The notes below the pieces were generated by a model. It did no database searches and was not told the DNA's origin. It saw nothing but the letters and a program-made list of their open reading frames with translations. From contig OX419759.1 of NCBI GenBank assembly GCA_948567375.1, forward strand, positions 60,230,593 to 60,294,592: a stretch of DNA of 64,000 nucleotides, written 5' to 3'. Each line of letters opens with the position of its first letter. Positions within the stretch are counted from its first letter, which is position 1. The position numbers and the translations under genes are program-made. Positions 1-64,000 of this stretch are shown here, piece after piece. This DNA is from Lunularia cruciata. Its lineage: Eukaryota > Streptophyta > Marchantiopsida > Lunulariales > Lunulariaceae.

Positions 1-956
1 GTTTCACTACCTCCCTCTTTCCCTCTATTGGCTCCCTCATAACCCCTTCCTCCATGGTAAGTGGAATTTGGGCAATTCCTTTGGATATGGCCTCTTCCCC
101 CACAACCAAAACAATTTCTATCATTGAAATTGTTGGCTGGTTGGCCTCCTCTATATGGATGGTTTCCATAACTCCTAGGCCCTCTCCCTACATTCTGATC
201 CACCTCTCTCTTCTCCCATAATTGCACCACATTGATCTTGAGATCCGCAAGTTGTTCTGTGATGGTTTGGAGTGGATCTTTTGGTGGAGGTGCAAGAACT
301 GGAGCAACTACTACTTGTGGTGCAACCCTTGTCACCAAAGTATCAGAAGTTCCACCATACTTGTAGCCTTGAGGAGGATGCACAACCTCCTTCACCACCA
401 AATCACTTTCATCCCCTTCCAAACTCTCCTCCATACGAATTGCGATCTTGATAGCTTCAACCTTGGAAGAAGGTTTCTCATATCTCACCTTGCTTCTAAT
501 TTGTGGTCTCAATCCTCCCACAAAATTCTTGGTGAGCATGGCCCCTATGCCAATCATTGTAGTCTCCACATCATCCCCACCCTTCCTCAACACTATGCGA
601 AATCTGGACTCCAATTTTTCCACTCTTTCCACATAGACTCTCACTTTCTCTCCATCTCCTTGCTTGAGAAATGTAACCTCACTCATCAATCTCTCATAAC
701 TCTCATCAGGAAGAAAGTTCTCAATGAGTGCTGAAGTCAAAGTCTCCCAAGACTCCTCTTCCCCCTCTCTCCTCTCTCTCTTTTGGTATTCTGACTCATA
801 CCATGTAAGTGCTGCATCCTCAAAGAAATCTGGTAATAATGAGGCCCACTCATTCTTCCTCCTCTCATTGTTTCCTATGCAAGCTCTCTTGAAGTCTCTC
901 ACAAAGGCCTCCACATCTTCTCCATCCTTGCCAAAGAAAACCGGAAGTTTCCCCAT
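1..956 (-). CDS. gag: Gag polyprotein of Ty3/gypsy element (partial, open to window edge)
   Basis: The minus-strand frame from the ATG at 956 to the left edge is open for 318 codons. It starts MGKLPVFFGKDGEDVEAFV. Near residues 47-55 is a retrotransposon-gag motif (AALTWYESE), followed by SWETLTSALIENF and a basic, coiled central part. A CCHC zinc knuckle, CFGCGGRGHIQRNC, lies at about 135-94, followed by a Gly/Arg-rich tail. Gag forms the virus-like particle and the knuckle binds element RNA. I checked the frame codon by codon and found no stop. The downstream end, or fusion to pol, is not visible. Family assignment is secure; the exact start is probable because the next ATG is well inside the conserved domain. 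Confidence 0.8.
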   Translation of the reverse strand, partial: MGKLPVFFGKDGEDVEAFVRDFKRACIGNNERRKNEWASLLPDFFEDAALTWYESEYQKRERREGEEESWETLTSALIENFLPDESYERLMSEVTFLKQGDGEKVRVYVERVEKLESRFRIVLRKGGDDVETTMIGIGAMLTKNFVGGLRPQIRSKVRYEKPSSKVEAIKIAIRMEESLEGDESDLVVKEVVHPPQGYKYGGTSDTLVTRVAPQVVVAPVLAPPPKDPLQTITEQLADLKINVVQLWEKREVDQNVGRGPRSYGNHPYRGGQPANNFNDRNCFGCGGRGHIQRNCPNSTYHGGRGYEGANRGKEGGSE

Positions 957-1197
957 CTTAACCCCTCACTATCTTTCTTTTCTCTCAAATTTTTTTTTTT
1001 TTTTTTCTTTTCTTTTCTCTCACTCTATTACTAATAGAGTATATACATGACTAACACCATCTGAGAATAATCCACTCTAGGGAACACAAAAGGTTCAGGT
1101 TGCTCCAAGATTTCTATAGCAACATCAAATCCTAAAGTGCATATTAATCTAACTCTCATGGATAGTTTATCCATAAGTTGAAAGATTATCTCCATCA

Positions 1198-1695
1198 CTA
1201 ATCTTGAGAACTAGCTGATGAAGGTGGTAGTATTTCTGTAGCTGTACTAAGACTCTCTCCAAGATCCTTCACCAAAGTTTCCAAAAGTGCTTTTACTCCA
1301 CTACACTCATGTCCTTTTGGAAGTCCTTCAACTCCACAAACCTCACACAACTCCTTGGTCTTAGATCTTCTCCCTCCCAATCTTGGTGAAGAAGGTCCAA
1401 CATGCAAACCCAAGTCAAGTAAGCCTCTCCTTTCCCTCAATCTCTTGCTCTCAAAGGTCAATGGACATGAACTTGCCTTATGTCCCTTCTCTCCACATAG
1501 AAAGCACTTAGACTCACTCTTTCCTCCAAGTGGTGTAGGTTTTTGGATCCTCTCAACACTCTCTTCAAATTCTATTGTAAACTCTCTTTTCCTCAAATCC
1601 ACCCCTACAATCACCTCAAACCCTTGGGGAACCTTGCATAATCTCAATTTCCACTCTTGATGACTCTCCATGTTCCCCAAGATGAATCTAAACAC
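1198..1695 (-). CDS. Extra upstream ORF of the gypsy element, with zinc-binding motifs
   Basis: This 165-residue ORF lies between the primer site and gag, on the element's coding strand. It carries a CCHC knuckle (CFLCGEKGHKASSC, residues about 63-76) and a second Cys/His cluster (CEVCGVEGLPKGHEC, about 117-131) separated by a basic Arg/Lys stretch. The N-terminal part has VPQGFEVIVGVDLRKREFTIEF, which resembles no domain I recognise. A leader ORF before gag is not standard for Ty3/gypsy. It could be an accessory nucleic-acid-binding protein or a duplicated and diverged gag C-terminus. Function is unknown. The second start at residue 9 (ATG at 1671) is an alternative. Confidence 0.55.
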   Translation of the reverse strand: MFRFILGNMESHQEWKLRLCKVPQGFEVIVGVDLRKREFTIEFEESVERIQKPTPLGGKSESKCFLCGEKGHKASSCPLTFESKRLRERRGLLDLGLHVGPSSPRLGGRRSKTKELCEVCGVEGLPKGHECSGVKALLETLVKDLGESLSTATEILPPSSASSQD

Positions 1696-2508
1696 TCAAA
1701 CATGCTTTTTGTTGATCTCAAACTTCTCATGCATGAGATCTCCACTCTGCAGAATTGACCCTTCCTCACAATGTCACTCAAATCTCCCAACTAATATGTC
1801 ACAGTCCTCTGAAATTTTCCACACTTGATCACAACTCTAGGGCGTCCCTCCCTGCAAAATTTTAGATCTTTTCATCGAGCCATTTGGCCTAGACACCTTT
1901 CTATTCAGCACCCATATTTCAGATTTGGTCTGAAAACCACCCCCCTCACTTCAAAAACTCATAACGCACTGCGCAAAAATGATCTCTCTCTAATTTTTGT
2001 GGCACCAGGTAGGATACAATGCACTGAATTTTCTTGGAAATTTTCAGGACAATTCACTAAACATTGAAGAAATGGCAGACTCTGTACAATTTTCCAGAGA
2101 GCATGCAGTTGCGGGAGCACTTTACCCTATCAACTTTCAAAAATTCTAGCCCAGTGCGCATAGAAGCTCTCTCAATAATTTCAAGTGTGCTAACTGAAAG
2201 ATAACCCAAGCTATCATGTGTAGAAATCTCAAGTCCAGATCTCAAACTTGAGATTTTGCCCAAAATCACCTTAATCCCCAAAATCTGCAATCCACCTCAC
2301 ACAATCTCTCCAATTCCTCTCATGTGTACAAGATGTACAAAATCACCTCAAAGACATCATAATGAACTACAGGGTATACAAATGGATCTTGGTTCTCTAA
2401 CATAAGTTCAGCCCTCTCCTCTCCTAATGTTCTCTCCAAGTGAGCTCTCATAGCCTCCTTCTGCCTAATGTAGAATTGGACGCGGAACATTATCTTGCCT
2501 TCTAGAGA

Positions 2509-2527
2509 GGTCCCGGCAACGGAACCA
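2509..2527 (-). promoter_or_regulatory. tRNA primer-binding site of the left gypsy element
   Basis: The minus-strand sequence TGGTTCCGTTGCCGGGACC lies 4 nt inside the LTR end at 2532. It starts with TGG, the complement of a tRNA CCA end, and continues as the complement of an acceptor stem and T-arm. It differs from the initiator-Met type (TGGTATCAGAGC) used by the other family in this window, so a different tRNA is used. I cannot name the tRNA without a search. Confidence 0.7.
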
Positions 2528-2531
2528 AAAA

Positions 2532-3205
2532 TGTGAGCCGGCCTGTCTCTCACTCAGGATGAACCTCTGATGGCTATTATGGTAGCGCACCATGGACTAA
2601 GAAGGCAAGGAACCCCAACTCCATCATACTCCTCCAAGGCTAACACTCCAAGACTCAAGACATTGCTCACTAGAGAACTCAATGAGAGAGAGATAGTTGC
2701 AAATGAAAGGATGATGAGTACCTCCTCACTCCTTGTTTATATACTTGTGAAATAGTTACGTACTAAAGTTACTAATTACCGTAGTAACTCAAGTTACTAG
2801 ACTAAAAGTCAAGTAAAGTCAAAAAGTAGAAAGGAATATCCATTCACATGGGCATATTCCCCTAAGCATGTGGTCTTATCTTGACCCAACCACTAAAGCA
2901 AGGATTCCTTCACATGGGCTATCCTTGGACTAAAGAAGAATCCAAAACAAAAAAGGCTTGCGGGCCCAAGAGTTCTCAACTCTTTCCCCAAAGCCAAACA
3001 CCTAGGAATAATACCAAGTCAACACACTAAAATCCAAAATAGTGGTGCTCATCTTTTCTACTTCCTCTAAAGTAAGGTCCCATCTATCTTAGCTATGACT
3101 AACTTTAGCTAACCATGACTAATATAGAACCATCCTTTATCTCTATATAAATAATATCTCTTAAGTACTTGTAATACCAAGCTAAATATCACAATACCAC
3201 ACACA
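2532..3205 (-). repeat. 5' LTR of the left gypsy element
   Basis: The boundaries are inferred from the adjacent primer site and from TGTG...CACA termini on the minus strand. The partner LTR is outside the window, so the exact right end (3203-3205) is not proven. A TATA-like box (TATATAAAC on the minus strand, around 2738-2747) followed by a purine-rich stretch is a plausible promoter and start of R. Confidence 0.65.
2735..2750 (-). promoter_or_regulatory. TATA-like promoter box in the LTR
   Basis: On the minus strand AAGTATATAAACAAGG lies about 210 nt before the LTR's inner end, a normal distance for an LTR promoter with R-U5 downstream. This is inferred from sequence only. Confidence 0.45.
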
Positions 3206-4482
3206 TGCACAAATGGGTGTTACAGGACATGGACGAGATTTATGGGGCCTCCAAAGGCCCTAGGCGTTACTCTGGTACAGTGGGTACCATTGAGTTGGAT
3301 GACTTCATCCAAGAGTTTGATAGTTGGTGTGATCTGCAGCAGATGCGGAACCCGACTTTGTTCACACCCTTCATGGCATGGAAGGGGTTGTTTCAGCACT
3401 AGGAGGGTCCACCGATGGACGACTACCATGAGTTCAGGAGAGCTCATTTGGAGGAGATTGAGTTATGGAGACAGTATTGGTCTCCACACTATGTCTCCAT
3501 CACTTCAGGCTCGGTTGCTAGGAGTAGATCGGCTGTACCTACGACTTCTAGCTCGAGTAGTGTGGGTGGAGCTAGTGGAGGTACACTAGCTGGAGATAGT
3601 GCTACTACGAGTGGAGGTACCGCTGTAAGAGGTGGTGTGGTACCGGGGTTTAACCCCATGGTTGAGTTCTTCCTATGTTTGAGGCAGAACTACCAGGGAG
3701 TGCGGACTGACAAGCTGAGGAGCTTGCAGGAGTTCCAGCGGAAGGCTGGAGAGAGCCTACGCGAGGCATATACTCACATGAGGCGGCTGATCAGTTTCAC
3801 TTAGGGAGTTACTGAGGCCCAGGCAGTCTAGTTTTGGTATGGGATACTGGACAGGGAGTTGCGACGTAGAGTTCGTGATGCTACGTTGTTGCAGGCTACT
3901 TTGCCCACTTTGGCAGTAGTCTTTGGTTTGGCTGAGCGTATTGAGCTCAACATGGTGGAGGAGAGAGTGGTGACAGCTGGATTTGGTAGAGAGACCTCAT
4001 CCACGGTTTTGACTTCTTCTAGAGTGCAGCAGAGTGCACCACGCCCAGTTGGTTTTCGAGGACAGGGTGGACAGCCCAGATCCTATGGAGCGAGTGGAGG
4101 GCCTAGTGGAGTTAGACCCTTACCCTCATTTTTGGGTCAGCAGCAGCCAGTGAGTGGTGGTGTTGCTTGTTGGATTTGTGGTGGACCTCACCATAGGAGA
4201 GAGTGTACTCAGGGCAGCGGACCTGATACCTCTGGTGCATCACAGCCAACACAGAGGCAGTGTGAGCATTGCCACAGATTTGGTCACACTAGTGATCCGT
4301 GTTTTGACCTACACCCGGAGTTACGGAGTGGTAGGGCTGCTATGGCAGGTAGTAGAGGAGCTCCAATTCATGGAGGACGAGGTGGTAGAGGTGGTGGTAG
4401 AGGATCTACACCTAGTAGGGGTGCGGTACCTGCCCTTACTTTTGACACAGCTATGGCTACTCGGATTGAGCAGTTGGAGTAG
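3205..4482 (+). pseudogene. gag: Gag of the methyltransferase-bearing gypsy element, 5'-truncated with in-frame TAG stops
   Basis: One reading frame carries gag, interrupted by TAG at 3400-3402, 3802-3804, 3829-3831 and 4480-4482. The capsid-type region shows LRSLQEFQRKAGESLREAYT followed by the FWYG and LDRELRRRVRDATL segments. Two zinc knuckles follow: CWICGGPHHRREC (about 4171-4209) and CEHCHRFGHTSDPC (about 4261-4302). A Gly/Arg-rich (RGG-like) stretch lies at 4369-4425. The product would package element RNA. Every stop sits where Gln would fit the context, so each can be a CAG-to-TAG change. The true N-terminus lies beyond the boundary with the left element. Confidence 0.8.
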
Positions 4483-4485
4483 AGA

Positions 4486-5930
4486 TTGGCTAGTATGGCT
4501 ATTGCTCAGAGGAGATCAGATTTGGGTGCTGAGGCTTCCACCTCATATGCTGGTGATAGAGATGCTTTGGACTTCATGTGCGAAGCAGCACAGGTGGATG
4601 CATCTGCAGCAGTGACTAGGAGTGCAGTACATGCTCCAGAGCCTAGAGGAGCATCAGTGGAGTTGGACCCACAGAGAGGAGAGGTTGGGAGACAGGTCAG
4701 ACTTCCCCAGTCTTTCACGCTATCTGAGGCATTGCAGACGACATCCATGGTTCCTAGACGTCCCAGTGCAGGTGTGGTAGGTGGTGATGGAGTACCTGAT
4801 GGAGTACCTACTAGTCAGCCACCTGCTACTACACAGACTGAGTCTAGCATGATGTTGGGGGCGGCTCAGCTGATTATGCGGCATCCTTTATTTTCAGCCA
4901 GTGACATGTTTACATTGGGAGTTGATCCAGCCCCAGTGTTCCGGTTGGCTGCCACGTTGTGTGAGAGTAGGGATGGTGCAGTTCCTACTACTAGAGCAGA
5001 GGTGGTTGGTAGTGGATCTGACTTGATTGAGGAGCATGGGATCCGTTCAGCGACCAATGGGTTGTGGCAGGCAGTAGCGGCTAGACTGGAGGAGTTGCCA
5101 GCTAGACCGGCCTTTGAGAGAGCGTGGTTTATACCTGGTGTTGTCCTATTGGATAACCAGAGGGGGATTTTTCGTTTGGTGGGACCTTCAGGGAAGGTCT
5201 ATACACCACAGAGAGTCTTGTTAGACTCTGGTGCGCAGCCCCTTATGTTGGGGAAGGCTGCAGTTGTCGGTCTGGAGTTACGGAAGACCGATGTGGAGAG
5301 GTGTACATTTCAGATCCAAACATCTCTTGGTGGTGGTTCGACACAGTACATCACACGTGGAGAGCTTGTTGTCCAGGTTCAGCCTGGTCATCCAACTGAT
5401 AGCTCGGTGGTGAGAGCTCAGGCTATTGCGACGATAGTTGAGTCATATGATGTGCTAGTTGGGGGAGCAATGTTATACCCTATGGGTTTCAACATTGACT
5501 ATTGGGAGGAGACAGCCTCTTATAGACCTGGTTGGCAGTCTGGTGAGGGACGGGTATGTCGCCTACCAGTACGCTTCAGTAGTGGCAGTCTTGGCTCACT
5601 ACAGTCTGGGACCATGGCAGCATCAGTTTTAGCTTTCAGCGGTGCAGTTACTTGGCCTGGTGACTTGTTGGAGGGGAACGCCCATGCAGAGGATACTCCA
5701 TTACCAGAGGAGATCACTCGGCTATGGAGTACGAGTGGGATTGTTCCATCCACCTTGGATGTTCCATTGTGGAGTTCAAAGGAGGCATTGCAGCAGCATG
5801 CAGATCAGTTGGTGCAGCAGGCTTGGAGTGGAGCCTTCGTACCATCAGGGGATGAGTATGAGGATGAGCCTCCAGAGGCGATTGCTTTGACACCTCTGGA
5901 TACCACACTCATTGCTTGGCAGTACCCAAT
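4486..5930 (+). pseudogene. pro: Retropepsin (aspartic protease) region of the polyprotein
   Basis: This frame is open from 4486 to 6258 and continues directly into the methyltransferase. The protease active-site motif is at 5224-5235 (LLDSGAQPLMLGKAAVVG context, DSGA). A downstream hydrophobic flap and strand region includes YDVLVGGAMLYPMGF (about 5446-5490). It would cleave the Gag-Pol precursor in the particle. The 4486-5100 part is Ser/Thr/Gly-rich linker with no recognised domain. It is called a pseudogene only because the whole polyprotein is interrupted; this segment itself has no stop. Confidence 0.75.
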
Positions 5931-6906
5931 AGAGGGGATATGCCTATTGGAGTTGTTTGGTGGGATCAGCACCGGACTAGCTGCGGTGTTACAGGCGGGT
6001 ATCCGAGTACAGAGGTACTTGTATGTAGAGAGAGATGAGACTGCTAGGCGAGTCTCTCTACATCATATGGCACACTTGGCCTATCGGTATCCGGAGTTAT
6101 TATCGATGTCAGCAGTTAGAGGTTACCAGAAGGCCTTACCAGAAGACATTTCCTTACTGGCGGCGCATGACCTAGAGAGACATGGGCCTGTTCACTTGGT
6201 GATTTCTGGATGGCCATGTCAGGGACATACACGTGTGGGCCGCGGTTTGGGTCTTTAGGATCCTTGTTCTGGTGTGTTTTGGGAGATGTTACGGATATTA
6301 TGACATCTCCAGGTTCATCAGTCTGTTTCTCCAGCTTACCTTTTGGAGAACGTTCCTTTGTTAGGTGATTCTCGCACTAGAGTGGTGGCGAGTACACATC
6401 AGGTCCATTCTTGGATGGGACCTACTGTATTGTTAGATGCAGCCAGAGTGGGATCACGGGCTCATCGTCTTCGTCTTTGGTGGACGAACCTTTTACCCAG
6501 AGAGGTTCTACAGCGTAGTTATGATGGGATTCAGCAACTAGACCACATTCTTGTTGATGATATCTTGGATGTTGGGCGTCAGTCTCAGACAGTGGTAGTG
6601 GCTGATAGGTCACCTATGGCAGTGGTGAACCTAGTTGGACAGCCTAGAGCTGCATTTCCTGCACTCATGAGTTTCCCAAGCTCTCATGCTTTTCGAGAGG
6701 GAGGACCTGGACTTGTTTGGGACTCACAGTTACAGCAGTTGGTGGAGCCCAATGCTGATGAGAGAGAGCGGGCGATGGGTTTTTGCACCGGTATTACCGC
6801 TATTCCAGCAGTGTCAGAGGCATCCAAGCGTCAGGTGTTAGGTCAGGCTATGGACCTGAACTGTTTGACCTGGATTGTGAGCCTTGGTTTGGCAGAGCAG
6901 CGTAGG
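5930..6906 (+). pseudogene. DNA (cytosine-5) methyltransferase domain inside the retrotransposon polyprotein
   Basis: The predicted activity is transfer of methyl from S-adenosylmethionine to cytosine C5. Motif I is LLELFGGISTGL (5944-5979). The following acidic strand RYLYVERDETARR fits motif II. Motif IV is SGWPCQGH, with the catalytic Cys codon at 6217-6219. Motif VI is ENV, with Glu at 6346-6348. A motif VIII-like segment is SRAHRLRLWWTNLLP (about 6451-6495). The C-terminal end has ERAMGF and SKRQVLGQAMDLNCLTW (about 6766-6870), like motifs IX-X. The order and the last motifs resemble DNMT3/DRM-type enzymes, while PCQ resembles DNMT1 and bacterial enzymes. A TAG at 6256-6258 and a TGA at 6301-6303 fall between motifs IV and VI, so this copy is broken. 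Catalytic residues are otherwise kept. Confidence 0.85.
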
Positions 6907-7221
6907 ATGCGCTTGATAGGCATCACCACTCGAACACTTGTGAGCCCTGTGCCTATCGAGACAATTCAGGCACATGCTGGGGGCGATGGACCGAGTGGAC
7001 ATGGTATTCTTGGGACACATCCAATAGCTACTAGGGAGAGTGGTCTACTTGGAGTCCATCCAGGTGAGCGTGGGCTACTTGGATTACACCCTTGGTCCAC
7101 ATGGGATGCAGCCAGAGGACGTGTGGAGCTTGCAGCCAGAGTGGAGGGAGTTTTTCACACAGAGGTTGGGACCTCTAGTGGTCGGGAGCATGACACTATT
7201 GCTCCCAAGGGCCCAGTGTAG
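6904..7221 (+). pseudogene. Linker between methyltransferase and reverse transcriptase
   Basis: The frame stays open to a TAG at 7219-7221, then continues in the same frame into RT. The segment has a short repeated pattern (GLLGVHPGERGLLGLHP and HGILGTHP, about 6999-7091) that looks like two to three copies of a G-(I/L)-LG-x-HP motif. No known domain was recognised. It may be a flexible spacer or protease-cleavage region. Confidence 0.5.
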
Positions 7222-8840
7222 CAGCCAGTCAGTACGTCTTCCACTCCTACTACAGTTACAAAGGATACTTGGGAGCCAGATCTTGGACCCAAGCTTACTG
7301 GAGAGGAAAGACGGAGGGTTTGGAGGTTCTTGAGGAGTCACACGAGTTGTTTTGCCTTCAGTATGAAGGATTTGGGTGCTCTGAAGGGACTTGGTATATG
7401 GATTGAGCTGACTAGCAACACACCAGTTTTCCGACGTCCTTATCGATATAGTGATATGGAGAGGACATTGATTCAGAGCCGGAGTAGTGACCTTTTTGAG
7501 GCTGGTTTGGTGGAGATTTCACATGGAGAGTATGCATCAGCGACAGTGATGCCAGCCAAGAAGGATATGCATGGCAACTATACAGATAGGCGGATGTGTG
7601 GAGATTACCGTCCTATCAACCGACAGACCAGGGCTGATCGGTATGCCATGCCTACACCGGAGGAGATTTTTGATGTGATTGGGCATGCAAAGGTCTTCAG
7701 TACTTTGGATCTTCGAGCGGGATATCATCAGTTGCCGATCAGGGAGGAGGATAAGTCCAAGACAGCATTTTGGGCTATTGATCTCACGGCAAGGATGTGT
7801 TATATCAGTGGAGGTTCTTACCATTTAGGTTGAAGAATGCTCCCGCTGAGTTCCAGAGGGTCATGGATAGGATCCTAGCTGGATTGGATTTTGCTCGGTG
7901 CTATATTGATGACATTTTGGTTTATAGCACTACTGTGGAGGAGCATGAGAGACAGTTGTTGGAGGTGTTTGAGAGGTTGAGATCTCATGGACTCAAATTA
8001 CATCCTGGGAAGTGTAGGTTCTTCCATGAGCAGGTTGAGTATTTGGGTCACACTATCTACCCCGGAGGACTTGGTGTCCAGCAGACCAAGGTGGAGGCTA
8101 TTGCACGTATTCCTCGGCCTACGGATGTGAGCAGAGTGCGAGCATTCCTTGGGTTGGCGAACTTCTATCGCCGCTATGTTAGAGGATTTAGTGCCATTGC
8201 CAAGGCCTTGACAAAGCTGACCAAGCTTACACAGGAGTGGTGTTGGGGAGATGAGCAGGAGAGAGCTTTTGTAGAGCTCAAGGAGAGGTTGACATCTGCT
8301 CCTATTTTGAGGAGACCGATCAGGGGACGACCATTTCAGGTTCACACTGATTGGAGTATGTTGGGGCTTGGAGCGGTGCTCACCCAACATGATGATGAGG
8401 AGAAGGAGTTTGTGGTGGCCTATGCTAGTCGCTCCAACAATTCAGCGGAGGCGAAGTATAGTTCATATGAGAGAGAGTGCTTGGCAGCAGTTTGGGCAGT
8501 AGCACATTTCCGATGTTACCTATTTGGTAACCCCTTCACTCTCATCACCGATCATCAGCCGCTGAAGTGGTTGATGGAGTCCGACAAGCTTTCAGGGAAG
8601 CTTGCACGATGGGCTCTGATTTTACAGGAGTATGATTTCACGGTTGTTCATAGACCTAGAGTGGTGAATCGTGATACAGATGGATTGAGTAGAAACCCAT
8701 GTCCCAGCCAGCAGGATCAGACCGGAGCACGTTGGCATGGTGAGACAGATGAGGAGATGGTGCCAGGTTGGCATGCATCGGCCTTTCTGTGTATATTTGC
8801 AAAGACTTTGGTGGTATCTCTCTCAGCGCATACAGGATGA
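7222..8840 (+). pseudogene. pol: Reverse transcriptase and RNase H of the methyltransferase gypsy element
   Basis: RT starts with the typical approach FRRPYRYSDME and the finger motifs KDMHGNYTDRRMCGDYRPIN and FSTLDLRAGYHQLP. The frame breaks near 7785: the first half is in frame 1 and the second half, from about 7788 (GKDVLYQWRFLPFRLKNAP), is in frame 3. One missing base explains this. The catalytic YIDD box is at 7902-7913 with DILVYS following. RNase H runs from HTDWSMLGLGAVL (about 8341) through YERE and TDHQPLKWL to DTDGLSRNP, keeping the acidic residues. A TGA at 8838-8840 is in frame with the integrase frame that follows. RLKNAPAEF has Arg where most gypsy RTs have Gly. Confidence 0.85.
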
Positions 8841-10140
8841 GTTATTGAGGTCACAGATCCAGAGAGTGAAGATATTGGTACAGTTCAGCAAGACATTCAT
8901 GATGATGTCTTAGTGATGGACTATCTTTGCACTGGTGTTGTGGGTGGCACAGTTGGGGCCAAGGAGAGAGACCGTGTTCTTCAGCGAGCCAGACGGTTTA
9001 GATTGGAGGGTAGACACCTTTTGCGTGTATGGGAGGATGGTAGAGTGCGAGTAGTACCACTTCCATCACAGAGACCACAGTTGGTCCGTCATGCTCATGA
9101 GGAGCTAGGACATTTTGGAGTAAAGCGTACATATAGCTTACTCCAGAGTCATTATTGGTGGCGCGGTATGCAGACCGAGGTACAGCAGTTTGTGGCCAGA
9201 TGTGTGGTTTGTGATCGAGTTAGAGCATCATTCAATGCTCCTACGCCACAGTTACACCCATTACCTATCATGGGATTGGGTTACCGTTGGAGTTTGGACT
9301 TTGCCAGACCTTTACCGCTGACTGTGAGACATCATCGATATGTTTTGGTGATAGTGGAGCACTTCTCCAAGTGGATTGAGTTGGTGGCACTTCCTGACAA
9401 GTCTAGTGAAGGGACAGCTTACTCGTTCCTGGATCGAGTTCTTAGTCATTTTGGTGCACCAGCTGAGGTTTTGACTGATCAGGGTACAGAGTTCTTGGGA
9501 GAGTTTCAGGTCTTGTGTGACAAGGCTTTGATTGATCATCGTACTACATCCCGAGATCACCCTGAGGCAGATGGCTTAGCAGAGAGAGTGGTTCAGACGG
9601 TGAAGAGAGGATTGCGAAAGTATGGTTTGCAGAGAGGCCACTTGGGAGATTGGGATCTCCAGTTACCTTGGTTGGCCATGGGCTATCGGTTCAGCCGGCA
9701 AGCCTCCTTAGCATCCTTCTCTCCATACTTTCTACTCTATGGACAAGATCCAGATTTACCTGCAGCCATTCGTCGAGATGCTACTGTAGTTTTGGACTTG
9801 GATGACCCCGATGTATGGATAAGCGAATGTTCTCAGTGGGCAGAGATTTTTCAAAGAGTGATGCCGATGGCCTTTGAGAACTTGGCGATTGCTCAGCATA
9901 GAGATACTTTACGCTATGCTACCATTCGAGGAGGAGGTTATAGACCCTTGATCCGTCGATTTCATCCAGGCGACTATGTATATCTACAGCAGACAGCACC
10001 GACGACACTTGATGTTTCTACAGGCCGCACTATCTTGAGAGTGCACGAGGTTTTGCCATCTGGAGTCCTTGTGTTAGAAGGACGTGATGGTGTTGTTTGG
10101 AAGGATCATGTGCGCAATTGTGCACCATGTCACCTTCCAA
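8841..10140 (+). CDS. int: Integrase of the methyltransferase gypsy element
   Basis: Open in one frame to the natural TGA at 10332-10334 and in frame with RNase H. The HHCC zinc-binding end is HAHEELGHFG...CVVC (about 9090-9215). The catalytic core has Asp in SLDFA (9297-9299), Asp in TDQGTEF (9477-9479) and Glu in ADGLAERV (9582-9584), a spacing of about 35 residues between the last two, as in DDE integrases. After the core comes FHPGDYVYLQQ, a GPY/F-like C-terminal fold. It would insert element DNA into the genome. It has no internal stop from the first ATG at 8913, and all catalytic residues are present. Confidence 0.85.
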
Positions 10141-10190
10141 ACATTGATGGTACTATGGACCCAAGCTTGGCACTTGTACGTGCAGGCTTG

Positions 10191-10334
10191 AGGTGTATGT
10201 TATGTGGCTCTTCTGGTGGAGCTGCTACTATGTTAGTGTGTGATAGCTGTTCAAGAGGATGGCATATGGCATGTATGACTCCTCCCCTCACAGTGGTTCC
10301 TCAGGGACAGTGGTTATGTCCTAGATGTACTTGA
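10191..10334 (+). CDS. PHD finger at the C-terminus of the integrase
   Basis: The last 47 residues hold a full Cys4-His-Cys3 zinc signature: CMLC (10194-10205), CDSC, WHMAC with the His and Cys, and WLCPRC, ending RCT-stop. The conserved Trp before the last Cys pair is present. PHD fingers typically read histone H3 tails (K4 unmodified or methylated). In this place it is analogous to the integrase chromodomain of chromoviruses, which steers insertion. Its role here is inferred; the motif itself is clear. It is in frame with integrase, so it is part of the polyprotein and not a neighbouring gene. Confidence 0.8.
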   Translation, partial: RCMLCGSSGGAATMLVCDSCSRGWHMACMTPPLTVVPQGQWLCPRCT

Positions 10335-10353
10335 CCTATAGCTAGTTCATTCG

Positions 10354-10447
10354 TTATATGGTATAGATTGCAGACAGGCGACTAACGATGGGGCTCCATA
10401 GCACCCGGCCTCCTGATCTTTACCCATTAGAGGGTATACCATATACT
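10354..10447. repeat. Inverted repeat in the 3' untranslated part of the methyltransferase element
   Basis: ATATGGTATA (about 10355-10364) and TATACCATAT (about 10435-10444) form a perfect 10-bp inverted repeat around 70 nt apart. It sits between the polyprotein stop and the LTR. It may be structural RNA or chance in AT-rich sequence. Confidence 0.35.
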
Positions 10448-10503
10448 TAGAGTAGATGGCTATCTGGAGTTAGAGGGACCTAACCGCCAGCTAGGGAGGC
10501 AAT

Positions 10504-11050
10504 TGTGGCACTTTAGAGTCTATGTATGACTTATGTGTGAGTTGTGCTTTTATAGTGTATGATGTTGACAGCGATGTATGTTGTGTAGCGATGTATATAC
10601 GCACGACAGCTATCACGCCATTTGTAGTTCCGCATCTAGATGCTCGGACACTAGAGTTCCAGTGATGGTAGTTAGAGTTATTCTAGCAGTTTCTCAAGGA
10701 CTACTTTCTGACGGTTAGATTTTGTGTTTGGGGTACTGACTTCACGGTGGGGCCCACCGTCACTTTGCACCGTTTGCACCGTTGAGTGTGCCATCAGCGG
10801 GACCGTTAGGGTTTCAGGGCTAGCTCGAGTCCAGGAGGTATAGTTTTGAAGTGAGCTCCAGAGAGCTCACTTCTCTGATGTTGAGCCTTCGAGTTCCTGG
10901 CTATGGTGGACAGAGGCCCGCGAGCATCACCTGGATTCTCTATGCTTGAGTGGGTGTGGCTTGACTGTAATCAATGCCCAGTTGTTGGCAGTTTATAGAG
11001 TGACAGATCAAGTACTGATCTGAGTTGAGTTGAGTTGAGAATGTTAAGCA
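10504..11050 (+). repeat. 3' LTR of the methyltransferase element (probable)
   Basis: It begins TGTGGCACTTTAGAGTC after a purine-rich AGGGAGGCAAT (possible polypurine tract) and ends near GTTAAGCA at 11050. A nearly identical 105-bp block begins again at 11061, so position 10504 marks a true repeat boundary. The 5' partner is not in the window, so the 3' end is tentative. The block contains a strong hairpin at 10849-10872. Confidence 0.6.
10849..10872. repeat. Perfect 10-bp hairpin with 4-nt loop in the LTR
   Basis: AAGTGAGCTC-CAGA-GAGCTCACTT. A stem this perfect with a tetraloop could be a structured RNA element of the LTR (dimerisation, end formation) or a protein-binding palindrome. Its position is inside the presumed R/U5 portion. 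Confidence 0.6.
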
Positions 11051-11060
11051 ATCTGATTAT

Positions 11061-11165
11061 TGTGGCACTTTAGAGTCTATGTATGACTTATGTGTGAGTT
11101 GTGCTTTTATAGTGTATGATGTTGACAGCGATGTATGTTGTGTAGCGATGTATATATGCACAACA
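11061..11165 (+). repeat. Second, truncated copy of the methyltransferase-element LTR
   Basis: The sequence from TGTGGCACTTTAGAG to GATGTATATATGCAC matches 10504-10608 almost base for base (offset 557 nt). It stops where homology to the gag region of the second gypsy family starts (about 11165-11172). It may be a fragment of another copy, or the trace of unequal recombination or a tandem LTR. Confidence 0.75.
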
Positions 11166-11478
11166 TCTTGGCCAACATGGATCGTTCCCAAGCATCATAC
11201 CATGTGAGGGCTTTATTGGTCAAGTACCCACATGCAAACATGCTTGCAGCATGCTCCGTGATCTTTGTTGAGAACAATCGGAAATATCGATTCATTCTCG
11301 AGATCCAATTTTCCACTACTCCCATCATACGCTGCCCCTTGTAAGGCTCAATGTTGCAGGTCTTCTTCATCCGGAGTAGCAATGTGGCTTCATCATTGAT
11401 AGGGTTTGTAAGCACAGGTGCTTCTCCAAGTACTTCAATCATAGGTACTGGGTTTTGAGACGGCTCTTCTTCTTGCAT
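11165..11478 (-). pseudogene. gag: Gag fragment, second gypsy family
   Basis: It reads EEEPSQNPVPMIEVLGEAPV, then RMKKTCNIEPYKGQRMMGVVENWISRMNRYF and YLTNKALTWYDAWER, a gag capsid region (AALxWY-type motif as ALTWYDAWE). The same start is seen at 51187-50944 in the full-length copy (EGEPSQNPIPMAEVLGES). It is truncated at the junction near 11165. Upstream on the same strand an open stretch (11838-11635) with NPLPFNTQVEIHYVVKPK belongs to the element's leader. Confidence 0.75.
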
Positions 11479-12191
11479 GGCTTGATCGTTACTGAGGATC
11501 TACACTTGACTTTGTAATGCCTCCATGGTCATCTTAATCTCTCAAAATTCATTCAACATCCCTTGCATTCCTTGCACCAGCTCTTGCAATTGCGGATCCA
11601 TGGTCCCTATAACACTCAATCGCTAATGTCTACCTCAATACAAAGTCAATATGATCACTCTAGAAGGGGCACAAACTATCGGAGCTACCATTGGGACCTC
11701 AGAAGCTATCACTCGTTGATAATACTCCTCGCCAAAATTCCTAACCACAAAATCTCTAAATATCACTTTTGGTTTCACTACATAATGGATTTCTACTTGA
11801 GTGTTGAAAGGGAGAGGATTTGGGAAATTCACATCCATATCATCATAATAGAATGTAGATTATCAAATCTCACTCTTTGTCATATATCACCACAGGTAGA
11901 ATCACCGGATTTGGTGTGTTCATCACCCTGTCCATGAATTCTACTCCAAAGTGATAAACTAGCGATACCCCCATTTGCTCGCGCTGGATGTACATAACCT
12001 TGATGTGGAATGGATTTGGGAATGGAAAGCTAGGTGCGGGAAATTGTCATCCCGGTGCATCCATCCCATCTGCTCTCTAAAGTCCTTCTTAAGTCTCGCA
12101 ATTACTCTATGTTCTCTACCTCAAATTACTCAATTTCAATAGTTTGTGCTCTTCCAAGAGGGATGATCCACTCTCTTGGACTAAGACACTC

Positions 12192-12203
12192 GCTCTGATA
12201 CCA
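12192..12203 (-). promoter_or_regulatory. Initiator-Met tRNA-type primer-binding site
   Basis: The minus strand reads TGGTATCAGAGC one base inside the LTR end. This is the usual plant LTR-element primer site. The full-length copy has the one-base variant TGGTATTAGAGC at 51864-51875. Confidence 0.85.
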
Positions 12204-12204
12204 T

Positions 12205-12659
12205 TGTAATACTCCGAGGACAGGAGAAGAGAGAAAACACAGACTTCACACTCAAACATTTGATGCCCCAAAGGAGCACCTTCTCTTTATTATATAGACA
12301 AAGAGGATCTCCTCCAAGGAAGCTCCACCATAGGATTAGGCACACAGATAGATGACATGTCAGCAAGCTCCACCCTTGGATTACTTACTTGGATGGGTGA
12401 CATGTTGGTCTAGGTCCTATCTAGCTGGTCAACCAAGCTTTGACCGGAGGGAATCTTTTAGGAAATCTTCTTGTAGGAGTCTCAAAATCACGTAAGGTAC
12501 CATTGGAAAGCTCTTGATGAGACAAAACAGGGGGGAGTGAAAGTACTCTTTTGGTGATACTTCTATCTGATCTATTTTGACCATCATGTATAACATCATT
12601 TGAGATGTTACCAAACCAAATTTCACATCTAGATCATATGGCTGGCTCTTGGTATTACA
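12205..12659 (-). repeat. 5' LTR of the truncated second-family gypsy element
   Basis: On the minus strand it runs TGTAATACCAAGAG...GAGTATTACA. At 455 bp it is shorter than the roughly 600-bp LTRs at 44601, 51877 and 13805, because the part carrying the purine/pyrimidine tract is deleted. It shares the phrases around 'ccaaaggagcacctt' and 'aagctccaccct' with those copies. Confidence 0.8.
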
Positions 12660-13804
12660 GATTGTTTGCTTTCTCTTTGCTTGATTGTCTTTTGGGTGAG
12701 GAGTTTGAGCTAAGATCTCATTGAGTAGGCCTTGGATAGTTATGATCTTCTTCATTTGTACTAATTTGTACATCTCTTGGTTTGCTACTACTACAAAATT
12801 CTAATAACTTTAGAATTATGTCTCCCTTGTCATTTGTGTAATCATTGAGCTTTGGCTATAAGTTCATGGTTGGCTTCCAAAACTCTTGCATCACCTTATG
12901 TATAAGGGTGATGTGATTTTCCTTCTCTTGAAGAGTTCTTATTCCAACTAGATTCAATATTGGCCAGCTTTGGTGTTTGCATGCTCCTACTCAAGAGATC
13001 ATTTTTGGATAGCTACTTTTGCCACAAGGTTGACTACATCCAACAAGTTTTCTCCTACTAGCAAAGCTACTCTTTCAATCACCTCTATATCTTGGGTGCA
13101 GTGGGAATGTAATTGATGGAGATTTTGGTATAAGCTCTCAAAAATCTGCTCAAGAAAGTTAATTTCTCTTTGATTATTTCTTTGAATTGTGGATGAGGTA
13201 ATTAGGAGGCTTCAAATATATGAAGGCAAGGATCTGGACCTTGGTGCAAATTATCATCTATATTGGGCTTGCCTATCCTTCCTTGATCAAGAATCTTTGG
13301 GGTGATGTTCCTCAATGGTGGAATTACCACAAGTCTTTTTTTCCATAGTTCCAATTGCCTTGTCCACTCCTCCATATCCTTAGTTTCAACGGGTTTTTTT
13401 GATAATAAACATGAAATAGGAAAGGGCAAATTTGTGCATGATTGTTGACTGGCTAGTACTTTGAGCCAACTTCCAAATTCCTTTGAGCAATAATTTTCCC
13501 CATTTCATTACTTGAGTGCACTAAAAATGGTGGTTGTCACACTTTACTAATCTGAGTAGGATGCTTGGGGTGTATGATAGATAAGAGAAACTCAAAACCC
13601 TCCAAATGTAAGGTTTCATGATGGGATTGAAGTTATAACCTTTTCAAGCATCATATTAGTGGTCCTCAAATATTTTCTTGGTTGCTTCATTTAGTGATTC
13701 TCCTCTTGGTGTAATCCCTCTACTACATACTTCAAACAATATGTTTGTGATACCACTTTGAGGTCCCATCTTTGAGGGTTTCCCCTTATTGTAGAGTCCA
13801 TGCC
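12660..13804. other. No gene recognised; decayed sequence between two LTRs
   Basis: AT-rich. Two short open minus-strand stretches (13429-13202, containing KDMEEWTRQLELWKKRLVVIPP, and 12773-12660) read like old coding sequence with many stops, perhaps part of a decayed transposon. I could not assign them to a family. Confidence 0.4.
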
Positions 13805-14394
13805 TATAATACCAATAGCTACACATATTACCTAGAGATGAAAATTGGCTTGGTAACATCTGGAAGGATGTTATGTGTGATGCGTTAGGTAGATCAGAGA
13901 GAGGTGTCACCAAAATAGGACTTTTACTAACAAAGTAGGAGTAAAAAATAGCCTAGAAGCTTCAATCAATTTGGAGGCCTAAACGGATGAATTAGGCCTT
14001 GAAAATATGCAAATTATCCCCTTCCCAATAAAGGAAAGGCTATCCTTCCCTCCCTCCAAGTTTGTCTCATCGAGAGCTTCCAATAGTACCTCATCCATGC
14101 AATTTGGAGATTCCTATCAGAAGATTCCCTATAGATTCCCTCTATCAAAGATGGTTTGACCAACAAGATAGGATCAAAATTGCCATGCCACCCATGCATT
14201 CAACTAATCTAAGGGTAGGGATCATTGATATGTCACCAATCCATGTATGTGATCCAAGGATGGTGCTTCCTTTAAGGAAGTACTCTTTGCTATATTATAT
14301 AGCCAAGGTGCTCCTTTGGGGCATTGAAGGTTGAGTGTCAAATTGTGTGTTTCTTCTTCTATGTTTCTCTTGAGTTCTCCTATCCTCAGTTACA
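13805..14394 (+). mobile_element. Solo LTR of the second gypsy family
   Basis: The plus-strand copy starts TATAATACCAATAG (decayed TGTAATACC) and ends CTCAGTTACA. It matches the LTRs at 44601-45210 and 51877-52470 in opposite orientation, for example the block around 13890 (GTAGATCAGAGAGAGGTGTC). It is flanked by the 5-bp direct repeat ATGCC (13800-13804 and 14395-14399). A target duplication around one LTR with no internal region is the product of LTR-LTR recombination. Confidence 0.9.
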
Positions 14395-14880
14395 ATGCCT
14401 TAGGATGTTTGATTGGTAATTAGATCCATTACCATTAAAAAAATTTAAACCCTTATGGAACCTCAAGTAGTCATTCACAGCTAATGGTGCAACAAATTGG
14501 CTCTCAACTCTTCTTGCTCTATGGTTGAAGTGGGAACTATGGGTATCAACTTCTTGAGGTTGAGCCTAAGAGTCACATGAGATATTTCCATTCTTGTGAA
14601 AAATGTTGGTTCTAATTTTGGGTGAATACTCCTTCCTTTTCTCTCTTTTGACTATAGCTACCACTTAGCCTTCTTGATAAGAAATATTCTCTAGTTTGCT
14701 CCACAATGTTGTGTTAATCAACCAATTTTGTGTTTTCTCTAGCAATCCCACCCACCACCTTTGGATTCATGCAAAATTTGTTTCTACCTTCCTATACCAA
14801 GAAAGATATAGATTTTCCCTATGAGTTGGGCTTACCATACACCTCTCCACATTCCTCTACACTCCACAAAGATCTCTATT
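14395..14880. other. No gene recognised
   Basis: AT-rich sequence between the solo LTR and the tandem-repeat block. No open frame of interest and no recognisable transposon ends were seen. Confidence 0.4.
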
Positions 14881-14904
14881 TGGATTGAAGAGAAAACTCT
14901 TCCC

Positions 14905-15450
14905 TTTTGAGCACTTGTATATTCCTTTGAACTCTCTTTATCCACTTAATTTTCCTTCCCCTCTATCTCTCTCTATTCCCCTCAAGATTAGCCTAGAGCT
15001 CCTACAAATAATTTCTTCTCAACTTTCATTACTCAAGAAATTCAATGGGGCTCAAAGTTTGCAACTATCACTTTGCTTCACTTCTCTTGCTTCAAAGGAA
15101 ATTACTAATCTTAAGGGAAAGACTTCCTCCTCAAAAATCTATATACTCCTTTGAACTCTCTCTAATCACTTTCTCTTCTCCACTCTCTTTATTCCTCTTG
15201 AAATTAGCCTAGACTTGCTACAAATAGTCTCTTCCCAGTTGTGATTACTTAAGAAATCCCAATGAGGAGCAAAGTTTGGAACTGTCACTTTGCTTCACCT
15301 ATTGAAGGAAATTACTAAACCTACAAGAAGCAATTCTTCTCTAAAAACATGTCTACTCCATTGAACTCTCTCTAGCCACTCGACTTCCATTCCACACTCT
15401 CTTGAATCCTCTCAAAATTAACCTAGAGCTCTTATAAATAGGTTTTTTTT
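14905..15450 (+). repeat. Three diverged tandem copies, period about 210-224 bp
   Basis: Anchor phrases recur: (T/A)CTCC(T/A)TTGAACTCTCT at 14921, 15145 and 15355; AGCCTAGA(G)CT(C/T)...TACAAATA near the end of each unit; and AAAGTTTG(C/G)AACT(A/G)TCACTTTGCTTCAC in the first two. The third unit ends in CTTATAAATAGG, a good TATA box. The layout resembles duplicated promoter (U3) sequence of a retroelement, but no flanking LTR was identified. Confidence 0.7.
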
Positions 15451-16923
15451 TTTAAATTTTGTGAAATTTTATGAAATTCTCAAGTAACTAAGAGAGAATA
15501 GAAAGAGTGTTCTATAGTCTTTGTTCCTTTTAGAGACTCTAGTTTAGTTTAGAGAGTTAAGATCATGAAATTATGGAGAATCCAAGGAGACTTTTTGAGA
15601 GTGCTCTATGTATGAGTGTTTGAAGGGATTGATTCTTGGGAAGAAAGTACAAGACAGTCTTGCAAAGTTCACTTTTTTTAATCTAATTAAATTTAGAGAG
15701 TGAAATTTTCAAAAAGCTAAAAAGAGAGAAGAGTGATGTGTGGTTGAAGAGATTGTGTCTTAGAGAATCCAAGAGAATAGTAAGAGAGAGAGAGAGTAGA
15801 GAAAGTTGTGAATAAATATCATATAGTTGAGTACCATCAAGTAACCTAAGGAGAGAAGAGAGTGATCGGCGTTTAGGATGAAGGCTTGACCTTGGAACAT
15901 TGCTCAAGAGAGAGTGGGATCTGCCCTAAAATGAATCCCATTAAAATATCTTGTTATGTACAAGTAGTTCTATGGTTGAAATTTTGTGCAAATGTACCTA
16001 AGCTTTGCCTTGCTTTGATCAGATTTCAATTTTCCATTCTCCCACAATTTCCATGACCAACTAATCTTTGTCTCTGAACCATGGTCTATGAAAACAAAGA
16101 ATCATAATGAAATTGCACAATTAACAAGGGTTACTATCACCCATACTCTTTCTCATTCTCTTGTCAACCAATCTCTCTCTCTCTCTCTCTCAACCCTCAA
16201 AGATGATTCACTATGACTCTTTTTTAAGAAGAGTCATAGGAAATCATCTATGAGGAATGACTTGTTAATTTTGAAAATTATGGAGTTGAAGATGCAAGTA
16301 GATTTAATTTGAATTCCATGAGAATTACATCCCTTCTAGTACACAATGACATGTAAATTTTAATCTCTCTTGAGTTAATTTGGAAAGCCAAAATGGTTGA
16401 GTACACATAAAATTACTTACATCCATTTATTTTTTTATGTTCCTAAATTTTAGGTGCACTATAGAAACTTTTTACTTGTATCCTTGCATAATATGTAAAC
16501 ATACCATACATTCTATTACTGGAACATCCTAATCAATCTATTTCTAGTGCATATTGAACTTAGTTGGTAGCTCAACTTGTTCACGAGCTCATCCCCAATA
16601 GTAAGTATTGGTTATACTAAGTATTGGTTGGCTTAGAGTTTTATTCTTTGATATAATTACAAATTTCTATAGTATTCGTTTTACTTCCCTCGTGCTTGCT
16701 TGGCTACTGCATTCACTCTTTGACAGCCTTCAACTTCTGTATAATTCATTCACACTTTATAATCACTAAATTAATGATATAAAAGCTACTAGTAAAGCTA
16801 AATTCAAGCTATTTTTCTTGTTTACCTCCTAGTAAAGCAAGAATCTGCCAATTTCCACAACTTCCCTGGTTGTATTTTGATTTGAAGCAACTATTACTCG
16901 GGTTTGTAGATGCTCCTTTATAA
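15451..16923. other. No gene recognised; low-complexity and AT-rich sequence
   Basis: It contains AGAG-rich purine sequence (15700-15860) and a (TC)10 run at 16172-16191. An exact inverted pair AGAGTCATAG/CTATGACTCT lies near 16209-16230 (gactcttttttaagaagagtc). No coding signal. Confidence 0.4.
16172..16191. repeat. (TC)10 microsatellite
   Basis: Pure dinucleotide run visible in the sequence. Confidence 0.95.
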
Positions 16924-17235
16924 GATTTGGTGATGCTTGTAATCAAATCTCCTCTATACCAAGCCCGATATACTAAACATCATCATTCAATTGATTCTCA
17001 AAATTAGGGTATAATAGGTTGAACAAATTGCTACTCGATCTGATTTAGTGTGCTTGTAAATAAGATCGCTATGCCAAAGCCAATAAACTTAACACCATCA
17101 TTTTGTTAATTCTAAAAATTGGGCTCCCATACTCTACTCTATGTGATTTGGTGTTGCTTGTAAATAGATTCATTCTATGCCAAACCCTATCAACTTAACA
17201 CCATCATTTTACTGATTGCCACAATTAGATTCCAT
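16924..17235 (+). repeat. Three diverged tandem copies, period about 103-118 bp
   Basis: Each unit starts GATTTGGTG(A/T)TGCTTGTAA (16924, 17042, 17145), continues with ATGCCAAACCC-like and AACTTAACACCATCATT-like phrases, and ends near CAAAATTAGG. Copies two and three are the most alike. It is not coding in any frame. It is independent of the block at 14.9-15.4 kb. Confidence 0.75.
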
Positions 17236-20200
17236 CACTTTCAATACAAAACACAAATAACTCCAAGGCTAGATGACCAGAAGTTTGAACTTAGAGTTTT
17301 GAAAACTGTGGAAAGACAGTAAAGAAAAAAGCATAGTAAATAAATCTTTTAATACAATGTTGGACTCCTCAAACTCTGTTGTAACTTCTGATGGGTGGTT
17401 TGAGCTCAGAAAGCCATAGCCCTAAAAGTAAGATGAAAGTTGAGTTCTTCGAACTTAAAAAAAAATTAAACTCTACATATAAGCAGAATGTTGAGCTCTT
17501 TGCAGGGAGCCAACTTTTATGACCAGCCGACATTGGCTATTTGACATCTTATGAGAAAGGTGTGTTTTTTTGAATTTTGCTCCAAAATACCTAATGGTTG
17601 CAATTTCGAAGACCTAAACAATCATATTTCACGAGTAAAAAATAAGTAAAACCAGGTCATTTCACGTTTGACATTTTCTGTAGTCAATTTACCTTCTGAA
17701 CAAATTTCATACAATTCTAAAACTGCCAAGTGTTTGAGTATGGCTGCCAAGTGTTCGAGTCCATACTCACAGCGGGAGAGAAGAGAAGATTGAAAATGTC
17801 GTGAGATGCTTTTGTGAATATCGTATGCAAACCTGTAAATCGGGAACCTTGATGGAAGATACTCTAGAAATTTAAAGATACCTCTTAGTTTTGGAATTTT
17901 CCAAATTTGTTCCCTAAAATTCACCAGTCAGGAATGCCTCCGTATTACACAACATATGTACATTACGAAAGTGCGTCAAATGAAATCTTGGTTTTCTTGG
18001 TAAGAGCAAAAATCATACATCTTGAAATTGCGGTAGTTATCAGAATGACACACGTTTCTGCCAATATTTTGGACACAATTTGTTTCTTTCCGTCAACTTT
18101 ATAAATAAGGTTTTTCACCTCTTAATTCTAAACAGAGAAAAGAGTACAACAACAATGCTAATATTGTGCAGACAATAGTTGCAAATATTTCCTCATAGTC
18201 CAGGATAGAAGCAGCATAACAGCAATAGAGAAATTAAATTTGACGGTGAAAATTGAGTACAACATGGAGTCCGTAAGTTGACTTGGAGGATATGAAAGAT
18301 GATTGGGGTCATGATCAACGAGAGGAGGACATATTCTACACGTTAACACCTTTTGGTACCCCGGGTTCACGTGTGGGCACTATTCAGGTATGCAAATACA
18401 CTGTATCTTGTAGTTCAACACCATCAACATTAGCAGAAAGAGGAGGTGTAGATAAGTTCTCTGAGACCTATAACCACAAATCATTATCTTCTATATGGTT
18501 GGACAAATTCATGCTCGTGTACAAAGAATGAAGCACGAAACATCGAAACCCATCTCTTGCAGGCGACCCGACCAATACATCCGTCTCGTGCAGCTTGAGT
18601 GGAAGTCGAGGTCTTTCTTTCTAGTTGCCTACAAACCTTCCTGCAATGCAAAGAAGATTATATGGGCAGAAATGAGGTGGAGACATCCTACTTTCAGAAA
18701 CTGAGGAGAACACCAAGACGAGAACTCGAAACACCAGCTCATGATGCATTGTACCTGGATCGCTTCGTCCCAAACCACAAGACCGTGGTAGACTGAAAGG
18801 CGACACCACGGTAGACCAGAAGTACAGGTCTATAATAGCAGTGTACTGGCTTGTAGCTGCTGTCTACGTGGGTGCTCAGGAGAAGCTTGGAAAACCTATC
18901 TATTGACGTGTCAATATTACGGAAAACCTCAAAGGCTCTGATCCTTACGTGGCAGTCATCCGCACGGCAACTTCCATCAGCCACGGTCTCCTCAGCTCGC
19001 AAAGTCCCACCCGATTTCACCTCATGTAAGATATGGCTGTCGGAATACGACCAGACAGTGAATGAAAGCTGCGCTGTAGCTGTTACTTCAACCTACCGAA
19101 CTAACGGTGTACGCTCTGTAGGCGGTGCTACGTGGTTGGAAGGGTTAGAACTGATGGAGGCTGCCGTCATACTATCCCAGTTAACTTCGAGAGTTTTGCT
19201 ACAAAAAGCGAACTATATATGTTCTCCTGATTTGCATTTGATGGCATGGGAGGACTAGTTTGCTCAAAAGCTATGATAGAAACTGTAATTCAGCTAAAAT
19301 TTCTAAACTCTGTGGATTAAAGTGGTGCATAGTAATTAGAAATGACTACTGCAAATTCCAGTATCATATCTTACTCACCAAACCACTTTTCAAGGTTCTC
19401 TTTGTCACATCTCCAGTTCTGATATGGTCTTTTATAAAATATCCAATGAACTATAATACAACTGGCATGGCATCAGCTTTGTAACTTTTACTACCAAAAC
19501 AGTCGAGGTACTTTCGCCTAAGGTCGTCCCAGACAGACGCAGAGTGTATTCCTGAATGACTACACATTTATGTAATTTGGTAAAGTCTTTCAGAGAATCT
19601 ACTTCAACAATCTTCACTCCGTACGAGACAAAATTGTATAGATATCACTAAAAGAACAAAAAGAAAACAGGAAAGCCTGCAGCAGAAGTTATCTACCCAT
19701 GCTTTCTCTTTGTACACTATATGTACTCGTGGTAATTAAAAAGTCTTCGAGTAATTGAAGTAAAGAGTCATGTGTAGGAACAGTTCATATTGGAGGACAC
19801 TAGCTGGAGGCCATTGTACTTTGGATTTCTTCTCTTTCTTCTTTCAGCGATTACTGAGGGTCGAGAAAAGAGAGCCGCGCAATAGCCGATGTATCGTTTT
19901 GTGCTTTAGATTCCTTCATCTATCATCTATATATCATCATCTATCCTTACTAGTACCTTATGTGTATCTAATGGCAGCACATGGAGACCTTTTCATGGCT
20001 TTCCAAGCTTATTGTGTTGGGTCGGAGTGTATCGAGCTCCTAACGTAACAGTAAGTCAAGCGACAATTACGATAAGTCGCCCATCGAGGATATGGATTTT
20101 CTCGACCATACTGAAGAAGCACAATCTATATGGAATTCCGCAGCCAAAAAACATGAGCTACGGTTCACCTCATGGTCTCCAGCTACGCAGTCAGTATTAC

Positions 20201-20620
20201 CCGGAGCTTGCTTGCAGGATAGACTATTTATACTACTCTTCTATTTATACTCTTCTATACCGAGACACGAGACGAATAATACCAAAGCATGGTCATGAGC
20301 AGTTGCAATCGACCAATACCATGATATATATTGGATTTTTTGATCACCAGAAGCAATACATGCCAATACATACCCTGGCTCAAAATAGTGCGGAATTCGC
20401 ACTGTCGTCACCAGGTGATGCTACTTCACATTAGAAACTTGTCATCAGAGAAAGTACTTATTCGTATAGAGAGTAGTTTGACAAACTTGAATGAGGTGTC
20501 AATTTCCTGTGGCTCCATGAAGCAGTTTGGGTTGGTTCAAACGTTACAAGAGCCCTAATGAGCCGTGAAGATGTTCGGGCCGAAAGGCATGGCTCATTAG
20601 ATTGTTGAGATCAGGTAGTT
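17236..20620. other. No gene recognised
   Basis: Mixed composition with many short open stretches, none longer than 128 codons and none with a domain I recognise. The plus-strand stretch at 18872-19258 (128 codons) is the longest and shows no motif. It may include old exons, but no splice-consistent model was found. Confidence 0.4.
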
Positions 20621-20621
20621 G

Positions 20622-20815
20622 TCAGTTATCCTTGAAACCCAGTTCCCAACGTGCGTTTATATACGACGAGTGCTTTTTTCAGATTATATAATTTGTTCAT
20701 ATAATATCTTAGGCGTAGTTATCTTTGAAACCCAGTTCCCAACGTGCGTTTATACACAACGAGTGCTTTCTTCAGATAATATAATTTGTTCATATAATAT
20801 CTTAGGTGTAGTAGG
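20622..20815 (+). repeat. 93-bp tandem duplication
   Basis: The unit starting GTTATC(C/T)TTGAAACCCAGT occurs at 20625 and 20718 and ends with CATATAATATCTTAGG(C/T)GTAGT. Only a handful of bases differ. The period is a multiple of three and one plus frame stays open across both copies, but this need not mean coding. Confidence 0.85.
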
Positions 20816-20835
20816 GCAGATTTCTCATACTTCTC

Positions 20836-20910
20836 ATACTTAGCCCCATTTTACCCTTAAAGTCTCGCCCTTGTATGGCTTGATGGGGTCTTCCCATCCT
20901 TCTTGGTAAT
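20836..20910 (+). repeat. Dispersed repeat, copy A
   Basis: Core: CTTAGCCCCATTTTACCC, then GTCTCGCCCTTGTATGGC, then TTGATGGGGTCTTCCCATCC. The last part forms a small hairpin (GATGGG/CCCATC). Related copies lie at 31570-31640 (+) and about 23660-23735 (-). Confidence 0.7.
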
Positions 20911-23550
20911 TTACGCTGTGGCTTTTTCCCATTTGTTCATAACTGGAACTTGTTGCGGTATTCAACTCTACTGGGTTTCTGAGTTGCAGCAACTCACCGA
21001 TTTCCTGTCCAGCACACCTCGAATTTTAGAGAACACCACGCATGGTGACATGGAACAGTCCTGAAAATGCTGTGTTTTGAGGATGGAAGGATCCCAAGAT
21101 GTGGTTCTGTTGACATGACCTTATCTGTCGATTCTGGTATATTTCATCTCTGTCTACTTCCGAATCATAGAATGAATCTTCATTAGTGGACCAGCAAAAT
21201 TCCATGATCTGGTGAGGGTTGAAGAAGTCTTACCACACGACCGCATTACATTCCAATTTCAGTAGTTTTTCTGGATTTAAGAAATAAAGAACAATAACAT
21301 AACCCCGGAGACCATGGTTATTATATACAGGTGCATTGTTTATATGCATCACATTATAACTAGTGAAACTTTTGCACGACTTCTCCACATTTGGTTTGAG
21401 TGTGTAGAGTATGTACTTATCAACTCATGTGCGTGTGTCTCGCTGGACCATCCTAGAAACACTTCTTGCTTGATCCATGCATACGGTGTAATATGAGCAT
21501 GCATCCTTTGGGAATTGTTAACGTAAGGTCATGGTGTCTGATGGATGAAGGGCACGATCGACGTGGTGATAAGTGGCATGGCTCTGTGGCAATTGCCTCA
21601 GAGCCATGTCACTGCCGTGCATGGACGGATTTACGATATAGTACTTTGATACGGATATCCCTGCGACTAATGGGAAAGAAGAGAGTGGAGAGAAGAGCGG
21701 ACAAGGTTCAACACAAGAAAGTATCCGTCATAGTTTCATTCAGGGCTTCTAGGTGATAAAATGCGTCAAAATCTATCTGCCTTCACGTTGATGTGTGAGA
21801 TACATGACTCATGATTCTAAAGGTTGGTTTGAATAAGAACTCGAGTATTCATGTCTGGTTATTAAATCGAAGTAGAAGGCCCACCATCTACAGTTTTCAG
21901 CATATGCATTTCCACATTCGGTGGCTCAAACGTGCAATGTTATCATATCCAGTCCCCACAACCAGAAGAGAAAAATGAGAGAAATCTGCTGTGTAGAGAT
22001 CTTGGATCTTGGTTACCCGGGCAATCGCATTTTCTACTGATAATAATCGAGAAGACAATCGAGCATAGGAACAATATCATGTGCTAAGCTGGATAGTAGC
22101 CAACGTGGAATAATCTTTGCTAAAATATTTGACAGGTACAATTTTGGCAAGACAAGTAGATTTCATGGATAATCGCTTGATTTTGCCTCTGGGCTGCCTC
22201 ATATACTCTGGACAATTTGTTACCTTGTAATTCTGTACAAGATTTGGAAAAACAGCGAGCTTCTCTCATCGCGAGATGGTTAATGATTTGCCTCTGTAAG
22301 TAGATCCGCTGTCTAGTGTCCTCTCAAAGTTTCTAGTGTAAACTGGTCCTCAGTTATTTGCTTTGAACTCTTATGTGTTTGACGGAGCAAAATTGAAGCT
22401 TCGTGGTAGTTCTTGATCAGAAGTTTCGAAACATAAGGTTGACAATATCCTCTTCAAAATCTTAAATACCAAAATGTTAGTGTTATATTTTGAAGAGATT
22501 TGGAGATTCTTCTACTGTCGGCACACTGGAGAAAACATCGCCAAAATTTAAGCTGACATTCGTTATTACTCCACAACTTTATCAACCTCATAGGAGCGTA
22601 AACCTCATCGAACCTTCCTGTTGTAGTATATGGATTTCAGATTTTGTTCATTCTAGAGTTGTTGCTTTGACCAACACTCTCTAAGGACCCGTTTACACTA
22701 GAAACTTCGTTCTATTCGTTCTATTCTTCCTCGCATGGTGACCATCCCTTCCCAGGGTACTTCATGTAGAAACTTGTAGGCCAAGCAGAGTGCCAACTTC
22801 AAACAAAAGCACATACAGCGCAGCACATTTTGATTCCCAAGGAGATTAAGGAGCGGTACGCTTTGAAGAGCGTCTCAGAACCGTTCAGTCTTGCGTTGCA
22901 GATATGCGTTCATGTCTGCCGATTATGCGAACTTTCATGAAGGTATGAACCCAACTGCCCTTTGAGTGGAAGCTCAAGTACTGACGAATAAACTTGCTGC
23001 CACCATAGCGAACAAACGTCAAGAGTGGACTAGAAGTAGTGATTTGACAGGGAACCATAAAGTGCACCAACAGACAAATAAGTTCACATGTATTGCATAC
23101 AGTAGAGACACTATCTGCAATCAACGCGAAGCCCCCAGCTGGGAGCAGTACCACCGTGGGTTGGTTTCGTAGTTCATGACAGTGTGGCCCATACCTAAGC
23201 TCGGTCGAAACTTACACATGGAAGAGGGGGAAATAAACAGATCATTTTTAATATGCTTTTCTCTTTCAGACAGGTCCGAACCATGATGCTCATTGACTAA
23301 ATAAGCCTAGAACTCATATGAGAGAGTATGGCATCCATGCCTCTCCAGCAGGAATGTTGCCAACTTTGCAATGGACCATGAAACGTGTCAGGCAGGTTGT
23401 GCATGCCAACAGCTTCCAAGATTTTTGCGAGAAGCTAGAGGCATAGTGATCCTGTTGAATCAAAATTTTAAAATAATATGCGCTTCCCACAGTCAGCTTG
23501 TACGGTGTTAGATATCTCGTTTACATGATGATGCTAAAAATTCTTTGCTA
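20911..23550. other. No gene recognised
   Basis: Short open stretches only. It contains the quasi-palindrome at 21573-21612. No domain, splice-consistent exon chain or transposon end was found in the rest. Confidence 0.4.
21573..21612. repeat. 40-bp quasi-palindrome
   Basis: The two 20-nt arms, GTGGCATGGCTCTGTGGCAA and TTGCCTCAGAGCCATGTCAC, are reverse complements at 18 of 20 positions with no spacer; the centre is GGCAATTGCC. As RNA, one mismatch is a G-U pair. It could be a transposon footprint, a foldback end or a cruciform-forming site. Confidence 0.8.
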
Positions 23551-23552
23551 CA

Positions 23553-23602
23553 CTAGGAAAAGGCGAATTCCGACTCCGACTCTAGTCGCCAAGAGTCGGA
23601 GT
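23553..23602 (-). repeat. Hairpin followed by CTAG (Helitron-end-like)
   Basis: ACTCCGACTCT (23573-23583) and AGAGTCGGAGT (23592-23602) form an 11-bp perfect stem with an 8-nt loop. On the minus strand the hairpin is followed about 17 nt later by CTAG then T (23557-23553), the arrangement at Helitron 3' ends. No matching 5' TC end or Rep/helicase was found, so this is only a candidate. Confidence 0.4.
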
Positions 23603-23654
23603 TGTGCTCTATACCAAAGAAGAGAATTGAAATATGAACAAAAATGCGACCGCG

Positions 23655-23740
23655 TGAGATAACAAGGATGGGAAGATCCCATCAACCCGTACAAGGAAAA
23701 GACAAAGGGGGTAAAAGGGGGCTAAGCCTCAATTGTAATA
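23655..23740 (-). repeat. Dispersed repeat, copy B (reverse orientation)
   Basis: The minus strand reads GCTTAGCCCCCTTTTACCCC, then TTGTACGGGTTGATGGGATC, then TTCCCATCCTTGTTATCTC, matching copy A at 20836 and copy C at 31570. Similarity to copy A continues for about 40 nt beyond the hairpin (ending GTTCATA in both). Confidence 0.7.
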
Positions 23741-24600
23741 TGTAGACATGCTAATGGAGTAACGTGAATCCATTTCCAAGGTTCTAAGAGAACTCGCAAT
23801 AAGAAGACACGAATAGCTCAAGTTTCAAGTCATCCCACTCCCACTTACAGTAGTCATTTCGTACAACTTGTGGCGTCAAAAGTGCATCGGCTGGTCCATG
23901 CATCATGCAGTCTCTGTAAATTAAAAGAACATGTTGACTGCCATGACGCAACTATACCGTACTTCTAAACATCCAGCAATGCTACAGGACGGGAGTTTGG
24001 AGATTGATAACCACAAGCATAAAGAGAAGCTGGAAGTATGAGTGATGAGATTTAGAAGGCAGCTCCAGTCCAACAAAGGATGGCATGCTCAATGTTGAAC
24101 TCTTCTCCTCTCTATACAGTAATCGTGAATAACGATGTCAAATCTGGCACTGTCCATGTTGTCTTTTATGGTAGTTCAATTGCGAAGCACTCCACATTTG
24201 TCATGGACAGATCAGTATCATCTTTTCAATATTTCTGAGGCTCAGAAGTGCTCATGACAAAATATTACTGCTGTCACGAAGCCTCACCTGCAGCTCAACA
24301 ACCTGTACAGAAACATGAACGTAAGCTTCTAAACGCATGAAATTCTCGGAATGGAGCATCTTTGCACTACGCCTGACTTTCAGGTCCCTACTGGATCAGA
24401 ATTAATGTGGAACAATTTGACATCACAGAGAATATCATATTAATGCAGCAATAGAGTAAGTCACTATTGACAGTCGACTGCCGATATTGGTATTGGCATT
24501 ATTGAGTAAACAATATATAGTGCCCATGTTCTTATACTCGAGAAGCGACAGTATGAAATCCAGGCCATATTCTGGACACCCTTAGTTCATTCTCGAAAAT
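23741..24600. other. No gene recognised
   Basis: No open frames, motifs or repeats were found that support a feature. Confidence 0.4.
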
Positions 24601-25160
24601 TGAGTGCGCGCACTTACTCTATTGTATTTCCAACAGTATGAGAAAAGAGTAAAAGACCAACAGACCAACAGTATGAAGTTCAGACCATATTCCCGACACC
24701 CTTCGTTCATTCTCGAATCGAAGCTCTCCCCCATCGGCCGTCAGAGGGGCCACACTTCAGGCACGCGTGTACTGAGAGGGCGCTCGATCCGCGTCGCGAT
24801 CCCGCTGTCCTCAGAACGGGCTACTTTCTAGCCCATCTCGTTTTTTACAGTGTTCAACTTGTCGGGAATCCGGACCTCAGTTGGAGAGAAGTATGGCTCC
24901 CGCATGGAGCATGACTGGGAGCTCGACGAAGGTCCCAACGCCGTCGACTGGCAAAACAGGAAGTTGTCTACAGGACTGTAGATGTTGAGCACGCTACCCT
25001 TAGTCGCAAGCGTGAACGACCTCGCGAATGACGACCATGATGGATGGATATGGTCCTGACTACCGGCAGAGCAGCACCACCTTCACGGCAGGTTCAACCT
25101 CGATGCCCGATTCACATGGTTTTTCCTGCCGTTTGCGTTAGACTTGCGTCGTTATGGAGA
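24601..25160. other. GC-richer, CpG-containing block, possibly a coding relic
   Basis: Composition changes sharply from the AT-rich neighbours to CG-containing sequence (for example around 24760-24810 and 24940-25050). A plus-strand frame reads MEHDWELDEGPNAVDWQNRK around 24906-24965, then stops. No family was recognised. It could be a decayed exon, a relic of a GC-rich mobile element, or an unmethylated island. Confidence 0.35.
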
Positions 25161-27042
25161 TAACGCATGACGGCTTTCCTAAGCACGAACATGATTCCGA
25201 TCTCCGAATGTAAAGAAAGTAAACCCCGATCTCCCAAGAAACCGCCTGCAATAAACAGTCATTTGCACTTTACAAGAATCCACAATCTGAAAACAAACCA
25301 ACCAGCAACTATGGATATACAATTACTTACTAGAAAAGTCCTGTGACATTAGAAAAATTAAATAAACATGGATATACGAAAATAAAAGTAATTTATGTCT
25401 ATTAACTTTTTATTATCTAAATTGCATGTGTATAAAACACTGTATGCAAGGATCACAATTGGAAAATACATAAAGTTGCAAAAGGCTGAAATTGCAATAG
25501 AAGGACTGAAATGGTAGTCTCGTACAAATTTCTGTTTGAAACATAATGCATATAAGGTCACTCTGATTTCGGCAAAGCTACAATGAGTTGGCTTCAAGGT
25601 TGGGAACGACGACCTTTTCCTACTACGTAACCACCGGGAAGTAGTGCAGTTTTCTGCGATGTCCGCAGAAAACGACTGGAATGTGACAAGAAGTCATGCC
25701 CAAGGCGTGAGGCTCCATTCCAGAATCCACACATCGCGACGCATCATCTACAGTATAGGAAGGAGGTCGCAATCGTGGCTCCACTACAGTCCGGTTTTGT
25801 GTATCACGCAGACCGACGGACATCCATCAGTCACTTCACCTCGACTATCACCGCCCGCGGCTTTGCGTGATTCGCAACATGGTCGGTGACGGTATTACCA
25901 TCCTCTGACCAACAGAGCTTGACAGAGTTGTCAGGTACTTGACGGGGGGGTGAATTCTCTACTTGGAGGCATACATGGGGTGACCATTGTCTCTAGGGGC
26001 AAGGAGGACCATTCCACCCCTACTAGCATTAGATATCTTTAGTAATTGAAATTTTTGGATATTTATATCATCATTTTAATTGTCTATTCAAGTATGGAAC
26101 CCGAAGTTTTTATAGAAAAGAGAGGCATTAGTTACCTCTCCGGACATAATCACATTCTATTACTGACAGCCCGTATCAATCACTTTGCAGTGTGCTCAAA
26201 CATTGGGTCTTCATCAGCATGTGTATATAATGGATACCTTGAGCACAGCTAGGGTCCTTCCTCTCCATTTACAAGATTTACCATTGGAGTACATCTACCA
26301 CATAGTTCAAGAGTAGACCTCCTCCTCCTTGGTCTTGGTGTGGCTTGCTGTTGTGGCACTTTTCCCCTTGGGTTCCTTTTGGACCCTATAGGTGGTTTTG
26401 GACCCTATAGGTGGTTGTCTCGGTTGTTGGTCTTTTTGGGATTGTTTGGCCTTTTCACTCCTCTTTCTCTTTGCACTTTTTTGTGCCTTGTACTCCTTTA
26501 CCCTTTCTTTTAGGATTTCTTCCCCTTTTATATATAATAAGTTATCTATAGATATCAAAGTTCTCAGTAGGCAATTATCTCCCTATCTGAATACAATTTT
26601 AAACCTTGGACTCAGCCTTAAGACCCAACAATGACTGTTGTACTCTATAACGACTCTAGGGCACCCATGAGCTACATTGTAAATGTGTGGGTTGTTCATT
26701 TTTGTTTCCCAAATGTTTTGGAATGCTTATGCCTTGACATCATGCCAAAAAACTCAAAATGGCAGCTTTCATTGGGCACTTCTTTTGTCCTTAAGAAGAA
26801 AATGCAGAGGAACATGACTAGGACCATTACTTTATGGATAAGACTTACCCTGTTGGATGCTTCTTTTGGTTCTTCATGAGCATGGGTGAATGAGGAATTT
26901 ACAACCAAATTGATGAGAGTCTCTTCACCCATTGGTAGACATGCTCCTCTTTCTTTTTCATCATTTACTTCTTGTGAGGTCCAAGACAAAGTAAAAAAGA
27001 GAAATCTCAACTATCCTTATCTCATTACTTGATCTCTACAAT
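25161..27042. other. No gene recognised
   Basis: AT-rich. Minus-strand 26558-26307 encodes a Lys/Gln/Glu-rich 83-residue stretch (KGEEILKERVKEYKAQKSAK) that may be low complexity. A perfect 22-bp direct duplication (TGGACCCTATAGGTGGTTxx) lies at about 26370-26415. Nothing supports a gene. Confidence 0.4.
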
Positions 27043-27048
27043 CTGAAG

Positions 27049-27469
27049 TGCTAATGTTTGGCTTGTTATTAGTGACTTGACTGATTATTGAAGACTATGA
27101 CAATCAAGAGCAAACATGACTGATGAAATAGCAAGGTGCTGGACAGGCCCTTATCTAGAAATATTCAATCACTATTGTGGCAAATTATTAAAGTGACTAG
27201 ATATCTTGAGTGGTCAATAATCAGGAAGTCCCATAGGTCAAGATTCAAAAGTTCAGCCGAATGATAATGATTGATAATGGTGAGGATCTATCCATGTTTA
27301 TATATGTGTGTAGTGAGTAATAAAGTGTTGGGTGAGCCTGATTCAGTTGTGGAGGTAGCTTTAGGGATAGAAAGCGAACCACATTATTTTCTGTTGTCCT
27401 TTGATCATTTACTTAATGGGGTTTTTGATGTGCTATTGCAAGAGGCTCTCAAGATTATGTTTTCCAACA
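27049..27469 (+). repeat. 5' LTR of the copia element
   Basis: It starts TGCTAATGTTTGGCTTG and ends GTTTTCCAACA. The match to the 3' LTR includes GACTGATTATTGAAGACTATG, GGACAGGCCCTTATCTAGAA and GAGTAATAAAGTGTTGGGTG (20-base parts of longer shared blocks). A TATATATG stretch near 27298 may be the promoter. Confidence 0.85.
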
Positions 27470-27471
27470 AT

Positions 27472-27483
27472 TGGTAGCAAAGC
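27472..27483 (+). promoter_or_regulatory. Primer-binding site of the copia element
   Basis: TGGTAGCAAAGC, 2 nt after the LTR, is a variant of the initiator-Met complement TGGTATCAGAGC with two differences. Confidence 0.7.
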
Positions 27484-27559
27484 TTAGTTGGTCCAGAAGA
27501 TGGTCTTGAGATCCAAGTGTGCAGTCAAGTGGGTCTAAAAGCAAGTCCACAAAAAATCA

Positions 27560-28144
27560 ATGTCAGCGGTGATATCCAAATCAAATGCTAAATTTGTAGT
27601 GGAGAAGTTTGATGGAAAAAACAATTTTGGGCTTTGGTACTTGAGGGTGATGGACCTTCTTGTCCAACAAGGGCTGCATAGAGCACTAAGAAAAAGACAT
27701 GAGGACAAAAGTGATGAGGGTGTGGAAGATGAAGATGTAGATCTCAAAGTTATTAGCACTATTTTGTTGAACCTTGCTGATGGAGTTGCTGATTTGATTG
27801 AACCTTGCTGTGTTATACAATGTTATGAATGAGTGATCTCCACCCAAACTATGAGCCAAATTGGAGAATCTTTATATGACCAAGTCATTGACAAATTGAC
27901 TATATCTTAAACAGAAGTTGTATATGTTGCAGATGAAGGAAGGCTAAAGTATTATGGAGCACAATACTTTCAACAAAATCATTTGTGAGTTGATGAGCAT
28001 AGAGGTTAAGTTAGAAGAGGAGGATAAGGTATTGTTGTTATTGACTTTACTTTCTCTATCATATGAGCATCTGTTACAACTCTTCTATATGAGAAGGATG
28101 ATATAAACTTTTAGGAGGTCAATTCAACATTATTATCCAATGAG
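27560..28144 (+). pseudogene. gag: Copia gag fragment
   Basis: From ATG 27560: VEKFDGKNNFGLWYLRVMDL, then LVQQGLHRALRKRHED and ILLNLADGVADLIE. This is the typical start of a copia gag (F-x-G-x-N-F/Y-x-x-W). It stops at 27830-27832; downstream the frame is broken, and the sequence to about 28140 still has gag-like pieces (LMSIEVKLEEED region). Truncated before the zinc knuckle. Confidence 0.75.
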
Positions 28145-29310
28145 ATGCAAAAAAACCCAACCAAGAATCTAGTTTGCAGGTTACAAAAGTCTTTATATGG
28201 ACTAAAGCAAAGTCCAACACTTTGGTACATGAAATTTGATGCTTTCATGTTGAAGCATGGATATAATAGAAGTGAGTCAAATTGTTATGTGTGCCTCAAG
28301 AAGCTACTTGGACCTAGAGTATTAGATTCAATCATCTTTGTACTATATGTGGATGATATGTTGATTGCCACGGAGGATATGGTTGAGGTGGAGAAATTGA
28401 AAGCACAACTTGGTAAGGAGTTTGATATGGAGGACTTGGGTTCTTCAAAGAGGGTTTTTGGCTTTGAAATCCACCAAAACAAGAGCAAGTGAAAGTTATG
28501 GATATCTCAAAGGAGATATTTGGAAATTTTACTTGCTCATTTTGGCATGGAGAATGCCAAACCAGTGAGCATCCCAATGGCAAGTCATTTCAAGATCTCA
28601 TTGGAGCAATGTCCATCAAATGAGGAGGAGAGAAAAGTAAAGTGAAATATTCCTTATGCTTGTGTTGTTGGGAGTTATTTAATGTCCGCTATGGTCTGCA
28701 CTAGACCGGACATCTCATATGTTATGAGTATGGTTAGTCTATACATGGAAAATCCAAGGAAACAACATTGGGAAGTTGTAAAGTGGATACTTTGTTGCTT
28801 GAAGGTGCTATAAATATTAGCATTGTATTTGATGTGGAAAAGAACCAAGAAGGAGGAATTCTGGGGTATGTAGATTCTGATTTTGCAGGAGACTTGGATA
28901 AGAGAAGGTCTACAACAGGATTTACTTTTGCATTTGTTGTTGGTCCAATAAGTTAGAAGCCTACTCTCAAATCTACTTTTGCTCTTTCTACTACAGAGGC
29001 AGAATATATGCTAAAAATTGAGCCTGCTAAAGAGGCAATATGGCTACAAAGATTAGCCAAGGATGCAAGACTCCCTAATATGAAGTCCATGTTATTTTTT
29101 GATGGCCAGAGCGCTATTCACTTGGCAAGAATCAAATTTATCATTCAAGGACAAAGCATATTGATGTGAGACATCATTTTATCAGGGAAGCTATGATAAA
29201 TGGTGAGATCAATTTGAAAATGATTGGCACTGAGGTAAACACAGCTGAGATGTTGACTAAACTTGTTCCTGTGGAGAATTTCAATTTAGGCATAAACTTG
29301 CTCTACGTTT
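28145..29310 (+). pseudogene. pol: Copia RT C-terminal half and RNase H, frame-broken
   Basis: RT begins LVCRLQKSLYGLKQSPTLWY and has the catalytic LYVDDMLIA box (about 28339-28365). A TGA at 28490-28492 interrupts it, and sequence continues in frame through YLEILLAHFGMENAKPVSIP to TRPDISYVM. RNase H begins at about 28865 with GYVDSDFAGDLDKRRSTTGF, and the ALSTTEAEY and HIDVRHHFIR ends are recognisable. At least three stops and one frame shift make it non-functional. It fuses to the gag fragment at about 28144, the deletion junction. Confidence 0.8.
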
Positions 29311-29359
29311 AATGTTGCTCTTTGGGATCATATGGTTGATACAAGTAAAAGGTGGAGAT

Positions 29360-29803
29360 TATTAATGTTGGCTTTTTATTAGTGACTTGACTGATTATTG
29401 AAGACTATGACAATGATCAAACAGCAAGGTGTTGGACAGGCCCTTATCTAGAAATATTCAGTCGCTACTATGCAAAATTATTAAAGCGACTAGATACCTT
29501 GAGTGGTCAAGGTATCAGTATTGACCACTCAAGTCACACATGTCAGTATTCAGGAGTTCAGCCGAATGATAGTGATTGATAGTGATGAGGAATTATCCTT
29601 GTTTATATATGTGTGCAGCGAGTAATAAAGTGTTGGGTGAGCCTGATTCAACTGTGGAGGTAGCTTCGGAGACAGGAAGTGAATCACGTTATTTTCTGTT
29701 GTCCTTTGATCATTTACTTAATTGGGTTTATGATGTGATCATTTATTTAATGGGTTTATGATTGTGCTATTACGAGAGGTTCTCAGGACTGCGTTTTCTA
29801 ACA
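29360..29803 (+). repeat. 3' LTR of the copia element
   Basis: It starts TATTAATGTTGGC (5' copy TGCTAATG: two transitions) and ends GTTTTCTAACA. It is about 23 bp longer than the 5' LTR because of small internal differences, including a short duplicated phrase near 29705-29755 (TGATCATTTA twice). Divergence of the two LTRs indicates an old insertion. Confidence 0.8.
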
Positions 29804-29809
29804 CTGAAG

Positions 29810-31560
29810 TTCATGAATGGTATCCATTAGATGTGTCTCGACTCTGCATGAATATGTATGGTATTTACTACATATCCACGTCAAAGTCTTATAAAATGAT
29901 CAGTGTATGTCTTTGGTTGATCAAATTTGTTGGCTCAGGTGGAAAATAAACCCAACATTTAAGCTCCTGCACAAATCATTTCGAGAGAGGTTAAGTCTCA
30001 GATTGATTTGGGTAAGACGAAATAACAAAATACCTACACGGGCAAACGAGTCAGAATCATGTTTTGTACTCAATTCTAATGCTTATCTCATCAACATACT
30101 AAATTACTAGTGTGAATATAATAAATTACAAGTGTGAAGATGCAATGTGTGGAACCTGGAATGGGAGACCATAGGCTGCCCAAATAGGCAAGAAAAGCAC
30201 GCACGCACGTAGACATACATAATCATGCGTCGGGACGGGATAGATAGTATTGAGTCACTAGAGGAACGGCGGAATATATAGCTTTACATGTTAGTCCAAA
30301 ACGGTGGTCGGTTATAGTGCCAAGACTTCTCAAACTCGGAGGAAATCCTCAGGCAATTATTTGTAAAAGTACCGTATGTGTCTGTGAGGTCACTGTGTAG
30401 GCCATTGTGTCACTGGTGGAAGTGACACAATGACCATGCACCATATGCAATGATCAAGATCTCAAGGCAAACACACAGCAGAACGTGTTAAAGATCTTAT
30501 TGCTGAAGATACGAGCACTTTTGAGGCATCCATTATCTATACCAGCATGGCAACCGAGTCTTTTAGAACATCCTTGCCTGTTGAAGATAGATCACCTTGT
30601 CCTACTCACAACTTGCTAACATTCGCAGAGTGTGAATGGCCTATTGATCTGGATGGTCTACTTCGAGCATTAGTTCGAGCTAAGCAGTTTGTCAACCGTT
30701 GTAACAGCCATCTACTTGTAAATGTATTGATGTCTTACAAGACTCCGAGTGTAACATTTCTTATGGCACAGTTCCTTGACCTACGTTACCATGTTTTCTG
30801 TTGATGGTAAACCCCGTATAGGGGAAATCAGATATCTTCTGTTGAGAAAGTGTGTGAGAAAGGACGTTCAAATTACCTTTTGCTACAGACTTTTAGTAAC
30901 CCGCTTGACATTAGTGTGGGCAATCGACACACAAGGGGAAACAGTTCTCCAATTCTTTCACCTTGGCAATAAAGTACTCACTGTGCTTCTCAATCTTCCC
31001 GCGGTAAAAATTTGGACCCTGTCACATCCACAGATCTGTTCATCCACCTCTGTTTCCCCACGGACTCTGAAGCAGTGTTTGTTATACTTGACGATAAATC
31101 TTCATGTTATGCGTGAAAGCTATGATGCAGAATCAACGAACTGAAAAAATTTTGTTGTGTTAATTCGGGTGCACTTTCACCGAAGACAGTTGATTAATAA
31201 GATTTCACATTTCACAATCACATAATTGGATTTAGGTCACCTCTTTTTTCCTCTAGCCTTGGAGTTAGGCACAAAGGAGCGATGGACGTGGAGTTTGACA
31301 AATTTGTCTAGGAGTGCACGAGAGTGTATCATGTTAGGTACAAGGGGTACCACTTTCACTCTCATACTTTGTAGCATGTTGTAGATAACGTGTGTCCATT
31401 ATTCTACAGAGTACGGTGGCTGTGGCGGGTGCAATCCATATGCAAGTAATCACACTAGGTGATATTTGTTTGGATGTTCCAAATGTTTGCAGACCGTAGG
31501 ATTTGCATAGTTCTGCATATTCTTTAAGTGCAGTAGTGCAGATCTCTCATATCAACTCTA
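29810..31560. other. No gene recognised
   Basis: Two overlapping open stretches at 30547-30804 and 30776-31144 (85 and 122 codons) show no known domain. They could be exon relics, but no supporting splice chain was found. Confidence 0.35.
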
Positions 31561-31567
31561 TTGGAGG

Positions 31568-31640
31568 TTAGCCCCATTTTACCTCTTTTGTCTCACCCTT
31601 GTGCGGCTTGATGGGACTTCTCATCCTTCCGTTTTCTAAG
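31568..31640 (+). repeat. Dispersed repeat, copy C
   Basis: GGTTAGCCCCATTTTACC, then GTCTCACCCTTGTGCGGC, then TTGATGGGACTTCTCATCC. Same order and spacing as copies A and B; here the terminal hairpin has one mismatch. Confidence 0.65.
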
Positions 31641-34600
31641 CAATCTCCCTTTTCTAGATCTAGGTCAGTTTTGGAGGATTTGGTCGCACTGCTGTGCACA
31701 TTCTTATTACTTCAGGATTTTATAATCTGGAAATAACGGTTCGTCGAATCGAAGTCTTCTGTTATTCTCCATATGTCTATGATCGGTCTTCACTGATCTC
31801 TAAATCTAGACTTGATGTTGGAGCGGCGGCCAATGTTGGAAACTAAATGAACTGTGACTTGTCATTTGATCTTCCCCTCCATTATCAATCCAACTTCATT
31901 TACGGTAACTCGAGACAAATGTATACTCCTCTCTACCTAGGGTCAAAAGTCACGTCTTGTGGTTTATTTAGTCCGAAAAGAAAGAGTCACTGGGTAGGAG
32001 AGCTCTTCTTGGCAGAGAAGTAATGGTTTTCTCCCAAGACGACAAGGGTAACAATTGCGAACTAATAATCATCTCAAATTTCTATTTTGTTATATTTTGG
32101 GGCATCCAATGCGATCAAAGATCATCCTTTTGAGGTCATCTAAGATTTGGGACGGGAAAGTGGAATAAGACTACTCTCATGACGGTAAACAAGCCAAAGA
32201 AAAGTTGGAGTAAAACGCGAGGTTTGGATAAAACGCGAGGTTTGGAGAAAACTAGTTCTGGGTAATGGTTTCTTGAATGAACTACTCTCTTAATAGTGGT
32301 TCCCATACTTCCGATGGACTCGGAGAAACTGAAGACATTTCAATGCCCAGGACAATTCCGGCTCATGAGGCTTCTTGTTTGACAGCTGGATAAAGAATCG
32401 TTTTTCCTCCAAGTTACATGCGCTCTACAGGTACACCCGAGAACATCACACCATCTTGTATGGGTTGGGTCTTGAACAAGATACTGGACAATTCTTCCGA
32501 AGTTGTAGACATCTATGTACAGAAGGTTACTGTATAGCAGACTGTTGCAACTGTAGACCTTCAAATCTTCAGACACAAGCTGCACATTGACCTGCATTTG
32601 GACTAATTCGACTTCTCAACAGAATCTTCGTTTCTCTGTGAAATAGTAGCAACATGTTACGTAATGAATACAGAACCCGTTGTCAAACAACTCGGTTCCA
32701 GACCAATGTCTCACTGTGACTCTTGATGGTAAAGAACCCGTTGTAAAACGACCCGGTTCCATACCCACGTCTCACTCTAACTCTTGATGGTAAAGATCGT
32801 AAATACTATCAAGTATATAAAGAGGCAACTATGTGTAAACCTCAAGGTAAGCAGAACATTTACTATGCATCGATGGTGATAAATTGGAAGTACTTGTAAT
32901 AATTGTTGCAATAATTTCTAAGTCGGCAACTGGAAAACTTTAAAAAACTGAAATTGCAAAGATGATTTGTGAAAAGCATGCCATGAGTAGGTTAGTACAC
33001 AAGAAAAACCCCAGTTTCATCAAAGTTATGAGACTGCACCTGGAGTGAGTGTATGAAAGACTGGGGTTTACCCCTGCATGTTCTATGCCAGCAAAGAGTT
33101 ATTCAACACTTCAAACACACAAAAAGAAAGACTGAAACTTTGTCCATGCCCTGTGCAAGTGCTAGAGATAGCTGACATTCAATGTCATTACCTCCTATCC
33201 CAAGCTTCTGTTCCTTAGCTTATGAGTGCCAAGGCAAACTTGGGTCGTCCAAGAAGTGTTACTCGTCAAAAAGAAATGGGGTATAGAGGCCAGATTTAGC
33301 TACACCATAGAACCGCGAAGAGGAGACTTGCAATCTATGAAATCCAGTGTAGCAAAACCGCAGAGAAAGAAGAACTCATATTCCAACGATCAGGTGACAA
33401 GGTAAGGAGTATCTGACCTGGAAATATCTGCAGGGTTAGGTATGGTAAACATACATTGTAGTGTGGAGAGTAGAATTGAAACATAATTCCATCCAACATG
33501 CTGAGTATAAGCGAGAAAGAGAAAAAGAACTTTGAAACATGGTCGGTGAAGGAACGTAGCGATCCAGGAAGCAGAGCGAAGAAGAAACCAGGAATTAAAG
33601 AGAAAACGAGGAGGAAACCGCGGATAGCAACCAACCCTTCCGAGTGATACATTCTGATAAATTGTTAAAGGCAGAGTGTTCAATAGAAAATTAAAAATAG
33701 AATCAAGTAAACAGACACTTCACTCTCAACATCGTGAGTCATGCGGAATGTATTTCAAGGGAATATATCAAACCAGTACATGAAAAGTACAAAGTACTGT
33801 TCCAGGCATAACAGACTGTATAAAGCGTTAGGGATGATACATTGTATTAGTACATAGAAAGTAATATGGTATTGGATATATGAGGACAGAAGCCGTTCGA
33901 GGAACGGGAGATCCAGAAATTAAATGTAGATGAAATGGCAATAAAATGTAAGAACTGACTGAATGAGTACATAGGAGATGAAATCTCATTCATAAAAAGC
34001 ATGTATTATCAAGCAACGAACCTATATAACTACATGTAGAGAATCTGTGAGCCAATTTGTACTGAGAAAATGAAGAGTCAACTCACATCAAGAAATGCGA
34101 AGAAATCGAATGTGAAACAATCGGAAACAAACTGAATGAATTAAGAGCAAGTTCTAAACCCACTAATACCGAAATGTACAAACACTTGGAAACAAACTAA
34201 ATGAATTGAAGGCAGATGGTAAACCGTGGTTAATACAGAAGTGTACAATAACGTAAAAACCTAATCGCAAGGTGAACGTAAAGCAAAACGTGTACGGAAG
34301 TAGTAAACCATTTGTAAACTAAGACAGATGAGCCGGACATTGACATATCCATAGTTTATGAATCGAACGTCCAGTAGTAAAAACAAGAGGTCGAGGAGAG
34401 TAAGGTTTTATGTCTAAGATTGATAGAAACAATCCCAGGTTCGGTTATGAAATAGTAGAGTGGAAATCGTTCAAAGAATTGGGGAAGTAGAACAAAGCGT
34501 TAGGGGACTGGATAGAGTATATCACTACATGCGCTATGGACGCATGAGTCCTGAGATGCTGAAATAGCCAGAGGAAGCAGAAGGCGGCCATAGTAAGCCT

Positions 34601-35312
34601 TCCCGAAAGCAAGCCCGTACAACTTCATCAGTGCCAAACGTAGTACCGTAGTAGCTGAGCGAATGTCTTACTCCTCTAACCGAGTTTCTGTTCGTAAGCT
34701 CATGAGTGCCAAGGCAGCAAGAAAGTAACATGGTATATGCACTTCGCAGTCAAGTTAAAAGTCGAGGATCAAGACACCTTCGAACAAGTTTTACTTCAAC
34801 AACCTTGACGTTCTTTTCCACTTTACAAGGACATGTAATTTGGCTTAAATTACACACTGTCATTGTTCCACCCTGATGTACAGCCTACCTCTAATTTGAA
34901 TGATCACCGGTTGGACCTTTAGGACCTTTCTCTGTGAAGAATTCGTTCTAAAGTCCAATTACCACCGTCTCTGCGCTCTGCCATTGAAAGAGCTGCTTCA
35001 CTATGGCTATAAGGACATAGACAAGCCCCTGGGCCTCCTTCTCGAACCACGTGAATTTCTAAATATTTACTTGACTATCATTTTCATCGGATATCGAGCA
35101 GCTTGCTGACCGGTTCGGCAGCGTGTTCCGGTTTATCTTCTCAGGTATCTGCGTCTAGTGATCATCACGCACTTGACGATTTGGAGCCAAGATATTTCGT
35201 GTTGTTCCCACTCGTGGACGTGTAGAATTAACTTAACATGGGGTGTCGGTGGGTATCAACACCTACGAGGGTCCCATCTGAATTGTGGTAGGCTGCATAT
35301 TTTTCTATCAAC
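31641..35312. other. No gene recognised; a few short duplications
   Basis: It includes an 18-bp duplication of TAAAACGCGAGGTTTGGA (about 32213-32248) and the 61-bp tandem pair listed separately. A roughly 62-bp imperfect pair at about 34128-34250 contains GGAAACAAACT(G/A)AATGAATT. A 32-nt phrase around TATGAGTGCCAAGGCA is shared by 33205-33236 and 34685-34716. No coding model. The 35.0-35.3 kb part is the presumed 3' flank of the transporter gene. Confidence 0.4.
32672..32793 (+). repeat. 61-bp tandem duplication
   Basis: AGAACCCGTTGT(C/A)AAAC starts at 32672 and 32733, and both copies end in (A/T)CTCTTGATGGTAAAGA. The copies differ at several positions, so the duplication is not recent. Confidence 0.8.
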
Positions 35313-38300
35313 TCAAGCCCGCCATGCGTCGTCTTTCGCCATCTCAAGGTCACGCAACCTTTTACTACATTGATACCCAATGTAGGTACCAAGAAGCACC
35401 ATTGAAAGAGATAGAGGATAGAACCCATCTAAGACTGTGATACATTGCCCTCCAGCATCTGTGCATGGGTTGGCAGAACCCTTCTTGCTAGGGCAACTTA
35501 TGGACAATCCACCAGCTTCAGTTCCAGCTCCAACACAGTTTTGAACAGTCAACCAATCCAAGAGAATGAAAACAAAAAACCTTGGCCAAGCTGATCCCAG
35601 GTTTGCAATTGTGTTCAACAGAGTCAGATACGTGCCTCCCATAGATGAGTCACTAATTCGAGCAAAGAAGGTTCCCTGATGTAGAAATTCCATACAGTAA
35701 TCAGAGTCACGACAAACACTAGAAATATACACCCTTAACATCAGATCGATATAATCCACTTACAGGAGCTCGGATAACGCAAATGAATCTCCACTAAAAG
35801 AGAAGCTGTCACATAAAATATGAAGTGAAAAAACAACCCGAGCAGGAACGAGGTGAACAGTTTCACCTTAACCATTCCAACAAAATCTTCAGACCTGGAA
35901 ATGAACAAGGTAAAGTTACGCACCTGAGAAACGAACATAATTGTCGAAGCAAAGGAGGTGAGAACTCCTGATAAAATAATCATGAGGTAAAAGAATGGCG
36001 CGGAGCTCACGGTGGCACCTACTGGAAACAGAGCTACTAGGCAAGTAGAAACAGCTGCCATTCCCAAGCGCATGTAATATCCCATCAGCCAAGGTGAAAA
36101 AGGCCGTCCTCTGCTTGCCCACCTTCCCGCAAAGACAGCAAAAAGAAGCTCCAATGGGAACTCAATTAGAATTACTAGCGACACCATTTCCTGTAAGAAA
36201 CAACTTGATGACACAAAGAATAAATGAGCTTCAACTTCGACAAAGACACTTGAGAAGAAACAAAACCTCTGGAATATTGTGATCATATTTGACAATCCCC
36301 TCGTAGTCAGAACCAAAAGATAAATGATGCGCCCAGTTTGCTCGTGACAAAAGAAACACTCCGTGGAATATTCACAATAATGTGAATTGAGCATAGCAAA
36401 CCCAGTGCTTTAGATAGCCATTCAAATCCCCAAAAGATGAGTCCAGAGGGAATCTAGCAACATCCAAGCAAAAATACGGGGTACTTCCACACATTTATTG
36501 CTAACACTCTACTTCAGAAGGATACGTATGACCTACTCGTGTGACGCCTTTCTCCATAAGCTTGAACACTCCGACAGTCTCTGCTGTTACACTTCCCAGC
36601 TGTAGGCAAAAGTTGAGATGAAACTTATCACCTTAGTTCCTATAATTTGAAAGTAGAGATGCCTTGGTTATGTCCTACATACTCCAGCAAATTGTCTTAC
36701 ATGTAGAAAGTAGGTTCATAACTATGCATCGGATGATAACTTCCAAATACAAAACAAGCTTACCCAATCAGCTTCCAAAGGGTGCTAATACTCCAAAGGT
36801 CAACAGAACAATCAACAAAATGTGAGGGGGTAACATTTATTTCAAACTCTAGCTTGATCGATCCGATCAGGATATATAGATAGTTCTGCTTCACGACGGG
36901 GTTCCGCTTGAACCTTATCTTCTAGTGTCTAGACATCTAGTGTGATGACCATTATCGTACCTTGCAGATGAGAAGTATAGTCGTGAGAGAACGGATATCT
37001 GTGATTAAGATTAAGAATCGGCAAGGTTCGTTTGTGTTTGCCACACCCATAAACGAATGCGATTTGCAACATAAATACATATATAATCACTTACATGAAG
37101 CAATATATATCCTGCAAGAAAGAAAAGGTCTAAAAGATGCTCTGCGAAATTGCTACGGCATCCCAAGAATTGAACCAAGATGAAAGCTCCACAGACATAA
37201 CAAGCAATTTCTGCAGATTAATTACATGATCAATAAAACTTCTCCAAGTGGTTTGAAGAGAGATAAAATGTGGCTCTGTCCTATTTTGATCTTGAGAAAA
37301 TCATGATACAGAACGCAGTTGATGATAAATCAGATTGCAAAATTGAGTATCAAAGACTCCAAACTAACTCAACAACGCCAAAGGATACTTGGTAAGGTAA
37401 CAACCGCCCAAAGCCTTCGGTACATCCGTTTCACGCCCATCTGTTGGATGGTTCCAGCCACTTTATCATCTAAGCTTCCATGTCCGAAACTCAACTTGAA
37501 GCCTTCTTTTCTTCTTTCAGTCATACCCGATTTCTTCTCTTCAAACCCTGATGACCGCTTCCCATAATCTTCAAAAATCCCTTGCCCGTGGAAATTTACG
37601 TCATCAAGTCCATCATTTGGTTTGTAGAGGTCGTCATACCGTGGTGGTTCCAGGTTCACGAGTTGCGTATCAGACCCGTTGCGAGAGTCAGTGATATGTG
37701 TGTTATGATAAGGTTTTTCGGACTTGTATAACAGTAACACTGTTGTCACGACATAGAACCATCCCCAGAAGTAGAAGTAATTTGAGAGGGACAGAAGTCC
37801 TGATTCAGTCAGCACATCAAGTCAGTGTCTCATACCATCAGTAATCTTTTGCAAATCCTCTTGAGATGAAGGAGAACTCAACCAACCAAAAGCGGAATTC
37901 ACACCTTTTGAGCTAGGCGCTTTTCGGAGATAATTGTTGCAAAAGCCCACGTCATTCAAAGCCAAAAATATGGTGAATGACATGAAGTAGCCACTGTTTA
38001 TTCCTATAGTCTGCAGATGAACCAAAGGGTATAGATAAGTTCGCTTTCAATTCCAGTAAATACACTCCTAAGGTTGGAAGGTCAGGACGAATGACAGGTA
38101 AAGAGCACATATATAGTTCTGTTCAGATTTATCTCGCGCAAGTGAATTTGAGCAAATTTGGTTCTCCTTGCTCTTAGATGTAAGATAATCAATGCAACTG
38201 TCTGCTCTACGTTTATTACCAAAAGGACTAGTGATTGATTAACTGAACTAGGATTATACGATCTGTACTTCGATATATTCCTTTGATATGCAATTATAGT

Positions 38301-41300
38301 TTGAATCTTCTGGTACTCTTTTGATTGTAGTGAAAATCATACGCGGGATTACCTGACAGGTTGAGGCGTGACCAATATTTTTTCGTGACAGCAGTGTCAA
38401 TGCCCAACCTACACAACAACGTGACGTCTTATATCAGTTTTAATAGTTCAAGGGCCTGAATTCGAATTCCGCAATTATTCCAGATCTCGGTAGTGGACCC
38501 ATGAGCTCGGTGATCTAGTTAAAATATGTCGTGCAGAGACCACTTCTTATTTCTTCTTACAAAACTTGAGGTAACATGAGGAATCTACAGAAATAAGTCG
38601 GGTGGATGAGTTCCATGCTATTATGCTGTCACCAAATCTTGGAAACAAGAAACTGAAATACGTCCTTACCGTCCACTGCGATATCCTGTAAAGGGGCAGA
38701 CAAAGAAGAATCAAATGAGAGACGGAGACCATGAATATTTTCAATATCTTTTCTTGAAATAAGCACAATAGTGACTGCATCTGAATTCTCAGGAAACTTC
38801 ATAATTTCGATACTCAAATAGAATTCACAGCATTGATGAGAAACTGAGTAAGAGGCACAGTCCCTAAGAGAAAGTTATCAAGAGTTATCTCCAAGTACGT
38901 GAGACACAATTCAAGATTTTAAGGCGTCCGATGATCAGACTTCAAGATCGAAAGGGCTTACTTGTGTGGCTGCCAGAAGAACAAAAATGAAGAAAAGGGA
39001 CGTGATCGACCGGATGTTTGCTGTCTCCAACTACAACAAACAATCCAAGTTAATACATGGCCCCCTCGAGTATGCCTCATCAACTCCAAGGGAGTATCCA
39101 AAACCAACTTTAAAGATTACGAACCACACAAATCAAACAAAATTGCATTTGCTTGCACGCAATCAAATTCTCCATCGGCAAGATTTGATTTTCATGACAT
39201 GACCGATTACAATCGATCGTTACAATTGTCATTAGATGTCATAGTCAGCTCAGGGGAAGCTACCAAGGAAAATTAGTTACAAGCAAAGTTTCCTGTTTTG
39301 TCGAACGATTTTTTAATTTCATCTTGCTCCGCTATGAAACATCAGAGAGCAACTCAAAGCAGACACAACCATGCCATGTAGACAAACTGTTTCAATGATT
39401 GTCCACAATACTCACATGGCTAGATATCGTCTTTGGCTGGACTTTTTTTCGTGGTTAGATCTTGATCACACATCCAACAACTGTCCAGCCTTGAAGGTTA
39501 AACCGTATTTCTAACAAAAAATTCATGAATTTGAACATGTAACTTATAAATAGGTCATGAAAGTACCCAGTGATCAGCTGTTTCTGCCGATAAAATCATG
39601 AGAAGTCCAGACGCCATCTGCATGGGAAGAACCCTGAGGTGTAATTTGTTGATATTCAGTTTTCATTCTTCATCGATGATGTCCGAATGCGGACAGTACG
39701 TATACTGCACTAGGTAACCACTGAACCAACGAACTGGCAGTTGTTGAGCCCAGTGATAGCGGAACCGCCAATGCATGTGCACGTATCAAAGATTTTAAAA
39801 CTAACTAACGAGTAGTTATATGAAAAATTATGTGAAAAGCATAGTCCTAACACAAGGCCAACCTGTAGCAGCTTCAGTTCTCAGCGAAACAATCTGTAGG
39901 CGAATCTTTTCAAGGACAAATCACGGAAAGAGAAACATACCAGGACTTACGCCATCCCAACCTTGCAGAGAAGACAGTGTCAACTATTGGACTCCACAGG
40001 AGTTTCATGGAGTACGGATACCCAGCTAAGGAGAAAATTCTGTAAACGACAACCATGTACAGCAGTGAGACCGTGCCAATAAAATAAACTTTGTGTTACT
40101 TGCCCTCACCAAACATACGAGTTCCCAGTTGTGCAGATAACGAAGAGTTGCATATATCACTTACCCGACCTCGGTGTAGCTCGCTTGAGATTTTAAAATG
40201 AACGGAATACTCCCAAGAGATAAGCCCAAGGGCACACCCTGCATTGCATCTGCATCTTCATGTCATCAGATTCATGACGGACTTGACCCACTCCAGCTGT
40301 TATACCACATGTGGATTTCATAAATGTGTAGGGTAATGAACACACTGACGTCAAAGTTCTGCAGTTCCCTCGGTTCGTCATTCAAATTGTGCGCAATCCT
40401 TTCAACTAGTCACTCAAACAGACTGCTACTTTGCTACATCCCTTGTCCAACCAGTCTTGTTGATATTTGTTGCATTCTTGGTTCTTTAATCCCTTCCCAT
40501 AAGCATATAACTTCCTTGGAACCTCATTTACCGGACCTGTACCCAATTTCCCGTCAGAACAGGTTTTCTGAAATAGACTGTTCCATAAAACATTGGTCTT
40601 TATCTTTCTGCGGTGTTCCACTCTTTCCAAGTTGCAGACCTTGCGAGCCGAACGGACATCCCCTATCCAACCAGGCTGGTTGATGTTTTTGTTGCCTCCT
40701 GTTTCTGTAATTTTCTTCCCAGAAGCATATAACTTCTCTTGAACCTCACTTTCCGGACCAGCAGGTTTCCGAAACAGAATTTTCAACTAAAGATTGATCT
40801 TTATCTTTCTGTATTGTTTCACTCTTTCCAGAAAAGTTCTGTCCTTGCGTTAAATTTAACAAGTCTTTGCAAGTTTGACACATGCTGTTCAGTCCATGTC
40901 GGAGTCACGGAGTACTTATAAGTCTCTACGCAGTAACCCGGTCCAAATACCTCTCCGTACCTAAATCCCAATTGCTAGGCCAAATCAACCGTTGGTAGAG
41001 CAAAATTGCAAGTCAGAAAAACCTTATGACCCTCTCAGCTCCATCTGCTGCATGTAGTGACAGATCATCCACCAGAGAAAGAGTAGACTCTCTGAAGCAC
41101 CCTAGAAGATCGGGATATCTCAACTTTTGGGATAAATTTGTATTCTGCCCAAATGGCGTGAATCAGATCGTCCTCATTCTACTCGCCGCATTTACCCCGA
41201 GCTAATAAGCTACAGCATCCTTGGAGGAATATGCTTCACACTGCCTTCCGTTCATGAAGAATGTATCTGTTACCACTGGAAGAGCGATCATGTAAACAAA

Positions 41301-41855
41301 ACGGATAAAATCCCCGCATTGGAATTAAAAAACACTAGCGACTGATTTTTATGCTATTCAGTATTTTGTAAGCTCCTAATACCGCTCAATTCCCTTCCCG
41401 CGTTCAAGTGAGACTGTGTAGACGTGAATCGAATTGATCTTGCAGTCATATGCCCTTGCAAGTATCTCGAGAACGACAGGAAATTGAAACAAAATTGACC
41501 TTGAAAGTAGAGAAACAAGAAAATGTTGGAACAAATTGGACAAATAACACAGAGAAAATTGCAATTCTGGAATTCGGCGGTGCCTAATTTCGACATCAGC
41601 TACGAGCTATAGCACGTTGTAGCCCGATCTGAGAAAGAAGGAAGGAAGGGGAGGGAGGAACGAGGACGAACATAGCATAATGAGAAGCGCCATGTTGAAA
41701 GCGTCCGAAAATGAGCTGTCGCTGCTGCTACCGGAGCCCGAATGATCCCCGGCAGTGCTGCTGCCGCTGGTGCCAAGGAAAGGGGAGCCTTCCTCCATCC
41801 CCATCATGAGCTGCGAGCTTCGAGATCTTTTGTGCATGGCTGCTGATGTCTTCAT
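35313..41855 (-). CDS. Acetyl-CoA transporter, SLC33A1/AT1 (Acatn) family, 13 exons
   Basis: Major-facilitator-like multi-pass protein predicted to carry acetyl-CoA into the endoplasmic reticulum lumen. Exons on the minus strand: 41855-41672, 40249-40165, 40039-39941, 39633-39567, 39030-38962, 38685-38670, 38408-38353, 38010-37905, 37799-37389, 37210-37095 (provisional), 36599-36537, 36190-35924, 35675-35313 (stop). All use GT-AG and all phases agree, giving about 633 residues. Motifs across joins: YAMQGVPLGLSLGSIPF, GYPYSMKLLWSPIVD, LAATQ-DIAVDGWALTLLS, ASTCQ-TIGINSGYFMSF, FYFWGWFYVVTTVLLL, VFKLMEKGVTR-EMVSL, RWASRGRPFSPWLMGYYMRL, FFARISDSSMGGTYLTLLNT. Exon 9 adds a long hydrophilic loop. 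The family's GRRKSW reads GWRKSW here. Start chosen at the first in-frame ATG; alternatives at residues 7 and 17. The 5' UTR lies above 41855. Confidence 0.85.
37095..37210 (-). CDS. Provisional exon 10 of the acetyl-CoA transporter
   Basis: It is phase-compatible with exons 9 and 11 and reads ACYVCGAFILVQFLGCRSNF, then EHLLDLFFLAGYILLH, a hydrophobic segment at the expected place. It is about 15 residues longer than the family alignment suggests between this membrane helix and VTAETVGVF in exon 11, so its 3' splice choice may be wrong. A donor just after GGATGCC would shorten it but breaks the phase with the obvious acceptor. Confidence 0.5.
38670..38685 (-). CDS. 16-nt microexon of the acetyl-CoA transporter
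   Basis: GATATCGCAGTGGACG encodes DIAVD plus the first base of Gly. It is bounded by ...TTTACAG upstream and GTAAGG downstream. Joined to LLAATQ before and to GTTGGGCATTG after, it rebuilds the family signature AATQDIAVDGWALTLLS exactly. That continuity is strong evidence that it is real. Confidence 0.9.
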
Positions 41856-42430
41856 CCTTTAAACCACAAGTTCCACAACCAACTGTTGGGAAATTCGACC
41901 AACCTGCCACCAACAAACTTAAGCCAAGGTCAATTTCCTCAAACAAAGTCCAACTTTTCTCCTTCTCCTTCTCCTCCTGTTGCTCCTGCTGCTGCCGGCC
42001 TTCCAAGTTCCTCCCCGGGGAGAAACTCATGTCCGTTCCCCAGATCTCTTTTCTGCCCTTCTTTCCCGATCCAGTTTCTTTCCCATTCACGGTCAAGAAC
42101 TTCCTCCTATCGCAACTCAAACGAGCAAGAACAAACAGTCTAAACTCGTTCTCCACTTCTTCTTCCGCTGCTGCTGTTTTGCCCCAGGACCTGAATTCTC
42201 ATTCTCATCCTCATCCTCATCCTCATCCTCAATTCTTCTTCTGTTTTCTCACGAGGAACATACTCTCTGTGGTCTCCCGTCCTTGCTACAGCTGATCGCA
42301 TTGACTACGACCTTCCTTTGTCTTCTCATGCAGTCACGTCTCCCTCCAAACCATGGCTATCTTCCCGCTGCAGTGAATTCACCACACTATCGATCGTTCA
42401 TGTTGTGCTCAGGTCTTATGTTTCTGGAGG
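41856..42430 (-). promoter_or_regulatory. 5' UTR/promoter region of the acetyl-CoA transporter
   Basis: Sequence upstream of the start ATG. It is pyrimidine-rich on the plus strand (purine-rich on the gene strand), with a (TCATCC)n run at about 42199-42237 (GGATGA on the gene strand), as is common in plant 5' leaders. Long open stretches here on both strands look like low-complexity artefacts. Confidence 0.45.
42199..42237. repeat. (TCATCC)n microsatellite
   Basis: Five near-perfect hexamer units are visible. Confidence 0.9.
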
Positions 42431-44594
42431 AGCTTGTCATCTTTCGCTCGCTTTGACTTAAGATGTGATGTAACTAATGCTCAAGGAGTCGTCAGTCTCG
42501 ACCAAAGTCCAATGAGGCAATCCTATATTTGTGTTGGTTCTATTTTCTGGTTCTGGTTTTTCTCCACTATTGGAATGATCGACATGTTTAGAGTTAGCAA
42601 TTACAGGAGGGACGATACATCTTAGTTCTAATCAAATCTCTTTTCATAATTCTTATCGCCATGTTGTTTTAATTTGAAACGTTTTAGATCTGCAAGCAAA
42701 TCAGATTTGCTACTTTCTATGTTTCAAACATTTGATAGTAAAATGGGAATTTTACTGGAGTCATTTAGTGAATAAGATGGGATCAAGAGGGAAAGATCCG
42801 AATAAATTTGAACCTCGAAATGGGATAGTTGAATTTATCATCAAATCTAAAGAATTTCGTTCTCATCCTTTTTATTTACTCGCGTTGTTAGCAAATGATT
42901 TCATGTGGAAACTTCATCTCACTTCCCTCGATCATATGGTTTGGTGCAGTCTAAATTAGCACAAAGGTCCGGGCTTTTAAAAGCTTCTATAATATGATCG
43001 ATGTCGTTGTAATAGGGGGATTTAATCTGGTTTATTATGGGATGATTATGGGTAGAGGAATCCTTCCTTATAACATAATTTATGGGTTCTTTTAAATGCT
43101 AAGAGTATTATAATTAAGAGAACTATAAATTTATTTATGATTTTTTCAATGCTAATGGACAGGAGTAAATGTTTCTTCTCTAATCCTTTTGTTTATTCTT
43201 GTATATAATAATATTTCCTTCTAATTCTAAGAAATATTTATATTTCTTGGTTCACATTTATTTATTTATTTATTCATTTTTCCTTGACTAGTTTAGTTCC
43301 TTTCTCCTTTAATATAACAATACATGTTGATATTTAGTTCCATTATCATTCATTTTATTTATTCTATATTCTTTGCTTCTACTTATCAATCTTGAATAAA
43401 TATAGAGGCTTGTCAATTAGTATGACTGGCAGAAATTATATTGGAAAGTTATACTCATATTATTGGAAAAAAATTTTAACATTTTGAATCTTTCTTTGTG
43501 TTATCATTCCATGTTATTACACTAAATATTATTATTATACTATGAACTTTATTATTATCTAAATTTTTTTATATCCTTGTAAACATTAAGTATAGTTAAC
43601 TAAGATTTATGAGTGAAAGCTTTGAAGTCTTTGTTTGCTATGTTTGGCTTATATATTTCATCATTAATTCATATCAAGGGTGAAGATTTACCCTTGTGTA
43701 ATGATTTACTATATAAAGAAGAGAGAATAGCTCTTAGAGCATCTTAACTTTGAAGTTCATTTTGGAGAAGTCTTTGTGTGCACTTAAGTTAGAATGAAAA
43801 GAAAAATTCCTTTTCCATTGGAATGGATCATCTTTCCTAGAAAAAGTGAAAAATTGGAGATATTTACTATAGCAATTAGAAGTGGCGATTGATTTGGCAA
43901 GTAGAGTAAGGTCAAAGAACACATCAAAGAGCAAGTGAATGTTAGGGGAAATCTCAACTCCAACCTTTGAATTGAAATATATAAGAGATATAAGGAAATG
44001 AAATAAAATGGATTAGCAAGGAATGTTTCTTGTTCTCAATTTCCATTTTCCCAACTACTTTTTACATTTTTTTCCTATTTTGGATGATCAAATCTTAAGA
44101 CAATTTTAATACATATACTTTGCATTACGTTCAAAAATCTCCTAACTTAATGGTGCTTCAAATAGTTACTTAGATTTGGATTATATTCTTTATTTGTTGG
44201 ATTTTATACTCTATACTATGTTATGATCAATGTATATAATATGGAACCAATAGTAAATTTCATGATTAATGTGGATACTTATTATTACTATGTTAAAGAT
44301 GATATGGAAAGATTGGATTGTTTGAGGTTTTGGTGAAGAGAAGAAGCAAGAGGTTGCAATTTAGTCCATATAAAACTTATTCCAAAAAATAAAGAAGATT
44401 AAATTAGCCTTATAGTAGAGTGGAGCTAATACCAAATATTGACTACAAGAACTATTGAGTGTCAAGGTTCAAGAGATAAATTCTAACTATTGAATCTTGA
44501 GTTATAGTGAATTGTGACTATAAATAATGTATTTTTTATTGAGTTCATATTCCACACCTAGGAATTTTGAGAAGATTTGCAACAAATGAGTGAG
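42431..44594. other. AT-rich, no gene recognised
   Basis: Very AT-rich from 42960 on. No open frame of note and no repeat boundary was identified until the target duplication of the gypsy element at 44596. Confidence 0.45.
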
Positions 44595-44600
44595 AATATG

Positions 44601-45210
44601 TGTAATATTTTGAGGACAAGAGAACCCCCAAGAGAAAACCCAGAAGAAGAAACACAAAGCTTCACACTCAAAACTTTGATGTCCCAAAGGAGCACCTTGT
44701 CTTTATAAAATAGCAAGGAGGGTTCCCTCAAGGGAAGCTCCACCCTTGGATCAGATACATGGATTGGTGACATGTCAACAAACTCTACCTTTAGATTAAT
44801 TGCATGTATGGGAGACATGTTGGTTCTGGTCCTATATGGTTGATCAAACAAGCTTTGATTAGAGAGAATCTTTAGAGAATCTTCTTGTAGGAATCTCAAA
44901 ATCTCATGGGTGAGGTATTGTTGGAAAGCTCTTGCTGAGAAAAATAAGGGGGAGGAAGGGCTGGCCTTTCAATATGAAAAATTGTTTTTTAACAATTTGG
45001 TGCACATATTTAAGGTCTAATTCATCAGTTTAGGCCTCCAAAATTTGCTCTAAATTTTTGAGGCTATTTTTGGCTTCTACCTTATTAGTAGAAGTACTCT
45101 TTTGGTGATACCTCTATTTGATCTACTTAGTACATCATATATAATATCCTTCCATATGTTAGCAAGCCAATTTTCACCTCTAGAGAATATTTCTAAGTAT
45201 TGGTATTACA
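44601..45210 (-). repeat. 3' LTR of the full-length gypsy element
   Basis: On the minus strand it runs TGTAATACCAATAC...AAAATATTACA (610 bp). It is preceded on that strand by AAAAGGGAGGAGG, a good polypurine tract (about 45212-45226). Confidence 0.9.
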
Positions 45211-46172
45211 AACCTCCTCCCTTTTATGATGCAACGTCCTTGTTGTGAAGCTATTGCTCAAAAGATTTCACTAACACCGGTGCATGGGTCAAGTTGGCTA
45301 TTGGTTCCCATGTCACCTCATACAATGAATACCCTTTTCATTGTATAGGATATTACACACACTAATGGCGAGTACCACGGGTGCATTCTTAGAGAATGAG
45401 TTTGACTTCATATTCCTCGGTGCCATCAATGAGTATTGGAGAAGGTTAAATATCTTGGATGGAAGGAAAGTGAGGCAATCAGGAGGCATATCTTCATAGT
45501 AAGGAAACATGGAATATTGGATGGATCCTCATATGTGGCGGTAGTTTGAGGTGATAGGCCACTACACCAATTTGACAAAGAATGGAAATGGTCCAGTAAA
45601 ACAAGGTTTGAGCGTATGAGTGCCAACTAACATGAGGTTGGTGGTTGACAGCCAGACTTGATCTCCAACATTGAACTCCATGTGCCGACGGTGTACATCT
45701 ATATACTTCTTTTGTCAATTTTGGTCACTCTACAACTTGTGCTTGGTGTTCTCACACTTTGTTAGATTCTAGAAATATAAGTGTTCACATCGTCAACCTT
45801 GGTAGCCATCGGATGGATCTTCATCAAGCTCAAAGGTGTGCAAGGATACTCTCCATACATGAGGAAGAATGGTGTGACATGTGTGGATGCATTCATTGAA
45901 TTGTTGTGAGCAAATTTCACTAGTGGAATTAAGGTGTCCTACCTCTCTTGCTCATCTAAGGTGAAGCTCCAGAGCATGTCTTCAATAGTGCAATTAACCC
46001 GCTTTTTTTGTCCATTAGTCTCTAGATGGTAAGTTGTAGACCTGGCCAATTTGGTTTTGAAAAACCCAAAGAGTGTTCTCCAAAACAAACTAGTGAATTG
46101 AGTACCTCTATTGGTGATGAGTACTTGAGACAAGCCATAGTGAGAAAAGACTACATCTAATTATAATTGAGC
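45211..46172 (-). pseudogene. int: Integrase C-terminal half of the gypsy element
   Basis: From the insert junction: YGLSQVLITNRGTQFTSLFW (the second catalytic Asp is replaced by Asn in TNRG where SDRD/TDRG is usual), then STTYHLETNGQKKRVNCTIE (Asp-Gly also changed) and EDMLWSF. Near 45560-45494 it ends in VGVVAYHLKLPPHMRIHPIF, the conserved tail of many plant gypsy integrases, followed by HVSLL. Multiple frames are needed, so it is non-functional. Confidence 0.8.
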
Positions 46173-46174
46173 TA

Positions 46175-47738
46175 ACATACCCACTCTATTAAATCACCCT
46201 TTCTAATAGAATGCTCTATTTCAATAGGGCGTTGTGTATCAACACCCTACCTATTAGAATATCCTTTCTAATAATACGTATTGGAGCAATTTTTGGATTT
46301 AGGGTTTCATGCATCAAGTTTATTTTTGTGTGAAGCCTTGAAGATGATGTCAAAGAGAGAAGCATATGATAGAGTCAAGAATCTCAAAGTGATGGAATGG
46401 ATTAGTGACAATGGTGGTGGTGTTCCTACTTGAGTAACAAAGAAATTCAAGCTTCCATTAGGTACAATGTGGACTTGGTGGGCCAATTGCGGTGGTATTA
46501 TTGATGCTTCATCTAGTGACCTAACAAAGAAATGTTTAAGCGTCAGTGGTCGCAAAGGCATCTTCACTAAATTTGATTATGAAATTGCTAATATGATTAT
46601 GAATCCGAGAGTTGCAAAAGAGTGCATAACCTAAGAATTGGTTTGGCACATCATCCAAGAAATTGCCAAGTGAGAGAACATTAGTGAGGAGAATTTCAAA
46701 GCTTTAGATGGTTGGTTGACAAAGTTTATGGAGCAAAATCAGTTCTTGTTTCATCAAGTTACAAATTTGGCCACACTTTCTTATGAAATGTTGCTCAGTT
46801 GTGCTTTCGAATATATGAAATACATGAGCAATTCTAAAAGAACATGTGCCATATCCAATGCAATATTGATGGATGGGACTATTGTGTATCTACAAGATCC
46901 TTGACAAACAATAATAGACACCACAAGGGTGAGGCACGTTTTTTTAAAAACTATTGGATTTGCATCGATGAGAATAATTGTTGTGCTTGCCGTAAAAGCC
47001 GAGAGCAGAAAGGTGATGCTATTGGTGATTATTAAGGGCAATGATTCACCTATCCACAAAAACCATGGTCTATGGGTGGTTTATCAAAGAAAAGCATGAA
47101 TTAACAAGGGCATGCTGATTTCATGGATGGAGCTGATATTCCCATGTGTTGCTAGGGATCTTCAAGGAAAGCTAATGGTATTGGATTCTTGCAAAGCTCA
47201 TATTTAGAATGATTTGAAGTTACATGACAAATCAAAAAATCAGTTCAGTAGTTATTCTTAATGGACTGACTCCTTATGTTCAAGTTGGTGAAATTGCAAT
47301 TTACAAGTTATTTAAGGATAATTTGTCTCCTTTGATCAAGGCTTGGAAGAAATCAGGCAATATTGAGCTTACTTGAGGAGGCAACCCAAAACTTCCAAAA
47401 GAAGAAGTAATCTACAATTGGGTCCAGATAGGATGGCAAAACTTTCCTCAATTGGTGATTCATAAATCAATTATTTGAGCTGGCTTTCATGACAACTTTG
47501 AAGAATGGCACATTACGTGCCATGATATTTATAGATCTCGATTCAAAGAACTCTAGATCTCTAACCAGAACTAAGTAGTGGAGTGATTTGAAGTTCAAGA
47601 AGATGAGATCAATGACATATTCCTTCTAGATGATGAAAATTAAAATGCCTTATCTAATAAAATTCTCTTTCTATTAGAATGCCATATTCTGATAGTGCAT
47701 TGTAGTACAACACCGGTGTTGTATTAGAGTGGGTACGT
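46175..47738 (+). mobile_element. Pogo-like (Tc1/mariner superfamily) DNA transposon nested in the gypsy integrase
   Basis: Terminal inverted repeats ACATACCCACTCTA (46175-46188) and the reverse complement of ACGTACCCACTCTA (47725-47738), with one mismatch, flanked by the target duplication TA (46173-46174 and 47739-47740). Subterminal TTCTAATAGAAT-type short repeats occur at both ends. Length is 1564 bp, with one decayed transposase on the plus strand. The gypsy integrase reading continues on both sides of it. Confidence 0.88.
46344..47643 (+). pseudogene. Pogo-type transposase, degenerate
   Basis: Pieces in several frames from ATG 46344: REAYDRVKNLKVMEWISDN, then KFKLPLGTMWTWW (helix-turn-helix part), GRKGIFTKFDYEIANMI, LDGWLTKFMEQNQFLFHQVT (second DNA-binding half, Tc5/CENP-B-like). 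A degraded DDE domain follows, with VLDSCKAH (about 47179-47203), NGLTPYVQVGEIAIYKLFKD (about 47262-47322) and AGFHDNFEEWHITCHDIY (about 47478-47532). The DDE part is like the DDE_1 superfamily endonucleases. There are many stops and shifts, including a stop after SCKAHI, so it is inactive. Confidence 0.75.
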
Positions 47739-47740
47739 TA

Positions 47741-48110
47741 GTTGTGGAGCAATTGCATCCTTGGTGGTAGGACACACATGTATCATTTTCCTAAGTTGAT
47801 CGATGAAGACTATATGTAGTCAAACCCTAAGGTGGTCTTGGGAAATTCCCAAACCAGATCCATGCTTACCTGTTCCCAACATTATGTAGGAATGAGGAGG
47901 GGTTGAAGGAGTCATATGGGAGTTTGATTAGAAGATTTATTTTGTTGACAAAGTAGGCAACTTCAAACATATTCCATCACATCATTGCTCATCTTGGGCC
48001 AATAGTAATGGCATTTGACTACATCTAAGGTCTTGTCCACTCCAATGTGACCTATAATGGAAAAAACATGACATTTTTGCTACGATGGTGGTTCTTACAT
48101 CCGTGACATC
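47741..48110 (-). pseudogene. int: Integrase N-terminal/core part of the gypsy element
   Basis: The minus strand reads MDLVWEFPKTTLGFDYI with SSSINLGK and then PPRMQLL up to the pogo junction. This corresponds to the usual D-x-x-x-GLP-x-T-xG-x-D-x-I-x-VVVDRxSK core start. It continues past the insert as AQL and then DVVFSHYGLSQV. Several frames; decayed. Confidence 0.65.
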
Positions 48111-48426
48111 CGAGATCCATAACCTACCATCACAAAAGGTGAGTCCTTGGGAGTTGGTGATGCCTTTGGATGATTGAGGTACTACAATCTATGATCATTT
48201 TTTGTAGCAATAAGCATCCTTGGCCAATATTCAAGGTTCATGTTAACCTCTACCACCAAATTGTTTTCCATTGGCATTTAGATGAATCCATCTACAAGTT
48301 GTTTCTTGCCTTCTATATATGTGATTGTCATGTTGAACCGTTGTCTCCACTTTGCCCTTCAAATCCATTTACGAGATAGATCTTTTTGTGTCTTGAGGTA
48401 GACTAGAGGTTTGTGGTGTGTCTCCA

Positions 48427-49650
48427 CTACAAATTCCTTCTCACCAAGATAGTGCTTCCAATGCTTGGTTGCAAGGACAATGGCCAAGTCTTCTTGTTTG
48501 GTGGTGTGATAGTTGTATTAGCCAATAACAAATTTTGAGAGAAATATGCAACTAGGTGACATCCATCATGCCACTCTTGTTGTAGGATTGCTCCTATTGC
48601 TACGCTTGATGCATCTATAGCCAACTTGATTGGATGTTTTGGGTCATACATTTCAAGATTGGTGCATGTAATAATGAGTCTTTCAATTCTTGAAAAGCCT
48701 ATTCTTGTGTTGTTCCCCATATCCACTTCTTCTTCTTCTTACCTACTAGTGTTGTTAGAGGCTATGCAACCTTCGAGAAGTCCTTGAAAAGTCAATAATA
48801 GAACCACATCAATCCCAAGAAGTTCTTGAGTTGAGTTTGATCTTCTAGAGCACTCTATTTTTGAATGACCTATAATTTTATCTTTTAACACTTGGATACC
48901 TTTTGCACTTACTTTATGCCCCAAGTAGTCTACTTTTGACTTGCCAAACTTGCACTTCAAGATTTTGGCATACGATTGATTTTGTCATAAAATCTATAGG
49001 ACTTCTTGCAAATGTTGCTTCTATTCTATCATTGTCATATTGTAGATTAAGATATCATCTAGGAAGATGATAGTAGATTTATCCAAGTATGGAAAAAATA
49101 TATCATTCATCAAACTCATGAAAGTGATTGGTGCATTGGTGAGGTCAAACTGCATCACCAAGTACTTAAGGTGGCCATACCTTATTTTAAAAGCAATTTT
49201 ATGCATGTGTTCCTTCATAATCTAGATTTGGTTGTAACTACTTCATAGATCAAGTTTGGTAAAGTGTTTTGCCCTTTTAAGTTAATCAAACAGGTCATCC
49301 ATGCAGAGTAAGGAGTATTTGTTCTTCACTATTTGTTTATTTAGGCCTTGATAGTCAATTCACATGTGCATTGTACTATTTTCTTCTTCATAAAAAAAGA
49401 AGAGCCCCATGTGATATGTTGAGTTGGATAAACTCTTTTTGTAGCATATCCTTGATTTGAACCTTACACTCTTCTAACTCATGAGGTGATAGACAATATG
49501 AGGCCTTACAAGGAGGTGTCTTCTCCAAAAATATCTCAATTTTATGATCTACTCTCCTTTTTTGTGGTAATCTTGAGGATAGATCATCCAAGAAACTCAT
49601 TGACCACATCTTTCAATTTCTCAAGAATTTTCCATCGAGTTGTGCATTTT
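48427..49650 (-). pseudogene. pol: Reverse transcriptase and RNase H of the gypsy element
   Basis: RT begins DHKIEIFLEKTPPCKASYCL (49549 downward) with LSPHELEECKVQIKDMLQKE. The palm includes [20 protein letters not shown] (FGL changed to FDL) and the catalytic FLDDILIY (about 49063-49040). Next come VDYLGHKVSAKGIQVLKDKI (about 48933-48874) and RNase H: LAIDASSVAIGAILQQEW (about 48630-48577) with LVAYFSQNLLL. At least five breaks. Confidence 0.85.
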
Positions 49651-50130
49651 GGACTTCTCTTATTAGACCCATGAAAAATCTATCTATCTTACAAATAGTT
49701 ATTGTCCTTATGACATAGAGAGACAATTCTTGCTTGTGTGATCTTTCTTTAACCCCAATGATCTTCCATTGACAAGTTCTCACTACTATCTCACTCCAAT
49801 CAATGGTAGGGTTGTAATACTCCATCTACGGCATGCCTAAGATTGCATCATAACAAGCTAACTATATCTTACCACTCAGTTGCTTCCTAATACTCTCTTA
49901 TAAAGAGTGTTACCTTTCTAGGTAATGACTCAATCCTCTCTATTTACCCATTAGGTAGCTCTACTTTTTCATTCTCATCCCTCTCTAGATCCATTCCCAA
50001 TCTTATTACAACAAAGCAAGACAATAAATTATTTATTGCTATAGGGTCTATCAATACTCTCACCTAATTTCCTTCTAGGGCTCCATTCACAACAATCAAC
50101 TATGAGTTTGTCTTCTTTGATCTTTGCACA
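49651..50130 (-). pseudogene. pro: Presumed protease region of the gypsy element
   Basis: By position between the gag knuckle and RT. The active-site triad is not clearly readable (a candidate is VLIDPIA around 50050), and the frame is broken by stops. Assigned from order only. Confidence 0.35.
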
Positions 50131-50269
50131 CTTGTCCTTTTCCTCCCCTTGTTGTTTTGCTTCTCATTTGAGCCAATAAGGCCACGAGGTACATTTACTA
50201 GTGATCTTCACTTTTCAATGTGATTTTTGCATCCTCCTCTTTATTTTGTCTCTCCATGTTGTTCAAAGA

Positions 50270-51300
50270 TTGCTTTGGAGATGACCATAGCAATTAATGG
50301 CTATGTGTTCCACTTGGCCGCAATTATATAACAATGATGTTGTTTTGCTCAAGTCCCTTCCTCTTGTAGAACTCCATCTCTCCTTTCTTCCCTCCGTCCC
50401 CGTTCTTCTTAGAGCGGTCATGCTCCTTGGTCTTGAAACTAAATGTTGCCCAATTCCATACGAACTGGTCCACCAAATGATGTTTTTCAGTGTGATAATG
50501 TTGAGTCATGATTACCTCTTCACCTCCTCCAAGCGCCCCTACTAGTCTTTGAGTGCAACCAATGGCTTCAAAAACAATGCAAGGATTTGTACATTACTTC
50601 TTGGTGAATTTGGTCTTCTAACCCTTGTTTGAAATTGTCCAAAGCTTCTACTTGACTCATGTTAGTTATAACAACTTGTAGATCAAGAAATACCACTATG
50701 TGCACTTGTAACTATTCTTTTGCTTCAACCTCCATAGTTAGGTTCATGCCATTTGCACAAAATCCACGGATTGGAAGTTCTTTAGCAGCCCTTCCTACAT
50801 CACCATCCAAGTGACCTCTCTTCCTTCTACCAACATTTCTCATTCCCAAGCATCATACCATGTGAGGGCTTATCAATCAAGTACCCACATGCAAACATGC
50901 CTACGAAATGATTGGTGATCTCCATTGTGAATAATCAGAAGTATCAATTTATTCTTGAAATCAAGTTCTCCACTACTCCAATGGAATGTAGCTCTTTGTA
51001 AGGCTTGATATTGCATATCTTCTTCATCTGTAGGAACAATGTGGCTTTATTGTTGATCATGGCTAGTGTCATTAGTATGAGTGACTCTCCAAGTACTTCA
51101 GCCATTGGTATTGGGTTTTGAGACGGTTCTCCTTCTTGCATTGATTGATTACTCTTGAAGGTAGGTACTTGACTTTGCACTACATTCATAGTCCTCTTGA
51201 TCTCCCAAAACTTGTTCAACATCCCTTGCATTCCTTGCATCAAATCATGTAACTACGGTTCCGTGATTCCTACACATGGCAATGCTCAAATGCTACTCCT
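50270..51300 (-). pseudogene. gag: Gag of the full-length gypsy element, degenerate
   Basis: The minus strand 51243-50944 reads MQGMQGMLNKFWEIKR and EGEPSQNPIPMAEVLGES, then MKKICNIKPYKELHSIGVVE, as in the copy at 11.2-11.5 kb. Further along, a CCHC knuckle at about 50328-50290 reads YNCGQVEHIAINC: the first Cys is Tyr, one base from Cys. Lys-rich text KEHDRSKKNGDGGKKGEMEF lies just after the knuckle. Confidence 0.75.
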
Positions 51301-51650
51301 TACTTAAATAGAGAGTTAATATGATCGCTTGGGAGGGGGCATGGACTATTATGACTACCAATGGGACTTCATAGGCTATCACTTGTTGATAATATTCCTC
51401 ACCAAAATTGCAAACTACAAAATTCCTAAAACATCACTATTGGTCTAACCATATAATGCATTTCTACTTGAGTGTTGAAAAAGAGATAATTTGGTATATT
51501 CAAATCCATCACAATAGAATGTAGATTGTCAAATCACATTCTCTATTGTGGATCACTATAGGTAGAATCACCGAGTTTGGTGAATTGATCATTATGTCTA
51601 TGAACTTTGATCCAAAATGGTAAACAAGATATACTCTCACTTGCTCTCAC

Positions 51651-51666
51651 TATATATATATATATA
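51651..51666. repeat. (TA)8 microsatellite
   Basis: Alternating TA run in the leader of the gypsy element. Confidence 0.9.
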
Positions 51667-51863
51667 ATATCTGGATATGGAATAGATTCAAGAACCAAAA
51701 GCAAAGTGTAGTAAATTGTCCTCTAGGAACCTCCATCCCATTCTCTCTCTAAAACACTCATAATCTATCAATTTTACTATGCTTTCTCACCTCAAAATTA
51801 CTTAGTCTCAATAATCCATGTTGCTCCAAGAGGGGTGATCCACTCTCTTGGATTGAAACACCT

Positions 51864-51875
51864 GCTCTAATACCA
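51864..51875 (-). promoter_or_regulatory. Primer-binding site of the full-length gypsy element
   Basis: The minus strand reads TGGTATTAGAGC, one base from the LTR, with one C-to-T difference from the initiator-Met complement. Confidence 0.85.
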
Positions 51876-51876
51876 T

Positions 51877-52470
51877 TGTATTTTTTGGAGGAGAAGAGAA
51901 TCCCCAAGAGAAAACCCAAAAGAAGAAACACAAAGCTTCACACTCAAAACTCTGATTCCTCAAAGGAGCACCTTGTCTTTATTATATAGTAAAGAGTATT
52001 CTCTCAAAGGAAGCTCCACCCTTGGATCAAATACATGGATTAGTGACATGTTAGTGAGCTCTACCTTCAGATTAGTTGCATGCATGGATGATATGTCAGT
52101 TTTGGTCCTATATGGTTGGTCAAACAAGTTGTGATTGGAGGGAATCTTTAGGGAATCTTCCTATAGAAATCTCTGAATTGCATGGGTGAGGTATTGTTAG
52201 AAAGCTCTTGCCAACACAATGGAGGAGGAAAATTCAGTCATTTTCTCTTTGTAGAATAAATTTCACTTTTTAATGCCTAATTCATTCATTTAGGCCTCCA
52301 AAATTGGCTCTGAAGTTTTCATGTTATTTTTGGCTTTTGCACTATTAGTAGAAGTACTCTTTTGGTAATACCTCTATCTGATCTACTTAGTCTATAATAT
52401 ATAACATCCTTCCATATGTTAGCAAGCCAATTTTCACCTCTAAATAATATGTGTAACTGTTGGTATTACA
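51877..52470 (-). repeat. 5' LTR of the full-length gypsy element
   Basis: On the minus strand it runs TGTAATACCAACAG...CCAAAAAATACA (594 bp), aligned throughout with 44601-45210. CTATATAATAAAGACAAGG (about 51992-51974) holds a TATA-like box. Several base and small length differences from the 3' LTR show an old insertion. Confidence 0.9.
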
Positions 52471-52475
52471 ATATG

Positions 52476-55400
52476 TTATGTGTATTCACAATTTATGTAC
52501 AAGACTCTTGTCTACAAACAATCAAAGGAAGTAGCTTTAATTTTGTAGATCTTGTTGAGATTGCCATAGAATGAAATTGGGATTGGATAGCAAATTTTTG
52601 CTAGTTTTATCCTTTTATGAAGTTTACATTATTGCAAAACTTTTTTTTATTTTGTGCTAATTCAAAATTTAGGAAAGAGGGAGAGCTCTAAGGATAAAGA
52701 AATTTTTCTTCTCATATAACTCCCTCTAGGCTTTCAGATCTATTTTTAATCCCTCTTCCCTTAATGATGACTTTTATAATGAGTGATTGAATGATTAACA
52801 TGTAAGTGAAGATAGAAAGTAATCTTGAAAATATTCAAATTGCACCAAAAGGAATAGAACTCCACTCCAATGATGATTCAAGATATAAAGCAATTTTGAG
52901 AACAAGAGTCACATTTGAATTGTAGCCCAAGGAATAAAATCCATATCTTCTATGTCTCATTTATTATGATATTCTGAAACTCTTATATATATAGAGTACA
53001 TAATGAAAAAGTTTTCTTTGAAATAATGTGCATCCATATAATAGATATAGATTATCATGTATATACTAATTATTTGGATAGTATATCTATACTAATTAAA
53101 AGGAGGGAAACAAAGCGTCACTAAACTTAAATATAGTAGTTTACACTAATGATGGATAAGAGCATAATAGTCTTTTGAAAGAACTTTGTACTCCATATGT
53201 TAGCAATGGCATTGATTCACCACATACATGCCATTTATCTAATTAATAATTATCATGATCTTAAATAAATATAGGTGTGAGAGAGAGATTATAGGGTTAG
53301 AAAAATATGATAAAATAAAAAGAAAATACTTCAAGTTTGAAAAATGGAATGAATGAAAGATGAGACAAGAGGTAAGTTGGGTAAAGAATAAGGGAGAAAA
53401 ACACAATACCTTACCTTATATAATTAATTTAATTTATCATATTATTTTCCTTAAGTGATTTGAACTTATTAACATTCACATAAAATAGTCTTAAAATAAT
53501 ATCTTAATATCTAAGTATACTATAAATTTCATTATATACATATTCTCTTTAAAATTTGAGGTACTTGAATTAAGAACCCAAAAATTAATCATTTATTTCC
53601 ATGAGTGGTCTTGACAAAAATTCATTTCATATATGAGAAAGAAGTCCTAAATTCTTTTACAAATTGCATTTACATATAATTATTTGGACTATTTTCATAG
53701 ATTAGAAACTACAAGGATAGTTATAGTGACCCACCTTGGCTTCCGTATAGCAAAATTTCATGTTTCATTGGTTTAGTAATTTCAATAAATAACAATGTAG
53801 AAGGTTTTGAGCAAAGCCAAATAAATTGTTAGACAAGCACCTCACAAAGTGAATACATCTCCCATATGATGCCTACAACCTAGTTCAATGGCATGAAGAT
53901 CAAGTGTTTGTATCATGACAAGAATTTCTCAAGAACCTATAGTTCTTACAAAGATAAAAAAAAATACAAACAATCCTAAGAATACAAAGATGGCAAAGTA
54001 GTTTTGTTGCAAAGTTTTGTCATTACAAAGTTTTGTTGTCACGAGGTTGTTTTGTTACAAAGATAAGTGGATCTTTGTAACAAAACAACAAATTTCTGTC
54101 AATATGAACTTCTACCATTAGACAAAATGTCACCAAATGCCATGCTATAAGAAATCCATGCCTCTTGCATGAATGCACCTCCATTAAACATACTCTTGAT
54201 TGTTTCACACCAAGAAATGCATGTTTGAGATGTGATCATTACCTTTCACCATCCGCTACAATAAATGAAGGATGGACTGATTTTGTTAAGACTATAAAAT
54301 GATGATCCTACCCTACAAGGAGAACCTTTTATACTTTTCATTCTTTTCCATGATCAAAGGTTTGTTGTGCCATGCAAGAATCCATACTCGCTAATGACAA
54401 CAATCACTTTTTTGCTAATGAAGTGAAAAAACTTGAGAGTGTATGTAAGAAGGTCTTGGTGACAAGATAGATTCTTCAATTAGAATAGGTAGCGATCATA
54501 GGAAAAACTGGAGTGAAGATGAGTGAAATTTGTAGAAATCGTCAACAAACTTCTACAAATTTCTGAATGGGTTTTATACTATAGATCCAATTACCCAAAG
54601 AATCAAAATCTAGACTTCTAGCTCTAGGAATGGGGTTTGTCAAACATCTCCCTATTAGAGGAGATTCATGATAATTCCAAATGTGAGTGGTAAGACATTG
54701 AGAGGAAGTAAGTCCATGTGGAGAAAAGACCATTGGCAACTAGTGTTAGGAGTGCTCTCTACTTGGCCAAATACACATGGGCACTTCACATGGCCATCCA
54801 AGTAAGGATTTAAAAGATAGAGTCAACAACTCATTTGTTGGTTGGAAGTTGACAATGGGATAAAAATTAGAGGATCTCACAGACCCTACTTGACAAATTG
54901 TCACCAAAAAATTCATGAAGTTATTCAAGTTGAAACAAATAGCATATGTGAACTTGATTTAACCAATCTTCTTCCAACTCATTCACAAGCAACAACTTGT
55001 AAGTTGGGGTTAGATGTTCCAAGGAAAATTAATTGAGCTATTGGATGACATGGTTGAGGGTACACCCATGATCATAAACCCCACCTTTATTTTTCATTTT
55101 TACATAGGGATGAACCTCTTGACGGAAGAGGAGAAAGAGAAATAATTCCAACCACTTCTACCATCCAATATACATCAATGGACACCTGGACCTTCCAAAA
55201 GAAATAATGAATATCTTGAGGAAAAGAAGGAGTTTTCTTGCACAAAGAATTTTGTGCTAGTTGCTGAAACCTACAACATGATAAAAATTTGCAAGAAGGT
55301 GACTAGAGCAAGAAAAAAAGAAGCTATTCAAATAGTCAACATATTTTCTAATAAGAGTGGAAGCAGAAAATCTCTAGGAAACAATCGGGAACCTACAAAA

Positions 55401-57060
55401 ATGGGCAAGGTTGGTCCATCTACCTCACAAATAAGTGGGAGAGCAACCTTGTTAGATAACATGGAAGCAAGAAGCGATGACTCCTTCACCCGGATCTTGT
55501 CACCCGTACAAAACAACAAGATGGGAGATTATAACAACAAAGTATGATTGTGACCAATATCAAACAATGATAAAAACATAGGGCAACTTTTTTTCAAAAG
55601 GAAAGGGACTAGAGGAGGAAGATGAGGGAATCCTTATCTTGAAACTAAAAATGATTCTATGAAGGACATTATCTTTCATCAACTTTGTATTAAGAATGCA
55701 TAACAAAGAGATAGGGTTGTTAGGAGTGATAAAAATGACAAAATATGGCAATAGAGCAAGAAATGGCTAAACCATAATGTCATCCAAGTACAAAGCTACT
55801 AATAAGTAACAACCTAGTCAACCTAATGGAAGGAGAGTCTATAAGAGAACAATGACATGCTGACTAGACAATAGAAGATGCCAACAACAAGGCCATGAAC
55901 AACAAAGAAAGAAGGAAGAACAATGAAGATCAGTCCATGAATGCTCAACCAAAAAATGGAGAACAACCAAGAGTACAAGTATGACCAAACATTTCCTAAG
56001 CTGCATGAAATGCAAAAACAACTGGCTCTTGTGGTTGATGGCAATATATACTATAAACATGATTACACCTACCATGGAGATCTTGTAGGAATTCTTACCA
56101 TTCTATAAGGAATTTTTTCCATTCTATACTTGACCCTACTATCAATGGCCTAACAACACTTGTATGACATTTGCATAAGTTGGCGCATATGATGACCAAG
56201 GAGAATGCACTTTTGCATAACGAATTGATCAAGACCAAGGAGTGGATTAAGGAGAATGACAAAGTCTAGAGAAGTTCTAGAAAGATAAGCTCTTATGACA
56301 AGAGCAATACAAGGTTCTCATTCCATAGCTAAAATCATAAGTTAACAACCATAGTAACAAAATCGTCCACCAACAAGAGCAACACAAAGATTAACTACGA
56401 GCATGATACAAAAAATTGAGGAAAATACGGGTTGAGCTAGAGGAGGCCCATACCAAGATAAAATAGCATAGATACAATATACAAACTTGAAGAAGACAAC
56501 CAATCTTTGTATCTTGGACCTTAATATGAGACTTAAATGCCAACAAGAGAAGGAGGACAAGCAATGAATAAGAATACAAGATGAGTTGTTGAACAAATTC
56601 CAAAGTGAACAAACAAATCTAGAGAATGAATGGATGGGGTTGCGTACAATGATTGTGCATAAGGCAACTCAACTCCTAAACCGTTTGGAACACATTGCCA
56701 ACAAGAACCCCAACATACAAAGTTGAAGGACTTAAGAAGAATGCAAATTGATGCATTGGAGAGTAGTTCTTATACAAATAAATAACTCAAGGTGTTGTCC
56801 ATCAAGATGCAAGACCATACTAAATCCAAGTTTGATGAAACACAAACTAGCTTCATACAAGTAGTTGATGTTTATAGTAAGGATCTAATAGAACTAATTC
56901 GGATATGCCAAGGACAGGGTAGTTTATCACAAGTGATACCAAGTTATACAACAAATGAATAACAATCAAGACCACTTCATACAAAATTAGTAGCATCAAT
57001 TTCATAAAGAACAACTAAGAATCATCTCATAAAGAAGATAGGGTAGTTTTCATAGTCGTA
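52476..57060. other. AT-rich, no gene recognised; possible decayed transposon text
   Basis: Short open stretches only, for example plus 55254-55547 (97 codons, KKVTRARKKEAIQIVN). Plus-strand fragments rich in Lys/Glu/Asn around 56200-56800 look like remains of a coiled-coil reading frame with many stops. I could not name a family. Confidence 0.35.
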
Positions 57061-57795
57061 GTACAAGATATTTTGTACATATTTTTACTTTGTGCATTGT
57101 TAGTTAGGTTACAATACAAAGATCTTGTGTCATACTTGACACCTAACATAATAGTTGTAAATGACAAGTTAAGAGGCTAGAATAGCCATACCATGTGGCA
57201 CACACCTACTTAAGATTAGGTTATGACACAATAAGTAGATAAGATGTGATTAGCAATGAGCATCTTAGATATAATTAGTAGATTTCCAACACATTGTAGC
57301 TATTGACTTTCTTTGCGGCTAAGTAGGAACATATAAAAGGCTTAAAATCCAATGTTCACTACATCCATTTGATGCATCATTCTTTTTTTGTAAGCAAAGT
57401 TTATATGATCAAGACTCTTGATTTGGTGTATTTGTATTAGCCTATTCTTTGTATGAGTGACTACATGCCTAATTGAGTGGGAGTGAGGAATCTTGATGTA
57501 TGAGCAGAAGCACTCAAGCGGGTGTAATCATTTGTGTGGAACTAGAATATACAACTCTAGGGGCTCTATAGTGATCAAGAACTATATAGAGATAAGTTGT
57601 CAAACACTTGGAGTATTGTAAAGTAACACTAACCTACAAGATTCAATAGAATAATACTTCAGGACTCTTGTAACGTTGTGCCTTCTAGGAAAGATACAAC
57701 ACTATATCATAGTTATAGTTGTCAGAGTGATTGGAGCTTTGGGAGTTATTACTCCCTCTTAGTTTGTGCCTTTTAGGACACTATACATAAGACAC
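57061..57795 (+). repeat. Possible LTR-like promoter block
   Basis: It has a good TATA box (CATATAAAAGGC, about 57331-57342), and TGTGCC-TTCTAGGA/TGTGCC-TTTTAGGA phrases (57679 and 57764) near the end. No second copy is in the window, so this is a guess from layout only. Confidence 0.25.
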
Positions 57796-59100
57796 TTTAA
57801 TATTGTTGATCTTGTACGACAAAAAATTCATGAGGAGATTACGGATTGTTGTACTTATGAACATTTTGACAATAGTAGTAAGAAATTTGGTCAAGCAATG
57901 AGGAAAGTAAAGAAATTCCAAGGCAAAGTGACTTTTTTTTAATACAAATGAACTATTATATTCAAGAATATTTTTAATCAAATCTATAGTGGATGTGAGT
58001 TCTGTTTGTTTATCTTTTCATAGTACACAAAGAGTGGTGACATTACACTCTTTTGGGAATAATTCTGCCTAAGAGATTGAATATGAAACAATAGATTGTC
58101 ATCATAATGACACTTTTATCTCATTTTTAGTTATCTACAACTTGTATCCTTATGGGACCAACCTGTTCTTACCACAATATTATAAATTTGAACAACATCA
58201 AATTGTTACAATGATTGTAAATTAAAAATGTAGCAAACATTAAAAAGATGAAAATAATTTGAAGGTTGAGTTTTTATTCTTTTCAGAATAATAGTTCTCT
58301 TAATAAGCTCTCAATAATTTTACTTGGTATTGGTTTTTTCTTAATATATTCAACTTGCATGACTTGTTCAATTTTTCTCATACCATTTGGATAATTTGGA
58401 TAATGTACAATAAAATCTCTCAATAGTATGTATACAATAAAATGTCAATAATAGAAAAACATATTTCTATAGTTAATTTACATTGATATTATTAAGAAAA
58501 TAATATTTGACAACGTCAATCTTCACTTCAACCGCTTCTCTCCTTGTGTATAATAGAAGTCAAATCTCTCAACTATTGGTATCGTATATACATCCTATGC
58601 ATGGACTTTTCTAATCAATCATGTTATCTTTATTACATAAAGTTTCAGCTTATATATGAAACAATCTAATGCATTTATTGGTAAATCTAAAGAATATTTT
58701 AGCAGAATTTCTAGAAATGGATAACATATATTTTCATTGGTCTTATTTATTTTAACTTACAAGACTATCATGGACCGTTTTTACTACATTGATAACCTGA
58801 AGTTTATATATCTTTCCTTGCCTTTAAGAAACTCTCTCCAAAACTAGTTAATTTATATTAAATATTGAATCTATCTAAAATGAAATATCATATTCATGAG
58901 ATAAAATATATTTTCTCTTACAAAAAATGATTAAAAAATAGTAAAATACTAAATTAATTTTAAAATTCACAATTCAAGAAATATAATAATTTGGAGAATA
59001 AGTATTGATTAATCGAAATTCTCAGATGTAAATCCTGTCAATATTTTATCAGATTATAGATGCACATCCTATGTTTAAGTCACTGGTTTCGATCATGAAA
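57796..59100. other. AT-rich, no gene recognised
   Basis: Long A/T runs; nothing to support a feature. Confidence 0.45.
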
Positions 59101-59109
59101 AATTTGTGG

Positions 59110-59700
59110 TTTTCAATACTAAATTTGGAAGATCAGAGATGCTTGCGCGCACTCGATTTTATAATTACAGTTATTCTTAATGCCTCTCTGGAACCGTAGA
59201 GTTGAGACACAACCAATTCCGATATTCGATGACAAGAGTCGTTTCCGCGTGAAATGAAGAGGACAAATGGCATATTCTCTTCTGAGTGGAGCATAAAGTA
59301 TCCGGTACCGGTGATTTTGGTTGACTCCCGGTATCTCGTTAATCTTCACACAAGACAAAAGAGGGAAAACAGACAAAAGCGCGAATTCGGCCACGCGAGA
59401 ATGCGGAAGAGTCGGAGACGCATAGACGAACGGTAAAGTAGCTGTCGTCCGGTAGAAGGCTCCAATATCTGGGCTAAAGTAGCGGCACGGCTGGAGGTTG
59501 GTTCAAATTGGTGGCAACAGTAGCGTTGCTTTCAAGCAACATTTGCAGCGAGCAGTGACAATTCGGCAAAATTCCGTTCTGTGTACCTCGTCATGTCGAC
59601 GGTGAAGGTTCACATCAATAACATCGAAGGCGGTAAACAACATCAATTAACGGGACTGAATCTCGGTCATCAAGATTTGATGGAGTGTACGTTTCCTTTT
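59110..59700 (+). other. GC-richer block with a possible small first exon
   Basis: CG dinucleotides are frequent from 59130 to 59640, in contrast to the flanks. At 59594 an ATG opens MSTVKVHINNIEGGKQHQLT, then GLNLGHQDLMEC before a stop 30 nt further on. The tail TGGAGTGTACGT could hold a splice donor. No family recognised and no downstream exon found. It may be a gene start, a pseudogene or a regulatory island. Confidence 0.3.
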
Positions 59701-61005
59701 GTATCTCTCGATTGAATACATCCATGTCACTTCTTAATATCTGCTGATGTGGTTGTTGTATCCTGAAGATCTATATTCTTATGATGATGATCATCTACTT
59801 TGGAGGGAACTTCAGGCCTCTTAGATTTATCCAAGATCATGGGAGATGTTGTTTCCCTGTGAGGCAAAAGGAAGTTCCTAACAAATATGGTACATTTAGC
59901 AATAAGAATGGTTCAAAAGGGTGATGACTTGTGATCAACTCGAACTTGGGAAGTTGCTAGAGGGTATCCATAAGAATCCCATAAATATTCATTGGATATC
60001 TCAATAGTTTTATAAGGGTGGACTTTCCGTTGCGATTCATAAGATTTTATGGAGTGTCTTCCACACTAATGAAAATGAGAGTTTTCTGCAATTGACTCCC
60101 ATCCAAGATTCTAAAAAACACATAAAATAAGTTAGCGAATCCAATAATGATTTTTTGACTATTTATAAATATTCATAATTCCTCTTACGAGTCAACCCCT
60201 CTACCCATTGAAACCTATTGTAAAAGCCAAGGTCATCGCATGTTATTTATGGGAGCTAACCTAGCGTAAAAGACACGATGAAAGGGGCAAGTAATTGAGT
60301 GTAGAAGAAAAGTACCTCAGAGGTATCGTTCATGTGTCGCAATCTGATTTAGCTCAGAAATATTTTGCTAGAAGGACCAATATCTCCCCAAGGATTCTCT
60401 CAGCAGATACCAGTATTATACGAGAATTCAAAACTTGTTCTCTGATGGAGCCCGTCCCTTAGGAAGCAATGAAAACCCAATGACTACAACTGTTGTCATC
60501 CAAATGTCAGTAGTACACAACGGTAAGAGATATAGTCAGAAAACTTTAGAGGAGGAGGTCGTCTTTTTCATGCGTAGGGAAGTTGAAGCCGTCACGGATC
60601 ATGGACATGTTTAAAGAGTGCGGAATACAATATCATTTTGAAAGCAATGGGATTGGAAATGGACTACTTTACAGAGTAGAATGTCCTGTGGAGTTCTGAA
60701 AGCGTAAGGCCACAAAGGCCACAGCAGCAGGAAACTAACAGAGAGTCCCTTACGTGTGGGGATTGGACAGACGAAGAAGGAAGGAATGGATGAAGAGATA
60801 GAGGTGGACGATGGGGACAGATGGGCTCTTTCTTGCCTACTTGATGAGCAATCAATCGATTGATACAATCGATGGATGGATGGATACTGATTGATTAGTT
60901 GATTGAAAAGAGGCAAGAACGACAATCTATTCAGCCATTTGCAGAATCCAGTCTCTGCAGGGGTGGAGGGTAGCTGAGAGGAGAGGGGAGGAAGAGGAGG
61001 ATTCA
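59701..61005. other. No gene recognised; upstream flank of VTE6
   Basis: Mixed AT-rich sequence, becoming purine-rich towards 61 kb, with a (GGAT)4 run at 60871-60886. The sequence just before 61391 is probably the VTE6 promoter and 5' UTR. Confidence 0.4.
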
Positions 61006-61032
61006 GTAGAGGTAGAGATAGAGATAGAGAAA
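61006..61032 (+). repeat. (GAGATA)n purine microsatellite
   Basis: AGAGGTAGAGATAGAGATAG, then AGAAAG, about 360 nt before the VTE6 start codon. Such purine runs are typical of plant 5' leaders and promoters. Confidence 0.85.
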
Positions 61033-61390
61033 GTGTGGGGGTGTGTTTGGGGGCGGGGTGGACAAGAATCCGTCAAGTGGGTTGGTTGATTGGTCGGTCT
61101 AGTTCTGGTCGAAAGAAAAGGAAGGAAATCAATTTCTGGAAAGAGGAGAATGAGTCGAGTGGAGTTTCCGTCAGAGAGAGGATGGCTGGGATGCCTGGCG
61201 AGTGGCGCCAGAGCATGCTGCAACACCTGTTTTCTTCTGGTATTTGTTCTGATGTTGGGTTGCTTGGGGTACTTGTGATCTTCTACATACTGTAAGATTT
61301 CACTGAACGGAGTAAAGGAGGAGGAGAAACAGACAGACACAGACGGAGACAGGGGAATTATCTAGATAGTGGAAAGGAGAAGAGGAGGAT

Positions 61391-63853
61391 ATGTCTCTCG
61401 CATTATCTTTGGTACGAGCAGTGTCGTTGTCATCGAAGTTGATTGATAGTAACAAGTTCAATTCTTCGTCTCCTACTTCTGCTCCCTGTGGTGTCGCGTT
61501 CTCTGGTGTGAGAGGAGGACGAAACAGAGTTCTGGGGTCATGGACAGGTTTTCTTCAAAGTCCACGAAACTGTCCACGACGGTCCGTAGTGCTGCCTGCC
61601 AATGCTGCGAGGATCACGCTGTCGTCACTCCGGTCTTGTCCTCTGGAAGAGTATGGTGCAAGCTTTGGGAGTGGGGAAGGAGGTAGCAGATGTTGGAGGC
61701 TCTGGGGGCAGAGGACGAAGGAGAAGAGCTTAGGAAAGGGGAAGAGGAGGAATGTTGTGGCAGTCAAGTCGAGCTTGTCTGACACAGCGCAGCTAATAAT
61801 GGACGGGATCAAGTGGGGCTGGAATCTCGACCCGCCAACATGGAACGCTGCTTTTATCTCGATCGGCACAATTTTCGTCGTCGCTGCTCCGGTCCTGTGG
61901 GTTGGTCTCACGTTGCCGGGGATGTTGAGCGCTTATATCCTGGGGTCTCTGATTTGGCGAGCATATGGCGGGCAAGGACTTCTGACGATTTGCCTCTTTT
62001 ACATCATGGTATGTTCCTCTAACCCTGCTTGAGATTTCATATTATTGAAGCTTTCTTGTGGGTTCGGTTGGTGATGCGGGTAATGGTTGGATCCTGTAAT
62101 TTATGAGTTATTTTTCCGGATCAGGCCATTGGATCGTTGCAATACAAATTACAAGAGAGTGACCTCCTCTCTGCGCGTTCTAGTTAGCTCACTGTTCCTA
62201 CGAATTGGATGTTAAGATTGATGTTCATCTTGTTCCAATTCTCCCCTGTTTGTCCTGGCGAATTCAGTGAAATATCTCGTTAGTGAATTTAAATATGTAT
62301 TTTTTTCAGTTGGAATATTTGTACCCCTAATAGTTGTGAGGATGCTGCTGGGAACAACCGCAGTGTGGACGATTGAGGCTGCCGTAAAATGGGAGATGGA
62401 ATAAAATGCTGAGAACCCAGTCATGGATGACTTTTGTGATAGATCACTAAAATGCATCTCGGACGTCGTGATATGAAGACCGTTTCGGCGTATGATAGTC
62501 TAAAATTTCCATCGATTCTTTGGGGTTATCTGCTGTCGAGGATAGAAGCGACTTCGATGACTTCCTCTCGTTCTAACGCATATCTCGCAGATAAAAAGCT
62601 TGCTCAGGGTCAAAACGGAAATTGCAGGATCGAATGGGTGGCGTGGAAAATCCACTCCGATGAATTTCTTTGACTAGTTGGTCCCATGTGAAAGCCCAAA
62701 ATATTTTTGGGACCTATACTTGAGGAACGTTTGATGGACATAACTGTTGAGGGTTTGATTAGTTTGAGTTACATGCGGTGGTTTGGTCTTCCAACGTATC
62801 AAGCAGATAGAACTTGCATCCCTGGAATTCTGAACAAGTAGAACTGGCCAATGGGGTCTAGTATCTCGATGGTGATGAGATGCTCGGTTGTATAGAGAAA
62901 GTTGAATTGATTGTGGGTGTTGATTGAGTGCAGGCAACGGCTGCAACGAAGCTGAAACTGAAAGAGAAACAAAAAGAGGGAATCGCTGAGCAAAGGAGTG
63001 GAAGGAGAGGCCCTGGTAGTGTGTGGGGTTCTGGTACTGCAGGTGCTTTGTGCGCTCTGCTTACAATTTTCGGTGTGGGCGGTCCAGAAATTGCTCCTCT
63101 GTGGCATTTAGGATATTTAGCTAGTTTGTGCACGAAATTGAGTGATACCATCTCCAGCGAAATTGGAAAAGCGTTTGGCAAAACCACGTAAGATCATCCA
63201 CTTCATTTTGCGAGTCCTTTTCATTGTTCTTGCTACCAAGATTCAGATATGCATTTGCACACACGTATTTTTCATTGTATGCTCGCTTGGACGCCCGTCT
63301 CCTGTTCTACGAGCTTCTATGAGATGGATCTCGAAGTCCGTCTGAGGTCTTCCATAAGATGTAAGGTTTCTGTATGGAAGTTCAGATCCAGCGATTCAAA
63401 GATACAGAACACAACGTCTACCTTAGGTTATATTGCACGTTTATACTTCTCACTGAGAAGAGAGCTGAATAGATTAACAATAACAATAACAATTTACCAT
63501 CATTTATTTGCAGGTACTTGGTAACTTCCTTCTCCATCGTACCTCGTGGAACAGAGGGTGCAGTCAGTGTGGAAGGCACTCTAGCTGGTCTTTTTGCTGC
63601 TGTATTCCTGGCCGCGACTTCATACACCCTAAATCAGGTCTGTGACGACCAGGGGACATTGCCTAAAATTTCTAACCTTGATTATGAAATATATTTCATG
63701 TGAGAACTCAGGTTTACCTCTAGCTGATGAAATCATTTTCTTCTGCAGATTGATGCTACCGGTGCAGTCGTTGCTGTTTTGGCTTCACAGGTTGCGAACC
63801 TGCTTGAAAGCTACCTGGGAGCTACTCTACAAGGCAGAGCTGGCTTTGAATGG
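61391..63853 (+). CDS. VTE6: Phytyl-phosphate kinase VTE6 (DUF92/TMEM19 family), exons 1-4, incomplete
   Basis: VTE6 phosphorylates phytyl phosphate to phytyl diphosphate in the chloroplast envelope, supplying tocopherol and phylloquinone synthesis from recycled chlorophyll phytol. Exons: 61391-62008, 62934-63187, 63514-63637 and 63749-63853, all GT-AG with matching phases (367 codons so far); the last exon or exons lie beyond the right edge. Residues 1 to about 130 are Ser/Arg-rich and fit a plastid transit peptide. From about residue 135 come WGWNLDPPTWNAAF and hydrophobic segments. Family signatures: GRRGPGSVWGSGTAGALCAL, CTKLSDTISSEIGKAFGKTT (spans the exon 2/3 join), VPRGTEGAVSVEGTLAG, ASQVANLLESYLGATLQGR. 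The start is the first ATG of the frame. No defect seen. Confidence 0.9.
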
Positions 63854-64000
63854 GTAAGTTCTGCTTTCTTTAAGCTTTACTTACGTGCAATATGCCATAA
63901 AAACAACAAAACTGTGAACAGTATGGATTGCTTAAAATCGGGGTAACCTGTTTCATCTACAAGTGAACATCACTGTTCTCATCAGTAACGTCACAAACGC
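63854..64000 (+). other. Start of VTE6 intron 4
   Basis: It begins GTAAGT after ...GFEW and stays non-coding to the window edge. The C-terminal exon is not included. Confidence 0.75.

What the first reader, a model, noticed from the sequence alone, without database searches (positions are those of the whole stretch)
5930..6906. A DNA cytosine methyltransferase built into a Ty3/gypsy polyprotein
Sequence: motif I (LLELFGGISTGL), motif IV (PCQ), motif VI (ENV), a VIII-like RLRLWW and IX/X-like SKRQVLGQAMD lie in order, in the same frame as the protease before and the RT after. Established: C5-methyltransferase domains captured by retrotransposons were reported in dinoflagellates and charophytes (de Mendoza et al., 2018, from memory). 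Inference: this element belongs to that class or is an independent capture. The domain could methylate the element's own DNA copies, hiding them or taming them in the host.
Basis: partly seen in the sequence, partly recalled or inferred. Interest (0 to 1): 0.92.

Follow-up and report, generated by a model that had tools for sequence, protein, structure and literature searches.

The report
Retrotransposon carrying its own DNA methyltransferase
The sequence is a dead copy of a very abundant plant jumping element whose family keeps a DNA-methylating enzyme and a chromatin-binding finger, so the element may mark its own DNA and choose where it lands.

Summary

One claim is corrected. The MTase frame continues from the protease, but a UAG followed by CAR-YYA separates it from RT in 38 of 38 readable copies; TAG-CAG-YYA accounts for 1,571 of the 1,671 places. 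Gag-Pro-MTase is ORF1. The ends are split repeats, as described for Klebsormidium KnitGypsy-Dnmt3.

Relatives occur in Calypogeia, Marchantia, Sphagnum, Closterium and metagenomes. A second order, RT-RNase H-MTase-integrase-PHD, forms its own clade.

The kind has been known since 2018; this is a new variant. Catalysis, read-through and targeting are inferred.

The parts
3225..11168 (+). 5'-truncated, dead copy of the element
   Evidence: Homology to other copies runs from 3225-3227 to about 11168 at 97% identity in 4 of the 5 copies compared; in the fifth it stops at 10616, that copy lacking A2-B2. A full copy is inferred to be about 9.9 kb.
3225..4482 (+). Gag region (ORF1), with two zinc-knuckle-like motifs at 4168-4206 and 4261-4302
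   Evidence: Resembles the N-terminal part of Marchantia proteins P0031 and P0041 (by eye); CCHC motifs read from the sequence. No Pfam gag hit in the window piece or in L031; weak Retrotrans_gag in P0031 (E 0.018).
5101..5640 (+). Aspartic-protease-like region, LLDSGA at 5218-5235
   Evidence: Motif read from the sequence; pN/pS 0.35 among copies. No Pfam hit in this element.
5929..6906 (+). DNMT3-type cytosine-5 methyltransferase domain, stops at 6256 and 6301 in this copy
6907..7218 (+). weakly constrained C-terminal tail of ORF1
   Evidence: pN/pS 0.84.
7219..7227 (+). UAG stop of ORF1 followed by CAGCCA (CAR-YYA, a read-through type context)
   Evidence: TAG in 38 of 38 readable copies, followed by CAGCCA 34, CAGCTA 2, CAGTCA 2; 1,571 of 1,671 genome places.
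7222..8633 (+). ORF2: reverse transcriptase and RNase H (frameshift near 7790 in this copy)
   Evidence: PF00078, PF17917, PF17919; one 1,037-aa frame in an open copy.
9063..9563 (+). ORF2: integrase zinc-binding domain and DDE core
   Evidence: PF17921 E 3.6e-19, PF00665 E 7.1e-13.
10194..10334 (+). ORF2: C-terminal PHD finger and stop
   Evidence: PF00628 E 8.3e-11; all eight C4HC3 residues invariant in 15 of 15 aligned; a stop at 10332 in 19 of 19 copies.
10502..10611 (+). terminal repeat B1
   Evidence: 97% identical to 11059-11168; two B copies in 18 of 20 long copies.
10612..11058 (+). A2; its first 25 nt recur at the 5' end (A1) of other copies
11059..11168 (+). terminal repeat B2 and 3' end of the element

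Best explanation
A high-copy gypsy-type retrotransposon of an unnamed plant (probably a bryophyte) makes Gag, protease and a DNMT3-type methyltransferase from ORF1, ending at a UAG. A minority of ribosomes read through UAG-CAR-YYA and add RT, RNase H, integrase and a PHD finger. The MTase is therefore made in Gag amounts and would be present in the particle and pre-integration complex, where it methylates the new cDNA de novo (most likely at CG). The PHD finger on the integrase docks the complex on unmodified histone H3 tails. New copies then arrive already marked, in quiet chromatin, and host maintenance enzymes keep CG and CHG marks. Shown here: gene order, conserved UAG context, purifying selection on the MTase, DNMT3 fold with invariant catalytic residues, the PHD finger, split repeats, and a CG/CHG deamination imprint on integrated copies. 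Inferred: enzyme activity, read-through, packaging, histone binding, and that the element's own enzyme places any of the marks.
For: UAG conserved with a CAR-YYA context and ORF2 in the same frame; the 46 codons between the UAG and the first Met of ORF2 have 0 stops and 0 frame-shifting deletions in 38 copies. MTase pN/pS 0.36 (0.41 for codons 110-326, bootstrap 0.29-0.65) against 0.78 (0.55-1.05) for the gag-pro spacer and 0.84 (0.49-1.42) for the tail. Cys97, Glu140-Asn141 and Arg182 invariant in 26 aligned sequences. Fold as DNMT3A/B. ORF1-type protein ends shortly after motif X also in Calypogeia, Marchantia and Sphagnum proteins. Pairwise C/T mismatches per site CG 0.0351, CHG 0.0267, CHH 0.0038. 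SymbioDIRS-Dnmt3 domains methylate CG de novo in yeast (PMC5890265, read).
Against: No activity data. In the same paper the KnitGypsy-Dnmt3 domain gave no methylation in yeast (called inconclusive there). CG is no more depleted in the element (o/e 0.45) than in the flanks (0.51, 0.48). The CG/CHG imprint is what host MET1/CMT enzymes would leave anyway, and no MTase-free control family was examined. No stable RNA structure after the UAG (z 0.20). P0084 and P0137 (metagenomes) have MTase and RT in one frame without a stop, and some Marchantia gene models join them (P0015, P0057, P0065). Within this genome the PHD shows no sign of purifying selection (0.88 on 53 codons, 15 singleton variants, 19 copies).
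Confidence: 0.5

Rival explanations
1. The MTase works on the element's RNA or mainly binds nucleic acid in the particle, and DNA methylation is not its job.
For: It is made with Gag, the RNA-packaging protein. De Mendoza et al. raised RNA methylation for the LINE type (PMC5890265, read).
Against: The relative is DNMT3A/B by sequence, fold and tree, and the catalytic residues are invariant.
Confidence: 0.15
2. The MTase methylates cDNA or host DNA to escape a host defence that senses unmethylated foreign DNA, or to disturb host silencing; it is counter-defence, not self-taming.
For: Purifying selection on the MTase in a spreading family; long persistence across the green lineage.
Against: No defence of that kind is known to me in bryophytes, and the copies are themselves heavily marked by deamination.
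Confidence: 0.25
3. The UAG is a plain terminator and ORF2 is translated by re-initiation or its own AUG; no read-through occurs.
For: Metagenome relatives P0079-P0082 have ORF2-like proteins beginning with Met. No structure after the UAG.
Against: Same frame with no gap, an open 46-codon stretch before the first Met, and CAR-YYA kept in 38 of 38 copies.
Confidence: 0.25
4. The MTase is a passenger without use to the element.
For: Most copies are broken, as here.
Against: Selection comparable to the protease (0.36 against 0.35) and wide conservation.
Confidence: 0.05

Closest known systems
KnitGypsy-Dnmt3 of Klebsormidium nitens (de Mendoza et al. 2018, PMC5890265, parts 1-4 of 7 read)
   Same: DNMT3-type domain, unrearranged, in a gypsy-type element; purifying selection; repeats in the A-coding-B-A-B order of DIRS elements
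   Different: There the domain is said to lie in the Pol ORF; here it lies before a conserved UAG, at the end of Gag-Pro. The word PHD does not occur in that paper's main text. No K. nitens sequence was obtained, so kinship is untested.
SymbioDIRS-Dnmt3 and SymbioLINE-Dnmt of Symbiodinium (same paper)
   Same: Retrotransposons with cytosine methyltransferases; hundreds of copies; DIRS-like repeats in the former
   Different: Other element classes (tyrosine recombinase or LINE), other host lineage, no DDE integrase with PHD
REM1 of Chlamydomonas (gypsy; paper not held; split repeats recalled, not seen)
   Same: Green-lineage gypsy element, recalled to have A1-B1A2B2 type terminal repeats
   Different: Described in PMC2774666 (passages) as a chromovirus with a truncated, reverse-frame integrase and a chromodomain; no methyltransferase recalled
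SIRE1-type plant retroelements with UAG-CAR-YYA read-through (recalled, no call)
   Same: Same stop context between two ORFs
   Different: Copia elements; there the stop lies between Pol and an Env-like ORF

Membership tests
DNMT-bearing gypsy element (KnitGypsy-Dnmt3) | DNMT3-type domain in gypsy coding region, motifs unrearranged | tested here: met
DNMT-bearing gypsy element (KnitGypsy-Dnmt3) | domain lies in the Pol ORF with RT | tested here: not met
   UAG between MTase and RT in 38 of 38 readable copies
DNMT-bearing gypsy element (KnitGypsy-Dnmt3) | DIRS-like repeats A-coding-B-A-B | tested here: met
   B1-A2-B2 at the 3' end. A1 start found with A2 in 2 of 25 MTase places compared, and 6 same-strand pairs 9.32-9.60 kb apart among the 100 listed of 563 places. 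Only 25 nt of A1 seen.
DNMT-bearing gypsy element (KnitGypsy-Dnmt3) | DNMT under purifying selection | tested here: met
   with the picking bias stated in the report
DNMT-bearing gypsy element (KnitGypsy-Dnmt3) | sequence clade with the K. nitens elements | not tested
   No K. nitens protein among the hits; its sequence was not obtained
Ty3/gypsy | order RT, RNase H, integrase (DDE) | tested here: met
Ty3/gypsy | a pair of long terminal repeats | tested here: inconclusive
   No end-to-end direct repeat in 20 ten-kb stretches, but most do not reach the 5' end; split repeats instead
Ty3/gypsy | RT placed in a tree with reference gypsy elements | not tested
   The RT tree holds only relatives of this element
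Chromovirus branch of gypsy | chromodomain after the integrase | tested here: not met
   PHD finger in that place; no chromodomain at E <= 0.01 in ORF2
DNMT3 | fold and sequence nearest DNMT3 among C5-methyltransferases | tested here: met
DNMT3 | tree against DNMT1, CMT, DRM, DNMT2 and host DNMT3 genes | not tested
   The genome search for PF00145 did not complete
DNMT3 | catalytic activity | not testable with these tools
   -
Stop-codon read-through (UAG-CAR-YYA) | conserved UAG and context, same frame after it | tested here: met
   (motif name recalled)
Stop-codon read-through (UAG-CAR-YYA) | read-through product | not testable with these tools
   -

The most novel reading that the evidence does not exclude
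An old green-lineage branch of gypsy elements carries a matched writer and reader: a DNMT3 enzyme made in Gag quantity, which methylates cDNA before integration, and a PHD finger on the integrase, which lands it in H3K4-unmethylated chromatin. The element silences itself on arrival, and this strategy has lasted since before the split of green algae and land plants, surviving a move of the MTase from before RT to between RNase H and integrase (or the reverse).
Probability: 0.25. Interest if true: 0.85.

Novelty: new variant of a known kind. Interest (0 to 1): 0.62.

Why it matters
Transposons are normally the target of DNA methylation. A family with well over a thousand copies in one land-plant genome that keeps its own de novo methyltransferase under selection makes the open question of what such an enzyme does for the element testable. 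The split into a Gag-level writer and a Pol-level reader gives a concrete, falsifiable model, and relatives in Marchantia, a laboratory plant, offer a host. If the element's enzyme acts on host DNA too, plant methylomes in this branch would have a parasite-encoded input.

Tried and rejected
Rejected: chance motif match; bacterial or phage origin (limited references); dead cargo; a DRM-like rearranged enzyme (motifs run I to X); chromodomain integrase. Led nowhere: extra CG depletion of the element; RNA structure after the UAG; common tRNA primer sites (recalled motifs) in the first 1.4 kb of the 20 loci, which in most copies begin downstream of the element's true start; Rfam scan of the window, 0 hits; K. 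nitens sequence (4 hits, none named). An early reading of L046 as showing A1 was dropped: the 134-nt stretch is an internal copy of the B1-A2 junction. The viral-contig scan gave 19 distant hits, used only as an outgroup (18 of 19). Not done: target-site duplications and the full A1, because the 5' ends could not be fetched; a tree with host DNMTs, because the tool did not complete; naming the host.

Full report
What was checked. The window lies in a 566-Mb, 74-contig genome of an unnamed host. The named relatives with the highest MTase identities are Calypogeia fissa (73%), Marchantia polymorpha (67% for P0007, and up to 74% for short stretches) and Sphagnum (60% for P0016, 80% over a third of the query for P0056). 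The host is probably a bryophyte, perhaps a liverwort; this is inference, and no marker gene was tested.

The UAG. I mapped 40 copies (20 ten-kb loci, 19 three-kb loci and the window) on window coordinates. At 7219 the codon is TAG in 38 of 38 copies with sequence there (2 lack the stretch), followed by CAGCCA (34), CAGCTA (2) or CAGTCA (2). The next most frequent in-frame stop in ORF1 is found in 5 of 39. Genome-wide, a pattern with the stop codon and the two YY positions left free has 1,671 exact places; with TAG and YY fixed it has 1,571 (94%); reversed-pattern controls gave 0. The letters of 23 places were shown, and 23 of 23 read TAG-CAG-YYA. ORF2 follows in the same frame. The 46 codons before its first Met have no stop and no frame-shifting deletion in 38 copies, although their variants are mostly amino-acid changing (19 against 7), as in the ORF1 tail (48 against 14) and unlike the start of the MTase (5 against 10). 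The RNA after the UAG is not unusually stable (z 0.20). CAR-YYA as a read-through context is recalled knowledge.

The same split elsewhere. Predicted proteins from Calypogeia (P0002), Sphagnum jensenii (P0056), Marchantia (P0070) and metagenomes (P0006, P0008) all end 94 residues after motif X. I saw proteins, not their DNA, so the stop codon itself was not seen. Against a universal split, P0084 and P0137 have MTase and RT in one frame, and Marchantia gene models P0015, P0057 and P0065 join MTase and RT pieces.

The PHD finger. ORF2 ends in a PHD finger (PF00628, E 8.3e-11 in the window). The eight zinc ligands are invariant in 15 of 15 aligned sequences; the 14 relatives were chosen by me from hits of a query that contained the PHD, so this shows conservation of the finger where present and not its frequency. 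Among solved structures it resembles PHD fingers of CHD4, KMT2C/D, KDM5, PHF21A and ATXR5. The tryptophan that H3K4me3 readers use in their aromatic cage appears to be missing, which would favour unmodified H3; this rests on recall. Within this genome the PHD shows pN/pS 0.88 on 53 codons, so no selection can be claimed there.

Ends. Eighteen of 20 long copies have two copies of B, 1.9% diverged on average, and most copies share the 3' end just after B2. The 25 nt after B1 (start of A2) occur 563 times in the genome. Among the first 100 places, 6 same-strand pairs lie 9.32-9.60 kb apart, with one further same-strand pair at 3.2 kb and two opposite-strand neighbours at 10.6 and 14.8 kb. Of 25 MTase places on C1 that I compared, 2 have the motif on both sides, at about -4.69 and +4.68 kb, 13 only downstream, 2 only upstream and 8 neither (exact matches only). 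This is the A-coding-B-A-B order that PMC5890265 gives for KnitGypsy-Dnmt3. Only 25 nt of A1 were seen and no target-site duplication could be tested.

Selection. pN/pS over all pairs: gag 0.37, protease 0.35, MTase 0.36, RT first part 0.55, RT/RNase H 0.26, integrase 0.52; gag-pro spacer 0.78 and MTase tail 0.84. Bootstraps: MTase codons 110-326 0.41 (0.29-0.65), spacer 0.78 (0.55-1.05), tail 0.84 (0.49-1.42); the intervals overlap somewhat. Copies were picked by similarity to MTase residues 1-109, so that part (0.25) is biased and the rest is the fairer test. The CG/CHG mutation bias was not modelled.

Methylation traces. Between 20 long copies C/T mismatches per site are 0.0351 at CG, 0.0267 at CHG and 0.0038 at CHH; C/A plus C/G are 0.0022, 0.0024 and 0.0015. 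The integrated copies have thus been methylated in CG and CHG contexts. Host enzymes would do this anyway, and no MTase-free family was examined. CG is not more depleted in the element than beside it.

Relatives and architecture. The MTase search gave 76 proteins among 7,994 scored, the integrase-PHD search 74 among 542, and the P0084 search 4 among 7,991. Of 102 proteins with an MTase hit, 31 are protease-MTase and 36 MTase alone; 10 have the complete order RT-RNase H-MTase-integrase-PHD and 17 more show part of it (3 RNase H-MTase-integrase-PHD, 11 MTase-integrase-PHD, 2 RNase H-MTase, 1 MTase-integrase), the Volvox reticuliferus fragment P0096 among them; 2 have MTase-RT-RNase H-integrase-PHD in one frame; the other 6 are mixed or joined models. 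In the MTase tree the second order forms one clade (95/92; 23 labelled rows and 3 of unknown order), and this element groups with Calypogeia, Marchantia and Sphagnum (100/99) (which warns of long branches). The RT tree agrees: 7 second-order rows plus P0126, in which no MTase was found, on one side (100/99), and this element next to Marchantia (100/98). MTase and RT therefore appear to have travelled together since the two orders separated. Whether there was one capture and a later move, or two captures, is open.

Literature. All ten searches of the held open-licence library were used. Their listings showed no report of such elements in bryophytes, of a PHD finger on them, or of an ORF1 position; most subscription papers are not held. 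PMC5890265 was read in parts 1-4 of 7 and searched for terms. PMC12344493 (2025) was seen in passages; it repeats that DNMT3 members occur in retrotransposons of streptophytes and dinoflagellates. PMC6453930 and PMC2774666 were seen in passages.

Verdict. A real, abundant, selected DNMT3-bearing gypsy-like family. The kind is known; the ORF1 position with a conserved UAG, the PHD-bearing integrase, the land-plant abundance and the two architectures across the green lineage make it a new variant. It fails one feature given for KnitGypsy-Dnmt3 (MTase in the Pol ORF), so it is not filed under that name.

Noticed in passing
window 3-956 and 1198-1695, - strand: Remains of another gypsy-type element on the opposite strand: Retrotrans_gag (E 2.7e-11) and a zinc knuckle, next to the 5' truncation of the described copy.
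   Followed up: no
window 35741-36394, - strand: Open frame with a piece of an acetyl-CoA transporter (PF13000 Acatn, E 3.9e-9); probably an exon of a host gene.
   Followed up: no
window 61391-62032, + strand: 213-aa frame with a plastid-transit-like start and hydrophobic segments; no Pfam hit.
   Followed up: no
L046 538-671 (turned to element strand): A 134-nt piece spanning the B1-A2 junction sits inside the 5' region of this copy, as a template switch during reverse transcription might leave.
   Followed up: partly
L032, L043, L048 (3' flanks): Three of 20 long copies abut other copies of the same family, two in opposite orientation; possible clustering in repeat-rich chromatin.
   Followed up: no
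L044 near 8617: This copy ends after B1 and lacks A2-B2, as recombination between B repeats or a different end choice would give.
   Followed up: no
P0024: A protein of this family is filed as a DNA methyltransferase of Candidatus Obscuribacterales; likely eukaryotic contamination of a metagenome bin.
   Followed up: no
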